NCBI GenBank assembly: GCA_029266455.1
Contig: JAQSWV010000012.1
Coordinates: 1-54,870, forward strand
Reading direction: 5' to 3'
DNA: 54,870 nucleotides
Source: Nocardioidaceae bacterium
GTDB lineage: Bacteria; Actinomycetota; Actinomycetes; Propionibacteriales; Nocardioidaceae
This document shows, one piece after another, positions 1-54,870 of this stretch. The translations under genes were made by a program, and so were the position numbers. Below the pieces are notes generated by a model, which searched no databases, was not told the DNA's origin, and saw only the letters and a program-made list of their open reading frames with translations. Numbering within the stretch: the first letter of the stretch is position 1; every line of letters begins with the position of its first letter.

Positions 1-36
1 CAAGGGCATCCCAGTGGCACGGTCGACGTCACTCAT
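1..36 (-). CDS. Possible 5' end of an unidentified gene running off the left edge
   Basis: On the minus strand an ATG at 36 is preceded by a purine-rich stretch (GGGCAGGGCGAGCG) and opens a frame reading MSDVDRATGMPL up to the window edge. Only 12 codons are visible, so no family can be assigned. The remaining bases up to 276 show no gene I can support: the other open frames there have no recognisable composition or motif. The call rests on start context alone and is weak. Confidence 0.3.
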   Translation of the reverse strand, partial: MSDVDRATGMPL

Positions 37-276
37 CGCTCGCCCTGCCCGTTCTCCGCGGCCGGGGACCGGACGGGTCCTGGCTCGGCGGGGATGCTGA
101 CGCAGACGACGGCGGGATCCGCGTCATGGAGGACAGTAACGCTGCACCGCCAAGAGGCCGACGTTGTCCGGTGGGCTGTCGCAGCATGTCGACGTGACGC
201 TCGTGAACCGGCTGGGCCACAGTGCTCGGGTGTGGCCGCCATTGCGGTCGCGGCCGGCCGTACCGAGCCATACCCG

Positions 277-1050
277 TCACCCGCCCCGTACGTGGGCCAC
301 GACCAGCTCCGGCACCAGGTGGGCGTCGTCGCCGGTGGACCAGGTCGGGAAGTCGAAGACGGCCAGCATCACCTGCATCGGGTACGTCGGCGGATGCGCG
401 CAGCGGCGCACGACATCGCCGTCGACGCTGAAGACGGCGTGGTCCGCGTCCCAGTCGACGGCGTAGGTGTGGAAGGCCGTCACGTCGACTGGGAGCCGCG
501 GAGCGGCGAAGTCTGGCCGCAGCGCCGGATCACGGAACGGCTTGATGCCGACACCCACCTCGGCCGACGGCTGCTCGGGGGGTCCCAGGGCGTTGCCGAA
601 GACCTCGAAGACACAGATCTCACCGGACCGCTGCTGGGCCGGGTCGTCCTCGAACCCGCTCAGCCACCCGGCGGCCATCGAGCGAGGCGAGAGCCGCATC
701 CGCGCCGAGATCTCGACGCGGCCCCCGGTGGGCAGCCAGCCCTCGAACCGCTCCTGCTCCTCCCGGACCAGCTGTCCCTCACGGAACCGCTGCTGGCCGT
801 ACGGCGTGCCGACCGGACCCGACCAGCTGCCGGACTGGATCCCCGAGACCCGCAGGGGCGGCTCGTGGTCGCCCGGACACCACAGCGGGTGCTGCACCGG
901 GATGTCCAGGGTGAGCCCGACGTCGTCGACCCGCAGACTGGCCCGGGTCGAGTCCCGGGATGACCAGGCGGGCAGGTAGTGCGGGAGCCACGTGCTCGCG
1001 TCGAGACCGGGCCCGGGAAACAGCTCCTCGAACGTGGTGCCGGACGGCAT
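277..1050 (-). CDS. Glycoside hydrolase family 16-like protein
   Basis: A 257-residue protein with the layout of a GH16/concanavalin-like beta-sandwich. Residues 112-132 (VEISARMRL...GWLSGF) match the strand before the active site. Residues 144-149 read EICVFE, at the place of the GH16 catalytic signature E-x-D-x-x-E. Further on, FHTYAVDWDADHAVFSVDGDVVRR is the typical closing strand. The usual Asp between the two glutamates is Cys here, so activity on beta-glucans is uncertain. No signal peptide is visible, so it may be cytoplasmic, unlike most GH16 enzymes. It lies 109 bases downstream of the S9 peptidase on the same strand and could be read through from that operon. Family assignment is fairly secure; substrate is unknown. 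Confidence 0.7.
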   Translation of the reverse strand: MPSGTTFEELFPGPGLDASTWLPHYLPAWSSRDSTRASLRVDDVGLTLDIPVQHPLWCPGDHEPPLRVSGIQSGSWSGPVGTPYGQQRFREGQLVREEQERFEGWLPTGGRVEISARMRLSPRSMAAGWLSGFEDDPAQQRSGEICVFEVFGNALGPPEQPSAEVGVGIKPFRDPALRPDFAAPRLPVDVTAFHTYAVDWDADHAVFSVDGDVVRRCAHPPTYPMQVMLAVFDFPTWSTGDDAHLVPELVVAHVRGG

Positions 1051-1159
1051 GGCAGAACGCTAGGGCGTCCGGTACGGCAAGTACTCACGGCACGCGCATC
1101 CTTCGTCATCGGCGGCGGCGCGACTGCCACAGACGGTTGCACCGATGTGCTCGGCGTTG

Positions 1160-3022
1160 TCAGCCTGATTCCCGGTCAAGGTGTCGGGTCACCCAGTCGA
1201 CGGTCGCCTCGACGAAGGTGACTCGGTTATGGGTGGCAAGAAGCTCGTGCCCCTCGCCCTCAAACAGCAGGTAGCGGTGCTCCACTCCGGCCGCGGCCAG
1301 CGCCTCGACGACCTGCTCGGCCTCCTCGACGGGGACGTTGGTGTCGTCGGCCCCGTGCACGACGAGCAACGGTGCACGGAGGCGGTCGATCCGGTGGATC
1401 GGCGACAGGTCGTGCAGCAGCTCGGCGTCGCGCACCGGATCCCCGTACTTGCTTGCGGCTGCCGCGGCGATCCAGGGCTCCGTGTGGGTGTAGAAGGTCT
1501 GCAGGTCGACCATCCCGCACACGTCCACGCCGACTGCGAACAGCTCCGGGTGCCACACCAGCGCCGCCAGGGTGAGGTAGCCGCCATACGAACGGCCCAT
1601 GCAGCCAATGCGCGCGGGTTCCGCCATTCCGCTGTCCACCAGATGATCGACGCACGCCGCGACGTCGGCGATGGCGCCGTACCGGCCGTCGAGGTCGTCG
1701 GCGCCACGGAAGGCGCGACCAAAGCCGGACGAGCCGCGGACGTTGGGAGCGAAGACCGCGACGCCCGCGCCCACCAGGGACTGGAATAGGGAGTTGTAGA
1801 CCGGTCGCTCCTGAGCCTCCGGTCCACCGTGCAGATGCAGCACGGTGGGCCAGGGCGCAGGCACGTCCGGACGGTAGAGCCAGCCGCTCAGCATCGTGCC
1901 GTCGACCGAGCGGACGTAGCGCAGTTCAGGTCCCGTCAGCTCGTCGCGCGTGACGGTCGCGGGGGTGGCGCCTCGAGAGCTCCGCAGGGTCGCGCCGCCG
2001 GGGCTGCTCACCGGTGTAGCTGCACCGGCGAGCTCGAGCCGCCACACCCCGCGGGGGTCCGCCCAGCTCTCGGCTGTGAGGAGGAGGCCGGACCCGTCGG
2101 GAAGGAAGCAGCCCTCGTCGACAACATCGCGCGGAAGCCCCATCAGACGTCGCCGCTGCTGGTCGCGCAGGTCGAGCACGTCGAGCGCGCTGCGTCCACC
2201 CCAGACATTCCAGGTCAGGGCTAGCACGTGCCGGTCCGCGGAGAGAGCGAAGGCATCGAGCTCGGCGTCGGGGCGTTCGGCGAGGACCTCAGGACCGAGG
2301 GCTGTCTTCATGTCCACGCGGACGAGGGCGGCAAGGTCGCGGCCGACATCTGTGCAGGCGTACACGACCAAGCCGTCCGACGACAGGCTGCCCGAGTGAG
2401 AGCAACCGGGTCCGCTGCCTGAATCGACGCGCGTCTCGGTCCCATCGTCGAGGTCCGCGACGGACAGCCGATAGGCGTCGCGCGGACCCCTGCGCAGGAG
2501 CGCCCGCCGCCCGTCGGTGCTGACGTCCAACAGAGCCAGTAGTGGGCCGCCCGCGACCCGGGTGCGCCTGCCGCGGTCAGGCTCCACCAGCTCGGCGGTG
2601 GCTTCTCCGGTAGCAGCGGTCTCGGTGATGAGCAGCAACCCGCCGGCGGACCAGCCACGCCAAGGCCCGGCGCCGACCCCGGCAGTCGCCCCGTTGGCTC
2701 CGCCGACCTGGTGCAGACCGGAGCCGTCGGGACGCAGCAGCCACACCTCGGTGCGGGAGGCACCGACCGCAGCGGTGACCGCGGCCAGCCACCTCCCGTC
2801 CGGGGACCAGCTCACCGTGCGCACCCGGCGCAGAGGAGTGTTCACCGGCGTCCACTGCACGGGGTCGGGTTCGGCGATCCACACCCGCGGCTCGCCGCTG
2901 CGGTCCGACACGAACGCGACCCGCCGCCCGCCGGGGCACGGTGACGGCGACCAGCTGCCGTAGACGTCCTCCGGGATCGGGTCGTGCTCCTGCCTGATGC
3001 CGGGGGCGATATCGCCGGACAT
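1160..3022 (-). CDS. S9 family (prolyl oligopeptidase-like) serine peptidase
   Basis: A 620-residue serine peptidase with an N-terminal WD/beta-propeller region (repeats such as SWSPDGRWLAAV) and a C-terminal alpha/beta-hydrolase domain. The nucleophile is Ser478 in GRSYGG. The acid is probably Asp560 in GADDTNVP and the base His592 in GEGHEL. Such enzymes cut short peptides or release N-terminal acyl amino acids in the cytoplasm. The ATG at 3022 is chosen because its A is also the last base of the amidotransferase stop codon (TGATG), a classic coupled start; the open frame extends upstream only inside the amidotransferase gene. The context suggests it degrades or trims the peptide made by the two upstream enzymes, matching the peptidase in N-acetylglutaminylglutamine-amide gene sets, where an M42 enzyme is more usual. 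Confidence 0.9.
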   Translation of the reverse strand: MSGDIAPGIRQEHDPIPEDVYGSWSPSPCPGGRRVAFVSDRSGEPRVWIAEPDPVQWTPVNTPLRRVRTVSWSPDGRWLAAVTAAVGASRTEVWLLRPDGSGLHQVGGANGATAGVGAGPWRGWSAGGLLLITETAATGEATAELVEPDRGRRTRVAGGPLLALLDVSTDGRRALLRRGPRDAYRLSVADLDDGTETRVDSGSGPGCSHSGSLSSDGLVVYACTDVGRDLAALVRVDMKTALGPEVLAERPDAELDAFALSADRHVLALTWNVWGGRSALDVLDLRDQQRRRLMGLPRDVVDEGCFLPDGSGLLLTAESWADPRGVWRLELAGAATPVSSPGGATLRSSRGATPATVTRDELTGPELRYVRSVDGTMLSGWLYRPDVPAPWPTVLHLHGGPEAQERPVYNSLFQSLVGAGVAVFAPNVRGSSGFGRAFRGADDLDGRYGAIADVAACVDHLVDSGMAEPARIGCMGRSYGGYLTLAALVWHPELFAVGVDVCGMVDLQTFYTHTEPWIAAAAASKYGDPVRDAELLHDLSPIHRIDRLRAPLLVVHGADDTNVPVEEAEQVVEALAAAGVEHRYLLFEGEGHELLATHNRVTFVEATVDWVTRHLDRESG

Positions 3023-4800
3023 CAGACCCCCTTCTGTTGCAGCCACATCTCGAGCAGGCCGAGCTGCCACAACGCGTTCGAGCCGAGGGTGGTCCGGGTG
3101 CTGTTCGGGTAGGAGAGCATCTGGTTCACTGCTTCGGGCCGGAACAGCTGCCGGTCCCGGGCTGACGCCGAGGTCAGGGCGTCTCGCACCCGGGTCAGCA
3201 TCCCACCGCCGAGGTGTCTGACGCCTGGTACGGGGAAGTAGCCCTTCGGCCGGTCGATCACCTCGTCGGGGACCACTCCCCGGCTGGCCTGCTTGAGCAC
3301 GCCCTTGCCCCCGCATGCGAGTTTTAGCTCGGGTGGACAACGGGCGGCCACCTCGACCAGCTCGTGGTCGAGGAAGGGCACGCGTGCCTCGAGTCCCCAC
3401 GCCATGGTCATGTTGTCCACCCGCTTCACGGGGTCGTCAACGAGCATGACCCGGGAGTCGAGCCGCAGCGCCGCATCCAGGGTGCTGTCTGCGCCGGGGG
3501 CACCGAAGTGTTCACGGAGGAACCGGCCGCTCGGATCGGTGTCGTCGAACCACTCGGGGGCGACAAGTTCCGACATCGCCTGGTGCGAGCGGTCGACGAA
3601 TGCTCGTGCGTACGCGTCCGCTGCCCGGGCGCGCGGCACGTCGCGCAAAGGCGGGTACCAGTCGTAGCCGGCGAAGACCTCGTCGGCGCCTTGGCCGGAC
3701 TGGACGACCGTGACCTCCTGCGAGACCTGCTCGGACAGTAGGTAGAAGGCGACACAGTCGTGGCTGACCATCGGCTCGCTCATTGCGGCTACGGCGGCGT
3801 CCACCCCGGGCAGCAGCCGGCGCTCGTCGATGCGGATCTGATGATGGTCGGTGTCGAAACACTTCGCGACCAGATCGGAGTACTCGAACTCGTCTCCGGC
3901 CTCACCTCCCGCTTCCTCGAAGCCGATGCTGAACGTCGACAGCGCCTTCTGTCCCGACTCCGCCAACACCGCCACGATCAGGCTGGAGTCCAAGCCGCCG
4001 GACAGCAGCACCCCGACCGGGACGTCGGCGACCATGCGCCGCTCCACCGCCGTCCGCAACGAGCCGAGGACCTCCTCCTGCCACTCTTCCGGCGTCCGGG
4101 TGGCGTCGGCGCCTCTGGTGAAGACCGGGTTCCAGTACGTGAGATCGCGGGCGGTACCGTCCAGCTCGACCGTGCGCACGGTCGCGGGCGGCAGCTTGCC
4201 TACGCCTCTCAGGATGGTGCGCGGCGGCGGGACCACTGAGTGCCAGGACATGTAGTGGTGCAGCGCGACAGGGTCGACTCCGGTGTCCAGGTCACCGGCC
4301 GCCAGAAGCGCTGGGAGGGTGGAGGCGAACCGCAGCCGGCCCGGTGTCACCGCCAGGTACAGCGGCTTGATGCCGAGCCGGTCCCGGGCGAGCACCAGCC
4401 GGCGGCTATCGCGCTCGTACACGGCGAACGCAAACATGCCGTGAAAGTGCTCCACGCATCGGGCCCCCCAACGGTGGTAGGCCTTGAGGACGACCTCCGT
4501 GTCGGACCGGGAGAAGAACCGGTAGCCCATGCTCTCCAGCTCTGAGCGCAGCACGCCATGGTTGTAGATGCAGCCGTTGAAGACGATGACCAGCCCCAGC
4601 TCGTCGTCGGTCATCGGCTGGCTGCCGGCATCGGACAGGTCGATCACTTTGAGGCGGTGATGGACGAGTGCGAGGGGGCCATGGCACCAGGTGCCGGAAC
4701 CGTCCGGTCCACGCGCGGTCAGAGCCGGCGACATCCGCGCGACCGCATCCACGTCCGGTGCTCCACCGTCGAGGCGCAGCTCACCACCCAAGCCGCACAT
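3022..4800 (-). CDS. Asparagine-synthase-like amidotransferase (N-acetylglutaminylglutamine amidotransferase type)
   Basis: A 592-residue class II glutamine amidotransferase. Cys2 after the initiator Met is the glutaminase nucleophile, Arg30-Gly-Pro-Asp is the glutamine-site motif, and FNGCIYN (74-80) stands for the usual FNGEIYN. The synthetase half carries the ATP-pyrophosphatase loop SGGLDSS at 267-273. Family members move ammonia from glutamine to an ATP-activated carboxylate; the closest remembered relatives amidate N-acetylglutaminylglutamine. An AAGGAGGT ribosome site lies 3 bases before the ATG, in the 21-base gap after the ligase. The downstream peptidase start overlaps its stop by one base. 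It is inferred to amidate the product of the upstream ligase. Ordinary AsnB is the alternative, but the neighbours argue against it. Confidence 0.9.
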   Translation of the reverse strand: MCGLGGELRLDGGAPDVDAVARMSPALTARGPDGSGTWCHGPLALVHHRLKVIDLSDAGSQPMTDDELGLVIVFNGCIYNHGVLRSELESMGYRFFSRSDTEVVLKAYHRWGARCVEHFHGMFAFAVYERDSRRLVLARDRLGIKPLYLAVTPGRLRFASTLPALLAAGDLDTGVDPVALHHYMSWHSVVPPPRTILRGVGKLPPATVRTVELDGTARDLTYWNPVFTRGADATRTPEEWQEEVLGSLRTAVERRMVADVPVGVLLSGGLDSSLIVAVLAESGQKALSTFSIGFEEAGGEAGDEFEYSDLVAKCFDTDHHQIRIDERRLLPGVDAAVAAMSEPMVSHDCVAFYLLSEQVSQEVTVVQSGQGADEVFAGYDWYPPLRDVPRARAADAYARAFVDRSHQAMSELVAPEWFDDTDPSGRFLREHFGAPGADSTLDAALRLDSRVMLVDDPVKRVDNMTMAWGLEARVPFLDHELVEVAARCPPELKLACGGKGVLKQASRGVVPDEVIDRPKGYFPVPGVRHLGGGMLTRVRDALTSASARDRQLFRPEAVNQMLSYPNSTRTTLGSNALWQLGLLEMWLQQKGV

Positions 4801-4821
4801 GCGACCTCCTTCCAGTCGTGA

Positions 4822-7422
4822 TCAACGGAGCAGCCAGGTGTCCTTGGCGCCACCGCCGCGCGAGGAGTTGACGACCATGCTGCCCGACGGGGCCACCCGG
4901 GTGAGCGCCGCCGGGGCGACCCTCGCGTCGGCCGCGACGAAGACGAACGCGCGCAGGTCGGCGTAGCGAGGCACGAGGCGCTCGCCGTCGAAGCAGGGCA
5001 CCGTTGACAGCGACACCATTTCCTGCGCGATCCATCGGTGGGGCGCTGCCACGATCTGGCGCCGGGTTGCCTCAAGCTCCTCGGGGGGGGCCTGCGGGCC
5101 GATGAGGATCCCTTCGCCCCCGTAGCCGTCGACCGGCTTGACCACGAGAGTTTCAAGGCGGTCGAGCACGTGCTCGCGCTGCTCGGGCACACCGCACAGG
5201 AAGGTGGGAACGCTGTTGAGTAGCGGCTGCTCACCGAGGTAGTAACGCACCATGTCGGGAACGAAGGAGTAGACGGTCTTGTCGTCACCGACGCCGTTGC
5301 CTAGGGCGTTGGCGCACGCCAACCGGCCTGCGTGCAGCGCGGAGACCAGCGGAGGCCCGAGAGGACGGCCGTCGGCCCCGGAGGCGTGCATGAGCTCGTC
5401 CTCGGCGATGCGGAGGTACAGCACGTCGACCTGGCGACGGCCGCCGGGCCCGACCTGAAACAGCCGGTCGTCCTGCACGACTAGGTCGGTGGTGGTGGCG
5501 ACGGGGAGGCCCATGGCCGCCCCCAGCATGCGGTGCTCGAACCACGCCGGGCCCTCTGGACCCTCACTGAGCAAGGTCGCCGCCGGGTTGTCGCCCGCGG
5601 CCGGCAGTGCAGCCGACGTCAGCGTCTCGCGCAGCATCGGTAGAGCCGCCTCGACATCGATCACGCCGGAAGGGTGCGGCACATCGGCCATCACCGCAGC
5701 GGTGAGGCGCCTGCTCTGCACGGCGTAACCCAGCCCCGACGGGACGCGCAGATTGTCCTCGAGGACGGACCACCCCCCATCCGCGTTGCAGACAACGTCC
5801 ATGCCACACACATGGGCGCGGACCTGCTGGCGACGCATCAAAGCACCGACCGGCCGCAGTCCGGGCGAGCCGTCGATCACCCACTGCGGAACGATCCCGT
5901 CAGCCACGATGGCGCGCTCGTCGTACACGTCGTGCAGAAAGGCGTCCAGTGCACGCGCTCGCTGTGACAGACCGCGCTCGAGCTCTGACCAGTCGGCGGC
6001 GGGCACGACGCGGGGGATGAGGTCGACGTCCATGAGCCGTGTGCTGGCTTGTCCTGCGACGCCGAAGGTGACGCCGTGCGAGCGCAGCTCCTCGTCGCGA
6101 AGCAGCTCCCGCTGACGCAGTGCTGCAGTCCCCTCGCGTTCGAGCACGTCCAGGATGTCGCGGTACTCGGTTCTCATCTCGACGGCGCCGAACACCTCGT
6201 CGCCTGCGGCGACGTATGACTCGGACAAGGAGGGTGCCGAGACGCCGGACGCGCCCGCCGACGTAGCGCTCCCTCCCGGAGTCCGCTCCAGCAGCATGTC
6301 GACAACGTCGGACAAGCGGCCGCGCTGTTTGTAAGCGCGCCGTTGCTGATCGGCCGAGCTCCCACGGGCGAGCGACCGCTCCACGAGCTCGGACACCTGC
6401 TCCCAGTCGCCCTGCGCCTCCAGGTGAGCCCGCAGCCCGCGTGCCAGCTCGCGTACAGCCGCCGCCGCGGGGAAAGGGCGCGGTGAGGTGGGGAGGTCGA
6501 GCAGATCGCCTTCGAGACCGGAGCGGGCAGCTCGCCACATGGCGGCGCGCAGCAGCGGTGCCGGCCGCGTGCTCGCCGGGCGGCCGGCCACGGCTGCCTC
6601 GCGCTCCCGATGCACTAGAGCACGGAACAGTGCGGTGATGAGGATGACGGTGTCGACGTCCGGACACGCGTCGGGAACCCGCAGCTCGACCGTCGGGAGG
6701 TGGGACGACGGGCGGACGTCGAAGTAGACCATGCGCTCGTCGCTGATGGTCCCGGACGTGACCAGGTCGGCGACCAGCGCGTCGTGTTCGGCCGCCGAGC
6801 CGATCTCACCGGCATGGCCCGACGTCGGCCAACGCTGCCAAATCAGCGACCGGGCACTGGCGTAGCCGCTGTCCTCGCCCATCCAGAACGGCGAGCTGGC
6901 TGAAAGCGCCAGCAGGATCGGCAGGTACGGGGCCAGACGCTGGCCCACCGCGACGGCGACGTCGCGGTCAGAAAGCTGCACGTGCACCTGTGCCCCGCAG
7001 ATGAGCTGCTCGCGGACGAGCAGCTGGTACTCCTCGAGCATGCGCTCGAAGCGGCTGGACGGCGTCACTGCCATGCGGAGGGGGTCCACGAGGGGCACCG
7101 TCCCCGCTGCGACGACACCGAGTCCACGTTCGCCAGCCACCGATGCCAGGCGACTACGCGAGCTCAGCAGATCGGCGCGGAGGTCGTCGAGCTGGGTGTG
7201 AACGGCTGAATTGCCTTCGACCACGCTGCCATGCAGCTCTGCTCCGAACGACTCGTCAGGGAGCCGCTCCAGCAGGCCCGGCCCCCCCGCGACCAGCTCG
7301 CGCGTCTTCAGATCGACGACATGAAACTCCTCCTCGACGCCGATGCTGACAGCATCGTCCCCACCGCTGGAGTCGCTTCGTGCCTTTGCGCCGGAAGTCA
7401 TCCCCACCACGTCGCCGGTCAC
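4822..7422 (-). CDS. Carboxylate-amine ligase fused to circularly permuted type 2 ATP-grasp protein
   Basis: An 866-residue two-domain protein. Residues about 25-375 form a GCS2/YbdK-type glutamate-cysteine-ligase-like domain (GVEEEF at 28-33, then an ELHGSVVEGNS stretch). A short low-complexity linker rich in Ser/Gly/Ala follows. From about residue 400 to the end is a circularly permuted ATP-grasp domain (LEDNLRVPSGLGYAVQSR; KPVDGYGGEGI from 762; SRGGGAKDTW at the C-terminus). Both domain families join a carboxylate to an amine at the cost of ATP. The GTG at 7422 is preferred because GGGAGG lies 7 bases upstream; an ATG at 7401 has a weaker site. It leads a minus-strand operon with the amidotransferase and S9 peptidase, so it probably makes the peptide that they modify and degrade. 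Confidence 0.9.
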   Translation of the reverse strand: MTGDVVGMTSGAKARSDSSGGDDAVSIGVEEEFHVVDLKTRELVAGGPGLLERLPDESFGAELHGSVVEGNSAVHTQLDDLRADLLSSRSRLASVAGERGLGVVAAGTVPLVDPLRMAVTPSSRFERMLEEYQLLVREQLICGAQVHVQLSDRDVAVAVGQRLAPYLPILLALSASSPFWMGEDSGYASARSLIWQRWPTSGHAGEIGSAAEHDALVADLVTSGTISDERMVYFDVRPSSHLPTVELRVPDACPDVDTVILITALFRALVHREREAAVAGRPASTRPAPLLRAAMWRAARSGLEGDLLDLPTSPRPFPAAAAVRELARGLRAHLEAQGDWEQVSELVERSLARGSSADQQRRAYKQRGRLSDVVDMLLERTPGGSATSAGASGVSAPSLSESYVAAGDEVFGAVEMRTEYRDILDVLEREGTAALRQRELLRDEELRSHGVTFGVAGQASTRLMDVDLIPRVVPAADWSELERGLSQRARALDAFLHDVYDERAIVADGIVPQWVIDGSPGLRPVGALMRRQQVRAHVCGMDVVCNADGGWSVLEDNLRVPSGLGYAVQSRRLTAAVMADVPHPSGVIDVEAALPMLRETLTSAALPAAGDNPAATLLSEGPEGPAWFEHRMLGAAMGLPVATTTDLVVQDDRLFQVGPGGRRQVDVLYLRIAEDELMHASGADGRPLGPPLVSALHAGRLACANALGNGVGDDKTVYSFVPDMVRYYLGEQPLLNSVPTFLCGVPEQREHVLDRLETLVVKPVDGYGGEGILIGPQAPPEELEATRRQIVAAPHRWIAQEMVSLSTVPCFDGERLVPRYADLRAFVFVAADARVAPAALTRVAPSGSMVVNSSRGGGAKDTWLLR

Positions 7423-7527
7423 GTCACCGCCTCCCTTCGCGACCGCGCCGTCGACATGACACCTCGAATTCAGCTGGCCACACCATCGCCCGCCCGGATT
7501 CCCGACTCGTTACGACGACGTTTCATT

Positions 7528-7543
7528 GTGCGGCATTCCGCAC
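7528..7543. promoter_or_regulatory. Palindrome upstream of the ligase operon (operator candidate)
   Basis: The inverted repeat GTGCGG-CATT-CCGCAC has perfect 6-bp arms and lies 105 bases upstream of the ligase GTG. Its size and symmetry suit a dimeric repressor site, but no regulator is adjacent. It abuts the IS3 remnant, so it may instead belong to that element. Confidence 0.25.
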
Positions 7544-7833
7544 GGAGCACTGGACCCGTGAAGGCAAGCTGCATCTCTGCGCGATCAAGGACGTCTGCTC
7601 CAAGCGGATCGTCTCCTACTCCATCGACTCACGCATGAAGTCGCAGATCGCGGTTGCCGCGATCGGCAATGCCGTCGCGCTTCGCCGTGCCGATGGTGCA
7701 GACGTGGCCGGCTGCGTGCTGCACACCGACCGCGGGTCGCAATGTCGGCCAGGAAGGTGGTCCACCAGCTCAACCGGCACCAGCTGGTCGGCTCGATGGG
7801 CCGGGTCGGCGCGGCCGGCGACAACGCTGCCAA
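7540..7833 (+). pseudogene. IS3-family transposase OrfB fragment (DDE catalytic part), frameshifted
   Basis: The plus strand encodes TEHWTREGKLHLCAIKDV...IVSYSIDSRMKSQIAV...CVLHTDRGSQ, the retroviral-integrase-like core of IS3-family OrfB. The reading frame then shifts near 7742 and continues as VHQLNRHQLVGSMGRVGAAGDNAAN. The N-terminal half of OrfB and the C-terminal ERTYH region are missing. Homology stops at about 7833, exactly where the opposite strand starts to encode the N-terminal part of the same protein family. It is a dead fragment. Confidence 0.8.
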
Positions 7834-8196
7834 TCTTCAGGACGCAGCACGTCACCGCGACGGGCCCACCGTCGACGGCCAGCTCGCGGACGAGCGGGTA
7901 CACATCATTTTCCCGGCAGATGAGCCCGCGACAGGTACGCCGCTGCGCGACGGAGAACCGCGTTCTCCTGCTCCAGTGGCTCGATCCGCCTGTTCGCCTC
8001 GCGCAGGGCATCCGGCTCGTTGCCTGCGCGCGGAGCCCGAGGACCGCGCCGAACTCCGCTCGTCGATCACCAGCCACCGCTTCAGGCACGACGGCGAGAT
8101 GCCGAAGTCCCCGGCGACCTGCGCAACGGAGGAGTCAGAGCCCCGATAATGCCGGATCACATCCTCGCGGAACTCATGGGCGAACGCCTTCGGCAT
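7834..8196 (-). pseudogene. IS3-family OrfA and OrfB N-terminal fragment, frameshifted
   Basis: From the ATG at 8196 the minus strand encodes MPKAFAHEFREDVIRHYRG...VAGDFGISPSCLKRWL, the helix-turn-helix of IS3 OrfA. A frameshift near 8070 leads into REANRRIEPLEQENAVLRRAAAYLS and a stop at the A-rich spot where IS3 elements normally shift frame into OrfB. A third frame continues as YPLVRELAVDGGPVAVTCCVLKI and ends at the junction near 7834. The two IS pieces point at each other, so at least one inversion or a recombination between oppositely oriented copies is needed to explain the arrangement. Confidence 0.8.
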
Positions 8197-8437
8197 GGTC
8201 CCTGGCGACGGGTCTTGAGTCCACATCCTTCCAGCGGCCGCACACACACCGACGCAGAGCAGACGTCATCTATCCGTGCAGCGGTAGTCCTCAAGCGTGG
8301 CGGGAGCTCGGGTGAGCCACTGGCTGACCTCGGGAAGCCGGCGGAACGACCAGGTCGCTTCGAGGTCGTGTCGTGCGGCGGGACGCAGGGACAGGCGGGC
8401 GGTGTGGATGGGCAGGTCAGCGCTTCGTGCAGGACGC

Positions 8438-8896
8438 TCATGACCGCCACCGGTCCCCGTTGCTGCGGACGTACTGGGTCCACACGTACTTCCAGGGGAT
8501 GGAGGCGATGATGAACACCACCAGCGAGCAGTTGACTGCCACTTCGGACGCGCGGTCGCTGAGACCGCCGCTCGACGCTTGAGGCAGTGCGACCGCCCCG
8601 AGCCACAGCAGCTTCCAGATGGTTTCGAACAGCAGCAGGGGCAAGAGCTTCACCGGGTGTCGAAGGCCGAGCAATGCCAGGAACGACATCGCGGTCAGGA
8701 GCATCAGGGAGACGCCGTCGTACAGCGGCATCGTGTGCGCGTCAGGCACGAGGGGCCACTTCACGAGCGCGAGACCCACAGCCATCAGGGCGTAGCCGGC
8801 ACGCATGGCGTACAGCCTGGATAGTGACAACTCACGGCCGGCCGGGTTCGTTGGGCCGTCGGCGGTCGCGGTGCGGGTGGGCGTGGTGGCGGTCAT
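8438..8896 (-). CDS. Small four-helix membrane protein of unknown function
   Basis: A 152-residue protein starting MTATTPTRTATADGP and containing about four hydrophobic segments (YALMAVGLALVKWPLV; LMLLTAMSFLALLGL; LLPLLLFETIWKLLWLGAVAL; CSLVVFIIASIPW). It ends with KYVWTQYVRSNGDRWRS. I recognise no functional motif. The ATG at 8896 is preceded by AAGGAGAA with 5-base spacing. Its first bases overlap the stop of the small upstream frame (ATGA), which suggests co-expression. It is one of two unrelated small membrane proteins on either side of the large LuxR regulator; that regulator may control both. Confidence 0.75.
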   Translation of the reverse strand: MTATTPTRTATADGPTNPAGRELSLSRLYAMRAGYALMAVGLALVKWPLVPDAHTMPLYDGVSLMLLTAMSFLALLGLRHPVKLLPLLLFETIWKLLWLGAVALPQASSGGLSDRASEVAVNCSLVVFIIASIPWKYVWTQYVRSNGDRWRS

Positions 8897-9165
8897 GGCG
8901 TTCTCCTTGGGGTGCGTGACGCGGGTTTGCTGTGGGCGCGGCGTCGGCCTCGATTGCGGCTTGACGCAGGCCGGACCCGGCGGTTGCTTCGTTGGCCGTG
9001 TAGTTCGGCCTGGTCTGCCAGCGTTCCGCACAGCGAGGTCGTGCCGTATTGGTTGTCGGTCATGGTCAGCCCGGTGAACCACCTGGACCAGTGCTGGTCC
9101 AGGTGACCTTGGAGGCGTAGCTCGTAGCGGATGCGTCCTCGTCGCAACCCGGGATTGTGGGCCAT
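8893..9165 (-). CDS. Small conserved actinobacterial protein, C-terminus apparently altered
   Basis: From the ATG at 9165 the frame reads MAHNPGLRRGRIRYELRLQG...HLDQHWSRWFTGLTM, then GTTSLCGTLADQAELHG. This matches a common small actinobacterial family of about 70 residues whose function is unknown. In relatives the segment after LHG continues as a short helix. Here it changes to an Arg/Ser-rich tail of about 33 residues (from QRSNRRVRPASS), as if a frameshift had replaced the end. The stop codon overlaps the start of the next membrane-protein gene by 4 bases. One copy of the 59-bp inverted repeat lies 164 bases upstream. Confidence 0.6.
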   Translation of the reverse strand: MAHNPGLRRGRIRYELRLQGHLDQHWSRWFTGLTMTDNQYGTTSLCGTLADQAELHGQRSNRRVRPASSRNRGRRRAHSKPASRTPRRTP

Positions 9166-9328
9166 GGTCAGGCGTTCTCTGACGGCGGCGTGCCACCGGC
9201 TGTCGACATCGGCGCTGCCGCACTGGCAGCGCCACAAGCGCGCGGCAGCGAAGTCGGCGATGTCGGATTGGTGGCCATGTCCGCCCGTTCGTTCGGTGTC
9301 CGCACCCGGTTGCGCGGAACTCGGCGAG

Positions 9329-9387
9329 AACGTATGGAGGGCTCGGGTGACCAGACGTCCCCACATGTGGTGACAAGCGATGTGACA
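9329..9387 (+). repeat. Inverted repeat copy 1 flanking the MalT-like regulator (operator/promoter candidate)
   Basis: This 59-bp block is 80% identical (47/59, no gaps) to the reverse complement of 12487-12545. Conserved cores are AACGTATGG, GGTGACC, GACGTCCCCACATGT and CGATGTGACA. GTGAC occurs three times in each copy, and this copy holds a perfect CCACATGTGG palindrome. It lies upstream of the small minus-strand operon beginning at 9165. Together the copies bracket the regulator gene. Confidence 0.7.
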
Positions 9388-9462
9388 TCGCAACCAACGG
9401 GTTGCAGGGCGCCGCCTGGCACCCTGCTTGAAGCCGGGAGGTGCAGGTGGTGTGGGGCTGGT

Positions 9463-12363
9463 CTACAGCAGCCCGAGGTCGCGGGCGCGATGTACCGCGG
9501 CGGCGCGGCTCGTCACGCCGAGCTTGGCAAAGATGCGCTTGGTGTGCGTGCGCAGGGTGTTCAGCGTGACGTAGAGGCTCCGAGCGATTTCGGGGCCCGT
9601 CAGCTCGCTGGCGAGGAGTCGGAGCACTTCGGCCTCGCGGTCGCTGAGCGGGTGCGGCGGCCGACCGTGCAGTGGTCGCGTGCTGGGAGTCGCCGGTGCT
9701 GAGGCAGCGGTGGGTTCGCCGTCGACGAGCCGCTGCCACCAAGCTGTCACCGACGCGACGCCGGAGGCGTCAGACAGTCCGCTCGAGGCGCGCAGCAGTG
9801 CGTCGACTGCAGGCTGCTCGGCAAGGAACAACCGCACGTAGGTCTCGATCTCCGGCGCCTCCCGTACCGCCCCGGCCAGCTTCTCTAGTGCCACTGCGGT
9901 GTCACCGGAGGCGTGGTGAGTGAGTGCCTGCAGCAGCCGTACTTCGAGGACGGAGCCGTGCCGTCCGGCCGCGACCGCGGCCACCTCGAGACGTCCGAGC
10001 AACCCCATCGCGCCTCGCAGGTCCGGCTGCGCGCCAGAACTGCCCGGCGCGACCGTGGACGTCGCGGTGTTGCCGGCCAGGGCGAGGTTCAGCGTGAGGT
10101 TGAGGGCGAGATGGACGCGCACCAGCGTCAGGTGCTCGTACTCCCGGGCGAACTCGGCCGGGTCCCGAAACGCGATGTCGGCGTGCTGGGCCCACCGGAG
10201 GGCAGCGTCCAGGTCCCCCTCTGCCAGGTGGACCCGTGCCTGTGTCGCGGCGAGCGGTTGCAGGTCGGGGTAGAAGCCGGCCCGGTACAGCCGCGTCGCT
10301 TCATCGAGCAGGTCCATCGCCCGTGAGTACTCGCCGCGGGCGGCGCAGACGCCGGCGGCGACGGTCGGCCAGCGGTGCTGGTTCTCCGTGATGGATGCTC
10401 GTGCGGCCAGGGTCTCCGACGTCGCCAGGTGATGGTCGGCGTCGGTGAGGTCGTTGCGCATCAGGGCTAGTTCGGCGAGCCAGGTGTGCAGGTCAGCGGT
10501 TGCGCGCGGGTACGGCTCGCCGTCGGCGGTGGCGGTGCGCAGCGCCTGCTCGCACAGGGCACGGGCTCGGGAGGGTCGTCCGGCGGTGACCCACATACCG
10601 GCCAGGACGATGGTCGAGTCGAGCGTGTCGACGAGGTTGCCGGCAGCCCGTAGCGACGTCACGGACTGCTCGAAGGTCGGCAGTGCTTCCTTGATGTCGC
10701 CGCTGGCCCAGGACGCCAGGCCGAGCAGGCCCGCACCGGCGCCGCGAATGAAGTGGTCCTCCCGGCCGGCGAGCGACAGTGCGGCCCGCGCATGGGTGGC
10801 GGTGCCGTCGGTGTCTCCTCGGGCTTGGGCCAACGCGGCGCGGTACATGTGGACGCTGGCCGGGGCGGCGCGCAGGTCGTCGGTGTCTACCCACGCCGCT
10901 GCGACGGCGGGGTCTTCGACAGCCGCCGCCAGGGCGCGGTCGGCGTCGTCGAGGTGACGCTGCACCGCGTCGAGGTCACCGTCGACCATTGCGGCCCAGC
11001 CGACGGCGGTGCTCAGGACCGGGTTCGGTTCCACCACCTGGGCGGGGAGCGCGCCGAGCCACGACAACATCAGGGCGTCGCGGCGCTGGCGACGCAGCTG
11101 AGCCAAACCGGTCTCCATCAGTCGCCCTGCACGCGCAAAGTCGCGCCCGGCGAGGGCGTGCCGCACGCCGTCCTCCACCGAGCCGTGGGCGGCGTACCAG
11201 TCGCTGGCCGCGCGGTGCAGGTCGGCGATCAGGTCCGCTTCGCTCGCCCTCAGCCGTGACCGCAGGACGTCGGCGAACAGGTGGTGGTACCGGTACCACG
11301 TCCTCTCCTCATCCAACGGCACGACGAACAGGTTCTCCCGGTCCAACCGGTCGAGGACCTCTTGGCCGTCGGAGTCGCCGGTGAGCGCGTCGCACAGAGA
11401 GCCCGTGAGGTGGTCCAGGACCGAGGTGCGGAGCAGGAAGCGGCGCACCCCTTCGCTCTGCTGGGCCAGCACCTCGTCGGTCAGGTAGTCCACGACGAAC
11501 CGGTTGCTGCCGGTGAACGCCGCGATAAAGTCCGAGACGTCCTGGGCACGAGTGCGTCCGCGCAGGGAGAGGCCTGCCAGCTGCAGCCCGGCGGCCCATC
11601 CCTCCGTCCGGTCGTCTAGCGCGGCGACGTCCCCCTCCTCGAGGTTCAGGCCCAGGACCTGGTTGAGGAAGATGCCGGCCTCTGCGTGGGTGAACCGCAT
11701 CTGCTCGGCACGCAGCTCGGTCAACTGGCCGCGGCTGCGCAGGCGCGCCAGGGGCATCGGAGGGTCTGAGCGCGTGGAGACCAGCACGCGCAGCTGCTCA
11801 GGGAGGTTGTCCAGCAGGTAACCGATGGTCTCGTGGACCTCAGCGGCTGCGATGACGTGGTAGTCGTCCAGCACCAGCAGCCACCGTCGGGACCTGCCTG
11901 CATCTGTGCCCGAGACTCTTCGCGTGCCGGCGGCACCCGCGCTGGCGGCGTCGGGTCCCCCGAGCTCGGCTGTCTCCGCGACCGTGTTGACGACGGCGGT
12001 CAACAGGGCGAGGGCCGCGGTCACGTCCATGGCTACGACCCCGGATGCCTTCAGGAAGCCAACGTCGACCGGTGCACCCGCACGCTGCAACGCGGTCAAG
12101 ATGTGTGCCATCAGGCGGCCCAGGTCGTTGTCCGCCTCGTCGAGGGAGACCCACGCTACTGACACCTGGCGGTCTGCGTCGTTGGCGACGCTTGAGGACC
12201 AGTCGCCGACCAACGTGGTCTTGCCGAAGCCTGCTGGGGCTGAGACCAGCCCCAGCCTCTGCCCAGGCTCGAGCAGCCCGTCGAAGGCCTCCAGCAGGCG
12301 AGGGCGCGGCACCAGGCGCTCCCGCTGGGCAGGCGCGTGCAGTTTGGTGACCAGCACCGGCAT
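9463..12363 (-). CDS. MalT-like LuxR-family ATP-dependent transcriptional regulator
   Basis: A 966-residue STAND-type regulator. It has a P-loop GFGKTT at 45-50 after LVSAPA, a Walker B region around LLVLDDYHVI, a MalT-like winged and TPR-rich middle, and a C-terminal LuxR helix-turn-helix (about residues 904-966: LSDREAEVLRLLASELTGPEIA...). Such proteins bind ATP and an inducer, oligomerise and activate promoters. The ATG at 12363 (MPVLVTKLHAP) is chosen because family members begin with this motif; the frame runs further upstream only through the repeat region, and the ribosome site is poor. A 59-bp inverted repeat lies on each side of the gene, next to the flanking membrane-protein genes, which are its likely targets. 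Confidence 0.9.
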   Translation of the reverse strand: MPVLVTKLHAPAQRERLVPRPRLLEAFDGLLEPGQRLGLVSAPAGFGKTTLVGDWSSSVANDADRQVSVAWVSLDEADNDLGRLMAHILTALQRAGAPVDVGFLKASGVVAMDVTAALALLTAVVNTVAETAELGGPDAASAGAAGTRRVSGTDAGRSRRWLLVLDDYHVIAAAEVHETIGYLLDNLPEQLRVLVSTRSDPPMPLARLRSRGQLTELRAEQMRFTHAEAGIFLNQVLGLNLEEGDVAALDDRTEGWAAGLQLAGLSLRGRTRAQDVSDFIAAFTGSNRFVVDYLTDEVLAQQSEGVRRFLLRTSVLDHLTGSLCDALTGDSDGQEVLDRLDRENLFVVPLDEERTWYRYHHLFADVLRSRLRASEADLIADLHRAASDWYAAHGSVEDGVRHALAGRDFARAGRLMETGLAQLRRQRRDALMLSWLGALPAQVVEPNPVLSTAVGWAAMVDGDLDAVQRHLDDADRALAAAVEDPAVAAAWVDTDDLRAAPASVHMYRAALAQARGDTDGTATHARAALSLAGREDHFIRGAGAGLLGLASWASGDIKEALPTFEQSVTSLRAAGNLVDTLDSTIVLAGMWVTAGRPSRARALCEQALRTATADGEPYPRATADLHTWLAELALMRNDLTDADHHLATSETLAARASITENQHRWPTVAAGVCAARGEYSRAMDLLDEATRLYRAGFYPDLQPLAATQARVHLAEGDLDAALRWAQHADIAFRDPAEFAREYEHLTLVRVHLALNLTLNLALAGNTATSTVAPGSSGAQPDLRGAMGLLGRLEVAAVAAGRHGSVLEVRLLQALTHHASGDTAVALEKLAGAVREAPEIETYVRLFLAEQPAVDALLRASSGLSDASGVASVTAWWQRLVDGEPTAASAPATPSTRPLHGRPPHPLSDREAEVLRLLASELTGPEIARSLYVTLNTLRTHTKRIFAKLGVTSRAAAVHRARDLGLL

Positions 12364-12486
12364 CGGCACCGTGCTGAGTCTAGGAGCAGGACTCGTCCTC
12401 GGCGGCTCGGCAGTCCGGTCGCTGAACAGCCGTCCGCGGCGCTCAGGCGGCTCGCGGACGTCAATGGCACCAGCGGCACGGCGGGC

Positions 12487-12545
12487 TGTCACATCGTGGG
12501 TCACAACATGTGGGGACGTCCGGTCACCACGTGGCGCCATACGTT
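12487..12545 (-). repeat. Inverted repeat copy 2 flanking the MalT-like regulator (operator/promoter candidate)
   Basis: This is the reverse-complement partner of 9329-9387 (47 of 59 bases identical). It sits in the divergent gap between the regulator ATG at 12363 and the membrane-protein ATG at 12582, ending 36 bases before the latter. That is the right place for an activator site or core promoter. The same three GTGAC half-sites are kept, while the bases between the cores differ. Confidence 0.7.
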
Positions 12546-12581
12546 CCCTGAGCCGCAACCCTCAGCGAAAGCGAGAAACCC

Positions 12582-13040
12582 ATGCGTGCACTCATGCGTT
12601 CCCTCAGGCCCGTCCGCGTTGGGCGCGCCGGCGCCATCTACGACCTCATCACGACCGTCGGCTTCGCCACCCCATGGACGGCCACGCTCGTCCTCGGCGG
12701 CCTCGCCGACGTCCACGACAAGCTCGGCCTGGCGGGCGACCCGATGCCGACGTTCGAGACGTCTCACCTGCTGTTCGTCATCCTGTTCGGCGTCATCGTC
12801 ACGCTGTGGAGCGTGGTGCGCATCATGTGGCCCGTCCCCCTGCTCATCGCCGCCGACACGGTCGGCAGGGCAGCGTTCTGCACGTTCTTCATCTGGTCGC
12901 TGCTCCACGGGCACTCGGCCGTCGTCGTGGCGTTCCTGATCCCGGAGGTCAGTTGGCTCATCGCCCAAGCCCTTGGCGTCCGCAAGGCGCTCAAGGATGA
13001 CCGCGACGGCGTCCCCGTCCCCGCCCTGGTCGCCGCCTAA
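12582..13040 (+). CDS. Small membrane protein of unknown function
   Basis: A 152-residue protein with about four transmembrane segments: AIYDLITTVGFATPWTATLVLGGL, a helix around SHLLFVILFGVIVTLWSVVRI, PLLIAADTVGRAAFCTFFIWSLL and AVVVAFLIPEVSWLIAQAL. The short termini are basic. I do not recognise a named family. The ATG at 12582 follows a modest AGCGAG site; an in-frame ATG four codons later is possible. It diverges from the MalT-like regulator and shares the repeat-bearing promoter region with it, so direct control by that regulator is likely. The DUF4386 gene follows after 131 bases on the same strand. Confidence 0.75.
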   Translation: MRALMRSLRPVRVGRAGAIYDLITTVGFATPWTATLVLGGLADVHDKLGLAGDPMPTFETSHLLFVILFGVIVTLWSVVRIMWPVPLLIAADTVGRAAFCTFFIWSLLHGHSAVVVAFLIPEVSWLIAQALGVRKALKDDRDGVPVPALVAA

Positions 13041-13171
13041 CGGCTGCAGCCGCTGCCCCCGTGCCACGACGAACCTCACCACGGCAGGGACCGGCTTCAC
13101 CGCAGAGCACCCCCTGCCCCACGTGACCACCGGTTCGCTGACCTTCGTCCCGAGCCTGGAAAGGCATCGAC

Positions 13172-13966
13172 ATGATCTCGACCACCCCCTCCACAGACGC
13201 CTTTCAGCCCGGCGACGTGGCGGCCCAGACCACCCATGCATCCCAGGCAGCTCAGGCAGCCCGCGTCTCGAATCAGCGGCTCGCCAGGACAGCTGGGGTC
13301 TTGTACCTCATCACCATCGTCGCGTCCATTCCGGCCCAGTTCGTCCTCTACCACCCCGTCCTCAGCAACCCCGAGTACGTCCTCGGCGCCGGCCACGACA
13401 CTCGCGTGATGTGGGGCGGCCTCCTCGAGCTCATCACGGCACTGGCCTGCATCGGCACCGCCGTAGCCCTGTTCCCCGTCGTCCGGCGTCACCACGAAGC
13501 AGCCGCCCTCGGCTTCGTCGCCGCCCGCGTCCTCGAGGCGGCGTTCATCGTCACCGGCATCGTCAGCATGCTGTCTGTGACCACCCTGCGCCAGCCCGAC
13601 GCCACCGGCACCGAAGCCGCGTCCTTGGTCGCGGCAGCCCAGGCGCTCGTCGCCATCCACGACTGGACCTTCCTCCTCGGGCCCGGCGTACTTCCCGGCA
13701 TCAACGCGCTGCTACTGGGCTACCTGATGTACCACTCTGGTCTCGTTCCACGGATCATCCCGCGCATCGGTCTCCTCGGCGCCCCGCTCTTCCTTGCCTC
13801 TGCCGGCGCCACCATCATCGGGGTGAACGAGCCCGCGTCGATCGTGACGGCCCTGGTGACCTTGCCCATCTTCGCCTGGGAGGCCGCCCTCGGCATTCGT
13901 CTCACCGTCAGCGGCTTCAACCAGCCGCTGGAACCCGTGGCGCCGTCGGGTGATGCACGACCATAG
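13172..13966 (+). CDS. DUF4386 family membrane protein
   Basis: A 264-residue protein with six to seven hydrophobic segments. The landmarks match DUF4386: RLARTAGVLYLITIVASIPAQF near residue 36, HDTRVMWGGLLELITALACIGTAVALFPVVRR, LGFVAARVLEAAFIVTGIVSMLS, then HDWTFLLGPGVLPGINALLLGYLMYHSGLVPRIIPRIGLLGAPL. No biochemical function is established for this family. The ATG at 13172 has GGAAAGG 7 bases upstream. It may be co-transcribed with the small membrane protein upstream. Downstream DNA is mobile-element debris, so the gene marks the edge of a more stable block. Confidence 0.85.
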   Translation: MISTTPSTDAFQPGDVAAQTTHASQAAQAARVSNQRLARTAGVLYLITIVASIPAQFVLYHPVLSNPEYVLGAGHDTRVMWGGLLELITALACIGTAVALFPVVRRHHEAAALGFVAARVLEAAFIVTGIVSMLSVTTLRQPDATGTEAASLVAAAQALVAIHDWTFLLGPGVLPGINALLLGYLMYHSGLVPRIIPRIGLLGAPLFLASAGATIIGVNEPASIVTALVTLPIFAWEAALGIRLTVSGFNQPLEPVAPSGDARP

Positions 13967-14039
13967 CCCGCGTTCCGGGCCCTCAACCTGCAATCCTCAC
14001 AGTCTTCCCGCCGCCTGCGGACCCGCTGGTGATGTCGCC

Positions 14040-14219
14040 GGCACAGTCGCGTTCCAGCTGCGTCGGTGGTTCTCGTGGTGCGAGGCCAACGGCCTGGGCC
14101 CGCTGGTCGGGATCCAGCGAGCGCACGTTGAGCAATACTTGCATCACCTTGGTGACTCCGGGCTGATGGACTCCTCGGTGGTCACGATGATGCACGGAGT
14201 CCGCGGATGCATGAGGCGT
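14040..14219 (+). pseudogene. Tyrosine recombinase fragment, N-terminal core-binding domain
   Basis: The plus strand reads QLRRWFSWCEANGLGPLVG, then IQRAHVEQYLHHLGDSGLM and DSSVVTMMHGVRGCMR, the SAM-like core-binding domain of an XerC/D-type integrase. There is no credible start codon close by, and homology ends abruptly at 14219. The very next bases carry, on the other strand, the stop codon and C-terminal end of the same kind of integrase. The central catalytic part (Arg and HxxR region) is absent, so the protein cannot work. Confidence 0.75.
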
Positions 14220-14360
14220 CAAACTCCGGCGACGTATGAGGAAGTGGACGCCGTGGCGGTCAAGGTTGCCACGTGCTCGGTCGTAGTGCTCAGTGGTGCG
14301 AGGGTCGGCATGCCGGGCAAAGATCTGCGCGTCGCGCAGCGGAACCCGCCGCGTCGCCAG
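14219..14360 (-). pseudogene. Tyrosine recombinase fragment, catalytic C-terminus, inverted
   Basis: The minus strand from about 14360 encodes LATRRVPLRDAQIFARHADPRTTEHYDRARGNLDRHGVHFL, the end of a tyrosine recombinase with the nucleophile Tyr in EHYDRA. After a small frameshift the last codons read YVAGV and a TGA at 14221-14219, the usual terminus in this subfamily. It abuts, head to head, the N-terminal fragment on the plus strand. I read the pair as one integrase that lost its middle and had its end inverted, or as two oppositely oriented copies that recombined. Confidence 0.75.
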
Positions 14361-14651
14361 GACGGCCCTGTCTCGCCGCGTGGTCCTTTTTCTCCGCGCG
14401 GACCACTATCGCCTCTTGGGCTCCTCTCCACGGTCAGCTGCCTGCCCCCTCAGCCCGCGAGGCCTACGTCCCAACGGTCACCTGTCGCTCCCTTGTCCTG
14501 CGCGGGTTCCACGACCATCGCCCGGACGCTGCCGTCACTCGTTCAAACAGCACGATGTCTGTTCACCCTTGTCAGCACTCCGGTGTCTGTTCAGCCTTGT
14601 CGCTGCGAGCCACGCATCTCCCAGGTTGGCTGTCTGCTCGTCGCGGCGACG
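14361..14651. other. Gene-free stretch with direct repeats, mobile-element debris
   Basis: No gene is supported here. A 7-bp stem (GTGGTCC at 14380-14386 with GGACCAC at 14400-14406, 13-base loop containing TTTTT) could be a weak hairpin. Six Gly-x-y triplets appear in a minus-strand frame near 14365-14431, but that frame is short and crosses integrase debris. Direct repeats at 14554-14601 are listed separately. Confidence 0.5.
14554..14601 (+). repeat. Two 20-bp direct repeats next to the integrase remnants
   Basis: 14554-14573 and 14582-14601 match in 18 of 20 positions (core TGTCTGTTCA and CCTTGTC), with a 28-base period. Repeated short motifs of this kind occur at the ends of some insertion elements and at recombinase arm sites. 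They lie between the integrase pieces and the stop of the SPFH gene, so a lost element end is a reasonable guess. Confidence 0.5.
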
Positions 14652-15686
14652 TCAGCCCAAAACGTTCCGCTGCGCTTGCTCCGCCTCGGCCAGCGCCTCG
14701 TCCACCGCGGCGCGCGCGTTATTAGCCGCTCGGGTCGCCGCCTCGACCGCCTGCGGACCAGTCGCCGGGCCGATCGCCTCGGTGGGGGCGGCCCGGTGAG
14801 GGTCGTCAGACGCCTTCGCCCCACGGTCCCCCGTGAAAGCCGACGTCACGGTCTTCACGGCCTCGGTGAGCTCCCCGGGGATTACGAAGTAGCCGTTTCC
14901 GTTCTCGGCCAGGCGGGGGAGCATCTCCAAGTACTTGTAGGCCAGAACCTTGGGGTCGGCGTCGCTGGCGTGCACTGCCCGAAAGACCTGCTCCAGCGCC
15001 TTCGCCTCGCCGTCGGCCTCGAGGATCATCGCCTTCTGGCGGCCTTCCGCCTCCAGGATCTGCTTGGTACGCGTGCCTTCTGCCTTGAGGATCAGGGACT
15101 GCCGCTCTCCCTCGGCGTGCAGGATCGCGGCACGCTTGTCCCGCTCGGCGCGCATCTGCTTCTCCATCGCCTCCTTGATCGAGGTCGGCGGGTCGATCGC
15201 CTTGATCTCCACCCGGTTCACCCGAATCCCCCACTTCCCGGTCGCCGCGTCGAGCACCTCGCGCAACCTGGTGTTGATCGTCTCCCGAGACGTGAGGGTG
15301 CTCTCGAGGTCCATCGAGCCGATCAGGTTCCGCAGGGTGGTCACCGTGAGTTGGTCAATGGCTTTCAGGTAGTCGGCCACCTCGTAGGCCGCCGCCCGCG
15401 GGTCGGTGATCTGGTAGTAGAGGACGGTGTCGATGTTCACCACCAGGTTGTCCTCGGTGATCACTGGCTTCGGGTCCGAGGAGTAGACCTGCTCGCGGAT
15501 GTCGAGCTTCGTGTTCACCCGGTCGATCAAAGGGATGAGCAGGTTCAATCCTGGCTGCAGGGTCCGCTGGTAGCGGCCGAACCTCTCGATGTTGTACCGC
15601 CTGGCCTGCGGAACGATCCGGATCGCCGCCCCTACGACAAAGGCGACCAGGACCGCCAGGACGATGATCGGCACCAAGACTTCCAT
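14652..15686 (-). CDS. SPFH/Band 7 (stomatin/QmcA-like) membrane protein
   Basis: A 344-residue protein with one N-terminal membrane anchor (VLVPIIVLAVLVAFVVGAA) followed by the SPFH domain (ARRYNIERFGRYQRTLQPGLNLLIPLIDRV..., EDNLVVNIDTVLYYQITDP). A long coiled-coil rich in Glu/Ala/Lys (about 185-255, EKQMRAERDKRAAILHAEGE...) and a C-terminal tail end the protein. SPFH proteins form large rings in the membrane and organise membrane domains or proteases. The ATG at 15686 has AGAAGGG 8 bases upstream, inside the end of the NfeD-like gene. The gap between the two genes is 5 bases, the usual NfeD-SPFH operon. Confidence 0.93.
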   Translation of the reverse strand: MEVLVPIIVLAVLVAFVVGAAIRIVPQARRYNIERFGRYQRTLQPGLNLLIPLIDRVNTKLDIREQVYSSDPKPVITEDNLVVNIDTVLYYQITDPRAAAYEVADYLKAIDQLTVTTLRNLIGSMDLESTLTSRETINTRLREVLDAATGKWGIRVNRVEIKAIDPPTSIKEAMEKQMRAERDKRAAILHAEGERQSLILKAEGTRTKQILEAEGRQKAMILEADGEAKALEQVFRAVHASDADPKVLAYKYLEMLPRLAENGNGYFVIPGELTEAVKTVTSAFTGDRGAKASDDPHRAAPTEAIGPATGPQAVEAATRAANNARAAVDEALAEAEQAQRNVLG

Positions 15687-15691
15687 CGTGC

Positions 15692-16150
15692 TTACCCTTC
15701 TCTGGCTCGGAGGTCTGGCAGCGGTTCACACGGGTGCACTAACGCGGTGGCGCCCGCGATCTGGAGTACGTCGACGCGTACACCTGGCGGGATCACCAGA
15801 TCCTCGTCGTACGGCCGCGCGGACCACTCCTCGCCGGAGAGGTTCACCAGCCCACCCGTCGAAGTGACTTCGCGGGTGACCAGCGCGGACCGGCCGATCA
15901 GGGCATCGCTGCCGTCACGGGAACGCGGCGGGAGTGCCAGGTGCCGCTTCGCCACCGGTCGAACCGCCACTAGGCCGACGCCGCCAGTGACGGCGAAGGC
16001 GAGCAACTGGATGGGGACCGACGCCCCGAGGCCGGCAGCGATAGAGGCCACGAGGGCGGCGCCCGCGAGCAGACCGAGCGCCAGCGTGAGCGTGAAGAAC
16101 TCCGCCACGGCGAGGACGCTCGCCAGCACCAGCCAGAGCAACCACCACAT
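15692..16150 (-). CDS. NfeD-like membrane protein
   Basis: A 152-residue protein starting MWWLLWLVLASVLAVAEFFTLTL. Two or three transmembrane segments fill the first 80 residues. A C-terminal OB-fold follows (DALIGRSALVTREVTSTGGLVNLSGEEWSARPYDEDLVIPPGVRVDVLQIAGATALVHP), with the characteristic GEEWSARP of the NfeD domain. NfeD proteins pair with SPFH proteins in the membrane. The ATG at 16150 was chosen over the longer open frame because it starts the first membrane helix and has GGGTGGAG just upstream. It is the first gene of the two-gene operon. Confidence 0.9.
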   Translation of the reverse strand: MWWLLWLVLASVLAVAEFFTLTLALGLLAGAALVASIAAGLGASVPIQLLAFAVTGGVGLVAVRPVAKRHLALPPRSRDGSDALIGRSALVTREVTSTGGLVNLSGEEWSARPYDEDLVIPPGVRVDVLQIAGATALVHPCEPLPDLRAREG

Positions 16151-16443
16151 GACTCCACCCACCCTCAAGGGATGTGCCGTCCACCCTACGCCGCCGTGGT
16201 GACCTAGCCAGTTCGGATATGTGCTCCGCCGACAGCCGGAAGCGCGATCACGGACTCCAGCGAGGAACCGCTGGGCGATCCAGCTCATCGGTCAGAATCA
16301 GTAGGCTCCCCGATGCAGCCGCGACCCGACGGTCCGGAGGTGTGTCACCTCACCGCCTGCGGGGCCGCGTCGAGGCGCCTCAACTGGCTGAGTGAGCAGG
16401 TTTGCCGTCTTCTACGGTCGGTAGTCTGCTGTCCGTCGAGGCG

Positions 16444-18060
16444 ATGGCGGTGAATGAGACGGCGGACGTCCTGATTTTGGCGCGGCAGGCTCACGGAGCA
16501 CACGACTGGGCCACTGCCGCGGCGCACTTCGATGCCGTCGGGGCCGAGGGACTCACGGCCGGCGACCTTGCAGCATACGCAGATGCCCTGTGGTGGCTCG
16601 GCCGCGTCGAGGACAACCTGCGGGTCCTGGCCGCTGCGTGCGAGACGTATCAGGCGGACTCCCGACGGGCCGAGGCCGCGTGGGTGGCGACCGTGCTCGG
16701 GATCTTCCACATGGGCCGGGGCGACGAGCCGCAGGCGATGGGCTGGATCGGCCGCGCTGGACGCCTACTGGAGGGGATTCCGGAATGTCCTGCGCACGGG
16801 CTGATGATGCAGGTAGCCGATGTGGAGACGAGCCTGCAGGCTGGGAATCCTACGGCAGCCGTAGAGGCGGCCCGCCGGATGCAGGCCCTCGGCAACCGGA
16901 TCGGCGAGCCCGGCCTGGTGCTCCTGGGCGTCAACTGCGAGGGGCGCGCGCTGATCAGAGCCGGCAACGTAGTCGACGGGCTGGCCCTGTTGGACGAGGC
17001 CATGGTCACTGCTCTGGGCAGCCGCCTCGGACCGTTCGTGTCGGGGAGCCTCTTCTGCCACACCATCGCGTCGTGTCACGAGGTCGGCGACATCGGCCGG
17101 GTGAAGCGCTGGACCGAACTGACCGAGGACTGGTTGTCCACACTCCCCGGAGTCGGGGTGTTTGGCGGCCTGTGCGCCGTGCATCGGGCTCAGCTCCACG
17201 TCCTCCGGGGCGCATGGGAGGAGGCCGAACGCTCGGCGCTGCGGGTGGTGGCAGACCTCGACGCGATGCGGGTCGACTATGCGGCGGAGGCTTGGTACGT
17301 GGTCGGTGAGGCACGCAGGTTGCGCGGCGACCCCACCGCCGCCGATGCCTACAAGGAGGCGCACGCCCGCGGACGGGACCCGCAGCCGGGACGAGCGCTG
17401 TTGCAGCTCCAAAGAGGCGACGCCGCCGGGGCCGCCACCTCGGTGCGCATCGCCGTGACGGCAATGGGCGACGACCCCCTGCGTCGGGCGCCGCTGTGCG
17501 CTGCCGCGGTCGAGATCACCGTCGCTGCGGGCCGGCTGGAGGACGCGCGGACCGCCACGTCGGAGCTCGTGGACACCGCGGCGAGGTTCGCCACGTCGGG
17601 GCTGGAGGCGATGGCGGTCCGGGCGCGAGGCGCGGTGCTGCTGGCCGAGGACCGAGCCGACGAGGCCCTCCCACTGCTCCGGGCCGCCTTCCGACGCTGG
17701 CGCGAGCTGGGCGCGGCATACGAAGTTGCCGGCACCTGTGTCCTGCTCGCTCAGGCCTACCGGTCCCTCGGCGACGAGGCGTCCGCGGCAGCGGAGGACG
17801 CGCAGGCAGAGGCGGCCTTCGAACAGCTCGGCGCACACCGGGTGGTGCAGGAGCCGCCCCCCGGACTGAGCCCGCGCGAGTGCCAAGTGCTGGCCCTGGT
17901 TGCCGACGGCCACTCCAACCGGCAAATCGGCGAGGCGCTCTTCATCAGCGACCGCACGGTCGCTCGGCACCTGACGAACATCTTCCACAAGATCGGGACC
18001 ACCTCCCGGACCCAGGCCGCCCGGTACGCCATCGACCGCGGGCTGACGGCTACCCGGTGA
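16444..18060 (+). CDS. LuxR-family regulator with TPR-like sensor region (no ATPase)
   Basis: A 538-residue regulator made of helical TPR-like repeats (about 1-460) and a C-terminal LuxR helix-turn-helix (about 474-538: LSPRECQVLALVADGHSNRQIGEALFISDRTVARHLTNIFHKIG). There is no P-loop, so it differs from the MalT-like proteins in this window. The ATG at 16444 (MAVNETADV) fits the start of the first helix; a TTG at 16402 with GAGCAGG before it is an alternative. It lies 132 bases upstream of an alpha/beta hydrolase on the same strand, and its close paralogue at 21774-23402 is also near a hydrolase and monooxygenases. A role in controlling the neighbouring catabolic enzyme is inferred. Confidence 0.88.
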   Translation: MAVNETADVLILARQAHGAHDWATAAAHFDAVGAEGLTAGDLAAYADALWWLGRVEDNLRVLAAACETYQADSRRAEAAWVATVLGIFHMGRGDEPQAMGWIGRAGRLLEGIPECPAHGLMMQVADVETSLQAGNPTAAVEAARRMQALGNRIGEPGLVLLGVNCEGRALIRAGNVVDGLALLDEAMVTALGSRLGPFVSGSLFCHTIASCHEVGDIGRVKRWTELTEDWLSTLPGVGVFGGLCAVHRAQLHVLRGAWEEAERSALRVVADLDAMRVDYAAEAWYVVGEARRLRGDPTAADAYKEAHARGRDPQPGRALLQLQRGDAAGAATSVRIAVTAMGDDPLRRAPLCAAAVEITVAAGRLEDARTATSELVDTAARFATSGLEAMAVRARGAVLLAEDRADEALPLLRAAFRRWRELGAAYEVAGTCVLLAQAYRSLGDEASAAAEDAQAEAAFEQLGAHRVVQEPPPGLSPRECQVLALVADGHSNRQIGEALFISDRTVARHLTNIFHKIGTTSRTQAARYAIDRGLTATR

Positions 18061-18192
18061 GGCGACTACGCACAACCGCGTAGGAACGGCCGGAAAGATT
18101 GGTCAATCGCGCCGATGCCGGCCACCCGTCTCACGACCGAACATCCGAGTAGACGCGCCGGACGGCGGCGCCTAGATCGGAGGCGGATCACC

Positions 18193-19032
18193 ATGACCGA
18201 TACAACAGTTCACCGAGCGGTGTCCACCGACGGCACCAAGATCCTCGGACGAGTACGGGGAGACGGGCCGGCGCTGGTCCTGGTCCATGGTGGCATCGGC
18301 GACGGTGAGATCGCCTGGGACGCCCTGCTGCCACAACTCACCGACCGGTTCACGTGCCATCTGCCGAGCACCCGCGGGCGTGGCTTGTCCGGCGACAATC
18401 CGGACCACTCGCCGCCGCGGCTGGAAGACGACGTGACGGCGTACGTCGACAGCATCGGCGAGCCGGTCTACTTGGCCGGCTGGTCGGGCAGTGGGGCGTG
18501 GGTGCTCGGAACGGCCGCGCGCAGTGACGCGGTCGCCGCCGTGGCTGTGCACGAGCCGACGCTGATCCCGGTGATGGGGGAGGACGACCTCGCTCAAACG
18601 CTCCACACCATGGAGCAGGTGGGCATGGCGGCGGCCGATGGCCGGCTGGTCGATGCCATGCACGCCTTCGCCCCGTGGATCTGTACCGACGACGAGGTCG
18701 CCACCCTAGAGCAGACGGACTTTTTCGGACGATGGGCGGACCAGATACCGGCGATGCTCCGCTTCATCCAGGCCGACGCGTCGTACGAGGGGCCACGGTC
18801 CACGGACCCCGAGACTCTCGGACGGATCACCGCACCGGTACTGCTCCTCCAGGGTCGGCAGACCCGACTCGACGCCTTCTTCACGGGTTCGGCGCGGTTC
18901 ATCACCCAGCACGTCGCCGACGCGCAGACGTGGGAATTGCCCGGCGTCGGCCACTTCGCGCCGGTACTCGCACCAGAGTCGGTCGCCGGGGAGCTGATCA
19001 CGTTTTTCGAGGCTGCTCGGCAACCAGCCTGA
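18193..19032 (+). CDS. Alpha/beta fold hydrolase
   Basis: A 279-residue hydrolase with the oxyanion region LVLVHGGIGDG (28-38), the nucleophile elbow GWSGSG with Ser98, and a C-terminal His in VGHFAPV (near 255). Length and layout fit small soluble esterases or C-C hydrolases; the substrate cannot be told. The ATG at 18193 is preferred to upstream in-frame starts because GGAGGCGG lies just ahead at good spacing. It follows the TPR-LuxR regulator on the same strand and may be its target. Confidence 0.88.
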   Translation: MTDTTVHRAVSTDGTKILGRVRGDGPALVLVHGGIGDGEIAWDALLPQLTDRFTCHLPSTRGRGLSGDNPDHSPPRLEDDVTAYVDSIGEPVYLAGWSGSGAWVLGTAARSDAVAAVAVHEPTLIPVMGEDDLAQTLHTMEQVGMAAADGRLVDAMHAFAPWICTDDEVATLEQTDFFGRWADQIPAMLRFIQADASYEGPRSTDPETLGRITAPVLLLQGRQTRLDAFFTGSARFITQHVADAQTWELPGVGHFAPVLAPESVAGELITFFEAARQPA

Positions 19033-19176
19033 CCTCGTCTGCGGCGGCGCGACGAAGCGCACGCTGCCGCACTCCGCTCGTTAGCGCTGGAGCATCTCGT
19101 GCGTCACTTCGTCGCGTAGCCACAGTCCCATCGCGACAACTGCCCCGTGCTGGATCCTGAGCTGTAGTGCCCGCCT

Positions 19177-19545
19177 TCAGTCCCAGCAGAGGCAGAAGGG
19201 GTGACCGGCCGGATCGAGGTAGACCCTGAATGAGTCACCTGCTGCCTGGCCTGGCTGTACTTCGTGCTTCGTGGCGCCAAGGCCCAGTACTTGCGGCTCG
19301 ACCACGTCGACGTCATCCACGGTGAGGTCCAGGTGGAACTGCTGCGGACGCTCACCATCTGGCCATGTCGGCGCAGAGAAATCCTCAGCCAGCTGGAATG
19401 CCAGACGCAGCCCGTCCACCGTGAGAACCACCCAGTCGTCCTCGACGGACGTGACCTGTCCACCGAGGACTTCTGAGTAGAACTCGGCGAGTGCCCTGGG
19501 GTCAGGGCAGTCGAGGACCACGGAGCGCATGCGTGCGATCGGCAT
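19177..19545 (-). CDS. VOC family (glyoxalase/bleomycin-resistance-like) protein
   Basis: A 122-residue single-module VOC protein: MRSVVLDCPDPRALAEFYSEVLGGQVTS at the N-terminus, QFHLDLTVDDVD in the middle and FRVYLDPAGHPFCLCWD at the C-terminus. Two such modules, from a dimer, form a metal or ligand site in glyoxalase, extradiol dioxygenase and drug-binding families. The Asp/His/Glu pattern here does not by itself identify a reaction. The ATG at 19545 begins the first beta strand; the open frame extends upstream without homology. It stands alone on the minus strand. Confidence 0.85.
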   Translation of the reverse strand: MPIARMRSVVLDCPDPRALAEFYSEVLGGQVTSVEDDWVVLTVDGLRLAFQLAEDFSAPTWPDGERPQQFHLDLTVDDVDVVEPQVLGLGATKHEVQPGQAAGDSFRVYLDPAGHPFCLCWD

Positions 19546-19633
19546 AGCCCGGCAGTATGCCACCGGGCGACACCCGCCGTGACTCCGCCGCCGGCCTCCG
19601 GCCCGCGGGCTGCGCGTCGCCGCCCTCCGAGTC

Positions 19634-19658
19634 GCCGGCGGGGGTATCCCCCGCCGGC
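19634..19658. terminator. Strong G+C hairpin, terminator-like
   Basis: GCCGGCGGGGG (19634-19644), a 3-base loop (TAT) and CCCCCGCCGGC (19648-19658) form a perfect 11-bp stem. It sits between the end of the methyltransferase remnant and the VOC gene start, so it could end transcription from the former on the minus strand. No T-tract follows on either strand, which is common for actinobacterial terminators. Confidence 0.5.
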
Positions 19659-19806
19659 ACAGGATCGCCTTGCCCACACTGGAGAGTGGCCATGGGGACG
19701 CGATCAACGCCAGGGACCGAACGTATTGAGAGGGGGATGGTCACGACTCGTTCCCCCGGGCCCGGTGACGTGGGCGATACCAGTGGGGTCGCGTCCTGTT
19801 CATGGG

Positions 19807-20354
19807 CTAGCCCAGTCCGCGGGCATCAGCAGGCTCCACTGTGAGCACCTCCCATTCGCGGAAAGCGCTTTCGATCTCGTCCTGCGAGACCCCTTCGACG
19901 AGCGACCGCTGCATCCAGGTGGGTCCGAAGGCGAGCATCAGCAGCGTGGCACCAGGGGGTGGCCAGGGCCGTGACACCGCGGCCCTCCCGGTGACGTTGC
20001 CGGGCGTCGAGCCCTTGGAAGCAGCCGACGTCGAGAAAGAAGTCGAAGGTGTCGAGATCGGCTTTCGACAGTTCAGTCACATCCCTCACTAGGTAGGCGG
20101 CGCCCCTCGTGTCTGCGCGTGGCTTCTTCGATCGCGGCCGGCACGTTGTCGATGCCCACGGCCTGCCAGCCCATCCGGGACAGCTCGGGGGTGTACTGGC
20201 CACGGCCGCAGCCGAGGTCGAGTGCGCGACCCAGTGGCAGGGAACGCTCTTGTCCCTCGCGGTCGAGCAAACTGGCGATGGTTGACGCCGCCGCGGTTCC
20301 GTAGCGCTCCCCAGGCGTGATCCCGAGCCGGTACATCCGAGCGTACTTCGTCAT
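19807..20354 (-). pseudogene. Class I SAM-dependent methyltransferase with two frameshifts
   Basis: From the ATG at 20354 the frame reads MTKYARMYRLGITPGERYGT and then GRALDLGCGRGQYTPELSRMGWQAVGIDN, a standard SAM-binding motif I plus the motif II acidic turn. Near 20125 the frame shifts and continues as AYLVRDVTELSKADLDTFDFFLDVGCFQGL. Near 19955 it shifts again and runs as GATLLMLAFGP, then TWMQRSLVEGVSQDEIESAF to a TAG at 19807-19809. All parts of a protein of about 180 residues are present, so this is either a recent pseudogene or a gene with two sequencing errors. The thiopurine-methyltransferase-like subgroup is a guess. Confidence 0.75.
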
Positions 20355-20554
20355 AGGGGTTGACTCCCTGCTCCGAAGGGCAATCGTTTACGTGGGCCTT
20401 AGGCACACTGCAGCACAACCCTTTTGGCGGCTCGGCTGGTTCTGCCTGGCGTCGGCGTGCGCGGCAAGGGCTCTGACCGGGCCAGGGCTTGCGGTCCAGA
20501 TTGCAGTGGGTTGGACTGGATGCGAGAGCTTTCCTACCCGCGGGAGGCCACAGG

Positions 20555-21544
20555 ATGAGTTCCGCTCGAGCTTTGGCGGTGTCGTTGACTCCGCTGGAGA
20601 GCCGACGCGAGGTGGTGCTCCATGTCGCTGAGCGCGCGGAACAGTTGGGCTACCAAGCCTTCTTCCTGGCGGAGGGCTGGGCCTACGACGCTGGGGTCTT
20701 GCTAGCCGAGGTCGCGACGCGCACGCACACCATCCAGATCGGCACAGGCATCCTCAACATCTGGGGCCGTAGTGCCGCGGGTATAGCCATGTTGGCAAGC
20801 AGCCTCGCCTCGGTCTCAGGCGGGCGATTCGTGCTCGGGCTCGGGGCAGGGTCTCCCGCCCTGGCCGAGGGGTTGCACGACGTGGAGTTCGTCGCGCCCG
20901 TGTTTCACCTCGGGGCCATTGCCCGCGAGGTGACACGGTTGTTGGACGGCGAACGGGTGACTCCCTCCGTGCCGGGGAGGAGCCGACCGTTGAAGCTGGG
21001 CGTCCGGCCCGAGTCGGCGATTCCGATCTACTTGGCGGCGCTCGGTCCTCGGGCCGTCAGGCTGTGCGGCCAAGTCGCGGACGGTTGGGTCCCGTTCCTC
21101 TTCCCGCGCTCAGGGCTCCCAGATGGCGTCCAGCTCCTCCGGGATGGCGTCGCAGACTCCGGGCGTCCCCTGCCCCGGGTGTGTCCAGCGTTGCCTCTTG
21201 CGGTGTCTTCTGATCCTGTCGAGGCTCGGAGGATCGCCTCGTGGTGGGTCATCTTCTACCTCCTCAGCATGGGCCCGCTCTACCGCGAGGCCATGATCAG
21301 GCACGGCCTCGGAGATCCAGTCGCAGCCCTGCTCGAGTCCAATCCGGATGCACGCACGAGTGATGTCCCTGAGTCCGCCCAGGTCCTCGTCGACGAACTC
21401 ACCGTGTGTGGGGATCCTGACCGTGCTCGCACCGCTCTTGACTCCTGGTACGACGCCGGTGCCCAGATGCCTGCCCTGACCCTCCCTCCTGGTCGCGACC
21501 TGGCCGAGCTGGACTACATGCTCGAGGTCATGCGGCCGACCTAG
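20555..21544 (+). CDS. LLM class flavin-dependent oxidoreductase (F420- or FMN-dependent)
   Basis: A 329-residue luciferase-like TIM-barrel protein. Landmarks are AERAEQLGYQAFFLAEGW, THTIQIGTGILNIWGRSAAGIAMLASSLASVSGGRFVLGLGAGSP and AIPIYLAALGPRAVRLCGQVADGWVPFL. Family members use F420 or FMN to oxidise or reduce varied small molecules, so the substrate remains open. The ATG at 20555 has GGGAGG 7 bases upstream, a strong reason to prefer it over the longer frame. It is a single plus-strand gene between minus-strand genes. Confidence 0.9.
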   Translation: MSSARALAVSLTPLESRREVVLHVAERAEQLGYQAFFLAEGWAYDAGVLLAEVATRTHTIQIGTGILNIWGRSAAGIAMLASSLASVSGGRFVLGLGAGSPALAEGLHDVEFVAPVFHLGAIAREVTRLLDGERVTPSVPGRSRPLKLGVRPESAIPIYLAALGPRAVRLCGQVADGWVPFLFPRSGLPDGVQLLRDGVADSGRPLPRVCPALPLAVSSDPVEARRIASWWVIFYLLSMGPLYREAMIRHGLGDPVAALLESNPDARTSDVPESAQVLVDELTVCGDPDRARTALDSWYDAGAQMPALTLPPGRDLAELDYMLEVMRPT

Positions 21545-21773
21545 TGACGCCTGGCATCCGGGCCCTGGTTCCGGTCCAGCATCGATTCGGAAAGCGACTT
21601 TCGGACCGTTCAGCCCATGGCACACGTAGGCGCTAGGTACCCGAACGGGCGTGAGCGGATCGAAATCAGATCACCGAGGCGTTCAGTGCCACTGAGACGC
21701 GTCCTTCCGCCGCCAGTCGCGCGGCCGGACTTTCACCCACTTGCCGAATAGGGCGCGCTTCCAGCTATTTCTC

Positions 21774-23402
21774 TCACACGAGCCGGTGCTGGTAGGCGAA
21801 CGCGGCGGCAGCGGTGCGGGAGCCGACGTCGAGCTTGGTGAAGATGTTGGACAGGTGCCGGGCCACGGTCTTCTCCGATAGCACCAGCGCCTCGGCGATC
21901 TCCGGGTTGCTCTTGCCGCCGGCCACCAGGCGCAGCACCTCAACCTCCCGCGGACTGAGGCCTCCAGGGGTCTCTCCCTCGCTGAGCAGGTCAGCCGCCT
22001 CCCGCTCTGCGGGCTTCGCACCGAGCTCGGCGAAGGTGGTGCGCGCAGCGGTTAGGTCGGCGAGCGCGGAATCCTCATCGCCAAGCAGACGCAGGGCTCG
22101 GCCGACCAGCACCCGGCTGCGCGCGGCCTCGTACGGCGCCGAGAGCCGGTGCCAGCGGTCGAGCGCGTGACGGGCGCCGGCCAGGCCCGACTCGGCGTCT
22201 CCCCGGGCCAACGCGACGTTGGCTTCCGCGTAGCAGCCAGCGGCCCGCAACGCCGTGCAGTCGAACGATACGCCGATGTCACGCAGCTGTTCCGCGAGCG
22301 GCCCGGCCTCCTCAGGCTCGCCGATGTCAAGCAGTACGTCGACGGCGACCGGGAGCACCTGTGAGCGATGCACCGGGTCCTCCCGTTCGGTGAGCAACCG
22401 GCGGACCGCGGCCACGGCGGCGTCCCGACGTCCGCGCTTGAGCCACAGCAAGGCCCGACCGGGCTGGGTGGGGTGCCCGTGCTCTGCAGCCTCGTCGTAG
22501 GCGGTCTCGGCGGCGTCGTACTCGCCGCGCAGGCGATGCACGTCGGCCCGCTCGTAGTGCGCCAGCCCGACCGCCGGATCTCCCCCGGACTCTGCGTACC
22601 GCGCCGCTGCATGGCGAAGCTCGGCGATGGCGTCTTCGAAGGCGCCGTGCAGTTTCATCAGCTGCCCTCGGTGGACGGCGCACTGACCGGTGAACGCGAC
22701 CAGGCCCGGCTGCGCGTCGCACCAGTTCGTGAGGGCGTGCGTCCACTGGCCCGCCCGGTCGAAGTCTGAGATCTCCTGGCAGGCCTCGATCGACGAGCAG
22801 TAGACGACCCCTGAGAAGATCGGCGACACCTCGCCGGCCACGACCGAGATCATTGCCTCGTCGAGCAGGCGCAGACCATCGGCGACGTGCCCCGAGAAGA
22901 TGGAGAGCCGCCCTTGCATGTGCAGGCCCATCGCTAGTAGATCTTGGTCTCCGAAGCGCCGGCCGTACTCCGTGACCTTCGCGGCCGCCTGAAGGGCGTC
23001 GGGAAACTCGCCCTTCATGATGTGGCCGAGCGTGACACGTTCCTGCAGGTAACCCCGCTCCACGACGTCTTGGCCGAGGTCGTCGAGCAGACGCTGGCCC
23101 TTCGAGAGCCAGCCGTTGCCGACCGCGACCTCGCCGGCGCCCCAGAGCGTGGCGGTCAGCCAGTAGGCAACGCGTACCGCGCCGGGTACGTCGCCCAGGT
23201 CGAGTTTGGCCTGGTAGGCCCGCTGCAGGGCCTGCACCACGTCGTTGGTGCGACCGAGCAGGAAGGCGGCGGTCGCCAGCGCCACGAAGTCGTCGGGCTC
23301 GAGCTCGGTGTCGGCTAGGCCCGACAGCGCCTGGTAAGCCGACACCCACTCCCGTCGCTCGTAGGCCTCGCGCGCGCGTCGTAGATCCTGGATCACGCCC
23401 AT
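21774..23402 (-). CDS. LuxR-family regulator with TPR-like sensor region, paralogue of the one at 16444
   Basis: A 542-residue regulator with TPR-like helices (about 1-465) and a C-terminal LuxR helix-turn-helix (about 481-542: LSPREVEVLRLVAGGKSNPEIAEALVLSEKTVARHLSNIFTKLD). It shares layout and many positions with the 16444 protein, for example LLDEAM followed by a CHT/CSS-type segment and FGGLCAVHRAQL/FTGQCAVHRGQL. No P-loop is present. The ATG at 23402 (MGVIQDLRRAREAYERREW) starts the first helix. It is the last gene in a minus-strand run with the membrane protein, two monooxygenases and a hydrolase, and probably regulates that operon. Confidence 0.88.
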   Translation of the reverse strand: MGVIQDLRRAREAYERREWVSAYQALSGLADTELEPDDFVALATAAFLLGRTNDVVQALQRAYQAKLDLGDVPGAVRVAYWLTATLWGAGEVAVGNGWLSKGQRLLDDLGQDVVERGYLQERVTLGHIMKGEFPDALQAAAKVTEYGRRFGDQDLLAMGLHMQGRLSIFSGHVADGLRLLDEAMISVVAGEVSPIFSGVVYCSSIEACQEISDFDRAGQWTHALTNWCDAQPGLVAFTGQCAVHRGQLMKLHGAFEDAIAELRHAAARYAESGGDPAVGLAHYERADVHRLRGEYDAAETAYDEAAEHGHPTQPGRALLWLKRGRRDAAVAAVRRLLTEREDPVHRSQVLPVAVDVLLDIGEPEEAGPLAEQLRDIGVSFDCTALRAAGCYAEANVALARGDAESGLAGARHALDRWHRLSAPYEAARSRVLVGRALRLLGDEDSALADLTAARTTFAELGAKPAEREAADLLSEGETPGGLSPREVEVLRLVAGGKSNPEIAEALVLSEKTVARHLSNIFTKLDVGSRTAAAAFAYQHRLV

Positions 23403-23443
23403 CCCAAGCGACGATACTGACGACAGCCCCGGACCGATACGGT

Positions 23444-24163
23444 TCACGACCTCGGGGTCTTCGTCCTCCCCCACATGCCGACGGCTAGTGGCAGCAGGGC
23501 CAGCAGGGCAGCGGCGGACTGCACGTAGAACTGGACCGCACCGATGGGCACCAGGCGGGCGAGGGCGAACACGATCAGGGCGCCGGCGACCACGCCGTCG
23601 AGTTTCCCTCCCAGAGGACGCGTGCGCATCACGGCCACGGCGAAGGCGGCGCAGCCCAGAAGAAATACCAGCGAGCCGCCGACGAGGAAGGTCAGGAACC
23701 ACTCTCTCAGGGCCGCCTGGGCGGCCTCCATGTCGGCACCGGTCTCATGGGCCGCGATGTGCACGAACTCCAGGCCGGGCAGCACGGCGTACAGGACACT
23801 GCCGATCACCACCGCACCCAGCCCGAGGGCGCTCGGCCGCCGATCACCGTGCACCCGGAGGTACTCACGGACCGCGACGAAGGCCACCGCGATCGCCGCC
23901 GAGGCGAGCACAGCCGCGAAATGGGCGAGCCCCCAGCGCGTGAGGTCGGCGGCTGCGGCCTCGGCCACCGCCGCGTCGTCGGGAAGCCGGCCGGGGATGG
24001 GCGGGTGCCACAGAAGGGCACCGAGCAGCAGTACCGGGCCGACGCCCGTCACGATGGCGGCCCACCTCTCCGGCGTGGGCGCTGCCGCTTCGGCGGCTGA
24101 CTTGGCGTTGTTGTCGATTCTGACGGACATGACGAACATCCTGCTTCCGGTAGCGGTCCTCAC
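23444..24163 (-). CDS. Membrane protein of unknown function (seven or fewer helices)
   Basis: A 239-residue protein with about six hydrophobic segments after a polar N-terminus of 30 residues (WAAIVTGVGPVLLLGALLW; LAHFAAVLASAAIAVAFVAV; ALGLGAVVIGSVLYAVLPGL; WFLTFLVGGSLVFLLGCAAFAVAV; further helices to the C-terminus). No family motif is recognised. The GTG at 24163 overlaps the stop of the upstream monooxygenase (GTGA), suggesting coupling; an ATG at 24139 with GGAAGCAGG before it is a good alternative. It lies between the monooxygenases and the TPR-LuxR gene, so a role in uptake or sensing of the operon's substrate is possible but unproven. Confidence 0.75.
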   Translation of the reverse strand: MRTATGSRMFVMSVRIDNNAKSAAEAAAPTPERWAAIVTGVGPVLLLGALLWHPPIPGRLPDDAAVAEAAAADLTRWGLAHFAAVLASAAIAVAFVAVREYLRVHGDRRPSALGLGAVVIGSVLYAVLPGLEFVHIAAHETGADMEAAQAALREWFLTFLVGGSLVFLLGCAAFAVAVMRTRPLGGKLDGVVAGALIVFALARLVPIGAVQFYVQSAAALLALLPLAVGMWGRTKTPRS

Positions 24164-25266
24164 AGGGAGATCGCTGCGTGTGCGGTTGTGTGCTCAGTGA
24201 TGTGCTGGGCGACGTAGGCCGCGTCGCGGCCGACGCCGGGCAGCAGGGAGGACGCGACGGCGTACTGGAACAGCAGCCCGCAGAAGTACAGGCCGGGAAA
24301 ATCCTCTGCGACGCCGCGGTACTCGCGCGGCCAGCCGTCGTCCCCGACAGCGGGGAGATCAATCCAGCGGAATGCGGGCGCGCTGCCGGTGCACCACACC
24401 ACGGCCGCGACGTCGACGACGGTGCCGTCGGCGAGCATGGGACGGCCGTCACGGACGCCGACGACCCTCGCTTCGCGCCGGATGACCCCCCGGTCGGCCA
24501 GGTCCCTCGCCCGTACCCGCCCGACCGGGATGCCGTGCGCGCGGAAGTGGCGCATCATCCTGCGGCCCACAGGGGTGCGCCGGGTGAGGACGTGGCGCGC
24601 GAGGAACGCGAAGACCGGCACGAACGCCCGGTCGGCCAGTGAGCCGGGACGGAACGGCTCGTGGCCGGGGTCCCGGCCACTGAGCGTCACCGGACGGTCG
24701 GCGGCCAGCTCCTGGGCGATCTCGCAGCCGGAGTTGGCTGCCCCGACCACCAGCGTCGGGCTGGCCGGTGACTGGTCGGGGCGCTGGTACTGGCTCGAGT
24801 GCAGCTGTTCGATGCCGGGATCGAGCTGCCCCGCGAACTCGGGCAGGCGCGGCACGCAGCCGTTACCCCCGGTGGCCACCACGACGTTCTCGCAGGTGAC
24901 CGTCTCGGCTCCAAGGTGCGCGGTGAACCCTCCTTCGGCCCGGCCCTCCAACCGATCGACCCGGGTGCGCAGGCGCACCGGCAGGTCATGCACCAAGGCG
25001 TACGTCTCGAGGTAGTCGGCAACGTCGTCCTTGCCGGGGAACTGCCGGGACCCGCCCGGAAACGGGAGCCCGGGCAGGCTGTTGTACTTCCCGGGGGTGA
25101 AGAGTCGCAGCGAGTCCCAGTGACGGCGCCAGCTGTCGCCCACCCTCTCGACACCGTCCACGATCAGCAGCTCCCGGCCGCGCCGCTGGAGCTCATACCC
25201 GGTAGCGAGGCCTGCCTGGCCGGCTCCGATGACGAGGGTCTCGATGTGCTGGGTGGCCATGCCCAT
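24160..25266 (-). CDS. Flavin-containing monooxygenase-like oxidoreductase (CzcO type), copy 2
   Basis: A 368-residue FAD/NADPH enzyme. The FAD site is GAGQAG near residue 14, followed by VERVGDSWRRHWDSLRLFTPGKYNSLPG. The second Rossmann motif is VVGAANSGCEIA. The Baeyer-Villiger fingerprint FxGxxxHxxxWP is not present; the equivalent spot reads QLHSSQYQRP. So it belongs with the broader flavoprotein monooxygenases, and ketone oxidation is not assured. It is closely similar along its length to the upstream gene, from which it is separated by 9 bases, which indicates tandem duplication. Its stop overlaps the membrane-protein start. Confidence 0.9.
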   Translation of the reverse strand: MGMATQHIETLVIGAGQAGLATGYELQRRGRELLIVDGVERVGDSWRRHWDSLRLFTPGKYNSLPGLPFPGGSRQFPGKDDVADYLETYALVHDLPVRLRTRVDRLEGRAEGGFTAHLGAETVTCENVVVATGGNGCVPRLPEFAGQLDPGIEQLHSSQYQRPDQSPASPTLVVGAANSGCEIAQELAADRPVTLSGRDPGHEPFRPGSLADRAFVPVFAFLARHVLTRRTPVGRRMMRHFRAHGIPVGRVRARDLADRGVIRREARVVGVRDGRPMLADGTVVDVAAVVWCTGSAPAFRWIDLPAVGDDGWPREYRGVAEDFPGLYFCGLLFQYAVASSLLPGVGRDAAYVAQHITEHTTAHAAISL

Positions 25267-25275
25267 CCCCGCCGA

Positions 25276-26379
25276 TCAGACTACGGCCGGGGTCTTCACC
25301 CCGCTGCGCGCGCAGATCTTCTTGGCGACGTAGGCCGCATCGCGGCCGACGCCGGGCAGGACCATCGACCCGAAGGCGTACTGGAAGGACAGCCCGCAGA
25401 AGAACAGGCCGGGGGTCGACTCGACGACGCCTCGGTACTCCACCGGCCAGCCGTCGTCCATCGCGAGCGGGGGGTCGATCCAGGTGAGATCACGCCGGAA
25501 GCCGGTGGCCCAGATGAGGTTGCTGACATCGAGCACCCGGCCGTCCTCCAGCACCGGGCTTCCGGCGGCCGAGGCATCGGTGACCTTCTCCTCGAACCGA
25601 TCGACGCCACGCTCGGCGAGGTGGTGAGCCTTCACCCGGGTGGTCGGGCCGCCCTCGTGGCGCACCTTCCCCATCTCCTTGCGACCTATGGGGGTACGTC
25701 GGGTCAACACGTGCTTCCACATGAAGACGACGAACGGGAGCGCCATCTTGAACTTGCGGGTGTCCCACTCGAGGGGGATGTTCCCACGGTCGGGTCCGAC
25801 CAGGATCGTGGGCCGGTCAGCCCCCACCTCGAAGGCGATGTCGTAGCCGGAGTGGGAAGCGCCGACGACCAGGGTGGTCCCGGGCTGCAGCTGGGCCGGG
25901 TTCTTGTACGCCGAGGAGTGGAGCTGCCGGATCCGGGGATCGAGCCGCGAGGCGACCTCCGGCACTCGCGGGGTGCGCCCGAACGTGCCGGTGGCGAGCA
26001 CCACGTTGTCACACTCGAGGACGTCGGCTCCGAGGTGCGCGGTGAACCCACCGCCCTCACATGCCAGGAGACGATCGACCTTCGTCCGCAGCCGGACCGG
26101 CAGCTCGTGCTCGACCGCGTAGGCCTCGAGGAACCCGGCGACCTCGTCCTTGCCAGGGAAGTGCCACGGGTCGCCCGGGAAGTCCATGCCCGGCAGGCCG
26201 TCGTACTTCACGGGCGAGTACAGCCTGAGCGAGTCGTAGTGGCAGCGCCAGTTGTCGCCGATCCGATCGTTGGCATCCACGACCAAGCACTTCCGGCCCG
26301 CCCGCCGCAGATGGTACGCCGTGGCGAGGCCGGCCTGGCCGGCGCCGATGATCAGGGTCTCGATGTGCTGTGTGGTCAT
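25276..26379 (-). CDS. Flavin-containing monooxygenase-like oxidoreductase (CzcO type), copy 1
   Basis: A 367-residue homologue of the next gene. GAGQAG lies at 12-17, GDNWRCHYDSLRLYSPVKYDGLPG at 41-64, and the NADPH motif VVGASHSGYD at 171-180. The C-terminal part (TPGLFFCGLSFQYAFGSMVLPGVGRDAAYVA) closes the FAD domain. The ATG at 26379 is set by GGAGGAG 6 bases upstream. Expected chemistry is O2- and NADPH-dependent insertion or hydroxylation on a small organic substrate. It follows the alpha/beta hydrolase gene by 31 bases; the pairing suggests oxidation followed by ester or C-C bond hydrolysis. Confidence 0.9.
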   Translation of the reverse strand: MTTQHIETLIIGAGQAGLATAYHLRRAGRKCLVVDANDRIGDNWRCHYDSLRLYSPVKYDGLPGMDFPGDPWHFPGKDEVAGFLEAYAVEHELPVRLRTKVDRLLACEGGGFTAHLGADVLECDNVVLATGTFGRTPRVPEVASRLDPRIRQLHSSAYKNPAQLQPGTTLVVGASHSGYDIAFEVGADRPTILVGPDRGNIPLEWDTRKFKMALPFVVFMWKHVLTRRTPIGRKEMGKVRHEGGPTTRVKAHHLAERGVDRFEEKVTDASAAGSPVLEDGRVLDVSNLIWATGFRRDLTWIDPPLAMDDGWPVEYRGVVESTPGLFFCGLSFQYAFGSMVLPGVGRDAAYVAKKICARSGVKTPAVV

Positions 26380-26410
26380 GTGAATCTCCTCCGGTGATGA
26401 ATGGTGGTGA

Positions 26411-27337
26411 TCAATGCGTGTCGAGGAACTCGTGGGTGAGCGCGGCGACCTGCCCTGCCCTGTGCAGCCAGGGAGCGTGGCCACCGGGCATGACGTGCAG
26501 GTCGGCGTCCGGCATGTGCTCCACAGCTCGCCGCCCAGCCTCGGGCGATCCGAACCCGTCCTGCTCCCCCCAGATGAGCCGCACCGGATGCGTGATGGTT
26601 CGCAGTAGGGCAGCCGTCACCGCGACCTCGGGCCGCGGCCGGGTCCAGCTCATGACCGACCGCATCAGCTCGACGACGTCCTGGCGCCGGTGCGGCATCC
26701 GCTGACCGGCGACCATGACGTCGCGGATCTCGTCGAGGCCGGCCGGGTCCTCGCCGACCATGCGGATGATCTGTTCGGCTCCCGTGGCAGAGGGCTTCCA
26801 CAACGACACCAGCAGGGTGCCCAAGGTGGGGATCGACAGCAGCCGCCACGGCAGGATGGCCGAGGTGTCCAGGAAGAACGCCGGGCAGGCAATCATCACC
26901 TGCGAGCGGACCCGCCCGGGGTGCTCCCAGGCCAGCCAGGTCGTCCACAACGAGCCCATGGACTGCGTCACGAACGGGCCGGGGCCGATGTCGAGCGCAT
27001 CAAGGATGTCGGCCAGGTAGGCGACAGCGGTGCGCCGGAACGTGGCGTGGTGGTAGCGCGCCCGGTCGGTGAGGCCATTGCCGGGTAGTTCGATCGCGTA
27101 GAGCGTGTGATCGGAGAGCTTCGCCATCAACGGCGCCCAGAAGACGGCCGGGAGCGCGCCGCCGATCACCATCGGCAGCGGCGGCCCCTCCCCCGTCGCG
27201 AGCACCTGCGCCCGCCCGCCTAACGAGGGGACGTCGACGAACCGGGACTGTGCCGGCACCTGGTAGCGGTCGAGAACTCGCTGCTGCGCCTCCCGAAAGG
27301 CGGCCGTCGCCTCGTCCGTCGCGGTCTGGATCGTCAT
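26411..27337 (-). CDS. Alpha/beta hydrolase, first gene of the monooxygenase operon
   Basis: A 308-residue hydrolase: MVIGGALPAVFWAPLMAKLSDHTLYAIELPGNGLTDR near the front, the nucleophile elbow TQSMGS (Ser about 120), the late acid in LIWGEQDGFGSPEAGRR and the His in MPGGHAPWLHRAGQ. These fit esterases and haloalkane- or C-C-hydrolase-like enzymes; the elbow begins Thr-Gln rather than Gly-x, which is unusual but tolerated. It starts the minus-strand run of five genes ending with the TPR-LuxR regulator. The ATG at 27337 lies at the boundary with decayed plus-strand DNA, so the promoter must lie within about 100 bases upstream. Confidence 0.87.
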   Translation of the reverse strand: MTIQTATDEATAAFREAQQRVLDRYQVPAQSRFVDVPSLGGRAQVLATGEGPPLPMVIGGALPAVFWAPLMAKLSDHTLYAIELPGNGLTDRARYHHATFRRTAVAYLADILDALDIGPGPFVTQSMGSLWTTWLAWEHPGRVRSQVMIACPAFFLDTSAILPWRLLSIPTLGTLLVSLWKPSATGAEQIIRMVGEDPAGLDEIRDVMVAGQRMPHRRQDVVELMRSVMSWTRPRPEVAVTAALLRTITHPVRLIWGEQDGFGSPEAGRRAVEHMPDADLHVMPGGHAPWLHRAGQVAALTHEFLDTH

Positions 27338-27440
27338 GGAACAGACGCTAGGAATGCAGGGCCGGAACCGCTTCGGACGCGATACCCATGCGTCGTCGCT
27401 ACCGATGGGTATATCCGCGCACCCGCCCTTTCATCCCGTC

Positions 27441-28060
27441 ATGTACGGAGCGCCGCGCGAGTCCTTTCTCGGCCTGGTGTGGTCACTGGATGACTCTGAC
27501 GCCCAGCGGCTGGAGCGCAACGCCCAGATCATCCGACGGCTGCCGGCAACGGAGGCGCGAGGTGCGATCAGCGCGAGCTGCGGGGTCGTCGGGATGTTGG
27601 CCGAACAGACGGGGCTCCACCGTCGGTACCCGGCATGCTGGCGTTCCTCAGCGACCGCTGGGATGGCAAGGGCCCGCTGCGTCGAGCACGGGGCGAGCAG
27701 ATCCCGCTTGCGATGCGCATCGTCCACGTCTCCGTGGATGCCGCCTTCCAGCTTCTCATCGACGGGCCGGAGCAGGTCCGCGACCGCATCGACGGGCGGT
27801 CCGGGCACGCCTTCGATCCGGATATCGCGTCCTGCCTCGTTCACGACGAGCCCCGACATCTTTGGCCGCGCCTGCTCGTATCTGGAACAAGCCGGGACTC
27901 AGTGCGGGCGAGACCGAGCAGGTGCGCCTCCACCCGTACCGCACCGAGCGCGTGCTCTCCCGCAGCGAATTCCTGACCACGCTCGCCCCGGTGGACTCCG
28001 CGCACCACGAGCGGGTAGACGGCTCGTGCTCCCCCCGCGGCGCGTCTGCCGCACAGGGGG
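27441..28060 (+). pseudogene. HD-domain (HD-GYP-like) protein remnant with frameshifts
   Basis: Three plus-strand frames, used one after another, spell an HD-domain protein. First comes SFLGLVWSLDDSDAQRLERN...SASCGVVGMLAEQTGL (27460-27612). Next, from about 27612, comes VPGMLAFLSDRWDGKGPLRRARGEQIPLAMRIVHVSVDAAF. After a shift near 27860 comes WNKPGLSAGETEQVRLHPYRTERVLSRSEFLTTLAPVDSAHHERVDGS, with the HD-GYP-like HPYRTERVL and HHER. The start and the C-terminal part (a LuxR domain in many relatives) are not found. At least two frameshifts make it non-functional. Confidence 0.6.
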
Positions 28061-29093
28061 ACACTGAACCGGCATGTGCGCTGCGCCCTCTCCGGCGTGT
28101 CGACTGGCCTTGGACCCGTGCTTGTCTCCATGGCCGGCGACGGGCTGTTCGTGACCGCGGCCTTCTCGCTTGCCCGTAACCAGGCGGGGCGGTCCACGAC
28201 CCGGGCTCCACCAGGTCGGGGAATGATGTCTTTCGGCGGCACAGCACTCGGGCTCATTGCCCTTCCCTCGAGCTGGCCCACGACCCACGGTGGCAAGACC
28301 TGTCGGGTTACAGCCTCGGCGCTGGGATCGCTGCCGTTGGGGTGGCGTCGTCATCAACGCATTGGCGATCCCAGACGATGCCCCACTTCACGGCGTTCTG
28401 GGGCTGGTCCAGAGGCTTCATCCTCCTGACCGTGACCTTCCCGATGCTGATCACCCTCAGACACCGCCTCCACGGACTCACCACGGCGCCCGAACGGCCT
28501 ACGGTCGTGTAGCCCCTCCTCGACATCCCGACGGTTTCAGCATCGGCCAGCAGCACATCGATCCGCGACTGAGCTACCGGCGCTCCTCGACGCAGCGGCC
28601 CTGCCGATCGGTCGACGGCAGCACGGACCACGTGGCGGATCTGTCCGACCGACCCTTGGTGGAGCGCGTTCGGAAAGACCAGGCGCGACAAAGCGCCGGG
28701 CCCGCCCACCGGTGCACGACCTGATCGAGCGCGACTCGAAAGCCGGGCGGGCGTTCTCGTCTCTGACCTGACTCAGTGAGCCGTACGCCCCAACAAGTCA
28801 CTCCAGCCAGGGTCAAGTCCCAGGTCTGCATGTTCAAACGTCACTTCGCCAGATAGACCCATCGGTGCACCACGTGAACTGCCGTCAGCTGCGCGGAGGA
28901 GTGCGATGTCGACTCCGTGCGCCGATGTGAAGGGCATTGGGATCCGACCGCCGCACGGCCGCTGAGATGTTGCATCTCGACGCGCAGGTGGCAGGGCGGC
29001 TACGTTGGCCAGTTGACGCGTTCACTCCACGCGGGGGCCGAGAGCCCGACACCTGGCGTCAGTGGCGGCGCTCTGACGTGGTAAGGAGCGCGC
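28061..29093. other. About 1 kb without a supportable gene
   Basis: No open frame here has convincing composition or motifs. A plus-strand stretch near 28076-28200 reads VSTGLGPVLVSMAGDGLFVTAAFSLA, reminiscent of a transporter N-terminus, but it breaks down at once. Together with the HD-domain remnant this looks like decayed DNA. The last 150 bases must hold the promoter of the split PEP-synthase-like operon; I see no clear -35/-10 pair. Confidence 0.5.
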
Positions 29094-30767
29094 ATGGATC
29101 ACATCAGATGGGATCCGCCGGGCAAGGGCCCGTGGGAGTTGGAAGCTACTCATTTTCCACGCCCGATGTCGAGGTTCACCCAGGGCGCTTTCGGCAACGG
29201 TTTTGTGAAGGGCTTCTCAGAGGGGACCAAGAACTACGGGTTACTGCTCGATCACCTAGAACCGGGCTTGGTGAACGGCTTCATGTATACGCAGCCCGTC
29301 GCAGTTGGCGCCCCGAAGGGGGCGATGGGTCCGCCGCCGGCGCCGATCCTCTGGCTGGTGACCCGCATGCATCCTAGAATCCGCTCCAGGGTCAGAGCGG
29401 GCGCTCGCGCGATCAGCGACAAGCGGTGGCGCCAGGAGCTCGAGACCTGGGACGCCGTGGACAAGCCAGCCGCCATCGCCAAGCACCGGGAGATCCAAGC
29501 GGTCGATGTCGCCGCCTTGTCCGACGACGAGCTGGCCGATCACATCATCGATTGCAGCGACCACGTCCAAGACTCCGTCTACCTGCACCACAAGTACACG
29601 ATCGCCTCCACGTTCGCGACAGGCGACTTCCTTGCCGGCGCGGCCGCATGGACGGGGGTCCAGGCCGGACAGCTGATCTCCTTGCTTCGCGGCACGTCGC
29701 CGATCTCGAGAGGCTTCGCCACCGACGAGCTCGACCGGGCCGCCAAGGCGATCCTCGCCAGCGACGCAGGCGACGTACTTCACGGCGACGGCCCGGCAGA
29801 AGGCCTCCTCGCCGCCCTGGCGGCCGACCCGGCGGCTGGCGCAGAGGTCACGGCCTACCTCGACGCTGTGCGCTACCGATCGGTCGGGTACGACGTGGGC
29901 GACAAGTCGGCTGGCGAGATGCCCGAACTTCTCCTGGGAGCACTGCGAGCGGCAGCCGTGGGATCATCCGCAGCGCCTGCCTCGGAGTCCGCTCTCGGCC
30001 AGATCCGGTCGATGGTTCCCGCCGAGCACGTCGAGGAGTTCGATGACCGACTCACCGAAGCGAGGCTCATCAACAGGCTGCGCGATGAGCGTGGCGCCTA
30101 CTCCGACGGTTGGGCCACAGGCCTGGCCCGCCGGGCCCTTCTCGAGGCCGGGCGCAGGCTCCAAGACACCGGGCAGCTGACCGATGCCGATCACGCGGTG
30201 GACCTGGAGGCCGGGGAGGCTGCCGCCCTGCTCCGGAGGCAGCCCGGTCCTTCCGCCGCCGAAGCCGAGCAGCGCTTCTTCTGGCGTACGACGAAGACTA
30301 TTGACGACGCACCGGCATTCCTGCGGGCGATGCCCGCTCCGCCCCCACGAGCAAGCGTCCTTCCGAAGGGAGCCCGCCGCGGAGCCGCCGCCGTAGACAC
30401 GATGCTCGCGAACCTGTTCGGAGTCGCGGACAAGGAGAACACGCGGAGCGTCCTGCACGGGCTGGCGGTCAACCGGGGCACGTACGAAGGCACGGCCCGG
30501 CTGGTCAGCGCCGCCGAAGACTTTGAGCGGATCAAGCAGGGCGACGTACTCGTCACCCGGATGACGTCGCCGTACTTCAATGTCGTCTTACCGTTGCTTG
30601 GGGCCATCGTGACGGACCGCGGCGGTCAACTGTGCCACGCGGCGATTGTTGCCCGCGAATACGGCATCCCAGGGATCGTCGGCACCCGCGATGCCACCGG
30701 CACCATTCCTGATGGTGCTCGGGTCCGAGTCGATGGTGGGACCGGCGAAGTGCGGCTGCTCGCGTGA
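29094..30767 (+). CDS. PEP-utilising enzyme, phosphohistidine (swivelling) half of a split PEP-synthase-like enzyme
   Basis: A 557-residue protein whose last 50 residues form the phosphohistidine domain, GGQLCHAAIVAREYGIPGIVGT with His515 as phosphate carrier. The preceding about 450 residues are mostly helical (WELEATHFPRPMSRFTQGAFGNGFVKGF at the N-terminus) and resemble the middle part of rifampin phosphotransferase or phenylphosphate synthase rather than the PEP-binding TIM barrel. The ATP-grasp half is encoded by the next gene, whose GTG overlaps this stop (GTGA). The ATG at 29094 has AAGGAG with 5-base spacing. Predicted role: accept a phosphate from ATP via the partner and pass it to a small molecule. 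The acceptor is unknown. Confidence 0.85.
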   Translation: MDHIRWDPPGKGPWELEATHFPRPMSRFTQGAFGNGFVKGFSEGTKNYGLLLDHLEPGLVNGFMYTQPVAVGAPKGAMGPPPAPILWLVTRMHPRIRSRVRAGARAISDKRWRQELETWDAVDKPAAIAKHREIQAVDVAALSDDELADHIIDCSDHVQDSVYLHHKYTIASTFATGDFLAGAAAWTGVQAGQLISLLRGTSPISRGFATDELDRAAKAILASDAGDVLHGDGPAEGLLAALAADPAAGAEVTAYLDAVRYRSVGYDVGDKSAGEMPELLLGALRAAAVGSSAAPASESALGQIRSMVPAEHVEEFDDRLTEARLINRLRDERGAYSDGWATGLARRALLEAGRRLQDTGQLTDADHAVDLEAGEAAALLRRQPGPSAAEAEQRFFWRTTKTIDDAPAFLRAMPAPPPRASVLPKGARRGAAAVDTMLANLFGVADKENTRSVLHGLAVNRGTYEGTARLVSAAEDFERIKQGDVLVTRMTSPYFNVVLPLLGAIVTDRGGQLCHAAIVAREYGIPGIVGTRDATGTIPDGARVRVDGGTGEVRLLA

Positions 30768-31570
30768 GCGTCGTTGCGCTCAAGGAGGCGATGAATCCGG
30801 GCACGTACGGCGGCAAAGCGGTCCAGCTTGGCACCGCAATGCGCGCTGGTCTGCCGGTGCCGGACGGCTTCGCGCTGTCGTGCGACACCGTGGAAGCGGT
30901 CGTGTCTGGCCACAGTGACGTCCTGGTGCCACTCGAAGGGGCATGCACGCAGGACCGGCCCCATGCCGTGAGGTCAAGCGCCGTCGGCGAGGACTCGCAA
31001 GCGGCGAGCTTCGCGGGCACGCATCTGACGGTTCTCGGCGCGTGCGGGGTTCAGGCAGTCGCAGAGGCGGTCAGGGGCGTGCACGCCTCCGGCCTCGACG
31101 CGGGCGCGGGCGCCTACCGGACCAGGCTGGGGCTCGACGAAATGATTCTGATGGCCGTCGTGGTCCAAGAGCTCATCGACGCCGATGCAGCCGGCGTCCT
31201 TTTCACCCGCAACCCCGTTACCGGTGCAGCCGAACTGATCATCGAGGCCAGCTGGGGTCTCGGTGAGGCGGTCGTTTCCGGCCTGGTTACACCGGACCAC
31301 TACATTCTCGGTCACACCGGCGAGCTGCGGGGTCTGGTTTTGGGCGAGAAGGATCTGGCGATCCGGTGGACCGGGCAGGGGACGTCAGAGGTGGCGGTTC
31401 CCGAACACCTCATCGGCGAGCCGTGCCTAGGGGCAACCGAGCTGGCAGCCCTCCACGACCTCGTCTCAGCATGTGACACCGTCTACGGTTCGACCGAGCA
31501 CGACATCGAGTTCGCATTCAGCGCCGGAATGGTCTTCCTGCTTCAGCGACGTCCGATCACCCGTGCCTGA
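30764..31570 (+). CDS. PEP/pyruvate-binding (ATP-grasp) half of a split PEP-synthase-like enzyme
   Basis: A 268-residue protein matching the N-terminal nucleotide-binding domain of PEP synthase/PPDK: GGKAVQLGTAMRAGLPVPDGFAL at 17-39, VRSSAVGEDSQAASFAGTH at 69-87, FTRNPVTG at 148-154, ASWGLGEAVVSGLVTPDHY and a final LLQRRPITR. It is shorter than the usual 320-350 residues; most of the segment between the first Gly-rich motif and VRSS is missing, which trims the lid region. It begins with a GTG inside the stop of the phosphohistidine gene. Together they would make one working enzyme in two chains, in the reverse order of the usual fusion. Confidence 0.87.
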   Translation: MSVVALKEAMNPGTYGGKAVQLGTAMRAGLPVPDGFALSCDTVEAVVSGHSDVLVPLEGACTQDRPHAVRSSAVGEDSQAASFAGTHLTVLGACGVQAVAEAVRGVHASGLDAGAGAYRTRLGLDEMILMAVVVQELIDADAAGVLFTRNPVTGAAELIIEASWGLGEAVVSGLVTPDHYILGHTGELRGLVLGEKDLAIRWTGQGTSEVAVPEHLIGEPCLGATELAALHDLVSACDTVYGSTEHDIEFAFSAGMVFLLQRRPITRA

Positions 31571-32939
31571 GCGGCACACCGGCCGCGGACTCGTCGCGGC
31601 CGGTCTGGCCGCGTGCCTGATGCCACTCAACTCGACCATGATCGCGGTCGCGGTTCCCGACATCGGCGCCGAACTCCACCACGACCCGGGCACGGTCACT
31701 CAGGCACTGGTTGCGACATACCTGGTGGCAGCCATCGCGCTGCAGAGCACGGGCGGCAGACTCGGCGACCGGCTCGGGCAGTGGCGGGTGCTCACGATCG
31801 GACAGGCCGTCCTGGGCATCGGGGCGCTGCTCGGCTTCATCGGTGCCTCCCTGTGGGTGCTCGCCGCCTCGCGAGTACTCATGGCAGCTGGCGGCGCCAT
31901 CGTCGTCCCGGCGACGATCGCCCTGATCCGCCTGGAGCTCCCCTCGGACGGGCGCGGCCGTGCCTTCGGGATGTTCGGTGCCGCGATGGCGCTGTCGGCT
32001 GGCATCGGACCGATCGTCGGTGGCGAGCTGGTTCACATCTTCGGCTGGGAGTCGATCTTCCTCTCGAACCTGCCGGTGCTCGCCCTGTCGGTCCTGCTCG
32101 CCGCCGGCGTACGTCACGTCCCAACGCCGATGCGCGCGGCGACCCCGTTCGACTGGCTCGGTTCCTCGCTGCTGATCGCTGTCCTGAGCATTCTGATTCT
32201 CGGCTTGCAGGTGAGTGGGCCGGCATCGGTCATGCTCCTGGCCGTCGGCGGGTTGTTGTGCGTCCCGTTCGTGTCGGTGCAGCGGCGGGTGAGCGACCCG
32301 GTGGTGTCGTTCGCCCTTTTCCGCTCTGCGCCCTTCACGGCCGGGACCCTCCTCATCGCGTTGTTGAACCTGGTCATGTACGCCCTTCTCTTCGAGATCC
32401 CGCTGGTCCTCGGGGCGCTCTTCCCCCTCGACGCGCGGCAGACCGGCCGACTGCTTGTCTTCTTCTTGCTGGCGATGGTCGGCGCGTCAGTGGTGGCAGG
32501 CAGACTGACCGACCGTTTCGGCGCACGCCCGGTCGCGCTCGCGGGCACGCTCATCGGCTTGGCCGGGATCGGCGCATTGCTCGCCGCACCCCTGGAGTCC
32601 GCGGGCCAGATGCGCGCTCCGCTGGTGCTGCTCGGCGTCGGCCTCGGACTGGCGAACCCGGCGGCTCAGGCCGCTTCGCTCGCGCACGTCTCCCGTGAGC
32701 GCAGCGGCATGGCGGCGGGCGTCAGCTCGACGATGCGTTACCTGGGCGGCATCGTCGGCGTGGCGATCCTCGGACGAGTACTCGACTCTGATGGCTCCCG
32801 TGCCTCGGTCATAGCCCAGCACCATGCTCTGTTGGCCGTCTTCGTGGCCGTCTTGCTGAGCGGGCTCGTCTGTGTGCGTTTTCTGCCGGGTCATGACCAC
32901 GCAAGCGATGTCGGCACGGCCAGAGACGTTTCGGAGTAG
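31563..32939 (+). CDS. MFS transporter, DHA2-type drug exporter
   Basis: A 458-residue membrane protein with 12-14 predicted helices. TM1 reads LVAAGLAACLMPLNSTMIAVAVPDIG, followed by the MFS loop GGRLGDRLGQWRVL (motif A-like) and the motif C region GIGPIVGGELVHIFGWESIFLSNLPV typical of H+-driven drug exporters. The start is taken as GTG at 31563, overlapping the end of the ATP-grasp gene by 8 bases, because the first helix begins soon after. This makes a tightly packed three-gene operon with the split phosphotransferase-like enzyme. Export of the modified product, or of the same toxic compound, is the simplest joint role. Confidence 0.88.
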   Translation: MPERHTGRGLVAAGLAACLMPLNSTMIAVAVPDIGAELHHDPGTVTQALVATYLVAAIALQSTGGRLGDRLGQWRVLTIGQAVLGIGALLGFIGASLWVLAASRVLMAAGGAIVVPATIALIRLELPSDGRGRAFGMFGAAMALSAGIGPIVGGELVHIFGWESIFLSNLPVLALSVLLAAGVRHVPTPMRAATPFDWLGSSLLIAVLSILILGLQVSGPASVMLLAVGGLLCVPFVSVQRRVSDPVVSFALFRSAPFTAGTLLIALLNLVMYALLFEIPLVLGALFPLDARQTGRLLVFFLLAMVGASVVAGRLTDRFGARPVALAGTLIGLAGIGALLAAPLESAGQMRAPLVLLGVGLGLANPAAQAASLAHVSRERSGMAAGVSSTMRYLGGIVGVAILGRVLDSDGSRASVIAQHHALLAVFVAVLLSGLVCVRFLPGHDHASDVGTARDVSE

Positions 32940-33230
32940 AGGCGGTCGGGCGTTCGTCGCCTCGCAATGCTCTGAGCCATCGCTAGCTGCGGGGATGTCC
33001 GGGTTTGCATGGCGAATCGTGCGACGGGGCATGCGCCTCGCAGCCATGCAGGGGGACTTCCGCGCCGGGCTGCATGTCGACGCCGCCATGAAGAGCTTGA
33101 CCGCAGCCCCGACCGCCAGGCCACCTGCCCCGCTGATCGGGTGATCCATCCATGACCAGGCGCGCACGCGCCCGATTTCGCGCGCGACTGCCGTCAGGCA
33201 CGTGTGCACCCGCCAGAACTGAGGCTGTGG

Positions 33231-33351
33231 AGGAGCTCTGGCTTACCCCGACCAGCCGGGTCGAGGCCGCCAGGCTCGACTCAGTACGGCCGCCATGACG
33301 CAGCACCGCAAGCTTGCGCTGGGCCCGTCGCTCCAGCTCACGTTCAGTCAT
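33231..33351 (-). pseudogene. Possible transposase helix-turn-helix remnant
   Basis: From the ATG at 33351 the minus strand reads MTERELERRAQRKLAVLRHG, then AASTRLVGVSQ. The first 19 residues resemble the start of IS481-like transposases (MTE..LERR..RLAVLRHA), but similarity fades after that and no catalytic part follows. The surrounding 32940-33535 bases hold no other gene I can support; a 54-codon plus-strand frame at 33350 has no recognisable family. Confidence 0.35.
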
Positions 33352-33535
33352 GGAGATCCCTTACGGAACCCGGTTGGAGCCGTCCCGACTCCGATGGACT
33401 GCTGATCACGGCGTCACGCTGAGCGTCGATGTCCACGCCGATGGTATGGCGGATCTCGACGTCGAGGAGCACCTGGAGTTCAAGTGGCGGACATGCACGA
33501 GGCGGACCGCATAGCCGCCCTGCCTTTCGGAATAT

Positions 33536-35176
<1,641 letters not shown>

Positions 35177-35563
35177 TCAGAACATGCCGTTGTCGTTGGC
35201 CGACGCCTCGGGCATGACCTGCAGGACGTCCCAGTGCTCGACGACCTTCCCGTCCGGGTCGAGCCTGAAGATGTCGATGCCCGCGTAGTCATTGGAGCCC
35301 GGCCAGGTCTGATGGCAGTGCAGGATGACGTGGTCGCCGTCCGCGAAGGCTCTGACGAAGTCGACGCGCTTGCCGGGGTACTCCTCGGCCATCCGCTCGA
35401 AGTACTCGATGAACGCCTCCTTGCCATCCGCGACATGCGGGTTGTGCTGCCGGTACTCGCCGCCCGCGAAGCGCTCGATAGCCTCGCGTGGGCGGCACTG
35501 GTTGAACATCAGGTCGTAGAACGCCTTCACGTTCGCCTTGTTCCGCTTCAGGCTCGAAGCCAT
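35177..35563 (-). CDS. SnoaL/NTF2-like protein
   Basis: A 128-residue cone-shaped NTF2-fold protein: ANVKAFYDLMFNQCRPREAIERFAGGEYRQHNPHVADGKEAFIEYFERM, then VDFVRAFADGDHVILHCHQTWPGSNDYAGIDIFRLDPDGKVVEHWDVLQ. The pattern QHNP...H.HQ...DIFR...G.I.EHWD is that of the SnoaL-like/ketosteroid-isomerase group often annotated as a nuclear transport factor 2 family protein. Its ligand is unknown. The ATG at 35563 follows AAGGAG with 8-base spacing. Confidence 0.88.
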   Translation of the reverse strand: MASSLKRNKANVKAFYDLMFNQCRPREAIERFAGGEYRQHNPHVADGKEAFIEYFERMAEEYPGKRVDFVRAFADGDHVILHCHQTWPGSNDYAGIDIFRLDPDGKVVEHWDVLQVMPEASANDNGMF

Positions 35564-35699
35564 CTCTCACCACTCCTTGTGTCGTGTGCTGCCCGGAAAC
35601 AGCGCAACAAGGACACTCATGCCCCGCGATGGCCCTGAAGCTACCGTGTGCCCTCATGGCGCAGACAGTGCGCGATCATGCCAAGAGCGAGCGACCCGA

Positions 35700-35984
35700 T
35701 CAGTGACGTTGCGCGTCGAAGCTGGTCATGCGAAGGACCTTCGCTGGGACGCCGGCGACGATGGCGTAGGCCGGAACGTCCTTGGTCACGACGGCGCCGG
35801 CGCCGACGATCGCTCCGGCGCCGATCGTGACGCCAGGGACGACGGTGACGGCGGCTCCGAGCCACACCTTGCGGCCGATTCGGATCGGCGCGGGCAGCAT
35901 GTCGGCTCGCCGGTCCGGGTCGACGTGGTGGTCGAGAGTGGTCAGCGTGCTGCCGTGTCCGATGAGGGTGCCGTCGCCGCCTAT
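35700..35984 (-). pseudogene. Hexapeptide-repeat O-acetyltransferase fragment (maltose acetyltransferase-like)
   Basis: The minus strand reads [83 protein letters not shown]. This is the left-handed beta-helix end of a maltose/galactoside acetyltransferase, including the catalytic-His region (LDHH). The N-terminal third is missing: homology begins abruptly near 35984, where the plus strand starts to encode a different truncated gene. An internal ATG at 35900 cannot give a functional enzyme. Confidence 0.8.
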
Positions 35985-36211
35985 GGGCCGACCACAACGT
36001 CCGAACCCACGGCACTGGGACCAAGCGATTCACCCACCCCATCGCCGGCGAACTCGTTCTCGCCCACGAGGAGCTGGCCATTACCGCCGAGCCCGGCCTC
36101 GTGCTCCTGATCTACACCGCCGAGGCCGGGTCCCCCTCCGCCGAACGACTGCACCTGCTCGCCTCCTGGGCGGAACCTGCCCGAGTCGCCCCGTCAGTCG
36201 AGGGATCCTAG
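35984..36211 (+). pseudogene. XRE-family regulator fragment (MmyB-like ligand-binding C-terminus)
   Basis: Starting at 35984 with no start codon, the plus strand encodes about 75 residues ending at TAG 36209-36211: [20 protein letters not shown], then AGELVLAHEELAITAEPGL and VLLIYTAEAGSPSAERLHLLASWA. This is the closing part of the MmyB-like ligand-binding domain found at the C-terminus of actinobacterial XRE regulators. The helix-turn-helix and most of the protein are absent. The fragment begins exactly where the acetyltransferase fragment on the other strand ends, so a deletion or inversion joined them. Confidence 0.75.
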
Positions 36212-36415
36212 GTGCAGGTCACCTGAACCCATCCTTGAGGAGGCACTCCGCCGGGGCGATCCGTGCCCTCGTTCTTCGAAGGAACGACAGCAAGCCCATC
36301 GAATCTCGTCTGGGTCGCTGGCAGCGGGAGCGCCGATGGCCCTGACTTCCTGAGAGGTCATGCCGAGTCACTTGGCCGATTCAGCCGCAACCGCGTCGGC
36401 GGCCCACCCGGCGTC

Positions 36416-37600
36416 TCAGACCTTGCCACGCAGGATCCGGCGGAAGTAGATGACCTTGAGGGCGTAGCGGTCGAAGAGCCAGGTCGAACGGCGCGGCTTG
36501 GTGAGGTCGGGGAACGGCGCGGACTGTTTGACACGACCCTCCCTGTCCACCTCGAGCAGCATGAGCTCCCGGCGGTTGACCGTGATCGGCATGACCGTGT
36601 AACCGTCGTACTTCCGCATCGGCTTCGCGCTTCCGACGGCCGAGAGGTTGTGGGCGAGGACGTCGACCTGGGGCCGCAGCGCTCCCCCGGAGGGGCGGGT
36701 CTCGACGTTCGCTCCATCGCCGATCGCCCAGATCGACGGGTGTCGGCGGTGCTGCAACGTCTCGGGGTCGATGTCGACGAGACCGGATGAGGAGTCGACG
36801 GCGAGGCCGCTGTCTGCGATCCACCTTGGCGCCCGGTAGAGCGGGATGACATGCGCGTAGGCGAGGTCTGGGATGGTCCGTCGCCCCGTGGACGAGTCGA
36901 TGGTGACGGCACGACGCGCGGGGTCGACGCTGGTCACTCGGGCCTCGCGAAGGACGTCGATGCTGTACGACGCGAAGGTCTGCTCCAGGATCTTGTCGGC
37001 CGACGGGTGATTCAGCACCGACGAGCCAGGGATCGCGAGGCAGACGTCGATGGCCGAAAGGACACCCTGCCGGCGCCAGTGGTCGCATGCCATGAACAGC
37101 GGCTTGAGCGCTGTTGCGCCACAGGGTGCCGGTTCCGGTGGGACAGAGAAGACGACCGATCCAGCGCGCAGTGACTTCAGAGCAGGCCACAGCAGTGCCG
37201 CGGAGGCCGGGACGAACGTGGAGCCGGCCCACCCGTCGACGTACGCCTCCCGCAGCCCCGGGGTTGCGTCCCAGTCCTCTTCCATCCCGGGGCAGAGAAC
37301 CAGTTTCTGCCAGCGCAGCGTGCGGCCCTCGCTCGTGGTCACGGTCGAGCCGGCCGGGTCAACAGCGACGACACGGTCGCGGATCCAGGTGCAGCCGGGT
37401 GGCATCACGGCGGCCATCGGCCGTTCGAGCGACGCCATCGAGGCCTCGCCGGCCCCGACGTAGTTGAGCAGCGGTCGGTAGCGGTGCACCTCCTGGCCCT
37501 CGACGATTGCGATGTCCGACGCACCGTCGCGCAGCAGGCGAGCGCCGAGGGAGATGCCCGCGTTGCCGCCGCCCACGATGAGTAGGTTGTGCTGTTCCAC
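36416..37600 (-). CDS. FAD-dependent oxidoreductase, sulfide:quinone-reductase-like
   Basis: A 394-residue two-dinucleotide-fold flavoprotein. The N-terminus (LLIVGGGNAGISLGARLLRDG) binds FAD; RPLLNYVGAGEASMASLERPMA, LVLCPGME and HPSIWAIGDGANVETRPSGGALRPQVDVLAHNL follow. The layout fits sulfide:quinone oxidoreductase and relatives, with a C-terminal amphipathic tail (STWLFDRYALKVIYFRRILRGK) that may dock on the membrane. Few cysteines are conserved (a Cys in PEPAPCGATALKPLF), so sulfide oxidation is not certain. GTG at 37600 has GGAGG 5 bases ahead; a GTG two codons earlier (37606) is nearly as good. It stands alone on the minus strand after the SRPBCC gene. Confidence 0.82.
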   Translation of the reverse strand: MEQHNLLIVGGGNAGISLGARLLRDGASDIAIVEGQEVHRYRPLLNYVGAGEASMASLERPMAAVMPPGCTWIRDRVVAVDPAGSTVTTSEGRTLRWQKLVLCPGMEEDWDATPGLREAYVDGWAGSTFVPASAALLWPALKSLRAGSVVFSVPPEPAPCGATALKPLFMACDHWRRQGVLSAIDVCLAIPGSSVLNHPSADKILEQTFASYSIDVLREARVTSVDPARRAVTIDSSTGRRTIPDLAYAHVIPLYRAPRWIADSGLAVDSSSGLVDIDPETLQHRRHPSIWAIGDGANVETRPSGGALRPQVDVLAHNLSAVGSAKPMRKYDGYTVMPITVNRRELMLLEVDREGRVKQSAPFPDLTKPRRSTWLFDRYALKVIYFRRILRGKV

Positions 37601-37764
37601 GTCCACCTCCGCCTCTGCGGCCCGACGTCGGACCCAAGCGACGGTAACCGACCAGAACCCACCGCGAACGCCTGTCGGAGGAGGACGGCGGGACGCGGCT
37701 GGCGGCGGGAGGCCGCCACCTGGTACGAGCGGAGGCTCGACCCCGACCGTGACCGCGCGGACAC

Positions 37765-38244
37765 TCAGCCGGGCGCAGAAGTCGTATTCTGCTCAAAGGA
37801 CGCCTTGAGCGCGTCGATGGTGATGGTGCGCTCCTTGACGGCGAGCCGCCGCCATATCGGGGTGCCCAGGCGCCACACACCGTACGACGCCAGCTTGCCG
37901 CGATGGCGGACCAACGTCTCGCCGTCGCCGGAGGGCTGAAGGTGGTAGCTCGGCCAGCCCTCGAACTTGAGCCTGCCCGACCTCGACTTCTCCCACCAGT
38001 GGAAGACGATCGTATGTGGTGCCTCCATCTCGGCGATCTCCCCGGGCATGGGACCCTGGCTCGTCTCGTCGACGAACGTCGTACCGACGGCGGGGTCCCC
38101 GGGTGAGGTCTGCCGGGTGTGCTTGAGCATGCTTCCCGTGTCGGCCATCCAGTCGTTATGGCCCTCGATGTCGACGAGCCGTGCGAACACCCGGTCGATC
38201 GGTGCGCGGATCGTGCGCTCAAGCTCGAACTCGATGGGCTTCAT
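37765..38244 (-). CDS. SRPBCC (START/Bet v1-like) family protein
   Basis: A 159-residue protein beginning MKPIEFELERTIRAPIDRVFARLVDIEGHNDWM, the classic first strand and helix of the SRPBCC fold. GTTFVDETSQGPMPGEIAEMEAPHTIVFHW and a C-terminal amphipathic helix (TITIDALKASFEQ) follow. The fold forms a hydrophobic pocket for lipids or small aromatic ligands; the ligand here is unknown. It precedes the flavoprotein gene on the same strand by 164 bases and may be co-transcribed. Confidence 0.87.
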   Translation of the reverse strand: MKPIEFELERTIRAPIDRVFARLVDIEGHNDWMADTGSMLKHTRQTSPGDPAVGTTFVDETSQGPMPGEIAEMEAPHTIVFHWWEKSRSGRLKFEGWPSYHLQPSGDGETLVRHRGKLASYGVWRLGTPIWRRLAVKERTITIDALKASFEQNTTSAPG

Positions 38245-38422
38245 ACCACCAGCGTCCTCGCCCCAACAGGTTCACTACAAGACTCCCCGCGCCCTCGAGC
38301 CCGACGATGCAGGCACCGACGATGGCACCGGAGTCGCCGCGGCCGCGGTGCAGGGCGTGCGTGGCGGGCTCGGTGGTCCGTCCCAAGCGCAGTCTCGAGT
38401 GCCCGGCGCGTTGCATGAGCGG

Positions 38423-41400
38423 TCAGTCACGAGGGACGTACCGGCATGACGTCCCGGTCTGCACCGAGCGGTCCAGGTGTGCGCCGAGCTCGGGCAGCAC
38501 CGTCTCGATGCGGCGGATCGCGTCCCGGATGCGTGCGCTGACGGCCTTGCGGGCACGCTCCGCTGCGGTTGTGCCCAGCCTTACCTCGGCGCCGCCGGGG
38601 CGGGTCGCGCGGCGGAGCTCCTCCGAGAGCGCTTCCCGTTCGAGGGCCGCCCGTTCCATTCTTGCCAGGTCGTTGGAGGCACGGGACTCGTCTTGCTCGG
38701 CCTCCAGGTCCGCCAGGCGACGGCGATACGCGGAGAGCGCCCTGTAGTCCAGTACGGGCTGTCCCGGTAGTTGGTCGGTGACGCCACCCCCGGCCAGTTC
38801 GAGGGCGGGGACGTCGACACCGGGGTGGGCGAGCAGGTGTGCGAGGTCGCGCATCCCCTTGACGTCGCGCAGGTGCGCAGACCTCCCCCGGTAGCAGGCC
38901 TCCCAGAGGTCACCGACCCTGACCAGGACGGGCCTGGCGTCGTGTCCGCGGCTTTCCATCTGCCGTTCGACCGCGGCAAAAGCCGTGGCTGATTCGTCCA
39001 GCCACGACACGGCCCCCAACCGACGGTGGGTGGCCACCGCCTTCTCGAGGGCGGACCCCGCCTCTGGAAGCTCCCCTAGACACTCGTGCAGCAGCCCCAC
39101 CGTGTGGGCGTGGGATCCCATGAACGAGACCAGGGCGCCACCGACGGCGCAGTTGTCGGCGAGCGGGCCCAGGTCAGCCACCAGCTGTCGGGACACCTCG
39201 TGGTCGTCCAGGGCGATCGCCGCTGCCGCGACCTCGCCGACGAAGAGGGCCCACATGTACGAACGGTCGCTGCGCCAGTCCAGGGAAAGCACTGTGTCGA
39301 GCTCGCGGCGCGCGCCCTGCAGGTCGCCAGACCGGGCAAGGAACCCGGCTGCGACTGCGTGCGCATGGGTGGGGAGCCCGACCCACCAGCGCACCGCCTC
39401 CCCGGCCAGCTCCGCCAGTTCGGCAGGAACATCTCGAGAGCGCGCGATCTCGAGCCGCTGCGTCATCCGCACGTTACCGGCGTCAGGATCGCCGACGGCG
39501 TAGCCCAGCCGCTCGGCCTGCAGGCTGAGCTCATCGCCGCGCTCGAGGTCTCCATCGAGAAGCGCAAGGGCAGCTCGCCGGGTGGCGACGACGTAGTCGT
39601 GTCGGGGTTGGCGCAGTGCGGAGGCGTGCTGCTCGAACTCGGCCAGCGTGACCCGGAAGGCGGGGGACCCGCGCTCCAGCTCGGCGGTCGCAGCGAGCAG
39701 GAGAGCCTGGGCGAGCCGCTCCTCATCGCCCAGGCGACGTGCGAGCTCGACGATCTCTCGGGACACCACGATCCGCCGGTCGGCGGTGCCGGGAGACCAC
39801 AAGGTGTCGTGCTGCGCCAGGAGACAGCTCGCGAGCGTGGTGGGGTCGTCGAGTGTGCGCGCCAGTCGTACCGCCGCTTGTGCCAGGGGGCCCGCCCGGG
39901 GGCGGTCGGTGACGATGGAGTGCTGCAGCTGACGGGCAAGCGCGGCCGACACTTGTGCCTCGAGTGGCGTGAGCGTGCCGGCCAGGCCGGCCCGGGCATG
40001 CTCCAGCACGGCGATCAGTTCTGTGCGCGGCATCGCGAAGCGAGCTCCACAAGCTTCCAGTCCGAGCGCAGCGAGCCCGGCCAGCTCGGAGCGACCCGTT
40101 GCCCTCGCCAGGGTCCACGCCTCCTCCAGGCGGCTACGTGCTCGGTCCGCGGCTCCGCCCCGCAACCAAAGCCGCCCTTCCTCGCCAAGCAGGGCGACCT
40201 GATCGGCCGCGTCCACGCCCACCCCGGCGACGTCCACAGCCTCCCGGACCCGGGCCAGGTGACCCGCCGCCTCCTCGAAAGCGAAACGCGCCGTGTCCAC
40301 GGCGGCGGCCGCCCGGGCCCATTCGATCGCGGGACCTGCACCAGTCAGCGGCGCCGACGCGGCGAAATGCCGGGCGAGCTCGGCCGCGAAGATGGGTCGG
40401 CCGCTGCGATGGCGCTGCGCCAGGGCCGTCCCTATGCGGGCGTGCAGCACCTGACGCTTCGACGCCGGTACCTCGTCGAGCAGCGTCTCGCGATAGAGGT
40501 CGTGCGCGAACCGCGGTGGCTCGGCGCTCGGACGCCCATCAAGGATGAGCCCTGCTGACGCCGCTTCCTCGAGCAGCGTGGTCACCGCCGCGACGTCCTG
40601 GCCGGTGACCTCGGCTAGCAGCCCAGGTCGGATGACCGTGCCGGCGAGCGCGGCGACGTCGAGCAGCTGGCGGCACGCAGGCGAGACCTGCTGCACCCGG
40701 CGTAACACGGCCCCCCGGACGGCGGACGGGACGTCGACCGCAGGGTCGTCCCCCGCGGTGATGAGGTGGCATAGCTCCCTGGCGAAGAACGGGTGGCCCC
40801 CGCTGCGGGAGGACACCTGTGAAGCCCAGCGGCGAGCCGCGGCCGCTCCGGACAACGACTTCACCAAGGCCGTGACCTCCTCTGTGCGCAATGCCTGCAA
40901 CGGGAGATGCTCGGCGGCGACGGCCACGGCGGCGATGTCGGTCGCGGCGTCATCGGGAAGCTCATCGGGCCGGTAGGCGCCGGCGACCATCACACCACCG
41001 CCGGGCTGCCGGACGAGGAACCGCAGGAGCTCGCGGCTTGACCCATCGCTCCACTGCAGGTCGTCGAGGACGACTACCACCGGCGAGTGTGCCGCAGCCC
41101 GAGCCAGCAGGGCACTGGCCTCGCTCAGCAGACGCATGCGCCCCGAGGCGTTGTGAACCACGGCTGAGCCGGCGACTGCGCCGTCACCGACCACAGACTC
41201 CACGTGGGGGCCGAGTCCCTCACGGAGCTCCGGGCGGATGCGCAGCAGCGACCGCAGAGCCTGCGTCCAGGGCCACCACGCCGGCGCCTGCTCGGCATCC
41301 CAGCAGGTGCCCCACACGACGGTGCCACCCTGTCTGCTCACCACCTGCGCGAAACGGCTCAGCAGGGCCGTCTTCCCCATCCCTGCCTCGCCTGTGACCA

Positions 41401-41509
41401 GGGCGAGGCAGGGCCACGACGGAATCGACTCGCTCGGGGCAAGGCAACAGGCGTCATAGCTCGCGAGGAGCCGTTGCAGCGGCTCGACCCGCCCCACAAA
41501 GGCGGACAC
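38423..41509 (-). CDS. Large STAND-type ATPase regulator without a LuxR domain
   Basis: A 1028-residue protein beginning SAFVGRVEPLQRLLASY. The P-loop GEAGMGKT lies at 40-47 and Walker B at VVVVLDDLQWSDGSS. Sensor and winged parts and then a long TPR-like region fill most of the length. The last 100 residues are not a LuxR helix-turn-helix: they form a charged helix (LADLEAEQDESRASNDLARMERAALEREALSEEL) and a basic segment (ERARKAVSARIRDAIRRIETVLPELGAHLDRSVQTGTSCRY) that recurs in actinobacterial AAA proteins. GTG at 41509 is chosen because it opens the VGR motif; the upstream frame runs into the divergent gene. It faces a methyltransferase across a gap with clustered palindromes. Confidence 0.82.
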   Translation of the reverse strand: MSAFVGRVEPLQRLLASYDACCLAPSESIPSWPCLALVTGEAGMGKTALLSRFAQVVSRQGGTVVWGTCWDAEQAPAWWPWTQALRSLLRIRPELREGLGPHVESVVGDGAVAGSAVVHNASGRMRLLSEASALLARAAAHSPVVVVLDDLQWSDGSSRELLRFLVRQPGGGVMVAGAYRPDELPDDAATDIAAVAVAAEHLPLQALRTEEVTALVKSLSGAAAARRWASQVSSRSGGHPFFARELCHLITAGDDPAVDVPSAVRGAVLRRVQQVSPACRQLLDVAALAGTVIRPGLLAEVTGQDVAAVTTLLEEAASAGLILDGRPSAEPPRFAHDLYRETLLDEVPASKRQVLHARIGTALAQRHRSGRPIFAAELARHFAASAPLTGAGPAIEWARAAAAVDTARFAFEEAAGHLARVREAVDVAGVGVDAADQVALLGEEGRLWLRGGAADRARSRLEEAWTLARATGRSELAGLAALGLEACGARFAMPRTELIAVLEHARAGLAGTLTPLEAQVSAALARQLQHSIVTDRPRAGPLAQAAVRLARTLDDPTTLASCLLAQHDTLWSPGTADRRIVVSREIVELARRLGDEERLAQALLLAATAELERGSPAFRVTLAEFEQHASALRQPRHDYVVATRRAALALLDGDLERGDELSLQAERLGYAVGDPDAGNVRMTQRLEIARSRDVPAELAELAGEAVRWWVGLPTHAHAVAAGFLARSGDLQGARRELDTVLSLDWRSDRSYMWALFVGEVAAAAIALDDHEVSRQLVADLGPLADNCAVGGALVSFMGSHAHTVGLLHECLGELPEAGSALEKAVATHRRLGAVSWLDESATAFAAVERQMESRGHDARPVLVRVGDLWEACYRGRSAHLRDVKGMRDLAHLLAHPGVDVPALELAGGGVTDQLPGQPVLDYRALSAYRRRLADLEAEQDESRASNDLARMERAALEREALSEELRRATRPGGAEVRLGTTAAERARKAVSARIRDAIRRIETVLPELGAHLDRSVQTGTSCRYVPRD

Positions 41510-41528
41510 GGACCCAGTGTGGATCGAC

Positions 41529-41587
41529 GGGCGCGCCCTGAACAGTCGCCAGACGCTTTCTGGCGCGATTGCGCCGCTTCTGGCGCG
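41529..41587. promoter_or_regulatory. Cluster of GGCGC half-sites in the divergent regulator/methyltransferase gap
   Basis: The 131-base gap holds a perfect palindrome GGGCGCGCCC (41529-41538). The direct repeat TTCTGGCGCG occurs at 41558-41567 and 41578-41587, exactly 20 bp apart, about two helical turns. Between them GGCGC-GATT-GCGCC (41562-41575) makes a second inverted repeat. Evenly spaced half-sites between divergent genes are typical of an operator, here most simply for the ATPase regulator or a partner. Confidence 0.5.
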
Positions 41588-41640
41588 TCGTAGGACAGGA
41601 CGTACGAGCGACCGCACCGCCGGTCGGAGAGGAGCCCGCC

Positions 41641-42498
41641 ATGACCACCACCACGTTCGACCCGCACCAGTACAAGGTGACCACCCGAGCTCAGTGGGAG
41701 GACGCCGCGGATGCGTGGCACCGCTGGGGCCCGGTGATCGAGGACTGGCTGGGCCGCGCCACCGACCAGATGCTGGACGCCGCCGCAATCCGGCCCGGCG
41801 CCCGAGTCCTGGACGTGGCTGCAGGTGCCGGCGGCCAAACCCTCGCCGCAGCCCACCGGGTCGGCGCCCGAGGCCACGTGCTCGCCACCGACATCTCCCC
41901 CGCGCTTCTGGAGCACGCGGCGTCGTCGGCCCGCGGGGCAGGTCTCACCAACATCAGCACCAAGGAGCTCGATGGCGAGGATCTCGACGTCGACCATGAC
42001 TTCTTCGACGCGGTCATCTCCCGCGTCGGCCTCATCTACTTTCCTGATCAGCAAGGTGCCCTTGCCGGGATGCTCCGGGCGTTGAAGCCTGGTGGACGGC
42101 TCTCGTCGGTGGTGTACTCCACCGCCGACCGCAACGGCTTCTTCTCGGTGCCGGTCGGCATCATCCGACGGCGCGCCCAGCTGCCGCCTCCCGCGCCGGG
42201 TCAGCCAGGCCCATTCAGTCTTGGCGCGCCGGGGGTCGCGGAGAAGGCGCTCAACGACGCAGGGTTCTCGGACGTCACGGTCGAGGCGGTCCCCTCACCA
42301 CTGCGGATGGCCAGTGCTGAGGACTGCGTCCGCTTCGAGAAGGAGTCCTTCGGGGCCCTGCACCAGATGCTGAGCGGGCTCAGCGACGAGGACAAGGACG
42401 AGGCCTGGGCGGAGATCGCCGAAGCGCTCCGCGAGTTCGAGAGCTCCGACGGCTTCATCGGTCCCTGCGAGATGCTCGTCGTCTCCGGCCGCAAGTAG
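41641..42498 (+). CDS. Class I SAM-dependent methyltransferase (UbiE-like)
   Basis: A 285-residue methyltransferase: AWHRWGPVIEDWLGRATDQMLDAAAIRPGARVLDVAAGAGGQTLAAAHRVG gives motif I (VLDVAAGAGGQT), VLATDISPALLEHA motif II, FFDAVISRVGLIYFPDQQGALAGMLRALKPGGRL motif III. The layout matches the UbiE/COQ5-like group that methylates small molecules. The ATG at 41641 has GAGGAG 6 bases upstream. It diverges from the large ATPase regulator and is its probable target. Confidence 0.88.
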   Translation: MTTTTFDPHQYKVTTRAQWEDAADAWHRWGPVIEDWLGRATDQMLDAAAIRPGARVLDVAAGAGGQTLAAAHRVGARGHVLATDISPALLEHAASSARGAGLTNISTKELDGEDLDVDHDFFDAVISRVGLIYFPDQQGALAGMLRALKPGGRLSSVVYSTADRNGFFSVPVGIIRRRAQLPPPAPGQPGPFSLGAPGVAEKALNDAGFSDVTVEAVPSPLRMASAEDCVRFEKESFGALHQMLSGLSDEDKDEAWAEIAEALREFESSDGFIGPCEMLVVSGRK

Positions 42499-42661
42499 CC
42501 CGAAGGGCGGGTGGAGCCGACGGCAGCGGCTGGTCACCACGCGGGATCGTCGCTCCAGAGGCTCGCGGACCAGCCGGCGAGTTGGGCGGACGCATTTCGA
42601 AGTGTCTCGGCTGCGCGGCCCCTCGGACAGGCTGAGTCGTCGGAGCGACAGACTGGCCAGC

Positions 42662-43135
42662 ATGGTCGAGACGGTGTACGGAAGTTCTGCGGACGAGGGG
42701 ATCCGTGCCGCGGCGCGGCTTCTGCACGACTTCAATGTCGAGTACGAGGAGCCCGTACCGCCGCCCGACGTTCTGGCGGTCCGGCTCTCAGGGCTGGTCG
42801 CCGACGGTCAGATCACGGTGCTCCTCGCTCGAGCGCGCGAGGGCGGCGCCCCGGTCGGAGTTGCCGTCATGCGGGTGCAGCCGTCGATCCTGAGCCTGGG
42901 TCAGGAGGTGTACCTGGCCGAGCTGTACGTCGAGCCAGACCGACGTGGCCAGGGGTACGGTCGGGAGCTGATGATCGAGGCGATGCGGGTGGCGCGCGAG
43001 CGCGGAGCGGAGTACGCGTACCTGATCACGAGCGAGGACGACCGGCTTGCCCAACGCCTCTACGAGGCGTCGGGATTTCGCCGTACCGAGGGGGCTGGTG
43101 GCCCGCTCATGGTCGCGTACGAGCGCGAGCTGTAG
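42662..43135 (+). CDS. GNAT family N-acetyltransferase
   Basis: A 157-residue acetyltransferase: GIRAAARLLHDFNVEYEEP at the front, VYLAELYVEPDRRGQGYGRELMIEAMRVARERGAEYAYLITSEDD with the acetyl-CoA loop RRGQGYG, and AQRLYEASGFRRTEG near the end. This is a complete single GNAT domain; the substrate is not predictable. The ATG at 42662 has no clear ribosome site, so a leaderless or weak start is possible. It follows the methyltransferase by 163 bases. Confidence 0.87.
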   Translation: MVETVYGSSADEGIRAAARLLHDFNVEYEEPVPPPDVLAVRLSGLVADGQITVLLARAREGGAPVGVAVMRVQPSILSLGQEVYLAELYVEPDRRGQGYGRELMIEAMRVARERGAEYAYLITSEDDRLAQRLYEASGFRRTEGAGGPLMVAYEREL

Positions 43136-43193
43136 AGGTGCACAGGGCTGCCCGCTGAGTGTTCGGTCGACGGCCCCGGTGCGATCATGGGTG

Positions 43194-43607
43194 ATGAGCA
43201 ACTACGACGAGTTCATTGCCTGGATCCACTCGGATCTCCGGAACGCGGAAGTGGCCGTTCACAACGGTGACGCCGGGCCTCGGCGTGCCATCTGGTCGAG
43301 GAACGACCCGGTCACCGTGCTCGGTGCCTGGAAGAACGCCGTGGGCCAGCATGAGCTGGATGAGCTCTTCGCTCATCTCGCGGACAGCTTCTCGGACTGC
43401 ACCTCCTACGACTTCCAGCTGCTGGAGGCCGAGGTGCTCGGAGATGCCGCGTACACCGTCGGCTTCGAGCACACCTCCGCCACCGTCAACGGTGTGCCGC
43501 GCACGTACACGCTCCGTGCGACGCAGGTCTACAGGCGAGAAGACGGGGAGTGGAAGGTGGCGCACCGTCACGGCAGCGCGCCACCCGACACCGTTGGCGG
43601 CTCATGA
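43194..43607 (+). CDS. SnoaL/NTF2-like protein (DUF4440-like)
   Basis: A 137-residue NTF2-fold protein: YDEFIAWIHSDLRNAEVAVHNGDAGPRRAIWSRNDPVTVLGAWKNAVGQHELDELFAHLADSFSDCTSYDFQL, then TYTLRATQVYRREDGEWKVAHRHGS. The ending W+VAHRH is typical for the DUF4440/SnoaL group of unknown-function stress proteins. Its stop overlaps, tail to tail, the stop of the following MFS gene on the other strand by a few bases. The ATG at 43194 lacks a strong ribosome site. Confidence 0.85.
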   Translation: MSNYDEFIAWIHSDLRNAEVAVHNGDAGPRRAIWSRNDPVTVLGAWKNAVGQHELDELFAHLADSFSDCTSYDFQLLEAEVLGDAAYTVGFEHTSATVNGVPRTYTLRATQVYRREDGEWKVAHRHGSAPPDTVGGS

Positions 43608-44918
43608 GCTGGGCGCACTAACCTGCCCCCGATCGGATCGAGGCAGCGCCATGCTGGCTGCTGCGGCGCTCACCGCGAGTACACCGGCGAGCAGCCACGC
43701 CGAGGTGTAGTCGCCCGACGCCGTTCGCAGTGCGCCGCTGACGGCCGCGGCCACACCCGCACCGACCATGTGGGCGGCGAAGACCCAGCCGAACACGATG
43801 CCGCCGCGTTCCGGCCCGAACGCGGAGCGGCACAGCACGACCGTGGGCGGGACGGTAGCGACCCAGTCCAGGCCGAACAACGCGACGACCACCAGCAGCG
43901 GCGGCTCCACGCTCGGCCCGAGCAGCGCAGGCACCGCGAGCAGCGCGAGCCCACGCAGGCCGTAGTAGACGGCCAGCAGCAGGCGCGGGTCGACCCGGTC
44001 GGTGAGCCAGCCTGAGCCGATCGTTCCGACGATGTCGAAGACACCAACCACGGCGAGGAGCCCGGCCGCCGTCGTCGCCTGCATGCCGTGGTCGTGGGCT
44101 GCGGGTACGAAGTGGCTGCTGATGATCCCGTTCGTCGTCCAGCCGCAGATGAAGAACGTCCCGCCGAGCAGCAGGAATGATCGGGTCCACAACGCCGCAC
44201 GCAGCACCGTTACGGCGTGCACGACGGCGGCCCGGGCGCTTGCCGGGGCGTCGCCGGAGGTGGTCTCCTCCACCGCCCCGCCGTAGGGCAACAGCCCGAC
44301 GTCTTCGGGGCGGTCGCGCAGCACCGTCGCCACGACCGGCAGCAGCGCGGCGCACACGAGCGCGACCGCGAGCGACGCCGCACGCCAGCCGAACGCGTCG
44401 ACGAGCACGGCCAGCAGCGGCAGGAACACCAGCTGCCCGGTCGCCCACGCCGCGCCGAGAATGCCGACCACCAGTCCACGGCGCGCGACGAACCACCGGT
44501 TGGCGACGATCGCGCCGAACACCAGAGCGACCGAGCCGGTGGCGATGCCGATGACTACACCCCACAGCGCCGACAGCTGCCAGGGGGCCGTCATGACGGT
44601 GGTCCCCAGGCAGCCGGCGGCGATGAGCAACAGCGCTCCGACGGCTGTGCGACGCACACCGACCCGCTCGAGCAGCGCCGCAGCGAACGGTGCCGCCAGC
44701 CCGTAGACGACGAGGTTCAACGACACGGCGAACGAGGTCTGCGTGCGCGTCCACCCGAGGTCGTCCTCGATGGGCACCAGCAGGACACCCAGGCTCGACC
44801 GGAACGCAGCCGAGGCAAGGAGCACCAGGAAGGTGACCGCCGCGACAAGCCAGGCACGATGCACCCGCGGCGGCCGACGGCCGGCGACCGCACCGCCGGA
44901 TGCGGCCGGTGCCCCCAT
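43602..44918 (-). CDS. MFS transporter (monocarboxylate/oxalate-formate-like)
   Basis: A 438-residue membrane protein with about 12 helices (AWLVAAVTFLVLLASAAFRSSLGVLLVPIEDDLGWTRTQTSFAVSLNLVVYGLAAPFAAALLERVGVRRT at the start). The N-terminal RxSLGVLL...W+R pattern and the central loop with GLLPYGG fit the monocarboxylate-type MFS subgroup, which moves organic acids. The ATG at 44918 (MGAPAASGG) is preferred because GGAGGT lies upstream; ATGs at 44939 and 44960 are alternatives. It is not obviously tied to neighbours. Confidence 0.85.
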   Translation of the reverse strand: MGAPAASGGAVAGRRPPRVHRAWLVAAVTFLVLLASAAFRSSLGVLLVPIEDDLGWTRTQTSFAVSLNLVVYGLAAPFAAALLERVGVRRTAVGALLLIAAGCLGTTVMTAPWQLSALWGVVIGIATGSVALVFGAIVANRWFVARRGLVVGILGAAWATGQLVFLPLLAVLVDAFGWRAASLAVALVCAALLPVVATVLRDRPEDVGLLPYGGAVEETTSGDAPASARAAVVHAVTVLRAALWTRSFLLLGGTFFICGWTTNGIISSHFVPAAHDHGMQATTAAGLLAVVGVFDIVGTIGSGWLTDRVDPRLLLAVYYGLRGLALLAVPALLGPSVEPPLLVVVALFGLDWVATVPPTVVLCRSAFGPERGGIVFGWVFAAHMVGAGVAAAVSGALRTASGDYTSAWLLAGVLAVSAAAASMALPRSDRGQVSAPSS

Positions 44919-45138
44919 GTCCAAGACCGCACCTCCCATCCCGCGCCCGAGCCGCGCCATCCCCGCACCCGAGCCGCGGTCGCAAGCCTAGAAGTCGAGC
45001 GTCGGTCGGGTCGGAGGGACCTGGACCAGGCCGAGTGCACCGACGCCCGGTCAGCTGCCGGCAACCACGAGCGCGGGGACCTGCTCTCATGTGTCGCTCA
45101 ACCGGGCATCCAGCCGGTCGATCGCGACGCCGTCGATG

Positions 45139-46005
45139 TCAGCGTGCCAGCACGGTCTCCACGACGAGCCGACTCAGCTTCTGCGGGTTGCGGACCGCGT
45201 AGAGGCGGGTGATCCGGCCGCTGTCGACGACAAAGCTCATGACGGTGTTGAGCTCGCCGTCCAGCACGATGCGCCCGCCAGGGGCGCCGTTGAGCCAGAG
45301 GGTGTCCACGACAGCAACGGGCGCGATACGTGCGAACCTGGAGAGGAACGCCACGACCTTGTCGGCACCGACGATCGGCTTCCGGGCGGCGGCGACGAGT
45401 CCGCCGCCGTCTGCGACCACCACGATGTCGGGAGCCAGAACCTCCATCAACCCGTGCACGTCACCGCTGGTCAGCGCCTTCAGGAAGCGCTCGACGACCA
45501 CTTGCTGCTCGCGCGGACCAACGTCCATCCGCGGCCTGCGCGCGGCCACGTGCGCACGCGCTCGGCGCGCCACCTGACGAACTGCGGCGGCCTTCTTGTC
45601 GACGACCACCGCAATCTCCTCGTACGGCAGGTCGAAGACCTCGCGGAGCACGAATACTGCCCGCTCCGTCGGTGTGAGTGTCTCGAGCACCGTCAGCATC
45701 GCCATGGAGACGCTCTCGGCGAGCTCCACGTCGTCGGCGACGTCAGGGGTGGTCAGCAGCGGCTCGGGGAGCCACTCGCCCACGTAGTCCTCGCGGCGCC
45801 GTGCCAGCGCGCGGAGGCGGTTGAGCGCCTGCCTGGTGGCGATGCGCATCAGAAAGGCGCGGGGGTCACGCACTTCGGCATGGTCGACCGCGGCCCACCG
45901 CAGCCAGGTCTCCTGCACCACGTCCTCGGCGTCGGCCGCGGAGCCGAGGATCTCGTAGGCCACGGTGAAGAGCAGGCTGCGGTGGGCGACGAACGGGTCG
46001 GTCAT
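45139..46005 (-). CDS. sigJ: ECF sigma factor of the ECF41/SigJ type with fused SnoaL-like domain
   Basis: A 288-residue sigma factor. Region 2 covers about 5-70 (FTVAYEILGSAADAEDVVQETWLRW), region 4 about 100-155 (LTPTERAVFVLREVFDLPYEEIAVVV). The linker holds the ECF41 hallmark YVGEWLPEP (74-82). The C-terminal SnoaL-like domain keeps DGGG (199-202) and a closing NPxKL (RNPQKL). In ECF41 this domain takes the place of an anti-sigma factor and tunes activity. The ATG overlaps the AhpD-like stop by 4 bases (ATGA), so the two are translated together, matching the known ECF41 link to carboxymuconolactone-decarboxylase-like proteins. A matching promoter lies ahead of the pair, implying autoregulation. 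Confidence 0.92.
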   Translation of the reverse strand: MTDPFVAHRSLLFTVAYEILGSAADAEDVVQETWLRWAAVDHAEVRDPRAFLMRIATRQALNRLRALARRREDYVGEWLPEPLLTTPDVADDVELAESVSMAMLTVLETLTPTERAVFVLREVFDLPYEEIAVVVDKKAAAVRQVARRARAHVAARRPRMDVGPREQQVVVERFLKALTSGDVHGLMEVLAPDIVVVADGGGLVAAARKPIVGADKVVAFLSRFARIAPVAVVDTLWLNGAPGGRIVLDGELNTVMSFVVDSGRITRLYAVRNPQKLSRLVVETVLAR

Positions 46006-46586
46006 GACTGCGACGCTGTGCCCGGCTCGGCCAAGTCGAGGTCGCAGGCGGCCGAGAACCCCTGCGACTCGATGCCCATCGCCACGTTCGACCGCGTGTA
46101 GAGGTTCGCAAGAGCGATCTGGGTGGTGAGCTCCACCATCGCCGGCTCGCCGAGCTGCCCCAGGAGTCGGTCGAACTGCTCGTCGCTGACGGTCGGCGGC
46201 GTAGCGGTCATGGCCTCGGCGTACTCCAAGACCTCACGCTCCAGTGGCGTGAAGACGTCCGAGGTGCGCCACGCCGGCACCTGGCTGGCCTTCCACTCCT
46301 CCAGCCCCTGGTTGTGCGCGTGGAAGTAGCCGAAGTCCAGGCACCACGAGCAGCCGACCTGCGCAGCGACGGCCATGTGCGCGAACGACTTCAGGTTCTC
46401 GTCACACGCGCTCCACTTCTGTGCCTTGCTGCTCACGGCGAGAAAGGCCTTCAACACGGGCCGGTTGTGGAAGTAGACGCCCACCGGCTCCGGCACCTCG
46501 CCAAGCAGCCTCCTGCTGAAGCGCTTCACGGTCGCGCCGAGGACACCGGTGATCGGAGCGGGCTGGATACGGGCGGTGCCGGTCAT
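46002..46586 (-). CDS. AhpD-like carboxymuconolactone decarboxylase family protein
   Basis: A 194-residue alkylhydroperoxidase-D-like protein. The redox motif is Cys79-Ser-Trp-Cys82 followed by DFGYFHAHNQG with His89, the proton-relay pattern of AhpD. TPLEREVLEYAEAMTATPPTVSDEQFDRLLGQLGEPAMVELTTQIALANLYTRSNVAMGI completes the family fold. It is the partner gene of the ECF41 sigma factor and the first in their operon. ATG 46586 has AGGAGGAC just upstream. The product may detoxify a peroxide or another reactive compound whose presence the sigma system senses; this is inference. Confidence 0.9.
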   Translation of the reverse strand: MTGTARIQPAPITGVLGATVKRFSRRLLGEVPEPVGVYFHNRPVLKAFLAVSSKAQKWSACDENLKSFAHMAVAAQVGCSWCLDFGYFHAHNQGLEEWKASQVPAWRTSDVFTPLEREVLEYAEAMTATPPTVSDEQFDRLLGQLGEPAMVELTTQIALANLYTRSNVAMGIESQGFSAACDLDLAEPGTASQS

Positions 46587-46621
46587 GTCGTCCTCCTGTG
46601 CTCCGATGGGTACGACATACA

Positions 46622-46648
46622 GACACCGGCCGCAGCCGCCGTGTGACA
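46622..46648 (-). promoter_or_regulatory. ECF41-type promoter of the AhpD/sigJ operon
   Basis: Read on the minus strand, TGTCACA (46648-46642), 16 bases, then TGTC (46625-46622), 35 bases before the AhpD ATG. The published ECF41 consensus is TGTCACA-N16-CGTC, so only one base differs. The same spacing recurs at two more promoters within 1.3 kb. Confidence 0.75.
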
Positions 46649-46741
46649 TGCGACCGGATACTTTCACTCTTCCGCCACGTGGCGGAGCCCGGTCCCGGCA
46701 GCTCCCCCATTGATACGGGGTACGACGGGGCGACGACCGTG

Positions 46742-46978
46742 TCAGTCGTCGGGGAGGGCGGCGAAGGTCCGCTTGGTGTCCAGGTACCAGCCCATCGACT
46801 TCTTGGGGTGCCGCCACCGGCTCTTCATGGCGTCGCGGGCCTCCTGGTGGGTCGCGTCGCCGGCCTTCTCCGCCTCCTTGAGGTGTCGGTCCTGGGCGTT
46901 GATGACGTCGTCGGCGCTCTCGCCGCGGTGCTCGAGGTCGCAGGGCCCTCCTAGAGCCCGGCAGGTCATCGTCTTCAT
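46742..46978 (-). CDS. DUF1059-like small protein
   Basis: A 78-residue protein beginning MKTMTCRALGGPCDLEHRGESADDVINAQDRHLKEAEKAGDATHQEARDAMKSRW. MKTMTCRALGG.CD is the conserved start of DUF1059 with two cysteines; the function is unknown. The tail KKSMGWYLDTKRTFAALPDD is longer than in many relatives. AAGGAGGG lies upstream of the ATG. It follows the second ECF sigma gene by 66 bases but has its own GGTCACA-N16-CGTC promoter, so it is a likely regulon member. Confidence 0.8.
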   Translation of the reverse strand: MKTMTCRALGGPCDLEHRGESADDVINAQDRHLKEAEKAGDATHQEARDAMKSRWRHPKKSMGWYLDTKRTFAALPDD

Positions 46979-47015
46979 GGTCGTGTCCCTCCTTGGTGTG
47001 GTGTCCTGTTGTGCT

Positions 47016-47042
47016 GACGATCGAGAGGCACTGGGTGTGACC
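47016..47042 (-). promoter_or_regulatory. ECF-type promoter of the DUF1059 gene
   Basis: Minus strand: GGTCACA (47042-47036), 16 bases, CGTC (47019-47016), 37 bases before the DUF1059 ATG and ending just short of the stop codon of the second sigma gene (47045-47047). It differs from the ECF41 consensus in one base and matches the promoter at 47918-47944 in both boxes. Confidence 0.75.
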
Positions 47043-47044
47043 GG

Positions 47045-47881
47045 TCAGCGGTGCGGCTGGCCGCCGTCGCGGCGCACGACCCGCTCGAGGACGTCGGGCG
47101 CAGCGCGGAACGTGATGGTGCGCACTAGGCCGTCATCGACGGTGAAGTCGAAGACGACCTTGGCCGCGCCGAGGTGGAACCAGGCGCAGCCCGGCCGGTC
47201 ACCAACGAAGACCGGAAGCGCGGCCTGGGCGCTGCCATTGAAGAACGTCGCCACCTCGCCGCGGCCCTCGATCTGGCGCGGTGTGCCGACCAGGACCGCG
47301 GCGTCGTCAGCGGTCACGGCGGCATCTGGTGCAAGCAGTCGTAGCAGGCGGTGGAAGTCGCCGTTCTTGGCTGCGGCCATGAAGGCGTCGACCACCTCCC
47401 AGTCGGCCAGGCGGTCCTCCGGATGCGGCTGCTGGACCTTGGCCCGTGCCCGCGACGCCAGCTTGCGCGCGGCCGCCGGCGTGGTGTCGAGGAGCGCCGC
47501 GATCGTCGGGAACTCGAAGCCGAAGCTGTCGTGGAGCACGAAGGCGACCCGCTCGTGCGGTGAGAGCCGATCGAGCACGACGTTCAGGGCGAGCCCCACG
47601 GTGTCGGCGAGAGCGACGTCGTCGGCCGGGTCGGTGACGGTCTCCCCGAGCCCGACGTCATCGACGGGTACCGGGGTGCGTGAGCGCAGCCGATCGAGGC
47701 ACAGCCTGGTGGTCACGGTCGTCAACCACGCCGGCAGGTTGTCGATGTGTGCGTCCGTCCCGTTCAGGCGCAGCCACGCCTGCTGGACGACGTCGTGGGC
47801 CTCGGCGTGGTCACCGAGCACCCTGCCCGCGATAGCCACCAAGCGCGGTCGTTCAGCCTCGAACAGGTCCGTCTGGTCCAC
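47045..47881 (-). CDS. Second ECF sigma factor with fused SnoaL-like domain
   Basis: A 278-residue sigma factor: region 2 about 5-65 (FEAERPRLVAIAGRVLGDHAEAHDVVQQAWLRL), region 4 about 100-150 (LSPHERVAFVLHDSFGFEFPTIAALLDTTPAAARKLASRARAKV), then a SnoaL-like C-terminal domain. WLPEP, DGGG and NPxKL are absent, so it belongs to a different SnoaL-fused ECF group than the sigJ-like protein. The GTG at 47881 is chosen because it stands 36 bases from the -10 box, as in the other two promoters (35 and 37), and AAAGGG lies 8 bases upstream; GTG 47890 is also possible. It probably controls itself and the DUF1059 gene. Confidence 0.88.
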   Translation of the reverse strand: MDQTDLFEAERPRLVAIAGRVLGDHAEAHDVVQQAWLRLNGTDAHIDNLPAWLTTVTTRLCLDRLRSRTPVPVDDVGLGETVTDPADDVALADTVGLALNVVLDRLSPHERVAFVLHDSFGFEFPTIAALLDTTPAAARKLASRARAKVQQPHPEDRLADWEVVDAFMAAAKNGDFHRLLRLLAPDAAVTADDAAVLVGTPRQIEGRGEVATFFNGSAQAALPVFVGDRPGCAWFHLGAAKVVFDFTVDDGLVRTITFRAAPDVLERVVRRDGGQPHR

Positions 47882-48279
47882 GGCCTTCACCCTTTCATCC
47901 CTACTGGTCACCCCACCGACGCGCGAGCAGGGCCGAATGTGACCACGCTGGGCACATCCGCCCTCCGGTTGCGTCGACGGTTGCTTGCTGTTGCGAGCAC
48001 TGTGGCTCCTCGGCCGGACAGTGGCACCCTCCCTCGCCCGTGTGCCAGGTAGCCCCGACGTGCGAGTCGTGCTGTCCTTGCCCAGATTCCCCTGCTGACG
48101 AAGGGTGGGTGCGGTGAGGGGGGTCACCCTGCCGAGGCTTCCGCGGATAGCACCATTGAACGTGGGCACCGTGGTCGTGGGGGCTTTCCCCGCGCACGGA
48201 GGCGAGCGTGTCAGAGGTCACTTCCGAAAGTGCGCTTGCGGTTTGTTAGCGGCCTGCGCCATGTGTCAGCGTGGAGGTC
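47882..48279. other. 398-base divergent intergenic region
   Basis: The region between the second sigma gene and the ferritin-like gene contains the sigma promoter at 47918-47944 and no supportable gene. The plus-strand side must carry a separate promoter for the ferritin-like gene; GGTCACTTCCGAAAGTG near 48220 is a partly symmetric sequence but no clear box pair follows it. Confidence 0.5.
47918..47944 (-). promoter_or_regulatory. ECF-type promoter of the second sigma gene (autoregulatory candidate)
   Basis: Minus strand: GGTCACA (47944-47938), 16 bases, CGTC (47921-47918), 36 bases before the GTG at 47881. The boxes and spacing equal those of the DUF1059 promoter and closely match the AhpD/sigJ promoter. 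Confidence 0.75.
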
Positions 48280-49248
48280 ATGACGACATCACGGAACGAT
48301 TCCGCTGCCCTTCTGAACGAGCTTGTCGCCCTTCTCCGGCTCACCCGCGCCGAGGCGCAGGTCGCCCGGATGCGCGTCTCCCAGGCCCGCCGTGAGGAGA
48401 TCCGGCGCGAGCTCGACGACAACGCCCGCGAGGCAGACGCCCGCGCGACCCGCATCCAGGACGCCGTTCGCGGCCTCGGCGGAGCTCCCGACGTCATCGC
48501 CGACACGGTCGGACGTGTCACGGCCCTGACCAAGATCACTGCCGAGCAGGTGCAGCCCTTCTCGGAGGGTCTGCTCGGAGACCTCGGCCTCGAGCACCAG
48601 CTCCGCGACCGAGTGGTCTTTGCCCGTGTGCTTGCCGAGGCACAGGACGAGACCGACATCGTCGACCTCATGCACGACCTCGAGGAGGCGCACACCGAGA
48701 CGATCGAGTGGATTCGCGTCCGCCTCGCCGAACTCGCCCAAGGTGGCCCTGTCGCTCTGGCCCCGACGCCCGCGCAGGCCGCCGTCGGCGCCCTTGCCCG
48801 GTTCGCCACGCTGCCCACCCGCCAGGGTGTGGCGACCTTCAACCGAACCGCCGACGCGCTGCAGCGTGGACGCGACAAGGCGCAGGAGGCCATCGGCAAC
48901 GCCGCGAAGAAGATCCGCGAGACCGCTGACGCAACCGAAGAGGTCGTCGGCGCAGGTCGCGACGCGGCCGTCAAGCGGGCCGAGGAAGTCGCCCCCAACG
49001 CCGATCTGCGCAAGGCCGCCCGGAAGACCCGCGAGGATCTGGGCACCATCGACGCCGACGACCTGCCGATCAAGCACTACGACTCGCTGTCCGGCAAGGA
49101 CGCGATCGACGCGGTGAACGGTCTTGATGACGCCGACGAGCTGCGCGTGGTCCTGAGCTACGAGCAGCGCCACAAGGCCCGCAAGGGCGTCTCGACTGCG
49201 GTCCAGAAGCGGCTCACCGCGCTCGCGGATGCCTCTGTGTCTGCCTGA
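48280..49248 (+). CDS. Ferritin-like helical protein, actinobacterial, function unknown
   Basis: A 322-residue, almost entirely helical protein. The N-terminal about 170 residues (LLNELVALLRLTRAEAQVARMRVSQARREEIRRELDDNAREADARATRIQ..., DIVDLMHDLEEAHTETIEWIRVRLAEL) fit a ferritin-like four-helix bundle with Glu/His positions. The middle (about 185-260) is a coiled-coil rich in Lys/Glu/Ala (RGRDKAQEAIGNAAKKIRETADATEEVVG). A small C-terminal domain follows (LPIKHYDSLSGKDAIDAVNGLDDADELRVVLSYEQRHKARKGVSTAVQKRL). Metal binding is not proven. ATG 48280 has GGAGG very close; GTG 48271 is an alternative start. Confidence 0.75.
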   Translation: MTTSRNDSAALLNELVALLRLTRAEAQVARMRVSQARREEIRRELDDNAREADARATRIQDAVRGLGGAPDVIADTVGRVTALTKITAEQVQPFSEGLLGDLGLEHQLRDRVVFARVLAEAQDETDIVDLMHDLEEAHTETIEWIRVRLAELAQGGPVALAPTPAQAAVGALARFATLPTRQGVATFNRTADALQRGRDKAQEAIGNAAKKIRETADATEEVVGAGRDAAVKRAEEVAPNADLRKAARKTREDLGTIDADDLPIKHYDSLSGKDAIDAVNGLDDADELRVVLSYEQRHKARKGVSTAVQKRLTALADASVSA

Positions 49249-49291
49249 CACACCCGTCGTGCGTGTGGCCGCCGCCAAGGATGACGGCCGG

Positions 49292-50104
49292 TCAGCCCAG
49301 CGCGCGCCGTGCCACCGGGAAGTCGAAGTACCGGTTCGGGAACGGCTCGTCCGCGAGGGTGAAGTGCCACCACTCGTTGGGGTAGTAGGTGAAGCCGACG
49401 GCCTCGAGAACCGACTTCAGCAGCAGCCGGTTCTGGTGCGCCTGCCCTTCGATGCGCGGGTCGAGAGTGTGCGACAGCGTGTCGAAGCAGTCGTAGCCGG
49501 TGCCCATGTCGATGGAGTTGTCGGGGAAGCGCTCCTCGTACGGCGCGTAGCAGGGCACCAGTCCCATGCTCGGCCGCCACTGCGGCTGCGGGGCGGCGGG
49601 GAGATCGACGAGCGTGAGGTCGACGGTGCTGCCTCGGCTGTGACCCGACTTCGCGGCGATGTAGCCGTCCTCGAACAGCTGCGACTTGTCCACGTCGGGG
49701 TAGAACTCGGCCTTCATCCGGTCGTCCTTCAGTCGCTCGGCCCACCGGACGAACTGGTCGACCGCGCGCTGAGGCCGGTAGCAGTCGTAGACCTTGAGCG
49801 AGTAGCCCAACGCCAGCACTGCGTCCTGTGCCTGCGCCAGCGCATCGGCTGCTGGCCTGGTCAGGATGCACAGCGGCTCCCGGTAGCCGTGAATGCGTCG
49901 GCCGACGAAGTTGTGCCGGGTGGTGTAGCGAATGTCATGAAGGATCGTCGGGTCCACGTCGTCGAGTGCCACGAATATCGGCGGCGCCGACGTGGGTCCG
50001 GACTTCGCCGAAGCTGCCTGCTGCGTCGGCGCCACCAGGGCACCGACGCCCAGCAGGGCGACCAGCACAATGCGGACAAGGCGGAGGTTTCGGCCGACAG
50101 GCAT
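49292..50104 (-). CDS. D-alanyl-D-alanine dipeptidase (VanX/M15D family), probably exported
   Basis: A 270-residue zinc dipeptidase. The first 33 residues (MPVGRNLRLVRIVLVALLGVGALVAPTQQAASA) are a signal peptide with AxA-like end. Zinc ligands sit in SGHSRGSTVD (153-162: His155, Asp162) and in EWWHF (His247, with catalytic Glu244). The arginine motif YDCYRP (106-111) is also kept. VanX-type enzymes cut D-Ala-D-Ala; export suggests a role in cell-wall turnover rather than vancomycin resistance, and no vanHA genes are nearby. The ATG at 50104 fits the signal peptide; the longer frame from 50173 would bury it. Confidence 0.88.
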   Translation of the reverse strand: MPVGRNLRLVRIVLVALLGVGALVAPTQQAASAKSGPTSAPPIFVALDDVDPTILHDIRYTTRHNFVGRRIHGYREPLCILTRPAADALAQAQDAVLALGYSLKVYDCYRPQRAVDQFVRWAERLKDDRMKAEFYPDVDKSQLFEDGYIAAKSGHSRGSTVDLTLVDLPAAPQPQWRPSMGLVPCYAPYEERFPDNSIDMGTGYDCFDTLSHTLDPRIEGQAHQNRLLLKSVLEAVGFTYYPNEWWHFTLADEPFPNRYFDFPVARRALG

Positions 50105-50186
50105 CGCCGCATCGTAGCCAGCAGGGCTGACCCGGGAAAGGGGTGAGGCTGCTTCAGCCGGGGAATCCGCCATGGCGGCTGTGGTC

Positions 50187-50215
50187 GGCGCCCCCGGTAC
50201 CGAGTCGGGGGCGCC
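50187..50215. promoter_or_regulatory. Long perfect palindrome between divergent genes
   Basis: GGCGCCCCCG (50187-50196), a 9-base spacer and CGGGGGCGCC (50206-50215) form a 10-bp perfect inverted repeat between the dipeptidase start and the methyltransferase start. Because both genes are transcribed away from it, it is more likely an operator or cruciform-like element than a terminator. Confidence 0.4.
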
Positions 50216-50380
50216 AACGGCTCCACTGTCGCACGGGCTGTGCTGATACCGGGGCGTAAGTGATGTTCTGGACTGGACGGAGTGTCGTATGCAGCCGTTT
50301 GGTCCACCCTGCGGCGATCAGTCCCTTCGACCGGCATCAGTGTCGGCGGCGCAGGGCATGCTCCGGACACAAAGGATCAG

Positions 50381-51184
50381 ATGGAGCAGACGATGACAAC
50401 CCACGCGGACCTGCAGTGGTGGCTGAGGCTGGCGCCGACGCTGGACTGGACGATCGCCCGGACCTACACCGAGACGGCGCCGCACCGCTACGTGGCGGGG
50501 GACCGCACCGCAGGCATGACCCGGGAGGACTGCGTGCGGGCCGCCCAGGTAATCGCCGCCTTCGGACAGCCCGCAAAGTTCTACACCACCACCAACGTCT
50601 ACCTGACGAGTCCGGATCGCCGCGTGAAATGGTGGACGATGGACAAGAACCTGAGCGACACCAGCCTGATCAACCAGGCAACCACCGGGCGGCTGTACGG
50701 CGTCCAGAACGCCCCCTCCACCTACTCGGGAACGTCCACTCCGTACGACGCACTGGCGACCGTGTACGACGAGCAGCACCCCACCACAGACGAGGAGGCG
50801 CGGACGCTCCGCGAGCAGGTCGAGCACCACATCGGCAGGTTCCCTCCGGCGGTTCTGGACGTCGGCTGCGGCACCGGTCGCATCCTCGACCTGGGACTCA
50901 CCACCCCCGACCGCTACGCCGGGGTCGATCCGAGCCAGGCGATGCTCAACCTGCTCGTGCGGAAGCACCCCGACGTCGCCGCCGTCTACCCGATGACCAT
51001 CGAACGGGCTATCGAGGACCGCGTGTTCACAACCGGACAGTTCGAGATCGTCACCGCATACGGAAGCGCAGAGAACCTCACTCCTCACACCGTGAATGCA
51101 CTGGCCAGGATCGCCAATCGGGTTCTCCTGCTCAGTCGTGGGAGCGACCGGGGAGAGCTCTCGCTCGTCAGGGCGGTTCCGTGA
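50381..51184 (+). CDS. Class I SAM-dependent methyltransferase with extra N-terminal domain
   Basis: A 267-residue protein. The second half has a methyltransferase core: PPAVLDVGCGTGRILDLGL (motif I), YAGVDPSQAMLNLLVRKHPD (motif II) and a later VTAYGSAENL. The first 120 residues (WWLRLAPTLDWTIARTYTETAPHRYVAGDR..., VKWWTMDKNLSDTSLINQATTGRLYG) form a separate segment that I do not recognise. The ATG at 50381 follows AAAGGA with good spacing; a second ATG at 50393 is possible. The acceptor is unknown. It diverges from the dipeptidase. Confidence 0.82.
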   Translation: MEQTMTTHADLQWWLRLAPTLDWTIARTYTETAPHRYVAGDRTAGMTREDCVRAAQVIAAFGQPAKFYTTTNVYLTSPDRRVKWWTMDKNLSDTSLINQATTGRLYGVQNAPSTYSGTSTPYDALATVYDEQHPTTDEEARTLREQVEHHIGRFPPAVLDVGCGTGRILDLGLTTPDRYAGVDPSQAMLNLLVRKHPDVAAVYPMTIERAIEDRVFTTGQFEIVTAYGSAENLTPHTVNALARIANRVLLLSRGSDRGELSLVRAVP

Positions 51185-51722
51185 TCGCATACCCGGCGCG
51201 CATCTGTCCCACCAGCGACACCTCGACGAGGTCTGGACGGTCCTCGATGCCGGCCATCGGGCTTGACCGCCCGCACGTGTCGAGCCCAGTGGTGCGTGCC
51301 TCCGCGCGATTGCGGAGTGACTGGACTCCTGCAGGGGCTCCTGCCAGAAGCACAGCGACGACGTGCCGCGGCAGCTCGCCGGCCGGCATCGCGACCGAGA
51401 CCCCTCGCTGCCTGTTCGGGGCCGGCACCGCCGGGCTCAGAGCTGCTCACCATCACTGCGGCGCTGCGCATCAAGGGTCAGTGCCGACATGCGCGCCCCA
51501 GGCAGAGCCATCATCAGTGCGCTCCGGGATACCGCTTCGATGAGGAGGTGGAGCACGCTGGAGAACCGGCTCACGGCAGTGGTGGAGGGGTGTCTGGTGG
51601 TCGTCATGGGTTGACTGTCTGACCTCTCCGCGCCACTTCGCGTCGGGGGAATCCCCTAACCAGGTGTCTGGGATGGCGCCGGCTTGATGGTGCGTCCGGG
51701 GCGCTCGGATTACAGTGCCTGC
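51185..51722. other. 538-base gap upstream of the LuxR/ATPase regulator
   Basis: No gene is supported. Open frames on both strands are short and lack recognisable motifs. Near the right end TACAGT at 51711-51716 is a plausible -10 box 6 bases before the GTG at 51723, consistent with leaderless transcription; a well-spaced -35 was not found. Confidence 0.5.
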
Positions 51723-54524
51723 GTGCGTACCCCGAGCCGGGAGACGACAGCTGCGCGGCAGCAGGGTGTGGTCGGCCGGGACGAGGAGTGGGCCACGCTT
51801 TCTCGCCTACTGGCGCAGGCGGGTTCGGGACGTCCGGCCGTAGCCGTCATCCGGGGCGAGATCGGATCGGGCAAGACTCACCTGCTCAATGCCGTGGCCG
51901 AAGAGGCGCGGACGGACGGTTGGCGATGTCTGCAGGTGCGCGGCGTCGAGTCCGAGGCCGGGTTGTCGGGAGCAGGTTTGCTAGCCGTGCTGTCGCCCCT
52001 GCGAGGCAGCCTGGGCGCGATTCCGGAGGCGCAGGCAGAGGCGCTGTCCGCCGCTCTCGGCTGGGGCGCTGCGGGAGGCAGCACAGGTGGCCGGTTCCTG
52101 ATCGGCGCGGCGACGTTGAGTGTGTTGTCGACTGCGTCGTCGGCCGAGCCGCTGCTGATCGCCGTTGATGACGTGCAGTGGGTGGACGCGGAGTCCGTGG
52201 ACGCGTTGGTCTTCGCGGCGCGGCGGCTCGGTCACGACCGAGTCGCCGTCGTGATGACACATCGCGACGGGGCACCGCCGCCGGCACCGCTGGAGGGCTT
52301 CGACCTCGTTTCCGTCGGCGGCCTCGAGCCGCAGGCCGCGCGAGCCGTCCTCGGGGCGGGGTACGCGGTCGAGGTGGTGGCGAGGCTGGTCGCTGAGACA
52401 GGGGGCAACCCGCTGGCTCTGCGCGAATGCCAGCGCGTGCTCAGTCGGGCGCAACGGGCCGGTGCTGCACCGCTGCCTCGCGTCCTTCCCGTTCCGGAGC
52501 GTTTGCGGGACGTGTACGCCCGCGAGCTCGGAGACCTGTCGCCGGGGGCATGGCGGGCTGCGGTGCTGTGCGCGGCGAGCAGCGACCAGGAGGCGGCGCC
52601 GGTGCTGGCGGCGCTGGCCGCCGACGGACTCGACCCCGTGGCCTGCTTGGTCGAGTCGGGCGATGTGCTGGTCACACAGGGCGGGATGCTCACGTTTCGG
52701 CACCCGCTGTTGCGGTCGACCACGTGGGATCAGGCCTCGATGTCCGAGCGGTTGTCCGCACACGCCTCGCTTGCCGCCGTCATCGACGACCGAGCCGCTC
52801 GCGCGTGGCATCGGGCCGAGGCCACGCCAGGTCGCGACGCGGCACTGGCCGACGAGCTGGCGCGGGTGGCTGACCTGGACCGGTCCCGCCGTGGGTTCGC
52901 AGCCGCTTCGAGGGCCATGGAGCGCGCGGCTCGCTCCACCCCCGCCCCGATGCTGCGAGGAGAGCGGCTCGCCGCGGCCACGGAGGACGCGTACGTCGCC
53001 GGTGACGCCGAGCGCGCCCGGCGGCTGGCAGCTGACGTTCTCGGCTCTGACATCGGTTCTGGACCGCGAGCGCGGGTGTTGCTCACACTCGGAATGCTCG
53101 AATGGCTGCATGGCCCGCCGGCGCGAGCGCGCGACCTCTTCGAGCAGGCAGCCGACCTGGCCGACGGCCGGTTGCTTGTCCGGTCGCTGTGTGAGCTGTT
53201 CCACACGTGTCATGTGCTCGACGACACCGCCGGCATGATTGCGGCCGCCGACCGGGCGTCGGTGGTTGCTGACGGCAACGACCCCGAGCAGGCCATGGTG
53301 GGGGCGTACCTTACCGGCGCGGCGCGCGTGGTCGAGGGGCGTCCAGCCGTCGGTGCGCCCCTGATCCAGGAGGCGATCCGTCTGCTCGAGTCGGACCCTG
53401 CCCTTCGTGACGACCCACGCCACCTCGTGGTGTCTCTGCTGTGCGCGCGCTGGCTGATGGACCCGTCCGTGGCAGTGAGCTACGCCGAGCGCCGGATCGA
53501 CCGGGCTCGGGAGGCGGGAGCGCTCGGCGTCCTGGCCATAGGGCTGTCGCTGCTCTCCGCGGGGCTGGCGTGGATGGGCGACCACGTGCGTGCCTATGCG
53601 TTCGCCGGCGAGGCGGTCGAGCTGCTGGAGGCACTCGGCATCACCGCGGATCCAGGCGCTGCGTACGAAGCCGCCGCCATCGAGTGCGCCTGCCGGGGCA
53701 TGCATGACGAAGCCGGGCTGCTGCTTGAGCGGGCCAAGGTCAACGCCGCCCGTAACGGCTTCGACGCGATGCCTCCTCACCTCGCCCACGTGGTCGCCCT
53801 GTGTGCGCTGTGCCGCGGTGACTTGGCTGAGGTGGTCGAGGTGTTGGAGGACCAGCTGACTCGTTTCAACGGGGTCGGGAGCTATCTGGAGCCGCTCGGC
53901 GTAGCCCCGATGCTGGTGGAGGCCTATCTCGGTATGGGCCGTGTCGAGGACGCCCGTGAGCTGGCGGTCCGATTCAGCGCGGCCCAGTCAAGTCAGCCGT
54001 ACCCCCAGGTGGCTGCCATGGTCGCCCGATGCGACGGCCTCGTGGCGACCGACCTCGACGAGGCGACCGCCGCGTTCGAGCAGTCCCTGGCGCTGCAACA
54101 GGCCTTGCCGGACAGGCTGGAGTTGGCGCGTACCAGGCTGCTCCACGGGATGCGCCTGCGCCGCGGCGGTCGACGGCTGGATGCTCGACCGCACTTGGTC
54201 ACCGCACGGCGTGAGTTCCTCGCGATGGACCTCACGCTGTGGGCCGATCGAGCCGCTCATGAGCTGGCCAGCACCGGGGAACGGGTTCAGTCCCGCGACG
54301 CGACTCAGGAGCCGCTCACCTCGCAGGAGACGAGAGTGGCGTTACTGGTGGCTCAGGGCATGAAGAACCGCGAGGTGGCGGCAGCGCTGTTCGTGAGTCC
54401 AAAGACGGTTGAGCACCACCTGGGAGCGGTGCTGCGCAAGCGTGGGTTGCGGTCTCGGACTGAGCTGGCGAAGGCGCTCGCCGGCGACAGCGGCGGCGGT
54501 GAATCCACCTCGCCGGTCTCATGA
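51723..54524 (+). CDS. LuxR-family regulator with AAA/STAND ATPase domain
   Basis: A 933-residue regulator: GVVGRDEEWATLSRLL at the front, P-loop GEIGSGKT at 45-52, Walker B LLIAVDDVQWVDAES, a long TPR-like middle, and a C-terminal LuxR helix-turn-helix (about 864-925: LTSQETRVALLVAQGMKNREVAAALFVSPKTVEHHLGAVLRKRG). The domain order is that of LAL-type (large ATP-binding LuxR) regulators. GTG 51723 is chosen because a TACAGT box lies 6 bases upstream, a leaderless arrangement common in actinomycetes; TTG 51684 and ATG 51687 are further starts. Its neighbours are divergent or unrelated, so targets cannot be named; the hydrolase downstream is a candidate. Confidence 0.88.
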   Translation: MRTPSRETTAARQQGVVGRDEEWATLSRLLAQAGSGRPAVAVIRGEIGSGKTHLLNAVAEEARTDGWRCLQVRGVESEAGLSGAGLLAVLSPLRGSLGAIPEAQAEALSAALGWGAAGGSTGGRFLIGAATLSVLSTASSAEPLLIAVDDVQWVDAESVDALVFAARRLGHDRVAVVMTHRDGAPPPAPLEGFDLVSVGGLEPQAARAVLGAGYAVEVVARLVAETGGNPLALRECQRVLSRAQRAGAAPLPRVLPVPERLRDVYARELGDLSPGAWRAAVLCAASSDQEAAPVLAALAADGLDPVACLVESGDVLVTQGGMLTFRHPLLRSTTWDQASMSERLSAHASLAAVIDDRAARAWHRAEATPGRDAALADELARVADLDRSRRGFAAASRAMERAARSTPAPMLRGERLAAATEDAYVAGDAERARRLAADVLGSDIGSGPRARVLLTLGMLEWLHGPPARARDLFEQAADLADGRLLVRSLCELFHTCHVLDDTAGMIAAADRASVVADGNDPEQAMVGAYLTGAARVVEGRPAVGAPLIQEAIRLLESDPALRDDPRHLVVSLLCARWLMDPSVAVSYAERRIDRAREAGALGVLAIGLSLLSAGLAWMGDHVRAYAFAGEAVELLEALGITADPGAAYEAAAIECACRGMHDEAGLLLERAKVNAARNGFDAMPPHLAHVVALCALCRGDLAEVVEVLEDQLTRFNGVGSYLEPLGVAPMLVEAYLGMGRVEDARELAVRFSAAQSSQPYPQVAAMVARCDGLVATDLDEATAAFEQSLALQQALPDRLELARTRLLHGMRLRRGGRRLDARPHLVTARREFLAMDLTLWADRAAHELASTGERVQSRDATQEPLTSQETRVALLVAQGMKNREVAAALFVSPKTVEHHLGAVLRKRGLRSRTELAKALAGDSGGGESTSPVS

Positions 54525-54700
54525 GCACGATCGGTGCGCAGAATCGGGTGCAGATCGCCATCCGTGCCTACGAGACCAGACGCGTCCGGCTCTGAGCGTG
54601 CCCGTATCCGCACCCGAAGACCCCGCGATCCGGCCCCCGACCCGGCGGGCGCTCCGCTCCAGGCCCGTCCGCGCAGTGGTTGACCGAAACCCAGGGCGGC

Positions 54701-54870
54701 ATGGACACTCGCGCGGTGCCCACGACAGCGACCGCGCCGGAAACCGGCTTCGCGCCGGTGAACGGCCTGGAGATGTACTACGAGATCCATGGCTCCGGGG
54801 GAACACCGCTGCTGCTGCTGCACGGTGGGCTGTTCAACATCGACCTGCAGTTCGGGGCGCTGATTCCTGG
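54701..54870 (+). CDS. Alpha/beta hydrolase, 5' part only (runs off the window)
   Basis: From the ATG at 54701 the frame reads MDTRAVPTTATAPETG, then VNGLEMYYEIHGSGGTPLLLLHGGLFN, the first strand and oxyanion-hole HGG of an alpha/beta hydrolase. It stays open to the window edge (56 codons seen). Nucleophile and base lie outside. It starts 176 bases after the LuxR/ATPase gene on the same strand. Confidence 0.75.
   Translation, partial: MDTRAVPTTATAPETGFAPVNGLEMYYEIHGSGGTPLLLLHGGLFNIDLQFGALIP

Follow-up and report, generated by a model that had tools for sequence, protein, structure and literature searches.

ECF41 sigma factors are widespread and often multi-copy in actinobacteria. Their promoter, TGTCACA-n16-CGTC, and their COE targets were shown in two species by Wecke et al. 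2012 (PMC3426412). In the operons described there, the COE gene comes first and carries the promoter, and COE genes are the sole conserved targets reported apart from the ECF41 genes themselves. A second system with related features is the ECF56 factor SigG1 of Streptomyces tsukubaensis (PMC7730460; PDB 7qh5), which has a SnoaL-type C-terminal domain without NPDKL and a small conserved partner gene. The partner, RsfG, is an anti-sigma factor of ~17 kDa that is encoded next to SigG1, is transcribed from its own promoter and binds the sigma factor. In the papers searched, which did not extend to the 2021 ECF re-classification, the DUF1059 family (PF06348) is linked neither to ECF41 nor to any other sigma factor.

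The window analysed here, a stretch of 54,870 nt from a Nocardioidaceae bacterium (contig JAQSWV010000012.1), holds a COE-ECF41 operon and, adjacent to it, a second ECF41-like sigma factor gene followed by a DUF1059 gene. The two sigma factors, termed sigma1 and sigma2, are the only ECF41-like genes in the 3.43 Mb assembly, which contains a single DUF1059 gene.

Gene content of the locus

Sigma1 (45139..46005, minus strand) is a canonical ECF41 factor of the SigJ type. It scores above the curated SigJ/ECF41-type models (TIGR02957, 352.9 bits with a cut-off of 323.25; NF007214, 314.1 bits with a cut-off of 271) and contains WLPEP (YVGEWLPEPL), DGGG (ADGGG) and NPQKL as well as a SnoaL_2 domain (27.2 bits, cut-off 27). 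Its start overlaps the stop codon of the upstream gene (46002..46586, minus strand), which encodes an AhpD-like/carboxymuconolactone decarboxylase (CMD) protein of 194 aa, the 'C' of COE (PF02627, 30.6 bits, cut-off 23). With WLPEP, SnoaL and NPxKL, the order COE then ECF and a TGTCACA-N16-YGTC promoter before the COE gene, this pair fully matches the published ECF41/COE arrangement, including SigJ of M. tuberculosis (PDB 5xe7), and is an ordinary ECF41 circuit. Some relatives of AhpD were listed with a TGA codon; selenocysteine was rejected, as the alignments show a normal CxxC motif with the aligned region free of in-frame TGA codons, and Rfam returned nothing.

Sigma2 (47045..47881, minus strand; Pfam Sigma70_r2 and r4_2) shares the core and the promoter architecture of ECF41 factors, but WLPEP, DGGG and NPxKL are missing. 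Neither WLPEP nor NPxKL occurs in any of the 80 orthologues, and DGGG is also absent in the clade. The protein remains below both curated models (NF007214 (SigJ), 201.2 vs 271 bits; TIGR02957, 169.8 vs 323.25 bits). The description of both proteins as SnoaL-fused ECF41 factors in the earlier note thus fits sigma1 in full, whereas sigma2 is ECF41-like without the hallmark motifs. Its SnoaL domain is sub-threshold in Pfam (SnoaL_2, 18.1 vs 27 bits; E<=0.01 in 55 of 67 members), but the predicted structure has an NTF2-like C-terminal domain whose best PDB match is SigJ (5xe7), then SigG1, with further NTF2-like structures also found. An assignment to ECF56 is not supported, since similarity to SigG1 (7qh5) is far lower than to SigJ (phmmer E of 3.5e-6 and 5e-35, respectively). 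As in ECF41, GTCAC(A)-N16-CGTC precedes both the putative target and the sigma2 gene itself. A COE neighbour is not typical: an AhpD-like match lies near 1 of the 80 sigma2 loci, and the AhpD gene of the window, although close to sigma2, belongs to its own operon with sigma1.

In the phylogenetic tree, sigma1 groups with sigma factors linked to an epimerase gene (24 of 26 relatives have WLP). A second group, inside which support is low, unites sigma2 with 61 other WLP-less sigma factors. When 247 genomes of the class are compared, sigma2 stands apart as a discrete clade, with 20 genomes scoring at least 378 bits and the next best match at 205. The chances are about even that sigma2 and its orthologues represent an undescribed ECF sub-group that split from ECF41; it would have an altered -35/-10 preference, be controlled internally by something besides the WLPEP-NPDKL contact, and have DUF1059 as its sole conserved effector. 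At six loci with WLPEP-less ECF41-like sigma genes, the motif occurs as a back-to-back pair, one copy at about -94 facing the sigma gene and one at -59 facing a divergent gene, which points to divergent targets in the wider WLPEP-less group.

The DUF1059 gene (46742..46978, minus strand) encodes a small protein of 78 aa that exceeds the Pfam cut-off (PF06348, 23.4 bits, cut-off 21.1) over residues 1-36. It matches the N-terminal half of the profile alone (36 of 56 positions) and represents a diverged branch of the family. The alignment shows no variation at C13, H32 and H44 and has C6 in 65 of 66 sequences, which suggests a metal or thiol site. The AlphaFold2 model (pLDDT 96.9) consists of two short strands and three helices, for which no fold relative was found in the PDB. 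Classical DUF1059 members differ: at 20 such loci, a properly placed motif and an ECF41-like sigma gene nearby were both lacking, and they were rejected as targets.

Promoter sites and their two classes

Three matches to KGTCACA-N16-YGTC, all on the minus strand, are found in the window and no others, with 0.11 expected from shuffled sequences. The first (47918..47944), a predicted autoregulatory promoter of sigma2, reads GGTCACA-N16-CGTC and lies 36 nt upstream of the GTG start (47881). The predicted DUF1059 promoter (47016..47042) has the same form, begins directly behind the sigma2 stop codon and lies 37 nt before the ATG (46978). The predicted promoter of the AhpD-sigma1 operon (46622..46648) reads TGTCACA-N16-TGTC with CGGCCGG before the -10 element, 35 nt upstream of the ATG (46586). 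The sites and distances are exactly those given in the earlier note, whose reading of them as ECF41-type promoters with N16 spacing, of AhpD as a target and of DUF1059 as a gene behind such a promoter was also borne out. The three sites are real and, judged from their conservation, functional-looking promoters.

The proposal that the two sigma genes share one promoter type was not supported. AhpD promoters follow TGTCACR-N9-CGGCCGGYGTC, typically continued by T, and begin with T in all 47 motif-bearing relatives. The promoters of sigma2 and DUF1059 are mostly GGTCACA-N16-CGTC followed by A, with G as first base in 54/70 and 54/65 cases, respectively; some start with T or C, and the first base alone is not diagnostic. 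A class matrix was built from 28 other AhpD promoters and 135 sigma2/DUF1059 promoters. In leave-one-out classification, 27 of 28 AhpD and 133 of 135 sigma2/DUF1059 promoters were assigned correctly, and 131 of the latter when the first base was ignored. The log-odds for the window are +19.6 (AhpD), -22.5 (DUF1059) and -17.4 (sigma2), where positive values denote the AhpD type and negative values the sigma2 type. Twenty AhpD loci outside the matrix served as an unseen set; 19 carry the motif and all 19 were placed in the AhpD class. Since four genomes of this set hold the sigma2 module as well, the split is not due to base composition, and the two classes are separable even within the same genomes. 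Spacer information amounts to 0.34-0.39 bits/base vs 0.05-0.10 in the 50 nt upstream. One idea was that the first -35 base is set by a residue of the recognition helix in region 4.2, lysine in sigma2 (ARK) and glutamine in sigma1 (VRQ); it was rejected, because WLPEP-less sigma factors with glutamine also have G-first promoters.

Of the 29 other AhpD loci in the family, 28 keep the AhpD promoter motif and the remaining one is a truncated frame; among 20 loci at greater distance (43-57% identity), 19 keep it. In the family loci, a conserved block of ~YGTCTTCATGTCG-ACCCAC is located in the first 15 nt after the -10 element. This YGTCTTCATGTCG-ACCCAC block is stronger than a leader would predict and may be an operator or reflect a start-site preference.

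A scan of the whole assembly, suggested in the earlier note, was performed with IUPAC patterns and the reversed pattern as control. It yielded nine matches to KGTCACA-N16-YGTC vs three for the control; five of the six outside the window are intragenic. Four of these lie in open reading frames with clear Pfam domains (Ada/AlkA, amidohydrolase, GGDEF, AIR synthase) and the fifth in a 750-aa frame with a weak BNR match alone. The sixth match, TGTCACA-N16-CGTC, is intergenic, 33 nt upstream of a NAD-dependent epimerase gene (contig C82 of genome G000; L006 1-336, L224) that is cut by the contig end. Further regulon members in this genome were therefore rejected. Because the epimerase often adjoins a canonical ECF41 gene in relatives, it probably belongs to a third ECF41 circuit that is unassembled or lost; such a circuit may sit in the assembly gap near the C82 epimerase. 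A DoxX-like gene divergent from the epimerase (L006 573-953) is preceded by an N17 version, TGTCACA-N17-CGTC (L006 452-479).

Conservation of the sigma2-DUF1059 module

The genomic neighborhood of sigma2 was compared across 80 orthologous loci from Nocardioides, Aeromicrobium, Knoellia, Janibacter, Cellulomonas, Gordonia, mycobacteria, Brachybacterium, Klenkia and others. DUF1059 is found within 3 kb of sigma2 in all loci but one (79 of 80, including two partial hits), mostly directly downstream and in seven loci divergently oriented. Motifs were searched within 200 nt of the gene start, with spacers of 15-17 and T in the -10 element allowed. Under these settings the motif precedes sigma2 in 70 of 80 loci and DUF1059 in 65 of the 74 loci with sigma2; the strict motif is missing for 10/80 sigma2 and 9/74 DUF1059 genes. 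All 135 promoters have a spacer of exactly 16 and CGTC as -10 element, and no match occurs in 132,852 nt of sigma2 coding DNA. The DUF1059 promoter is thus kept across many actinobacteria. Divergent loci carry two back-to-back copies of the motif, one per gene, and where DUF1059 is displaced (three loci) or 5 kb off (one locus), the motif moves along with it. The sigma1 and sigma2 modules are adjacent in none of 29 other AhpD loci and in one doubtful case among the 80 sigma2 loci; their adjacency is particular to this genome.

The occurrence of the motif at DUF1059 follows sigma2. Among the 247 class-wide genomes, DUF1059 of this type is present in 20 of 20 genomes with sigma2, and ten more genomes hold DUF1059 without sigma2. 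In none of these ten is the motif found upstream of DUF1059, although seven hold a canonical ECF41 factor above the cut-off. Conversely, sigma2 is the sole ECF41-like gene in five genomes, and the motif is kept there before DUF1059, sigma2 or both. This pattern speaks against the single regulon proposed earlier, as the motif on DUF1059 tracks sigma2 and not canonical ECF41. The absence of the motif in the ten genomes is partly confounded with ancestry, since their DUF1059 genes have diverged further (55-69% identity) and for the most part stem from other families. As the loci are related by descent, Fisher values overstate the significance; the pattern nonetheless goes both ways. At three of the DUF1059 loci that lack sigma2, the upstream DNA has AGGATCGGATAA in common, which may be an element for some other regulator.

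Two proposed circuits and alternative readings

The best explanation, with a probability of roughly 0.8, is that two autonomous ECF41-type circuits are arranged one behind the other, one comprising AhpD and sigma1, the other sigma2 with its own gene and DUF1059 as targets. In the former, RNA polymerase with sigma1 would read a single promoter, TGTCACR-N9-CGGCCGGYGTC, of the AhpD-sigma1 operon. The SnoaL domain of sigma1 would adjust the activity of the factor to a signal, and its target would be AhpD plus, via operon read-through, sigma1 itself. In the latter circuit, sigma2, which is ECF41-like and belongs to an actinobacterial clade of its own, would read GGTCACA-N16-CGTC before sigma2 and DUF1059, with positive autoregulation and one effector as the outcome. 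We infer that the circuits are insulated. Limited cross-talk is expected, because the promoters, though alike in architecture, are distinguished by the first -35 base, by the 3' half of the spacer and by the base that follows the -10 element; some cross-recognition by the two sigma factors may still occur.

The most basic objection, that GC-rich DNA yielded the motifs by chance, could draw on the five further genome matches that are intragenic, a number like the control count. It is refuted by the conservation of the motif, which keeps its position in orthologous loci by the dozen, the flanks upstream of it being at background level, and by the low expectation for the window; its probability is negligible. 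The view of the earlier note, in which both sigma factors read all three promoters as one shared regulon and the base differences are neutral drift, takes account of the common -35 core GTCAC, the N16 spacer and the -10 GTC, and is compatible with the wider WLPEP-less sigma factors, whose promoters start with G, T or C. Yet it is improbable given how cleanly the classes separate, with or without the first base and also in unseen genomes that hold both modules, and given that DUF1059 is without the motif where sigma2 is absent though canonical ECF41 remains.

A different question is whether DUF1059 acts on sigma2 itself, as an anti-sigma factor or co-activator in a feedback loop, as RsfG does for the ECF56 factor SigG1. 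The near-obligate pairing of the two genes and the RsfG precedent of a neighbour-encoded protein with its own promoter that binds a SnoaL-type sigma (PMC7730460) speak for it, and an external partner is plausible for a sigma factor without the ECF41 internal-control motifs. The likeness to SigG1-RsfG extends to separate start sites for both genes, which for sigma2 and DUF1059 are predicted. RsfG differs, however, in being an anti-sigma factor, whereas the 78-aa DUF1059 protein belongs to a family that is also present without the sigma factor: close homologues persist in ten genomes without sigma2, the wider family occurs in archaea (control hits), which have no sigma factors, and DUF1059 can sit 5 kb away from sigma2. 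A regulatory role is therefore rather unlikely. The persistence of DUF1059 without sigma2 and the occurrence of the family in archaea speak for an effector. The protein probably acts in the cytoplasm as such an effector, with a Cys/His site of metal or thiol type, and is probably not a dedicated anti-sigma factor.

Under the preferred reading of two circuits, sigma2 differs from described ECF41 systems in having its own promoter, a mostly G-first -35 element and DUF1059 instead of a COE gene as putative target. The sigma2-DUF1059 pairing is absent from the papers searched. As a dedicated pair it would be the first regulatory context for this DUF1059 branch and, if the sub-group is real, a Cys/His DUF1059 protein would belong to a defined regulatory circuit in Nocardioides, mycobacteria, Gordonia, Brachybacterium and others. 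The presence of two near-identical promoter classes in one genome would make the insulation of ECF promoters testable.
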